Positions 1 through 24,040 of a DNA stretch of 24,040 nt are shown here, piece by piece. A program made the position numbers and the translations under genes. The stretch comes from Stramenopiles sp. TOSAG23-3. Its lineage: Eukaryota; Sar. Positions within the stretch are counted from its first letter, which is position 1. Every line of letters begins with the position of its first letter. Below the pieces are notes generated by a model. It had not been told where the DNA came from, did not search any database, and saw only the letters and a list, made by a program, of their open reading frames with translations. Location: the NCBI GenBank assembly GCA_900128585.1, contig LT642232.1:1-24040 (forward strand). Direction: 5' to 3'.

Positions 1-101
1 GCAGTTCATGAAGGAATGCAAACCTAGAATGTCTAAATCTGGATTTCAGTTCGCAGTACATTAATTTTAATTACTTAAAATAACAGCCAATTTTCTTGTT
101 T
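1..101 (+). repeat. Degenerate repeat fragment ending in an N module
   Basis: The segment has two parts. Bases 1-62 contain two copies of a short motif (gcagttcatgaagga and ttcgcagtacatt) that read as AVHEG and FAVH when translated. The same motif pair occurs at 6343-6405, where it lies in an open frame reading FAVHEG...RFTFAVYG. Here the frame holds stops, so it is a decayed copy. Bases 75-101 hold the N module (aataacagccaattttcttg), found in the same orientation at 17985-18310 and inverted near 6216 and 23930. The order FAVH motif, then attaattttaattactt, then N is shared with 17986-18024. Confidence 0.75.
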
Positions 102-303
102 TTTAAAGAAATTCTTATTTGAAACCACACCTTGTCTTGCTCCCGTCTAATTAGAAATTATTAAGATTGAAACCAATTAAAAGCTTTTAAAAACATTATT
201 GAAAATTGAATCGAGATGTTGTCTTTTGCGTCCCCGGGAATTTCTCGCTGATTTGCACCGTACATAATATTTTTGTTAAACATTTGTGACACATCAATTG
301 AAG

Positions 304-574
304 CCGCTGTTCAATAAACGAAACAAGTTATGAGTGAGACACTGGATGAAGAAGTCGATTACGGAGTAGTGGACCATCCTTGGAATCAGGATCAGTTATT
401 GAAGAATTTAGGTTGGATAATTTAGCAGATTCGCAAATCAGTCAAATTCCCTATCGTTCTAAGGATTGTGGACTAATTGATTTCGACGAGGAGGATATCG
501 CGACAGTATTCCAGAGTAATGATGTAAACTGCGACGGGATGGATTCGCACAATGCAATAGTACCCCAAGATTAA
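304..574 (+). pseudogene. Decayed acidic ORF of the repeat family
   Basis: Two short frames overlap. An ATG at 330 opens 31 codons (begins MSETLDEEVDYG, stop at 423). A second frame, open from about 380 to the TAA at 572, is strongly acidic (…IDFDEEDIATVF…) but has no ATG at its start. The DNA gccgctgttc (305) followed about 40 bases later by atgaagaagtcgatta also occurs at 19163-19230 and, inverted, at 18980-19031; an atgaagaagttgac-like block also sits at 7180-7222 on the minus strand. I read this as a frameshifted member of a multi-copy ORF family carried by the repeats. A real small acidic protein using one of the frames is possible but unlikely. The function is unknown. Confidence 0.5.
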
Positions 575-1638
575 TAGCTTGGGATCTGAAAGGGTAAAAA
601 GACGGGAAAGGGTAGAGATCATATATTTTTACGTAATTTCAGAGGAGGAAGTGTATAAGGTTTCCATATACCCATATAAAATAAAGTTGATGTTTTTGTG
701 ATTATTTATTATTTGCCTATTGGTTGGTTTGCACTTCCAAGACATAAGCTTTATCCAAAAAGTAATAGTTAAGGCGTAAGGCGTAATGTTCAGATTGTTA
801 ATACAGTACGCGTTCTCTAAGTAAAAAATGATTGCAAAATATTACAATACCTCACCTCACAGAAATTACCAGAACTGCGTATTTTGATCATATTTCCGTA
901 CACAAATAAATCACATCAATGATCTTAGCCAGAAAATGGATAATAATTTCCGAGAAGAACATCAATAGTATTTAAATGCTATTTTGTGCAATGCTGTATG
1001 ACCTTGTAATTCCATGAAAATTGCAAAAAACGGTGACCTTCTTCTTCGGAACGTACATCCTCGCCGCCACAATCGCATTTATTAGTTGAGTTGCCCTTTG
1101 TTATTTCGCACTAGTAATTGCCTGTTGTTACCACGCCCGAAGGAAATCTTTTCGAGTTCGTAGACGACCGACAGAGACCACAGCAGAGACGACAGGAGGA
1201 AACAGACAGCAGACCGATGACTGACGACTATTATCATTGTTGAAACAAAAAATAAGAGATGCACTTGTTGTCGGAAAATGATCCATTTCATCGTTGTCAA
1301 TCATTAATGGTACCTTGGCAATATTGATATATACGGACCATCACGAGGTTTCGTCGACTTTACATAGCACTTCCAGAATACGCCATCGACGCGAAATCGT
1401 AAAAGTAGATTTACTTCAGAGAAGACGTTTGGTAAAAATAGCGGCGTCAGGACACTGATTGTCACTTCTTTCAACTACACTGACTCTGCCCACAACATCC
1501 CTATCTATAACGAACAATATAAGAACGTTTTATCCCATTGGCTTTTTGAAATCACCTGTCTACACCAAGGCTTCAACTTGTCTTGTCTAAAGTTGCGCAA
1601 ATACATTGTCATTTTTGTGCTCCTTGAACGTTAGCAGG
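575..1638. other. Intergenic region with one doubtful short ORF
   Basis: No convincing gene is present. About 1020-1310 is visibly richer in G and C than its surroundings. On the minus strand, an ATG at 1291 opens 69 codons (stop at 1082) with two hydrophobic stretches. It has no recognisable motif, so I do not call it a gene. The sequence just before the IQ-motif gene reads ctccttgaacgttagcag and could be a 3' splice site or simply 5' untranslated sequence. Confidence 0.5.
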
Positions 1639-2847
1639 ATGCCAGAGAGAATTACTTGCATCCTTTCTGCTCTCCCCAGAAATGCATTGTTCCAGACAGT
1701 AAACGAGTTGTATAACTTTCTATCTCTGAAAGAAGTTAAACGAGCACTGCTGGAAACCCAAAATGCCGCGATTTTCTCCAGCTTGCAGCTGTTTAATCTA
1801 GTGAACTCCAGATATATAGATTTACTCGGAGCTGCAGATACTGTTGGAGGCATGATCTATATGCACCAAGGAAGCATGCATATTGCTAACCGTTTACAAA
1901 CAAGAGTGAGGACAAAAGTAGTTGACTTCGGTTTGTCTGCTACACGTAGAAAAACACGTAGGTATGTCCTCCGAGCCAAGAAAATTAAAGATTTGGAAGT
2001 TAAAGCTAGCATAATTTTACAAACTGCCTACAGGAATTTGAAGAGAGTTAAATGCTTAAAAATTCTAAAGGAAAAGAGTGCTGCAGCAGCGTTGATTGTA
2101 AAACGTTCTCATACAGCTAGTAATTCTATAATACAGTGCTGGCGCAGACATAAAGCTTGGAATCGCGTTTTAAAGACTTTACACAGTAAATCCCTTGGCC
2201 AAGAGATTGAAAGTATGTTGCACAGATGGTCAAGTGATAAAGTATGGGAATTAGATGACAGTGCATGGCCTTTGTATAATGGTGTGCTTGAAAGGGACAT
2301 CGAGGGTGTAATTTTGCGATTACCACGCTGCGCTAGTGCTTTATTATTCGTCGCCTTGCATATTATAAATAATGCCCTTTCATCGCAAATATGTCTTGAA
2401 CACTATTTTTACAGAATTCTTAAGAGGACAAAAGGTACTTTAGCGCGTTACCAGCTCTTTTTTGACATGAAATTTGCAAACATGCCAGAACAAGTGATTA
2501 ATAGGGTAATAGAACTCTTAGACCCAATAGATCACAGTCTTATGGGGGATTTAGTAATTTGTACAGTGAAAGAAGAACAGCTGAAAGCAAGGTTTCTTTT
2601 GAAAGGTAATATTCCTATTTTGTGCCGAAAAAAACTGCGATTAAATGGAGCAATTTCAGAAATAACTAATTCTGATAATAGCAGCCTGGGAATTCTACGG
2701 CGAAGCAGACAGTGTAATAGATTTTCTGTTGTAACTTTGCAGCTAGTGCCACGAAGAAAAACGTTAATCAAACCAACAAGTCGTAAATACGCAAAAAGTG
2801 AACACCCCCTCAGCCCAGTGGACCATTCTGTTGTTTGGTGGTGGTAA
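1639..2847 (+). CDS. IQ-motif-like protein of unknown function
   Basis: The protein has 402 residues from the first ATG at 1639. The frame is open from about 1606 but without an earlier ATG. It is basic and mostly predicted helical, with no signal peptide or clear membrane segment. Two stretches resemble calmodulin-binding IQ motifs: residues 125-144 (ASIILQTAYRNLKRVKCLK) and residues 163-179 (IIQCWRRHKAWNRVLK), each with the I-(I/L)-Q-x(3)-R-x(3)-R pattern. A third, weaker repeat (AAALIVKRSH) lies between them. IQ motifs commonly bind calmodulin or related EF-hand light chains, so a calmodulin-binding or cytoskeletal role is an inference. The rest, including residues 190-320, matches nothing I recognise. 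The C-terminus ends in three tryptophans at tggtggtggtaagc; a GTAAGC donor there would mean that the protein continues in another exon. The gene is certain as an open frame, while the function is open. Confidence 0.8.
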   Translation: MPERITCILSALPRNALFQTVNELYNFLSLKEVKRALLETQNAAIFSSLQLFNLVNSRYIDLLGAADTVGGMIYMHQGSMHIANRLQTRVRTKVVDFGLSATRRKTRRYVLRAKKIKDLEVKASIILQTAYRNLKRVKCLKILKEKSAAAALIVKRSHTASNSIIQCWRRHKAWNRVLKTLHSKSLGQEIESMLHRWSSDKVWELDDSAWPLYNGVLERDIEGVILRLPRCASALLFVALHIINNALSSQICLEHYFYRILKRTKGTLARYQLFFDMKFANMPEQVINRVIELLDPIDHSLMGDLVICTVKEEQLKARFLLKGNIPILCRKKLRLNGAISEITNSDNSSLGILRRSRQCNRFSVVTLQLVPRRKTLIKPTSRKYAKSEHPLSPVDHSVVWWW

Positions 2848-3440
2848 GCTCAAGGATAGTTTATCTACAAACAAATGACTTCTCAGAAGCGACAGGAAGA
2901 GCAATTGCTGCTCTGCAGTCCATGTGTCCTCAACCACCCCCGGCTATATATATATAAATTAATTTTAAAATCAAGTAGAACTGGGTTATTGGTAGTGGAC
3001 ATTTTAAAAATCAATTTCTAATTTTAATTAAAGTTCAGTAAAGAGTACTGTATTTTTTGAACTACTCTGGCATGGATGACCCGTAGAGTTCGTAATTTTA
3101 AGGCACAGGCAATCATAATAATATATTTTATGGAACATATTTAATTATTTTGTCTTCTTGAACGGTTTTACCTGCTTTAATTTTTGAGCGTCTTATACAT
3201 GTAACATACAGTATTTATATAAATAATTTTTTAAAAATTATTTCATCTTAAATCATACAGTACTATACAATTTTTTTTAAAATTATTTCATCCTTGTTTA
3301 TATAGTATTACTAAAAAAGGAATCATTCACTGTAATGTTTTTTTTGTTAATTTATTATTTAGTACAGTAGTATTTTCGTATACAATTGAGTAGTAGTGAT
3401 GCTGAGATTTCCATTTTGGAATACAAACTCTGGTATTAGA
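2848..3440. repeat. AT-rich spacer with a diverged 47-bp tandem duplication
   Basis: No gene is seen. A short TA run lies at 2945-2956. A tandem duplication occupies 3204-3295: acatacagtatttatataaataattttttaaaaattatttcatctt is followed by a diverged copy, catacagtactata…aaaattatttcatcctt. It is likely simple AT-rich spacer. Confidence 0.5.
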
Positions 3441-3798
3441 CTAGAGTAGACGAAAATAAAGAGGGAATTTTTAAAAAAGTTAAACTAACTAAGAAGCTCT
3501 GACTATTCCTGTTTTGATGCTATTTCCATGTGCCAAATGTTTCCTTGTTATATATTAACTATTTTTTGAACCAAATGTTTTTAGCTATGTTATGTTATGT
3601 TTTTATTTTTTTTCCCCATTTCCAGTGCTATACCCTGTTTTTTTTCGGCTAAAAACATTTGGTTCAAAAAATAGTTAATATTAATAACAAGGAAACATTT
3701 GGCACATGGAAATAGCATCAAAACAGGAATAGTCAGAGCTTCTTAGTTAGTTTAACTTTTAAAAAATTTGCCATCTTTATTTTCGTTTAGTCGTCTAG
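3441..3798. repeat. Long fold-back inverted repeat (hairpin element)
   Basis: The left arm 3441-3585 and the right arm 3648-3798 are reverse complements over about 145 bases with only a few substitutions and short gaps. Shared anchor words include gaagctctgactattcc, gatgctatttccatgtgcc and gaaccaaatgtttttagc. The spacer between the arms is about 62 bases, ending in a T-rich run. There is no coding capacity. It fits a fold-back or MITE-like non-autonomous DNA transposon. It could also be transcribed as a long hairpin RNA that feeds small-RNA pathways. I could not identify a target-site duplication. The high arm identity implies recent origin or gene conversion between the arms. Confidence 0.85.
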
Positions 3799-4312
3799 AG
3801 AAAAGAGATAACACATCTACCGAGCGGCTCCTCCCATTCTATCGACAATAAGTAAATCAGAAGAAATAGGCCCCTGCCGAGCGTCGCGAAGGGTCATTTG
3901 ATCCAAGTGATAATTGTCGCATTTTATTTACTGTATAAAAAGAGATTTTCTCAATAGGGTTAATAATAATTAATCCTAGTACATTTTATAGTTATTAGGA
4001 GGTGGTGTATGAGTGTAATGAGAAGACGTATATAATAGTAAATAAAATACAGACAAAATAGAATGGTAATAATAAATAAAGGTCGTCGGTTATATTAGGA
4101 GGTCCGTTAAAAGAAGTGAAATTCTCATCATCGTTGTGTTTTGATTTTGTACATACAAATCGTCAAACTTCAAACATCCAAGAAGGACAGAGGGGCTACC
4201 AAACTTTTATAATATAGCGCCCTGTTGTTTTAATAATTATTTGTTGTGGACAGGTTAAAAATATCCACATATTTTCGGAGACAAACTTAAGAAGTATACA
4301 AATTTATTACAA
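3799..4312. other. Upstream region of the NIPA-like gene
   Basis: No ORF of note is present. It holds gcggctcctccc and a second ccgagcg-containing block at 3820-3890, then AT-rich sequence containing ctgtataaaaagag near 3931-3945, which could act as a TATA-like element. Nothing here is certain. Confidence 0.35.
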
Positions 4313-4857
4313 ATGGGCGCTTCAGCATCCCCATCGCCATCATCCGCAACTCAAACCTCTATTCGACCGTGGTTGGTAGGAGTGTTAATTACTATAGCAT
4401 CTGCATTTTTCTCGACTGTTGGCTTATTGTTGCAAAAGTATGCACACATGAAAGAAGCTAGAAAGTTAGAACAATCGAATGGTGCAAAAGGGTACAAAAA
4501 ATGCCTAGGAATTCCGTGCAACATATATTTTGTTTCTGGTTTCTTCATTTTGACATTTGTGCCTTTGCCATTAGATTTCATTGCATTGTCAAATGCAGGA
4601 CAATCTCTAATCATACCTGTTGGAACTGGCATGACAATAATTTGGAGTCAAATTCTTTCTCCGTTAGTTCTAAAAGAAAGGTTTGACCGCAGTGATATAA
4701 GCGCAACAGCCGTCGAAGTCTCGTCCTGCTGGCAATGCTTTGGTCCTCTTCTTCTGAAGACTGTATGGAGGACTGTACCTCTGTGTCGTCATCCGAGAGT
4801 GACACTAATAGGGCCGGAGAGTTATTGGATTGCTCGATACTGGCTCCTTTATATTAA
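4313..4857 (+). pseudogene. Truncated and frameshifted NIPA-type magnesium transporter
   Basis: From the ATG at 4313 the reading frame encodes the N-terminal part of a NIPA/DUF803 transporter, a family of multi-pass membrane proteins linked to Mg2+ transport. Visible are TM1 (residues about 19-41), the cytosolic stretch with LLLQKYAH, then the typical block LPLDFIALSNAGQSLIIPVG followed by SPLVLKERFDRSDI. After V134 (4712-4714) the family pattern leaves this frame, which runs into an unrelated tail ending at 4873. The pattern resumes one base earlier, in the frame where 4720 starts a codon: LVLLAML, then an acidic Ser/Asp/Glu loop, then ELLDCSILAPLY, which matches the family's EL-x(2)-LF-x(2)-P-x-F-x-Y block. 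That frame meets TAA at 4855, exactly where repeat sequence begins. The C-terminal half of the transporter is absent from this window. I infer a dead gene, or an assembly error for the frameshift, with repeat insertion causing the truncation. Confidence 0.75.
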
Positions 4858-4859
4858 AA

Positions 4860-5616
4860 AAAAACCAAATTAAGTTTATCTAAATTATAAGTAAATGTTT
4901 TAATTTGATGTTATACAATTCAAAGTTAATTTAATGTTAAACTATTCAGGTTAATTTTTTCTTTTTCCTCTCTCCTTCGAAGATTATACGTTGTTGTGTT
5001 TGAACTAGTTTTTTGTTTTGCTCTTTCTTCTTTTTTTTCTCTCTTGCCTTTTTGTTATACTTCCGTCACAAATACGTAGTGTGCCTCTTTTCCTCTTAGA
5101 TTACGTTTAGCGTGTTCTCAGAATTTCTTGTTTTTTGAATAGTCGGGGGCGATTTTTCCTTCGGGTCATTCATCAGTTTATCTGGCAAAATATTATGGAA
5201 AAAAAAAACCTAAAAAAACGAATATTTATAAAAAATCCTAATTCAGTTTAATCTAAATTAAAAAGGAAATAATGGCTGTTATTCGGGTATTTATAAATGT
5301 CTAAGTATAAAACGAATGCCTCACTGCCACCTGAACGTACGTGGAATGTCAGTTCGCCAGGTATGCCAATTGACCGAAGGGTAAAATCACCCATGACTGC
5401 TCGAAAAGCAAATAACTTTGGGAACAATGGCAGGTCAATGGTGCCTAGAAGAAAATTAGTTCACAAAAGCAAAAATATAAAAGAAAAGAAGCAACAAGAA
5501 AGCATAACAAAAAGCGAAATTACAGAGACTCGAAACGAAAGAAGAAATTTGAGACAGAGAAAAAAAATTAACAATCAAATGAAAACATTTATCTTTATAA
5601 TTTAGATAAACTAAGT
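4860..5616. mobile_element. Repeat element with about 45-bp inverted ends (M module)
   Basis: The left end 4866-4910 (gtttatctaaattataagta…atgttttaatttgatg) is the reverse complement, with few changes, of 5573-5613 (catttgat…ataatttagataaac). The same M module also appears at 5862-5950, 18650-18740 and 23858-23925. The interior is AT-rich, holds C/T-rich runs at 4958-5100, a partial N module at 5271-5283 (aatggctgttatt) and one basic ORF. The left boundary coincides with the point where the NIPA-like coding sequence stops. I infer a non-autonomous DNA element. No transposase is visible. Confidence 0.6.
5297..5605 (+). CDS. Small basic ORF inside the repeat element
   Basis: The ORF has 102 codons from an ATG at 5297, rich in Lys, Arg, Asn and Gln (for example NIKEKKQQE and RNERRNLRQRKK). 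Its last codons lie in the inverted M module. It has no domain I recognise, and no signal peptide. It could be a remnant of an element-encoded or captured protein, or a chance ORF in purine-rich sequence. Confidence 0.25.
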   Translation: MSKYKTNASLPPERTWNVSSPGMPIDRRVKSPMTARKANNFGNNGRSMVPRRKLVHKSKNIKEKKQQESITKSEITETRNERRNLRQRKKINNQMKTFIFII

Positions 5617-5644
5617 TAGTTTGTTTTATACATAAAAAGAAAAA

Positions 5645-5950
5645 GGGGGTTCCATTTCAAGAACAATATCTCCTCCTTTTGCAGATCCTTCATAAATTTC
5701 TGGTCAAGATTCCAATTGGCTAATAGACAGCGGTGCAAATGTTTTTTAGGTGCTCGTTTTCTGTTGTGTTACTCTATGAAAGAATGATTGGTAATGAGTT
5801 TGATCTTAAAGATCATTCCCAAGTTCTGGTCAAGATTTGAATTCGCTAATTGACAGCGGCGTAAATGTTAATCTAAATTATAAAAGGTTTCCATTTGATT
5901 CTAAGTAAATGTTTTCATTTGATTGTAAAACACTCAGGTAATATATTTTT
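5645..5950 (+). repeat. P, partial P and M modules in tandem
   Basis: Bases 5645-5747 are a full P module: caagaacaatatctcctcc, gcagatcc, ctggtcaagattccaattg, gacagcggtgcaaatg. Bases 5816-5870 repeat only the second half (aagttctggtcaagattt…gacagcggcgtaaatg). Bases 5862-5950 are an M module (aaggtttccatttgatt…catttgattgtaaaacactcagg). P occurs inverted at 18115-18220 and begins again at 24013. The internal duplication of half of P suggests unequal exchange or nested insertion. Confidence 0.75.
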
Positions 5951-6205
5951 TTAAGCAATTCAGTTTATCTATGGCACGCCATATGTTAAAATTCAAAATG
6001 AATGCTGTTATTTATTTATAGATATCTTAATAAGTTACATGACCTATCACACTGAAAATTCTTCCAATTCAACCTCTTCTTACAATGTAATTATTTTTGT
6101 CCATTGCATTAAAGTTGTACGTACTTCATGTACTGCAATTTTTATGTGCCCATTGTTTTTCTTGAGATCGTTTTATTTAAGTTATGTATTATGATACCAA
6201 AAATT

Positions 6206-7113
6206 AAAACAAATAAACTGGCTGTTATTTAAGTAATTAAAATTTATTTTCTTCATCTACCTCGAATTGGAATCATCTGCTTCTTTTGTCCATTAAATTT
6301 ATAAATGTAAATGATTAAGAAAATCACATGAGCAGAGATAAATTCGCAGTACATGAAGGAAGCAAAACTTTACTGGACAGAAGGAGCAGATTTACATTCG
6401 CGGTATATGGGGAATTGCGTTCTACAGACAACTCCGATGAGCCTAAACGGCTGAATCACCTGCCGGTGTCTTTAAAGCTTGGACTAAACTCCACGGGCGC
6501 TAATAATCTACCCCTTTCAACATCGCAAGAGTCGAACAGATCCAGGCAACCAAAAACAAATTTAGCCGCTGTTTGAACTCTGGGGATGATGTGGAAATGG
6601 ATTCTACAGCTACCTCCGCTAGGTGTAACCGAGTGCTTCACCGGCCGGGTTTTCCAGAATTTGGACCCAAATTCAGAGACGCTGATAATCTATCCCACCC
6701 AACACCAAAAGAGTCGCACAGAGCCAGGCAATCAAAAAACAATTCTAGCCGCTGTTCCAGTTTTGGTAATAAAGGGACGATTGATTCCCCAAATGACTCT
6801 GATGGGTTCGGCGAAGAAGTGGTCTACTCACATGAGTCTTCAAAGATGGATGGAATTACTAGGGGCTTTGGCTGGGAATTGGGTCAGTTTGTTGAGTACA
6901 GATCACCTTTAACAAGAAAAGAAATATTTTCACTTGGTAGTAATTCTTCTCATTGGAATATATATAGATAATTCCTCAGTGATTGACAACCAACGAAACG
7001 AAATTAAAAAATCAAATTAAAACATCAAGATAGGATTATTAATAGGGTTATATTTAGGGTTATATTAATATTTTTAATAGGCCTAAATAACATCCAATTT
7101 TTTATTTTTTAAA
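6206..7113. mobile_element. Repeat unit bounded by inverted N modules
   Basis: An N module (actggctgttatttaagtaattaaaatt) lies at 6216-6243. A diverged inverted copy (ctaaataacatccaattttttattttttaaa) lies at 7084-7113. Between them is decayed coding sequence with an internal tandem repeat of about 181 bases. Bases 6990-7030 (aaattaaaaaatcaaattaa) resemble the inverted sequence at about 18375-18400. I read the whole as one decayed member of the window's repeat family. The N inverted ends are short and imperfect, so the boundaries are tentative. Confidence 0.5.
6328..6971 (+). pseudogene. Frameshifted tandem-repeat ORF
   Basis: Bases 6420-6573 and 6600-6755 are two copies of one unit offset by about 181 bases. 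Both contain ctacag-n-(a/c)ctccg, gataatcta or taataatcta, agagtcg-acag-(a/t)ccaggcaa and tagccgctgtt. The ATG at 6328 opens 82 codons ending TNLAAV. The second copy is read in another frame (open 6573-6971, containing ADNLSHPTPKESHRARQSK and SSRCSSFGNKG). Comparison of caaccaaaaacaaatttagc (copy 1) with caatcaaaaaacaattctagc (copy 2) shows that one A is missing from an A-run in copy 1. This explains the shift. A further upstream repeat, FAVHEG…FAVYG, matches the fragment at 1-62. It is a dead copy of a protein with units of about 60 residues. The family is unknown. Confidence 0.6.
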
Positions 7114-7225
7114 ATACCTGAAATGCCCTGACCCTCAAGACAATCACTCCCATAATCAGTAGCAGTACCTAAAATATTTCCAAAGACTTCATCTTCTCCA
7201 TCGTCAACTTCTTCCTCCTACTGCC
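7083..7225 (-). repeat. Repeat-family fragment overlapping the CPBP gene 3' end
   Basis: Read on the minus strand, 7222-7180 (agtaggaggaagaagttgac then gatggagaagatgaag) matches 18985-18946 on the minus strand (agcagaatgaagaagttgac then tgaggagaagatgaaa), with similar blocks at 345-372 and 19217-19252. The minus frame starting GAG GAA GAA GTT is open and acidic (EEEVDDGEDEVFGN…) and stops at the N-like motif near 7087. The stop codon of the protease gene lies within this repeat. Confidence 0.6.
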
Positions 7226-8208
7226 CCCCCCCGATAACTTGCAATGTCATTCTTTAAATCGATTTGTTTTAATTCTTCGAAACCTTTTATACATACAAAA
7301 CTATAGAATGCCAAAGTGCCTGCAAATAAACAATTCAACAGCCTGTCGTCGAAATCAATATGGTCCTTCGAAGAGACAAAACTGGCAAAAACATTATTTG
7401 TAATATGCAACACAATAACATCACAAAAACTTCGTGTCAATGCAAATTGTACGGCATAAAAACTTCCAACAATTAATGCGAAACAACATTGTAAAATAAC
7501 GTAGTTTACGGCATAGTTTGATGAATAAAAGTTGGATACATGCAATAGAGCGAAGAAAAACGATGTTGCTAGAATCGTTTCCATCCAAGACTTTAACCGT
7601 TTGCGTATTAGAGATACCAGTACAACCCGAAAGTAAATTTCCTCTTTAATGGGATGTATGATCAGCATATTTAAGGCCCGGGGTAAATCAACCTGCCCAA
7701 AGTCAAAACCACCATTGCCTGAATTTTGCTTGAAATAATTTTCCAGACTATAATACTTCCACTCGTGTAAAACAAAACATTGGTAAAAACACATACCGAA
7801 AAATACAATAGTATGTAGAATCACAACTTTAACAGTATTTTCGTGCAGAAAGGGGGGGCTTACTCTGTTGGCCGAGCAGCACCAAAATCGTTTATCTCTT
7901 CGAAGAAAATATAATATATTGAGCCAAAGGTCTACAACGGCAAAAATGACTTTGCAACTTGACGGTTCTACGACTGCATCGAAAGTATGCAAATATATAA
8001 CTTGGTACACGAACTGGAGAAAAGCAGAGAGCGCAGTGACAAGTGCAATTTCTAGGAAGAAGCAAAATATATCAAAAAACAGGACCAAGGTTTCGTTGTG
8101 CCCAACTTCTTTGTCGGCAAAAGGATTTTCGTATACGTATTCGCTTACTTTATTGATCAGCGGAAAAACAGGTTTTCGTCTCAACCACCGTGCCCTTCTA
8201 GTCGACAT
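7204..8208 (-). CDS. CPBP-family (CAAX/Abi-type) intramembrane protease
   Basis: The protein has 334 residues from the first ATG (8208-8206). The frame is open for 20 more codons upstream but without an ATG, and a TGA precedes it at 8295-8293. Multiple hydrophobic helices are visible. The three family motifs are present: EExxxR in HPIKEEIYFRV (E189, E190, R194), FxxxH in FFFALLHVSN (H223), and HxxxN in HITNN (H268, N272). In this family these residues form the metal or catalytic centre of endopeptidases such as Rce1, which trims prenylated CAAX proteins in the ER membrane; other members process peptides or act in immunity. The substrate here is unknown. The last seven or so codons (GGAVGGRS) run through a nine-G tract into repeat-derived DNA and stop there, so the natural C-terminus was probably altered. 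It lies on the same strand as the large gene downstream of it in coordinate terms but 618 bases away, so it is probably an independent transcription unit. Confidence 0.85.
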   Translation of the reverse strand: MSTRRARWLRRKPVFPLINKVSEYVYENPFADKEVGHNETLVLFFDIFCFFLEIALVTALSAFLQFVYQVIYLHTFDAVVEPSSCKVIFAVVDLWLNILYFLRRDKRFWCCSANRVSPPFLHENTVKVVILHTIVFFGMCFYQCFVLHEWKYYSLENYFKQNSGNGGFDFGQVDLPRALNMLIIHPIKEEIYFRVVLVSLIRKRLKSWMETILATSFFFALLHVSNFYSSNYAVNYVILQCCFALIVGSFYAVQFALTRSFCDVIVLHITNNVFASFVSSKDHIDFDDRLLNCLFAGTLAFYSFVCIKGFEELKQIDLKNDIASYRGGAVGGRS

Positions 8209-8826
8209 ATGTTTACACTGCTCTAATACTTCCCGGGGAATTATATTTCGTATATTTCCAAACAGCAATGGAAACCCGAGTATATTACAAACTCAATTGG
8301 CGAACACTCCCCCAATAATTGGGTCAACAGAAAATCACACCATACTTAAGAGAGCAATCCATATGCACAACTTCTGACTTTGAACGACGTCTACGAAACA
8401 AAAAAAGTACACTTCTGAAAGTTTTTGTTGCAATATTTTGCTTTGTATTGCCATCACAACCCATCAACCCATTCCTTCATAGTCGGTTTGTGTGCCTGCT
8501 AATTTTAGTATGGGCGTACCGTACCGCTGAAAAGTTTTTAATCCATTTACGCACCGCACCGGTCGTGTCCTGTGTCCTTAACGGAAGAAGAAGAAAAAAT
8601 TATTTAAGTGTTAAAAAAAATTAACTTCTTTTACTTGTCCGATTTTGTGCCCAGAGGGGGGGGGGCTGCATGTGAGTGAACTTTTTTTTAATTAAAAAAC
8701 TAGCAGGGTCACTATACGAATTTATATAGGAAATTATTACAAGTATAAAAAACATTGAATTTTATCGCAAAAGCTTTAATATTGCACCAAAAACTACTAT
8801 TCAGTTGTACAGAACCTTATAATAAA
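8209..8826. other. Spacer between the protease gene and the large multidomain gene
   Basis: No gene is supported. It contains a ten-G tract at 8656-8665 followed by T-rich DNA, and AT-rich sequence that should hold the 3' untranslated region of the 1444-codon gene and the promoter of the protease gene, both on the minus strand. Open frames here have no domain and overlap the opposite strand of the protease. Confidence 0.5.
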
Positions 8827-11800
8827 TTAGCGAAACTGGGCCTCATCATCTAGCAAACTGAACAGTGGTACCCGGAATCGAAAGCCTTGCAAAGAAACCC
8901 ACTGTAAATCAAAGAAAGGTTGTTCGCGAACACTAATGATATTTCCTGATTTATCGAATACCCCATAAGATAATGAATGCGAACCATCATCATTATACGT
9001 TGTTTGGTGAACATCAATTGTCAGTCTGACTTTCAGCGAGTTTTTATATTTGGTGAACGCGTCCTGACAGCGGTGCAATGCTTCACGTGAAAAGCTTGAT
9101 TCGTTAGACAACCCTTTCGGGTAACAAAAGATAGGGCGTACGAGTATGCATCGTTGCAGTCCCCGTATATTCTGGTGTTCTTTTGCATTCGTTTTGAAAC
9201 AGTTTTTCAATTGAAACCCGATCTGTTGAAGAGTTGACAGTATTTCTTCTTTCCAATCAAAATCGTGAATTCCAAGTGCAATATCATAGAATTGCCTTTC
9301 TCCTGAATATTCCCGAACAAGAGAACACGTGTTAATCCAATTATCATGCGCCTCTCCACTTAACCAGTGCACAACACTTAATCCATTTAATGCTTCGCCA
9401 GCTAAATACAGTGTTTGTATCGAAGCAGCGTGAATGAAGTCAATCAATTTCGGCGCATCAACATCATTTTTTCTTTCAAACAATCTAAAATATTTTGCCG
9501 CCAAACTATTTGTTTTTGTGCCTTTAGGGGTAGATGTTTCAACATAATATTTTCCATCATTCGTGCGACCGATTAACTTACTTTCCCATCCACCAATTAT
9601 GTCTTCCACTCGGCCGAACACGAGTACTCGATTTGATACAACTTCACCTCTTGTCTGCGCAACAGTTAATATGTTGTCTAATTTATCTTTGGTCGCTGGA
9701 CGGTCTAGTATGACCTTATCAGCACTTATACGGCGAAGAGGCATTCTATGACTGCCATGATCAACGAAATTAACATCATACAGCGGCGCAGCTTTGTGTA
9801 TCGTTACATTGATTATCTTACCTTGCAGCCAACAGTTTTTTAAACCACTCGATTGCACTAAAACTTGTTTACCAAGAGCAAGCAATTTTCCCACACTAGG
9901 AGCTATTGCTCCTTTTGAAAGTTCAGAGTATCGGGAAATATGGACAGGACTGCCAGTTTCCTCGGTACCAAGGTAAGTAAAATTTGTGTCAGGTATAGAT
10001 ATAACATTCTGCAGGTTGTGGAGAGCGTCTGAAAATTGGTCACGGGCAACCAAATAGTATTTGCCTTTAGTAACTACATCTGACGTTTCCAAGTGATTCC
10101 AATGTCGAATCAAGTTCACGTTCACGTTGTACCGGATGGATAAAGATTTTACAGAGTCGGTATTTTTTGCTAGATGAAAAGTAAAATTCTGGCCCAGAAT
10201 TATTTCGGTCAATACACCACCGTACAAATGAAAAGTTTTGGACACAGGGTGTGGACTCGTTGCTTTTTGCTGAGCACTGGTGCTTTTTTTGTAAATATCT
10301 GGGTGAGGACCTTTAGTGCGCTGTCCACAATCGGAACAGTCAGTGCCAATCCGACAAACCTGGCTTTTCGAATTTTCACCACCGTCATCGCATACCCCAT
10401 CACCTGCATACTTGCACTTGTCATTGCAAAAGGGGTCTTCTAAAGCAGAATCCTCATCAGTTTTTTTCATATATGCAAACCATTTCGAGTCATCCTCCCA
10501 TTTATCTGAAAATAGTTTCTTTCCAGGCATGAAGTCAGACTGGTACGGGCTAGATAATTTATTTGCACGCCACGATTTTTGAAACACGTGGGTTTCTTTC
10601 ATCATATTTATTGACGAGGGCATTGATTTTAAATCGATTTCTTTGATGTTTGGTTTTCTGGATTTGGCAGCCCTAAGATTTGGTGCTGAAAATCCTGCCT
10701 GCAATTGAGTTGGGCGCTTGCCGCAATCAGTACAGTCTGTTCCAAATTCACACGAATTATATTCCGCCTGAAAACCACCGTCATCGCAAGATCCGTCATT
10801 GGCATACAGACATGTATTTGTGCACAAGCTAGATTTCTCATCTACAGCTTTGACGTCCCTTATATTCTCTTCGTTTTTACGATCGTGCAAATCTCCATGA
10901 TTCCCCATTCTTGCTGTTGCAGGAGAAGAATATTGACCCCTGTCGATGGAAACGAGTGTTCTATCACCATTAGTAGCTTTTTCACTCTTTATCTCGCCCG
11001 AAGAGTCCACGGACGTTATGCCCGCTTTATCTTTCGTCGTCGACAATAAATAACCATTATCTTTATCGGAGTTTATCTGCCGAACAGTTGCTTTCGTGTG
11101 ACCACCATTTCGCCTTTCCATCTCTAGTTGTGTCATTTTTGGGTTGATACTATTAATAAATTTATCGTCGCTGCCTTTTAAAGGATTAGAGGTTCGGTAG
11201 AGTGCCTGGGCTTTGTCAGTCATAGACCTACTAATGTCTTCTCTTATTATCTTCTTTTGGTTCCTACCGAATACTGAATTACCACTACTTTTATGGTCCT
11301 CTTGCCTGTACTCAGCCACACCACTAAAAGATCCGATATGCCCCCCGTCCTTGCCTCGGTATACCGAACTGTTACTTACTACAAAATTAGTAGAGGAAGT
11401 ATTATTTTTGCTGTAATGAGCTTTTTCAAGAATTAGTTTTCCACTTAATCCCTTCTTCTTCAAAAGCGCAACGAAATTCATCTGTGTGTCGACGTCTAGT
11501 TTCAAAATTTCTTTAAACCAAATAGATTGTCGTTCAGTCGTATTTCCAGCTAAGAAACGACCAAATATCGCATTGTTAGTTTCAGATGAAAGAAGATGCC
11601 TTGAACGACTTTGGTTTTCTTTGTTGTTTCCGGAAATATCAATAATGTATTCTTCGCCAGTTGTGATTTTATTTTGAGAGAGTCTATTCCATTTCCGAAA
11701 ATTATTTTCCGAGATTGAATACATAGATAAAACAGTTGAAAATGTTTCACCGCCAAGAGCCTTATGAAATGTAAACCGGTTTCCATTTACGTATTCTACA

Positions 11801-13161
11801 ACATCTTTATTTGGTATGGGAACTCCATATATCTTTTGTGCATGTTTTACTGAATCAGTACCAACACGCTTTGTATCTTCCTTTGTTTTCTTTGTTGTAC
11901 GGGTTTTCTGAATATCTGGGGAGTTATGGTTGTAACTAAATGCTTTTTTTGCTTCTACAACGCTAGCTGTGAAGCTGTTCACTATGCCTCCTTTCGACCT
12001 TCGATCAAATTTGAACAAAGTGCGGTAGAAATATTTTTTTTCCTTTGGACACTTGGAAATAACATTTGCCGGCTGTGCTAGAGTCGGCGGCATCAACCTC
12101 ACGGAACGGCCACCGAAAAGCAATGTGCTACCCCTTTGTTCAGAGTTTATTTTAGTTACAGGAGAGGGAATGCACAATTGGATAAATGCACCCCTTCCAT
12201 CTTTCGCTGTGATGAAAGTTGTATCAAAAAAATTGTAACCCAACCTTGTACTTTCTGGTCTGCCCTGCCAAATATATGTTCTGCTACGATGAAAGAGAGA
12301 CAAAAAGAGCAACTTTGCAAATGAAGTATCTCCCTTGTTCAAAAAAATGTAATCACCGGGCAGACCATGGTATTTATTTATTTCCACCTCTAACTCGTAC
12401 CTAAGGGATTTCATCAATTTTACAACTCTTGCCATAGTCGTGTTTGTATTCCATATTCCTATCTGCAAAGACAAGCTATACTGTAAATCTAGGTGGTCTG
12501 ATACTGACAGGCCTGTACTGCCTCCAACCAATCGCTGTAACGTCGGTCCTATTAGAAAATATTGAATCTGATTTTCATCAAAAAGAGAAACAATCTTGTA
12601 TAATATCGAGTACACGCTGTTCTTATTATGTGGTACAATCATACCAAGCCGTAGCTTCTCCGTTCCGTATCGGTTATACGTGCGAAGAAAGTCTTCCCTT
12701 TTAGCTTCCACTAACCTTAAGCGTTGCACAGTGGTTGGCAAAGCAATCCCATGTTTGGCTAAACTTTGTTCTAAAGCATTTTCTATGTCAATTTTGGTCT
12801 CAAGAAGTGTTTTTGCTTCTCCAATCACCTTCAAATATTTTTCTTCTTCGCCCTTCAGTTTCTGTTTCATCTCAAACAATTTGATTTGGAGTCTTGTTCT
12901 CATCGACAGTTTCGTTGGCGAAAGGTTGCCTGCAGACTTTCCACTTTGTTCCACGTAGAAGATAGTTCCAGATACTCCTAAAAATACCCACCAACCAAGA
13001 AAGCAAACTAGAGTACGGATGGGGCGCAGATTTTCACGATGCCTGGGAATACAGCAACACAATGAATCTGACGAATCAAAATCATTTCTGTCTATGGTTT
13101 TACTAACATATTTCCCACGAACAGTTGGACCCCTATTCTTCGCGCGTTTCCCACTTGACAT
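8827..13161 (-). CDS. Type II membrane protein with paired fukutin-like, LysM-like, LNR and Tudor-like modules
   Basis: The protein has 1444 residues in one exon, with ATG at 13161. A basic cytosolic tail with a CCC cluster (35-37) precedes one membrane anchor (about 49-69), a Lys/Glu-rich coiled coil (about 93-135), and then a large probably lumenal part rich in NxS/T sites. Residues 168-335 resemble a LicD/fukutin nucleotidyltransferase fold (QYFLIGPTLQRLVGG, then SDHLDLQYSL). LysM-like segment 1 is 458-509. After a low-complexity linker come two LNR-like modules, 780-813 and 912-945, each with C-x(3)-C-x(2)-A-x-DG-x-CDDGG and GTDC-x-DCG. LysM-like segment 2 is 985-1038, and Tudor-like folds are at 1090-1148 (LYDVNFVDHG) and about 1174-1230. 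Residues 1236-1444 look fukutin-like (YDIALGIHDFDW; FFDLQWVSLQGFRFRVP). Fukutin relatives transfer phospho-sugars to glycans in the Golgi. In both domains the usual DxD is altered, so these may be weak or non-catalytic. A role in glycan modification or binding is inferred. Confidence 0.8.
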   Translation of the reverse strand: MSSGKRAKNRGPTVRGKYVSKTIDRNDFDSSDSLCCCIPRHRENLRPIRTLVCFLGWWVFLGVSGTIFYVEQSGKSAGNLSPTKLSMRTRLQIKLFEMKQKLKGEEEKYLKVIGEAKTLLETKIDIENALEQSLAKHGIALPTTVQRLRLVEAKREDFLRTYNRYGTEKLRLGMIVPHNKNSVYSILYKIVSLFDENQIQYFLIGPTLQRLVGGSTGLSVSDHLDLQYSLSLQIGIWNTNTTMARVVKLMKSLRYELEVEINKYHGLPGDYIFLNKGDTSFAKLLFLSLFHRSRTYIWQGRPESTRLGYNFFDTTFITAKDGRGAFIQLCIPSPVTKINSEQRGSTLLFGGRSVRLMPPTLAQPANVISKCPKEKKYFYRTLFKFDRRSKGGIVNSFTASVVEAKKAFSYNHNSPDIQKTRTTKKTKEDTKRVGTDSVKHAQKIYGVPIPNKDVVEYVNGNRFTFHKALGGETFSTVLSMYSISENNFRKWNRLSQNKITTGEEYIIDISGNNKENQSRSRHLLSSETNNAIFGRFLAGNTTERQSIWFKEILKLDVDTQMNFVALLKKKGLSGKLILEKAHYSKNNTSSTNFVVSNSSVYRGKDGGHIGSFSGVAEYRQEDHKSSGNSVFGRNQKKIIREDISRSMTDKAQALYRTSNPLKGSDDKFINSINPKMTQLEMERRNGGHTKATVRQINSDKDNGYLLSTTKDKAGITSVDSSGEIKSEKATNGDRTLVSIDRGQYSSPATARMGNHGDLHDRKNEENIRDVKAVDEKSSLCTNTCLYANDGSCDDGGFQAEYNSCEFGTDCTDCGKRPTQLQAGFSAPNLRAAKSRKPNIKEIDLKSMPSSINMMKETHVFQKSWRANKLSSPYQSDFMPGKKLFSDKWEDDSKWFAYMKKTDEDSALEDPFCNDKCKYAGDGVCDDGGENSKSQVCRIGTDCSDCGQRTKGPHPDIYKKSTSAQQKATSPHPVSKTFHLYGGVLTEIILGQNFTFHLAKNTDSVKSLSIRYNVNVNLIRHWNHLETSDVVTKGKYYLVARDQFSDALHNLQNVISIPDTNFTYLGTEETGSPVHISRYSELSKGAIAPSVGKLLALGKQVLVQSSGLKNCWLQGKIINVTIHKAAPLYDVNFVDHGSHRMPLRRISADKVILDRPATKDKLDNILTVAQTRGEVVSNRVLVFGRVEDIIGGWESKLIGRTNDGKYYVETSTPKGTKTNSLAAKYFRLFERKNDVDAPKLIDFIHAASIQTLYLAGEALNGLSVVHWLSGEAHDNWINTCSLVREYSGERQFYDIALGIHDFDWKEEILSTLQQIGFQLKNCFKTNAKEHQNIRGLQRCILVRPIFCYPKGLSNESSFSREALHRCQDAFTKYKNSLKVRLTIDVHQTTYNDDGSHSLSYGVFDKSGNIISVREQPFFDLQWVSLQGFRFRVPLFSLLDDEAQFR

Positions 13162-16100
13162 TTATTGCGCAACCTATCTAGGTGGACACATAACAACTTT
13201 CTGTGGTAACTTATGCGTTAGAAGAAAATCATATTATAACAATGCTCACTTTAGCTATTCTTAAGGCCGAAGATTAACCTAAAGCTTTCAACCAACATAT
13301 TCTACCAATACTGTTTGTATCTATTAACACCGCAGCCAAGGTGCAGCCGACTCGCATCTCAATAATGGGAAGGCAATGTAAAATTAAATATTATAATCCG
13401 GACCGCCGGACTTCCATCTCATTGTATTATCTTTTTCGCCTTTTTATTTTTACTAATAGGAAAGGCGACTACCTATTTTAAGGAACTTACATTTTACGTG
13501 AGAATAATTATTGTATTTTATTCCACACAACACCCGGTCAAATAATTGTGATATTTGTGCTGTGTATATTGTTTTTATTTAATGCTTCCCCTACTTAAAA
13601 TAATAAACCCTTTCTCTATGCCACATGAAAAGAGACCTCCACTATGATATGCTCATATTAAAGTACAAACCCACTCAAAAGTGTTCTTGTCTGCGACCGG
13701 GAAAACAATCAAATTAAAATGCAGTCGCTGACGACTGGTGTGAAAAATAGACTTAGTGCGGAAGAATGTGTAACAAGAACTCAAACGACAAATAATTATT
13801 AATAAATACATTGACTGTAACAAGAACACTGCCTTTCTGTGAATAAATTGTATTGTCCACTAGGACACGATTTCCTAGATAATGCAAATTTGTTAAATGG
13901 TATTCACATGTATTCACACAATTATTGATGTTGGAATCAAGTAAAACGTTTTAATGCAATTGCATTTATGTAAGGAAAAAATAAGAAAATATCGTTGTAT
14001 ATGGTAATACAGGAACACAACAAACCACACAGACCATGTGCATGACGTCCGATGTCCGGCACTCTTCGAATGATTTTCTTTAATCATCTAATAATAAAAT
14101 TAGAGGTGTGTGACCCTTTTCTTAGCAGGTTCACAAAAATTAAGGACCAGACACTGTACTATTATCATTATCATACTTTTTACAATAGTACACCTTTAAC
14201 ATTTTCAATCTTCGTACCCTACCTGTCTACCTTCATTATTTCAATTAAAGAGTATGGGATTTATCCTCATAAACGTTACGAGTCAAAAGGTTTTCCTTAT
14301 CTTCCTTTATATTTCTATATTATAAAATGCTGAAGTATTGTGTTCTGATGCTATCGAATTAACACTGCTAAATTTATGTTAAAAAAGTGAGAGAGCTGTT
14401 TCTCTACCAGAGAAGGGACTCTAATACACTTTACTTTGGGTACACTATTTATTGTACATCTCCTTTACAGTCCAAATGCTCAATGAAGCCGCTGAAACCT
14501 TGGGTTATGACTTACTTAATGGTTTGTATAATTGTTTTTGTAACACTAACCTACCAAAACAAACAAGAATTACAAGTTAAGAACAAATTATATACAAGAA
14601 TACAAGAAATTGTACTAATAAATCAGAATACAATAAAATTGTACTTAATTAGTACACATTGAAACATATAATTATACAAAATAGCATATAAATAACAAAG
14701 AGGTGCTCAGCGGAATCTGAGAACATCTCAACGGCGTCATTGAGCATTTGTTTGATTTAGTTTATTGTTCAGCATACTTCAACCTCACCAATTTAAAGCT
14801 TTGCGGTTGGGCCTTATCTCATTGTGATTTTTGTACATTGCGCCAATGATGTGCCTATTTATTGTGCGTCAACGATCTGTTTTTCTGCCGTGTCACCGGC
14901 ACTGGTACGGTTATATTCGGACTTTCAGAGCAAGAGGGTTATTTGTTTTTTTCAGTTTTAATTACTAAATACACAGACCTACTCAGGAGACCGCGCACAG
15001 CAGTGATGTAGTTTACAGTGACATAACACCTGCGATTGAGTATATATCACAATACTGTCCGGAGGACAACACAGACCCTCTCCTCCTTGATAGATATTGT
15101 TTCTGTTAATCCGGGGCCTTAAACAACATTGATCTGAAACAGTAACCATTTAACCTTAACTGTGTTTATACATCAATTTCTTGTCACCAAAAGAGGAATA
15201 CATATTACTATAGTAGAAAATATATTTAAGGGGAAGAAGTTTATTAGTCTGATTCTGTGCTCGAAAAGCTGTTTCGTGACTCGAATTTATAATAAATTCC
15301 GTTACTATAAACGAAACCTTCGTATGTTTAAGGGCGAGAAGAAGATAAAAATATTCATCCTAAAGTTTATTCAGTGAATAGCATAGACGAGCACACGGAA
15401 ACCAGATGACATGGGTAGTCGATGTTCTCGAGGAGCCGGGTTCAGGCTTTTAAATGAAAAGAATGTAATAATCGTCTAGAAAGATATTAAAGATCAGTGT
15501 TATTGGTGCTTCTACTCTTCGTATGTTTATCCAAACAGATTATGAAATAGATTTACAACTGAATTACAATCGCAAGTCCTTTACTGTAAGTGGGATTTGA
15601 TTTGCAAATTTTTAAATTCGTGTCGACAAGCTGCTATTTCCTGTACCAATACTCAAAAAGACAATTTAACTGTATTCTTACATGCAGTAACAAGGACATG
15701 TGCCCACCGGGAAGAGCTAGTTCAAAATTGTTTTTTATGGAATTTTTTTTTACTGTGTTGTTTTGTTTTCATGCTCTCTGCAAGTAGTAATTTAATTCAA
15801 TTCTCGAATAAAAAATCTCAAGAACATATCAATGATTACTTTGTTTTTTCCTTTTACCTGTATGTCCATGTTGACCCGTTCTATTTCACTTCCACCGCGG
15901 CCTGTTAGAAGGCGTTGTAAACAGAAGGCAAACTTCTAACGTAGGTCTGACAGAGAAGTCGTAATTTATGTCAAACCGTTGCGCGGCATATCATATTAAC
16001 CTCAGTAGATCTCTATTCTTTTACCCCTTCGGTTTCTGTGTTGATCTAGTGTGCAATTATTTCAAGTGACAGTAGTATACACACTCCCAAGGTGTTACTG

Positions 16101-16191
16101 GACTCACTCACTTCGCTTTGTTTGCTTTCGGGTCAATATTTTTTTCCTACCCTTATTCAGAAGTTGTTAATTGGCATCAGATTATTCATCA
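13162..16191. other. Long gene-poor spacer
   Basis: Three kilobases without a convincing gene. Small hairpins are visible at 13721-13734 (agtcg-ctga-cgact) and 14390-14420. An ATG at 14483 opens 59 codons with a hydrophobic stretch (WVMTYLMVCIIVFVTLTY) ending at 14662, but it has no other support. Other frames at 14052-14333, 15162-15377 and 15590-15908 look like chance AT-rich frames. The last 200 bases must include the promoter and 5' untranslated region of the Mei2-like gene; tttttttcctacccttattcag at 16139-16160 resembles a 3' splice site, which would imply a 5' untranslated intron. No tRNA or snRNA signature was found. Confidence 0.5.
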
Positions 16192-17742
16192 ATGAGTCGT
16201 TTGCCTCCAGGTTTTGGTGGAGGATTTTCTCAGAGTGCGACAGGTGAACAACAGAATACTTTTGAAATGCCTGGCCAAAGTTCCGTCAGACAACCACCAT
16301 TGCCAGGATTATGGGGCGGACAACAACAGCAACAAAACAACTCTATTGAAAATAATTCTTCCACATGGGATCTAGATTCGGGTTTTAGTGCTCTGCCAGT
16401 AAGGAGAAGTGCAAGCAATACTGAGATCCAGGCCAACAATACACCAGCGCATGACGACAAACTTGAGTCCCCTGGACCGGGAAAAAGTTACAATTACGCA
16501 GCAGCTGCTGCATCCGGTGGAAACTCACGGAAAAATACACTAGGGGTAAATGAAGGTCAGCGTTCTCAGCAACTCAATAATGCAAACGAGCAGCAATTCC
16601 GAGCACCCTGGGTATCCAATGTTGGAAAAACGGCTAGTTTTCCATCCGGGCCAAACCCATTGTCGCAATTGGCAGCACAACAAAAGGAATTGATCAAGCT
16701 ACAAGAAAATTTAATGCAAATGATGCAATCGCAGGCTAACGCTGGCTTCAAAGACCCTCAAGTCTTCATGGATTTACAACGCCAACAGGCCATTGCAACC
16801 GCACAATTACAATCTATGCAGGATGCATTTCGTGCCCAACAGCAAACTGTCCCGTCTTTTCCGTATTCACAATCAATTGTGCTTGGTTCGTGGCCACTTC
16901 GGCAGCCCACTGCGCAGCCAACAATAAACCGTGCTGTGGGAAATTTGAACAACGACTATAAGAATGTTCAGATTAGACAGGGACAACATATTGTTACAAA
17001 CAACCAAGAATCGGTGTTCTACCAAGGCCCCGGTCAGCACTCTTCCCGAAACCGTTTTAACAGCGGTAGTAGCACCGGTAGTGCCGGGTATGATGAAGGA
17101 TCTTCACAAAATCCTCCAAGGGGGGCCATGACTTACGGCGCTGTTGTAGCTGGAAATACTACTCGCACAGGGACAGTCAGATCCTCGGGCGCGAAGAGCT
17201 TCGGAAATTTAAATCAAATTGGGAGAGATAAGAGAAATGATAAACGTGGACAAAGTCCCAAAGGCGATAATCGTCGAAGTATCCCCGAAATTCCAAATGA
17301 AAAAGATTGTGTTGAAGGTCGGGAGAAAAGAACCACTTTAATGATTCGAAATATTCCGAACAAGTACACACAAACCATGTTGTTGGAAGAGCTTAACGAA
17401 GTATTACATCGAAAATTTGACTTTTTCTACCTGCCAATTGATTTTCGAAAGAAAACAAATATGGGGTACGCGTTCATTAATATGATCGATCCTGTTGCAA
17501 CTGTAGTTTTGGTGAAACAATTTCATGGCAAAGGATGGCGCTCTAGTAAAAGTGAAAAAATATGCCAAATATCATATGCAAGAATCCAAGGAAAGCATGC
17601 CTTAGTGGAGCAGTTCCGTAATTCAACTGTTATGTCAAAAAAAAAGCAATACAGGCCTATAATCTTTTTCAGCGATGGCCCTTCCATAGGAACGTCTGAG
17701 CCTTTTCCACCTGGTAACAATAGTTCCAAGCAACGCGTATGA
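16192..17742 (+). CDS. Mei2-like RNA-binding protein (C-terminal RRM)
   Basis: The protein has 516 residues from the first ATG at 16192; a TAA in frame at 16168 rules out a longer start. The first 370 residues are low-complexity: Gln/Asn-rich (QQQQQ near residue 45), Gly/Ser-rich, with a helical Q/M-rich stretch at about 157-218 (QLAAQQKELIKLQENLMQMM). Residues about 380-484 are the Mei2-type RRM (RRM_2): RTTLMIRNIPNKYTQTMLLE, FDFFYLPIDFRKKTNMGYAF, then ISYARIQGKHALVEQFRNS and RPIIFFSDG. This domain defines Mei2 of fission yeast and the plant AML/TEL proteins, which bind RNA and control meiosis or developmental switches. Unlike many AML proteins, no extra N-terminal RRMs are visible, so this is a single-RRM form. 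Two similar SYNYAAAAASGG and TYGAVVAGNT blocks (about 99-110 and 314-323) may be short linear motifs. The target RNA is unknown. Confidence 0.93.
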   Translation: MSRLPPGFGGGFSQSATGEQQNTFEMPGQSSVRQPPLPGLWGGQQQQQNNSIENNSSTWDLDSGFSALPVRRSASNTEIQANNTPAHDDKLESPGPGKSYNYAAAAASGGNSRKNTLGVNEGQRSQQLNNANEQQFRAPWVSNVGKTASFPSGPNPLSQLAAQQKELIKLQENLMQMMQSQANAGFKDPQVFMDLQRQQAIATAQLQSMQDAFRAQQQTVPSFPYSQSIVLGSWPLRQPTAQPTINRAVGNLNNDYKNVQIRQGQHIVTNNQESVFYQGPGQHSSRNRFNSGSSTGSAGYDEGSSQNPPRGAMTYGAVVAGNTTRTGTVRSSGAKSFGNLNQIGRDKRNDKRGQSPKGDNRRSIPEIPNEKDCVEGREKRTTLMIRNIPNKYTQTMLLEELNEVLHRKFDFFYLPIDFRKKTNMGYAFINMIDPVATVVLVKQFHGKGWRSSKSEKICQISYARIQGKHALVEQFRNSTVMSKKKQYRPIIFFSDGPSIGTSEPFPPGNNSSKQRV

Positions 17743-17956
17743 TGCAGAGTGACTGCTCAAACAATACTTTTTAATGTACAATCGATTTGCCTGGTATGTT
17801 GGTTCAGTTTATTAAAAAACCAAAATATATGCGCGTGTTATCTAGATATATCTGAAGTTAATATACAACTATCATACACTGAAATTCCCATAAATTCGTC
17901 CTTCCTTGCACACTTGCAAATATGTAAATTTTGTTTTCATCCACTATAAAGTCTTA
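17743..17956. other. 3' flank of the Mei2-like gene
   Basis: Short AT-rich sequence, probably 3' untranslated region, before the repeat cluster. No distinct feature is present. Confidence 0.4.
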
Positions 17957-18439
17957 TTTATATCCTTCTTGCAATACTATGTTTTTCGCAGTACATTAAT
18001 TTTAATTACTTAAATAACAGCCAATTTTTCTTGTTTTTAATAACAGCCAATTTTCTTGTTTTAATAAATAACAGCCAATTTTCTTGTTTTTTTATAAAGA
18101 CAACGAGCCCCTTTAAAACATTTATGCCGCTGTGTACTTTCAAGACCAATCAATTGGAATCTTGACCAGAACTTGGGGAGGATCTGCAATAGGAGGAGAT
18201 ATTGTTCTTGAACTGACACCCTATCATATAAATAACAGCCAATTTTCTTGTTTTTATAAAAACAAATTTATATAGTTTGCTTACTTAAATAACAGCCAAT
18301 TTTCATGTTTTATAGTTTGCTTTAAGACTAATTTTATATCAATTACGATTTCAGTTCCAACCTTAGCTTAATCTTAACTTGATTTTTTAATTTGGTTTTT
18401 TAAATACATATAAATTTTTTTTTTTATATCCTTCTTGCA
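17957..18439 (-). repeat. Repeat cluster: five N modules and one P module between 17-bp direct repeats
   Basis: N modules (aataacagccaattttcttg or close) lie at 18012-18036, 18039-18062, 18066-18090, 18230-18256 and 18286-18310, the first three in tandem with a period of about 27 bases. An inverted P module occupies 18115-18220 (acttggggaggatctgcaat, ggagatattgttcttgaactg). A FAVH-type fragment (ttcgcagtacattaatttt) sits at 17986. The cluster is flanked by an exact direct repeat, tttatatccttcttgca, at 17957-17973 and 18423-18439. Read on the minus strand the order is N-N-P-N-N-N, following M at 18650-18740. This is the same order as at the right end of the window. Confidence 0.8.
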
Positions 18440-18649
18440 CTGCCATTTTTTCTGCCTCCTTTGTTTTTCTTGATCAAGTTTTACTCTTAATAGTTAGTCT
18501 GTACACTATCTTCCTCTTGTGTAATAATATCTAAATAACAGCATTATATTTTGTTTTAATAATAACTGAAGATAATATCTAATAGATCACACATTTTGTT
18601 TTAAAAAGAAACAACGAAGGAGAAAATGAGAACATTAAACTAGTGATAG

Positions 18650-18740
18650 AATAGTTTAAGGATTGAGACATCGGTTTACAATCAAATGGATACATTTACT
18701 AAATTGAATCAGTCACTCAAATGGAAACATTTACTCTATA
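18650..18740 (-). repeat. Inverted M module
   Basis: cggtttacaatcaaatgga…acatttact and a second ctcaaatggaaacatttact form a diverged doubled M unit, the reverse complement of 23858-23925 and 5862-5950. It marks the outer start of the minus-oriented copy of the repeat family whose N and P modules lie at 18012-18310. Confidence 0.7.
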
Positions 18741-18939
18741 TTTTAGATACACTGGATTTGGCTTTTTGTGTGTAAAAAAGCCAAGGGGGTCCCAGCCATG
18801 AAAGACAAGTCTATTGCTTCTCAGCGTCCACTTGTTTGTGTGTTTAAAAGTTGTTTCCGATCATCACTTAAAGATCTGTTTCTTCTTCCTCTTATGTACT
18901 GGCTCCATCTAGTGTCACTATTGGTACTCGGATATCTTT

Positions 18940-19316
18940 TCAATGGTTTCATCTTCTCCTCAGTCAACTTCTTCATTCTGCTGTGTTTCCCATATCGAAA
19001 TCAAAACTTGTTTGATGTATGGAACAGCGGCATGTTTCAAAGACCCTATCACCGTTGCCGATGGACTACGCCGCCACAGTAGCGGGAAAATGGTAGTACT
19101 GCTTCTAACGAGGTTGCAAACTTTGGAAGTAGACACAGAAGAAATGCACACAACAATCACGCCGCTGTTCGGTAACTCATAATTTGTACCATGTTTCATT
19201 CTGATATGATGGAGATACAGAAGAATGAAGAAGTTGACTATAGAGAGAATGAAGCCGTTGAATATGGTTTAGAATGGGATTACCACAACCTTCCTAGATA
19301 TTCTCCAGTAATATAA
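18940..19316. pseudogene. Inverted pair of decayed acidic-ORF copies
   Basis: On the plus strand, gccgctgttc (19163) is followed by cagaagaatgaagaagttgact (19215); the ATG at 19206 opens 36 codons (MMEIQKNEEVDYREN…) to a TAA at 19314. On the minus strand, gccgctgttc (19031-19022) is followed by cagcagaatgaagaagttgact (18986 downward). The two halves point away from each other around about 19097. Both match the unit at 304-372, so all three are copies of one sequence. The many overlapping frames across 18768-19199 are products of this repeat rather than separate genes. Confidence 0.55.
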
Positions 19317-20071
19317 TTTAGTAAGTTTTTAACAGACGCCATTTTATCTCTCTGCTTCAACCTGCTTGATTTTTGCTTTGTTCTGTCCAGTATTTATTAC
19401 ATAAATTCTTGTGTTTTCACCATCACAATGGTCTGTTTATAAAAAGGAAAATTATTAAACCGATTACTTCAAACAATAAACTATTTTCTTTGATTTTTAA
19501 AAAGGAAAACACGTAATACAGGTATTGGAATTATGTGGAACATGCAAAAGACAACTAGACATATATTAAAAAATCACCTAATAGTTTTTACAATAGTCCC
19601 AAAATCACTTGTAAATTATTTTATTAACATGTGCAGCAAACTTTTCCTAAAGCAAAACTCTAACCGGCACTTTCGTATTTGCGTAAAAGCACATTGAAGT
19701 GCTCATGTGTGGTGAGTCCACTGTTACAGTTGGATTCTTCATCTGTTCGATTTTCATATAAAACAGGGATCTCTGTTATTTTGTTACAGTTAGTTTATTA
19801 ATCCTTATCGTTAAGACTAACACATGTTGCTTGTTTTCAATTTCATTAGATTTCCTTGCCCTCGAAAAGTGCATGGGTGTCAAAAGTAAGGAATTTTTAT
19901 AAGCAGTAAGGATTTTGTATTTTTTCAATCATTATTAATTCTATAACTATAATTTGTTATATACTTTTTTTTTATTTTCGTCAATATTATTACTAAATGG
20001 TATTGAAGTATAATGTGCTAGACGACTAATATATTATACAGGTTATTTTCCCTTCGAAGTTTTCTGTACAA
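19317..20071. other. AT-rich spacer
   Basis: No gene is present. A small hairpin-forming word pair (aaagcac…gtgct) lies at 19687-19702, and gttacagtt occurs twice (19723 and 19784). Nothing is strong enough to call. Confidence 0.4.
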
Positions 20072-20897
20072 AATTAAGGGGGAGGTGAAGTGATTTTCGA
20101 TAAAATGCGAAAAAACGTATATTTTTGTATTCTAATTATTGTTCCTCACGTAAATATTTGTTGTAGTGATAAAAATTGATGTTGGATTTCGCGAAGAATG
20201 AAGAAATGAAGGAATGTTTTGATACTTGCTATTACCTGTATTTTCATTTTATAAAATTAATAAAATGAATACGACGAAGACAAGATTTGGTTGTTGGACG
20301 TTTTCACACTCCAATTAGGTTTAACCCAACTTTTCGCCACAACTTTTGCACCTTTTCTCTAGTGCAGAGAGAACTACTCAACCTTTATCTACACTGGCGG
20401 GCATTCTGAAGAAAAGAGGTGATGGGGCACGTGTTCGATATATTTTTAGTGCAAACGACGGAAAACTTATCAACTTAGTTGACAATCACCATTAGATAAT
20501 GCTTTCGCACACATGAGGAAGAAACTTTTCACTAAATATATAGTCTTTTTACAAAAACAAATATTTTGAAGAGGTGCCCCCTCACGTCTTCTCTTCAGAA
20601 TGTCCACCAATGTAGATAATAGTTGAGTAGTTCTCTCGGCACTAGAGATACGGTTTATAATATTAGTATCAAATTGTCAATTCAATTTACATACTTCGTC
20701 ATTTCAACCTTTGAATTTGTTGTTTGTTTTCATTGTAAGCAATCATTTTATAAGAGATGCTGTACCATGTATATACACCGCATATATAGAGTTATCATTT
20801 AGTATTGCAATATTTTATGTTGTTGGTCAATCTCAAGCACCGATAACTACTTCATTACTCCTAAATTCAAAAAATCACTTCACCTCCCCCTTAATTC
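20072..20897. mobile_element. 826-bp palindromic non-autonomous element with TTAA-flanked inverted ends
   Basis: A perfect 26-bp inverted repeat bounds the element: 20072-20097 (TTAA then GGGGGAGGTGAAGTGATTTT, preceded by AA) and 20872-20897. A second pair of long inverted arms lies inside, 20351-20431 and 20573-20653, about 80 bases each with roughly ten to fifteen percent differences (shared words gagaactactcaac, gcattctgaagaaaaga, ggggcac). TTAA at both junctions fits a TTAA target-site duplication as used by piggyBac-type elements, although TIR starts of GGG with TWA targets also occur in PIF/Harbinger-type MITEs. It has no transposase. Small frames inside have no recognisable domains. 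Confidence 0.8.
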
Positions 20898-20916
20898 AAA
20901 TTTCACATTATAGTCC

Positions 20917-20989
20917 ACTTTTCATATACAGAAATACCAAAAGGCGTTTGGTCCCTTTTCATATATAGAAATACCATTGGCGTTTTCTC
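20917..20989. repeat. Tandem duplication, about 36-bp unit
   Basis: Two copies of c(a/c)cttttcatata-agaaatacca…ggcgtttt lie side by side directly after the palindromic element, with a third partial start (cacttttccgtac) at 20990. The unit is not found elsewhere in the window. Confidence 0.6.
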
Positions 20990-22194
20990 ACTTTTCCGTA
21001 CATGATGCATTATGGAGTCTGGAGAATACACGGGTCCCATAATCTCACCTTAAGAAAGGGCAGGGGTCATTGTTGCCAGTCATATACGGCAGCTGACTTT
21101 TTATAGAGAGAGAGCGAGGCTGGTTGGAGCCAGAAAAATAAAATTTGCTACCTTAAATTATTTTGAAGTTCGAACTGTCCTTCGACAATCATGAACTATA
21201 TTATACTTGTCTGATTTTCTGTCCAGAGAGTGTGTGTGTGCGAGAACTTTTTCTTAATATATAAAACCAACAGTAAGTTTTACGAAAAATAACATATTGA
21301 GTAAATGACGATTATAGTTTTTAAACTTCCAAATAATTGTTTAAGGATCAGTGGAAACGGGGAATATTTTTTTGTACTTAATTAATATTTAAATACAGTT
21401 AGTTCTTTAGCCCATTGAGCCCGTGACTAGTACTAACGAATGTAAACGTAAACGAAGAATATAAAAACAAAGGGATATATAATAGAACTTATAGGCTAAC
21501 TGTGTTGTTTTTTCTGTGTGGATTGTGTTTCTTCGAAAACATTTTAACTTGTTTGTTTTTGGTCGCGATCTGTAAGTGTCGTTTGATCAATGAACTGTTG
21601 CATTTGAATGAATTCAATGTGCCGTTTGCGGTGTTGAAGGACGATCGATGACTAAGAAAGAGTCTTCACTGCTGTGTGCTGTTCGTGTCTTCCTTAATCT
21701 TCTTCTTCTTGATTTGCTGTGATGATGTTAATCGTTAATATCGACAATTTCCTTCTTCTTCTTTCTTCGCGAACTAAGAATGTCGAGTTTCCGATCTTGA
21801 TTGACGTGAACAACGTTACCGGTTGAATTCGCCAAACCACCTAATCTTCGAATGTGTCAATGAGTGACACTTGCTTGTTCTAGCTGATATAGGCAAGAAG
21901 TTCAATGATGACTGGTACAACAATCTTTCCGGAGGTGTAAGTTCCGAGTCAAATTTGCTTCTTCGTTTTGTTTGTTGATGGCCGAGTTTTTAAATTTTGA
22001 GCGTCTTGGATGTTTAAGGTAGACGACTAACAAAGACCAGAAGATCATTCCAACTTTATTACCTTCGTGCTTATTCTTTTGAAAAGTTGCGTGGGCGTAT
22101 AGAATTTCAAGAGAAACTTATCCATTACTGATTGTGTCAAATACCAAAATTGTACTTAATTTTCACCCTGGTTTGTAAAATGCATTGGAGGAAT
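20990..22194. other. Spacer with scattered short coding-like frames
   Basis: GA and GT microsatellite runs lie at 21105-21115 and 21229-21240. Between about 21540 and 21975 the composition becomes less AT-rich and several short frames look protein-like (for example NELLHLNEFNVPFAVLKDD near 21590-21645 and LVLADIGKKFNDDWYNN near 21874-21924), but each is interrupted by stops. They may be decayed exons or untranslated sequence. No ORF over 60 codons is supported. Confidence 0.35.
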
Positions 22195-22707
22195 TTAATG
22201 AGTAGTAGTGAAATGCATGGTTACAAATCTGAAAGCGCAATTGATCATCGCAGCCCTTTTTGTGCTGAATTTTGATAGGTGGTTCTGGGCGCTGGGGGTG
22301 ATTAGATGTGAGCCAGTATACACATCATCCAATTTGTTACAATCTATGTTGAAAAATATTTGTTCATTTGCATCAATATTGCAGTCAACCCCAATATATC
22401 CAGCCTCACACGAGCAAAACCCATCTCGGCAAATACCTCTTCCACTACATGTAACCCCATGAGTCTTTGGGCATAACTCGTTCTTGTTAGGATCAGCGCC
22501 TATGTTTTTGCCTGCTAAAGTACCCAACTTTTCTACAAAACGGATTCCAGTCTTGCTGTGTTCTTCTCTTTCAGTACGGATTTGGGAGTTAATCATTTTG
22601 AAAGATAAGTAGCTCTGTTTTAATGGAACCACATCACCCGCGGTTAAACAGCTCAAAGAAAAAAGAATTGCCAGAGAAATATGGGATTGGGCTAGTACTA
22701 CTTTCAT
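22195..22707 (-). CDS. Small secreted protein with one EGF-like domain
   Basis: The protein has 170 residues from the ATG at 22707. Residues 1-24 are a clear signal peptide (SLAILFSLSCLTAG core). The mature part starts with a polar stretch. Residues 79-109 are an EGF-like module with six cysteines (C79, C87, C93, C98, C100, C109) in the pattern of EGF_2/tenascin-type domains: NxxCSGRGxC…FCSCEAGYIGVDC. Two more cysteines follow (C123, C157). No membrane anchor is seen at the C-terminus, so the protein is probably secreted or wall-associated; EGF modules usually mediate protein binding through Ca2+ or disulfide-stabilised surfaces, and this one lacks the leading DxxEC calcium signature. It is transcribed away from the EF-hand gene, with about 300 bases between the starts, so they may share a promoter region. 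The ligand and role are unknown. Confidence 0.85.
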   Translation of the reverse strand: MKVVLAQSHISLAILFSLSCLTAGDVVPLKQSYLSFKMINSQIRTEREEHSKTGIRFVEKLGTLAGKNIGADPNKNELCPKTHGVTCSGRGICRDGFCSCEAGYIGVDCNIDANEQIFFNIDCNKLDDVYTGSHLITPSAQNHLSKFSTKRAAMINCAFRFVTMHFTTTH

Positions 22708-23032
22708 TTTCAGTTTGCTGAATGGAAAGTCGTGGGTAAGATTTCTGTATTATGAATGCTTTTTGGTGATACAATCAGATTCTGGCTGGAATTGTTGAGG
22801 AGCAAGGAATCATGTTTCCCACTTTATTCTGACATGCAAGAAAGAAAGTTGTTAGTTAGAGCAAATAAATGTTCGGAAAAAGCTGGTGGCTTGACATTTC
22901 ATAAAGTGTAACATCTACGTGCTGTGTCAATAGTTGAAAAATTGAAATCACAGTAGTAGTGTACAGTGTTTAATGTAATGGTCGGAAACAATTTCACTTC
23001 TTCTCCTGGTGATTGCGTTAAGTCTCACCTTC
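22708..23032. promoter_or_regulatory. Divergent promoter region between the EGF-like and EF-hand genes
   Basis: About 300 bases separate two divergent starts, so both promoters must lie here. No firm TATA or known operator is visible. The right end (22979-23032) is open in the frame of the EF-hand gene and encodes a hydrophobic run (SETISLLLLVIALSLTF) before that gene's first ATG, with an out-of-frame ATG at 22978. Confidence 0.45.
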
Positions 23033-23824
23033 ATGTACACGTATAACAAAGAAAATTCCCCGCCGACTGTTATGTGGGCACTGTGCTTAATAGCAGCAAT
23101 TTATGGAAATATTGTTCTATGGGATATTTCATGGATCGAGTCTGATGCAGAATATTCCAGATTAATCCATAATGCTTGCGAGGACATCGAGAAAGAAAAC
23201 TCCAAAATGACACTGGAAATGGAAAGGCTACAAAGCAATTGCATAGACCAAAAAATACTTACAACTGTTGCTGCCCAACAAACCACAGATATGGCAAAAC
23301 AAGTAGGACTTGTCGATAGCAATGGGAAGTTATTGAATGAAAACATGAAAAAATTCGAGGGGCTTATGGATTCGCCGTCCTTTACGGGTTACCACATTCG
23401 TGTTAAAAGAGTGAGTACAATCCAGGAAGAGAGTAATTATACGGATACTCGTGATAATTACTACAACGACATGATTCGGGCATTTAAATCTGCAACATGT
23501 GGTGGGGATAAATCTACTTTATCCTTGGATAATAACAGAATACGAAAACGTCTAAAAGCAGCTTTTAAAGATTACAACAATAAATGCGAAAATTGTTATT
23601 CAGAACGAATCGATGTTGACAAGCTTTCGAGTATGGATAGTGATGGTGATTCAAATGTAGCTTTGTGGGAATTTGCAGTTGGGATATACAAAAATGTATT
23701 GCAGCGCAAAATCGGGGCTGAAGGACAACAAATTAAAGACTTGGAGAGCAGTTGTACCCTGATGAGGGAGAGAATTCGTGCAATTGAAAAGCACTTGTCC
23801 CATTTTGCTAGCAAAGGTATGTAA
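23033..23824 (+). CDS. Membrane-anchored EF-hand/coiled-coil protein, 5' exon(s)
   Basis: The first in-frame ATG is 23033, giving 263 residues to the TAA at 23822. The frame is open from 22979 and encodes a hydrophobic segment, so the real start may be the ATG at 22978 with a one-base error or mutation. Two hydrophobic segments lie near the N-terminus (the upstream one, and VMWALCLIAAIYGNIVLW at about 13-30). A coiled coil follows (about 48-75), then a charged region with a CENC pair (185-188). An EF-hand loop occupies 202-213 (DSDGDSNVALWE: acidic positions 1, 3, 5 and Glu at 12, but Ser instead of Gly at 6). A second coiled coil ends the frame (about 222-258). One EF-hand on a membrane anchor suggests Ca2+ sensing, which is inference. 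The frame ends two codons after a strong GTATGTAAGT donor at 23817, so the coding region probably continues beyond the window. Confidence 0.75.
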   Translation: MYTYNKENSPPTVMWALCLIAAIYGNIVLWDISWIESDAEYSRLIHNACEDIEKENSKMTLEMERLQSNCIDQKILTTVAAQQTTDMAKQVGLVDSNGKLLNENMKKFEGLMDSPSFTGYHIRVKRVSTIQEESNYTDTRDNYYNDMIRAFKSATCGGDKSTLSLDNNRIRKRLKAAFKDYNNKCENCYSERIDVDKLSSMDSDGDSNVALWEFAVGIYKNVLQRKIGAEGQQIKDLESSCTLMRERIRAIEKHLSHFASKGM

Positions 23825-23826
23825 GT
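23817..23826 (+). other. Probable 5' splice site (phase 1)
   Basis: CAAAG|GTATGTAAGT matches the eukaryotic donor consensus at all main positions. The open frame stops at TAA inside the donor itself (23822-23824), as expected for readthrough into an intron. The following M, N and P repeat modules would then lie inside the intron, whose acceptor is beyond the window. Confidence 0.6.
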
Positions 23827-23857
23827 GTCTTTCTCTACGAAGCACTTGCTAAATCAT

Positions 23858-24040
23858 ACGATAAAGTAAATGTTTCCATTTGACACAGTAATTGTTTTCA
23901 TTGAATTGTAAACCACTCAACATATTAAAAAGAAAAATTGGCTGTTATTTAAGTAATTTTTTAAAAACAAGAAAATTGGCTGTTATTTTATAGTAATTAA
24001 AATTAAAGAAAAAAGAAGGTGTCAGTTCAAGAACAATATC
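23858..24040 (+). repeat. Left part of a plus-oriented M-N-N-P repeat copy
   Basis: M lies at 23858-23925 (agtaaatgtttccatttgac…gaattgtaaaccactcaac), N at 23933-23954 and 23966-23990 (gaaaattggctgttatttta), and the start of P at 24013-24040 (ggtgtcagttcaagaacaat). The copy is cut by the window edge. The order equals the minus-strand order at 18740-18012. Confidence 0.8.

Follow-up and report, generated by a model that had tools for sequence, protein, structure and literature searches.

The window analysed here is a stretch of 24,040 nucleotides, in which one open frame of 4335 bases on the minus strand forms a 1444-codon ORF with an in-frame stop immediately 5' of its ATG. A database cluster of eight sequences (contig of 9,389 bases) holds a protein of the same length, differing at one residue (K667E). 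These observations bear out the 1444-residue protein that an earlier sequence-only reading had placed at 8827-13161. The features are listed from the N-terminus, with the basis of each assignment in parentheses.

8827..13161, minus: single-exon ORF, 1444 residues, stop codon included (ORF read from sequence)
12955..13014, minus: membrane anchor, residues 50-69 (hydrophobicity)
12667..12909, minus: stem, possible coiled coil, residues 85-165 (weak heptad signal)
12010..12711, minus: probable fukutin N-terminal-domain-like segment, residues 151-384 (FKTN_N comparison)
9502..12009, minus: insert between fukutin halves, residues 385-1220, 836 residues (FKTN alignment)
11635..11790, minus: LysM 1, residues 458-509 (Pfam, mutual alignment)
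10714..10824, minus: CDDGG six-cysteine repeat 1, residues 780-816 (motif, mutual alignment)
10318..10428, minus: CDDGG six-cysteine repeat 2, residues 912-948 (motif, mutual alignment)
10048..10209, minus: LysM 2, residues 985-1038 (Pfam, mutual alignment)
9472..9894, minus: possible SH3-like/Tudor-like pair, unconfirmed, residues 1090-1230 (Pfam below cut-off)
8830..9501, minus: fukutin-type LicD domain, residues 1221-1444 (FKTN comparisons)
9277..9285, minus: D1293-I-A1295 replacing the DVD metal motif (FKTN/FKRP alignment)

The sole hydrophobic peak lies at about residues 50-70 behind a basic N-terminus, as in a type II anchor. The anchor proposed earlier is therefore present, and the type II topology is predicted from this single segment. 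The coiled coil proposed behind it was not confirmed, as the heptad signal of residues 85-165 is weak (79/2000 shuffles). The protein contains eleven N-glycosylation sequons.

Modules of the central region

Both members of the proposed LysM-like pair are present, with unequal Pfam scores. LysM 2 is recognized by PF01476 in the whole protein (2.2e-5, 24.8 bits, over the cut-off of 20.9), and LysM 1, when excised, falls under the cut-off (0.0053, 17.1 bits). The two align with each other at a score of 83 (z 13.8, 0/1000 shuffles), compared with 22-32 (z 1.0-3.7) for either one against two further LysM modules detected in the assembly; relative to those two, the modules are each other's closest kin, in line with the mutual resemblance noticed from the letters. 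Known LysM proteins share the modules themselves; here, the two sit inside a fukutin-like protein.

Between the LysM modules lie two near copies (z 16.3 for 780-814 and 912-946) of a repeat with the pattern CDDGG...GTDCxDCG and a cysteine spacing of 3-7-11-5-2. The repeats had been read as Notch-type LNRs, with which they share six cysteines and a GxCD-type acidic sequence. That identity was rejected on the cysteine spacing and on the absence of a Pfam Notch (PF00066) match at E<=10, either for the two repeats or for two repeat-rich relatives. The LNR spacing gave 0 matches in nine proteins, whereas the 3-7-11-5-2 spacing occurs in 27 of the 31 repeats matched among six database relatives. Compared with those relatives, this protein has just two copies, which are approximately 95 residues apart and flanked by LysM modules. 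No Pfam family was found for the repeat, and a literature search on CDDGG returned only papers that appear unrelated by title and the start of the abstract. An AlphaFold2 model of residues 770-955, built with six relatives, was uninformative (pLDDT 46).

The Tudor pair proposed for residues 1090-1230 was not confirmed. The best Pfam values, 0.03 (DUF1918), 0.21 (Agenet), and 0.21 (Tudor_2), are all below cut-offs, and the two halves are mutually unlike (991/1000 shuffles).

Fukutin-type sequence at both ends

Fukutin, an enzyme of animals that acts on sugar phosphates, underlies a muscular dystrophy, and mutations in fukutin and FKRP cause dystroglycanopathies. As the query, we used a human fukutin (FKTN) sequence entered by hand, not drawn from a database record, which passed Pfam FKTN_N (1.4e-153) and LicD and matched a LicD profile in hhalign (98%). 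Residues 1229-1444 aligned with positions 286-461 of this FKTN at a Smith-Waterman score of 85 (z 11.6, 0/2000 shuffles), and none of 652 unrelated real windows scored as high (window maximum, 51). Extending the comparison to residues 1213-1444 and FKTN 251-461 gave z 16.2. BLASTP of FKTN against the protein returned 33/102 identical residues, with E 1.7e-7 pairwise and 1e-4 at a million-letter database size. A whole-assembly search with FKTN returned four matches, with the present gene at the top (2.4e-4), and phmmer with FKTN matched the C-terminal part only. The fukutin similarity claimed for the terminal domain is thus upheld.

The resemblance does not extend to the wider superfamily, which comprises FKRP (PDB 6KAJ and others) and bacterial and viral LicD proteins. 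Against 31 other LicD-family sequences, several of them near-duplicates, the C-terminal segment gave z -1.0 to 1.7 (FKRP, 0.1), and general LicD/FKRP membership was rejected for lack of pairwise signal in this set. Another LicD-type gene of the assembly (C436) reached z 2.8 (16/1000). General LicD profiles did not set the domain apart either: 38/60 shuffles scored as high, three profile settings gave 2, 7, and 4 of 100 shuffles as high for residues 1229-1444, and 31/621 real windows scored at least as high as the domain. Neither Pfam model, FKTN_N (PF19737) nor LicD (PF04991), recognizes the protein, and a single-sequence AlphaFold2 model of residues 980-1444 was uninformative for the fold (pLDDT 33). 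On these alignments, the specific counterpart of residues 1221-1444 is the catalytic domain at the C-terminus of human fukutin, a match at the level of the fukutin subtype.

The N-terminal segment, read earlier as a first fukutin-like domain, also resembles fukutin, more weakly, and it matches the N-terminal half of that protein, so that there is no second copy of one domain. Residues 151-370 gave z 5.0 against FKTN_N from the hand-entered sequence (5/2000 shuffles; 1/652 unrelated real windows equally high). The two fukutin-like segments are unlike each other (z -0.3, 616/1000 shuffles) and match different halves of FKTN, and duplicated fukutin domains were rejected on this basis. Crossed pairings, in which the N-terminal segment and C-terminal domain of FKTN were swapped, stayed at background level. 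Both segments are collinear with FKTN, and six pieces of the intervening 836 residues carried no FKTN signal. The insert falls at about FKTN 253-262, close to the domain border and still within the final stretch of the FKTN_N model (model end, 278). Residues 151-384 are probably homologous to the N-terminal domain of fukutin, and the two segments look like a single fukutin split into its N-terminal and C-terminal half. In common with fukutin (PF19737 plus PF04991), the protein would have an N-terminal anchor, then a probable N-terminal domain and a C-terminal LicD-type domain, and it differs in its longer stem and in the large insert.

A mosaic, in which fukutin contributed just the C-terminal domain and the segment at 151-384 is unrelated or generally LicD-like, is an unlikely but serious alternative, implying a fusion in place of an opened fukutin. 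The FKTN_N match is modest, and neither hmmscan against Pfam nor phmmer reported it. The segment also matches a general LicD profile, with 0/100 shuffles and 0/621 real windows as high; windows with the tested motifs had been removed from this control (maximum, 24.2). A motif-containing control, in which 9/600 windows scored at least 24.5 and 44/600 at least 17.3, was biased because the tested motifs had themselves been used to retrieve the loci behind many of its windows. The LicD signal is confined to residues 185-226. With a 7-sequence profile, the least favorable of three, 1/100 shuffles reached residues 151-370 and 7/100 reached residues 1229-1444, and insert tiles spanning 661-1060 (19.7-20.4) scored above residues 151-370 (18.8). 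Against the mosaic stand the collinear order, the fukutin-like position of the anchor ahead of both segments, and the ranking of 33 sequences compared with residues 151-370, which FKTN_N tops at z 5.0 with the runner-up at 2.8; 2.8 is also the most that any FKRP or LicD sequence reached there. That FKTN_N is itself a decayed NTase domain was unsupported (13.9 versus a shuffle maximum of 18.8, n=60). An assembly search with FKTN_N matched nothing, controls included, and is hence little informative.

Catalytic residues

FKRP supplies the tested catalytic residues of the superfamily. Of its NTase carboxylates D362, D364, and D416, the first and third are kept here as D1293 and D1383, and the equivalent of D364 is A1295, so that the DVD of fukutin reads DIA. 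The hG[GS] motif, as defined in PMC6965139, is GEA in the alignments and SGT in fukutin. The C-terminus is approximately 37 residues shorter than that of fukutin, and reading the bases beyond the stop by eye revealed no evident coding for the lost end. According to PMC6965139, each of the three Asp is essential in FKRP. The lack of residues that FKRP cannot do without weakens the phospho-sugar transferase originally proposed as a reading, and enzyme activity has probably been lost. A working but unorthodox transferase, in which the metal ligands have changed and the LysM modules bring the acceptor, would accord with the intact reading frame and the two remaining aspartates; we consider it improbable, since D364A is the very change reported there to abolish FKRP activity, and the GEA motif and missing C-terminal residues count against it as well.

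Architecture and interpretation

In three protein searches, no other protein with this architecture turned up among those 0.55-1.75x its length, consistent with the prior remark that no described family has this arrangement. The whole-protein search returned eight matches: the protein itself, six sharing the CDDGG repeat, and one (P0009) sharing LysM. Regions 90-520 and 1040-1444, used as queries, returned their own cluster alone; ordinary fukutins of ~460 residues could not appear, as candidates were limited to 0.55 to 1.75x 1444 residues. Paralogue searches of its own assembly (12.9 Mb, 660 contigs) with the C-terminal, N-terminal, and Tudor-like pieces found only the protein itself, and a protein search found no LicD relatives in viral contigs. 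Intact LicD-type genes are present in the assembly, five with PF04991 and one more via FKTN. We found no paper joining fukutin with LysM, with or without protists, and none for fukutin with choanoflagellate, a term that misses the spelling Choanoflagellata used in PMC8478517.

The sequence-only reading was right that one protein joins a membrane anchor to fukutin-type sequence, LysM modules, and cysteine-rich repeats. Its larger proposal, a new glycan-processing system in which a fukutin-like transferase domain is duplicated and accompanied by pairs of LNR and Tudor modules, has become very improbable: the anchor, LysM pair, and repeat pair exist, but the fukutin-like segments are mutually unlike, the repeats do not qualify as LNRs, the Tudor pair lacks confirmation, and the active site is degenerate. 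That four domain classes each appear twice is thus wrong or unsupported. An assembly or binning artefact joining pieces of different genes is barely credible, for despite the 660 contigs and a G+C that differs among some assembly loci (0.37 to 0.53), the frame is single and open, the eight-sequence cluster has an identical protein length, and the LysM and repeat pairs within the ORF are mutual relatives.

We favor, with a probability of roughly 0.55, a protist fukutin homologue with an ~836-residue insert, a pseudo-enzyme that acts as a glycan-binding scaffold in the secretory pathway. The protein would follow the animal fukutin order of short cytosolic tail, anchor, stem, N-terminal fukutin domain, and C-terminal LicD-type NTase domain, with LysM, two CDDGG repeats, LysM, and possibly a pair of SH3-like barrels inserted near the domain border. 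Lacking one of three metal-binding aspartates, the G[GS] motif, and the C-terminal end, the LicD-type domain would probably no longer transfer sugar phosphate. The protein would reside at the cell surface or in the Golgi, mostly on the lumenal side, and its LysM modules may bind glycans that contain GlcNAc or resemble those that do. The inactive halves of the fukutin could dock a partner, for example an intact LicD-type transferase of the same assembly. In animals, PMC8478517 describes POMGnT1 as the partner that binds glycan for fukutin; glycan binding would here be built in, where animal fukutin relies on POMGnT1. How such a scaffold arose is more tentative, and we put slightly less than even odds on a protist fukutin that was opened near its domain border, received the LysM and six-cysteine modules, and lost its active site to decay.

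If true, this would be a natural pseudo-fukutin with its own glycan-binding modules, would place the two-domain layout of fukutin outside the animal setting, and would indicate a site at which fukutin can accommodate an insertion of ~836 residues. Choanoflagellata, which are without dystroglycan, have all enzymes of the pathway except LARGE2, according to PMC8478517. A protist homologue with LysM modules between its fukutin halves would offer a concrete case for the role of fukutin without dystroglycan, for glycan binding in cis, and for a fukutin whose function may not require catalysis.

A probable single fukutin opened by a long insert

The window protein is encoded by a minus-strand ORF of 1444 codons with an in-frame stop codon immediately upstream of its ATG, and a database cluster of eight member sequences holds it with one residue changed. 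The assembly comprises 660 contigs (12,883,446 bases in total).

Window 8827-13161, minus strand: window protein, to which the residue numbers below refer
Residues 151-384: probable fukutin N-terminal-like segment
Residues 385-1220: insert of ~836 residues, holding in order LysM 1 (458-509), two six-cysteine repeats (780-816 and 912-948), LysM 2 (985-1038) and a possible SH3-like or Tudor-like pair
Residues 1221-1444: LicD domain, fukutin-type by similarity

The protein has a single hydrophobic peak, at roughly residues 50-70, suggestive of an anchor of type II (predicted topology) and in keeping with the membrane anchor proposed in the sequence-only reading.

We take the comparison sequence to be human fukutin (FKTN). 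In Pfam, it matched FKTN_N (PF19737; 1.4e-153, residues 1-278) and LicD (PF04991; residues 290-328); its C-terminal part also matched a LicD profile at 98%. By Smith-Waterman alignment, residues 1229-1444 scored 85 against the FKTN C-terminal part (z 11.6, 0/2000 shuffles), and residues 151-370 scored 53 against the N-terminal domain (z 5.0, 5/2000 shuffles); pairing longer N-terminal stretches of the two proteins resulted in z 4.8 (8/5000). Among 652 unrelated real windows, none reached 85 and one reached 53. BLASTP aligned FKTN 255-346 with residues 1221-1322 at 33/102 identities (pairwise E 1.7e-7, or 1e-4 when scaled to a million-letter database). Residues 1213-1444 gave z 16.2 with FKTN versus at most 1.7 with 31 other LicD-family sequences; residues 151-370 gave 5.0 with FKTN_N versus 2.8 with the best LicD sequence. 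An FKTN search of the whole assembly placed the window gene top of four matches (2.4e-4). These FKTN-specific scores mark the C-terminal domain as fukutin-type by similarity; the N-terminal segment is probably, though not provenly, the fukutin N-terminal half.

Pfam matched neither fukutin part. With a 31-sequence LicD profile (24 viral, five from this assembly, locus L094 and fukutin-related protein, FKRP), residues 151-370 scored 24.5, a value reached by 0/100 shuffles and 0/621 unrelated windows, with residues 185-226 aligned to the GTLLG...DxD stretch; residues 1229-1444 scored 17.3 (2/100 shuffles and 31/621 windows as high). Under a second column rule for this profile, 0/100 and 4/100 shuffles scored as high, respectively; with a profile of 7 sequences the counts were 1/100 and 7/100, and insert tiles outscored residues 151-370.

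The sequence-only reading had proposed two fukutin-like domains within a doubled domain set. The doubling of the fukutin part does not hold: the two segments best match different FKTN halves, in collinear order, and crossed pairs stayed at background (z 1.4 and -0.7). What stands is a fukutin-type C-terminal domain and a probable N-terminal one, which look like halves of a single fukutin. On either side of the insert, the flanks (residues ~373-384 and ~1221) align around FKTN 253-262, a little before position 278, where the FKTN_N model ends. None of six pieces from inside the insert showed a signal against FKTN (z -1.0 to 0.5). Given this order, these flanks and the lack of FKTN signal in the six pieces, the protein can be read as a single fukutin split by the insert close to the border of its two domains.

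A decayed active site

According to PMC6965139, FKRP requires each of D360, D362, D364 and D416, and a model of FKTN retains counterparts of D362, D364 and D416. At these three positions, the window protein carries D1293, A1295 and D1383 (residues 1293-1295 are encoded by GAT ATT GCA). The FKTN SGT motif aligns to GEA and, compared with fukutin, the protein ends ~37 residues earlier, with no obvious coding sequence downstream of its stop. Because of A1295, the GEA motif and the missing C-terminal residues, we infer that enzyme activity has been lost. By eye, the DxD motifs of six other LicD-type genes in the assembly are intact. One of the six, a 245-residue frame (C436:36095-36598), found with FKTN but not among the PF04991 matches in the assembly, has an intact-looking fukutin/LicD-type site (GTLLG, NDVDF, KVDLF); a nearby same-strand frame has a possible membrane anchor.

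LysM modules and CDDGG repeats of the insert

LysM 2 clears the Pfam cut-off (2.2e-5); LysM 1, when excised, falls under it (0.0053) and is also alignable to the solved autolysin domain 2mkx (0.024). In NCBIfam, two bacterial wall enzymes, presumably LysM-bearing, matched at both sites, far under cut-off. The proposed kinship of the pair was upheld, at z 13.8 versus 1.0 to 3.7 with the assembly's two other LysM modules. Two other giant LysM proteins, with open frames 2801 and 2071 residues long, occur on C257 and C552; by eye they have much coiled-coil-like sequence and, in one, EGF-like stretches. At 0.53, the G+C of these loci far exceeds the 0.37 of the window, so their binning may be wrong.

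The two six-cysteine repeats are near duplicates of each other (z 16.3). Their CDDGG pattern recurs as 35 repeats in eight proteins, counting the window protein and its database copy, with cysteine spacing 3-7-11-5-2 in 31/35 (27/31 in the six relatives) and 3-8-12-5-2 in one; each of the three repeats of the relative P0007 has one additional cysteine. They had been taken for LNR modules, an identity we reject on differing spacing and Pfam silence: what we take to be the LNR spacing matched 0 of nine proteins, and Pfam Notch was absent at E up to 10 from both repeats and from repeat-rich P0004 and P0005. No Pfam family for the repeat was found, and the term CDDGG retrieved only papers unrelated by title.

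Another CDDGG-repeat protein, likely a surface protein, is encoded elsewhere in the assembly (C116:11002-11253). Its frame of 589 residues has a signal-like start, contains a single repeat and carries a membrane-like segment at the C-terminus. P0004, possibly bacterial, combines seven repeats with a papain-like protease (PF00112), and its N-terminus looks lipoprotein-like by eye. The repeat may be common to bacteria and eukaryotes.

Neighboring genes and predicted role

The neighboring genes suggest no pathway:

NIPA-type transporter piece
CAAX-protease-type protein
16171-17742, plus strand: Mei2-type RNA-binding protein (RRM_2, 3.4e-38) with a long, Q/N-rich N-terminal part
22195-22749, minus strand: 184-residue frame with one teneurin-type EGF module (5.8e-7) and a signal-like stretch

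In animals, as described in PMC8478517, POMGnT1 binds fukutin as well as the growing glycan, and it aids fukutin action. The built-in LysM modules would give this fukutin a glycan-binding part of its own. Because the active site is decayed, the likeliest predicted role of the window protein is to act in the secretory pathway as a scaffold that binds glycans.
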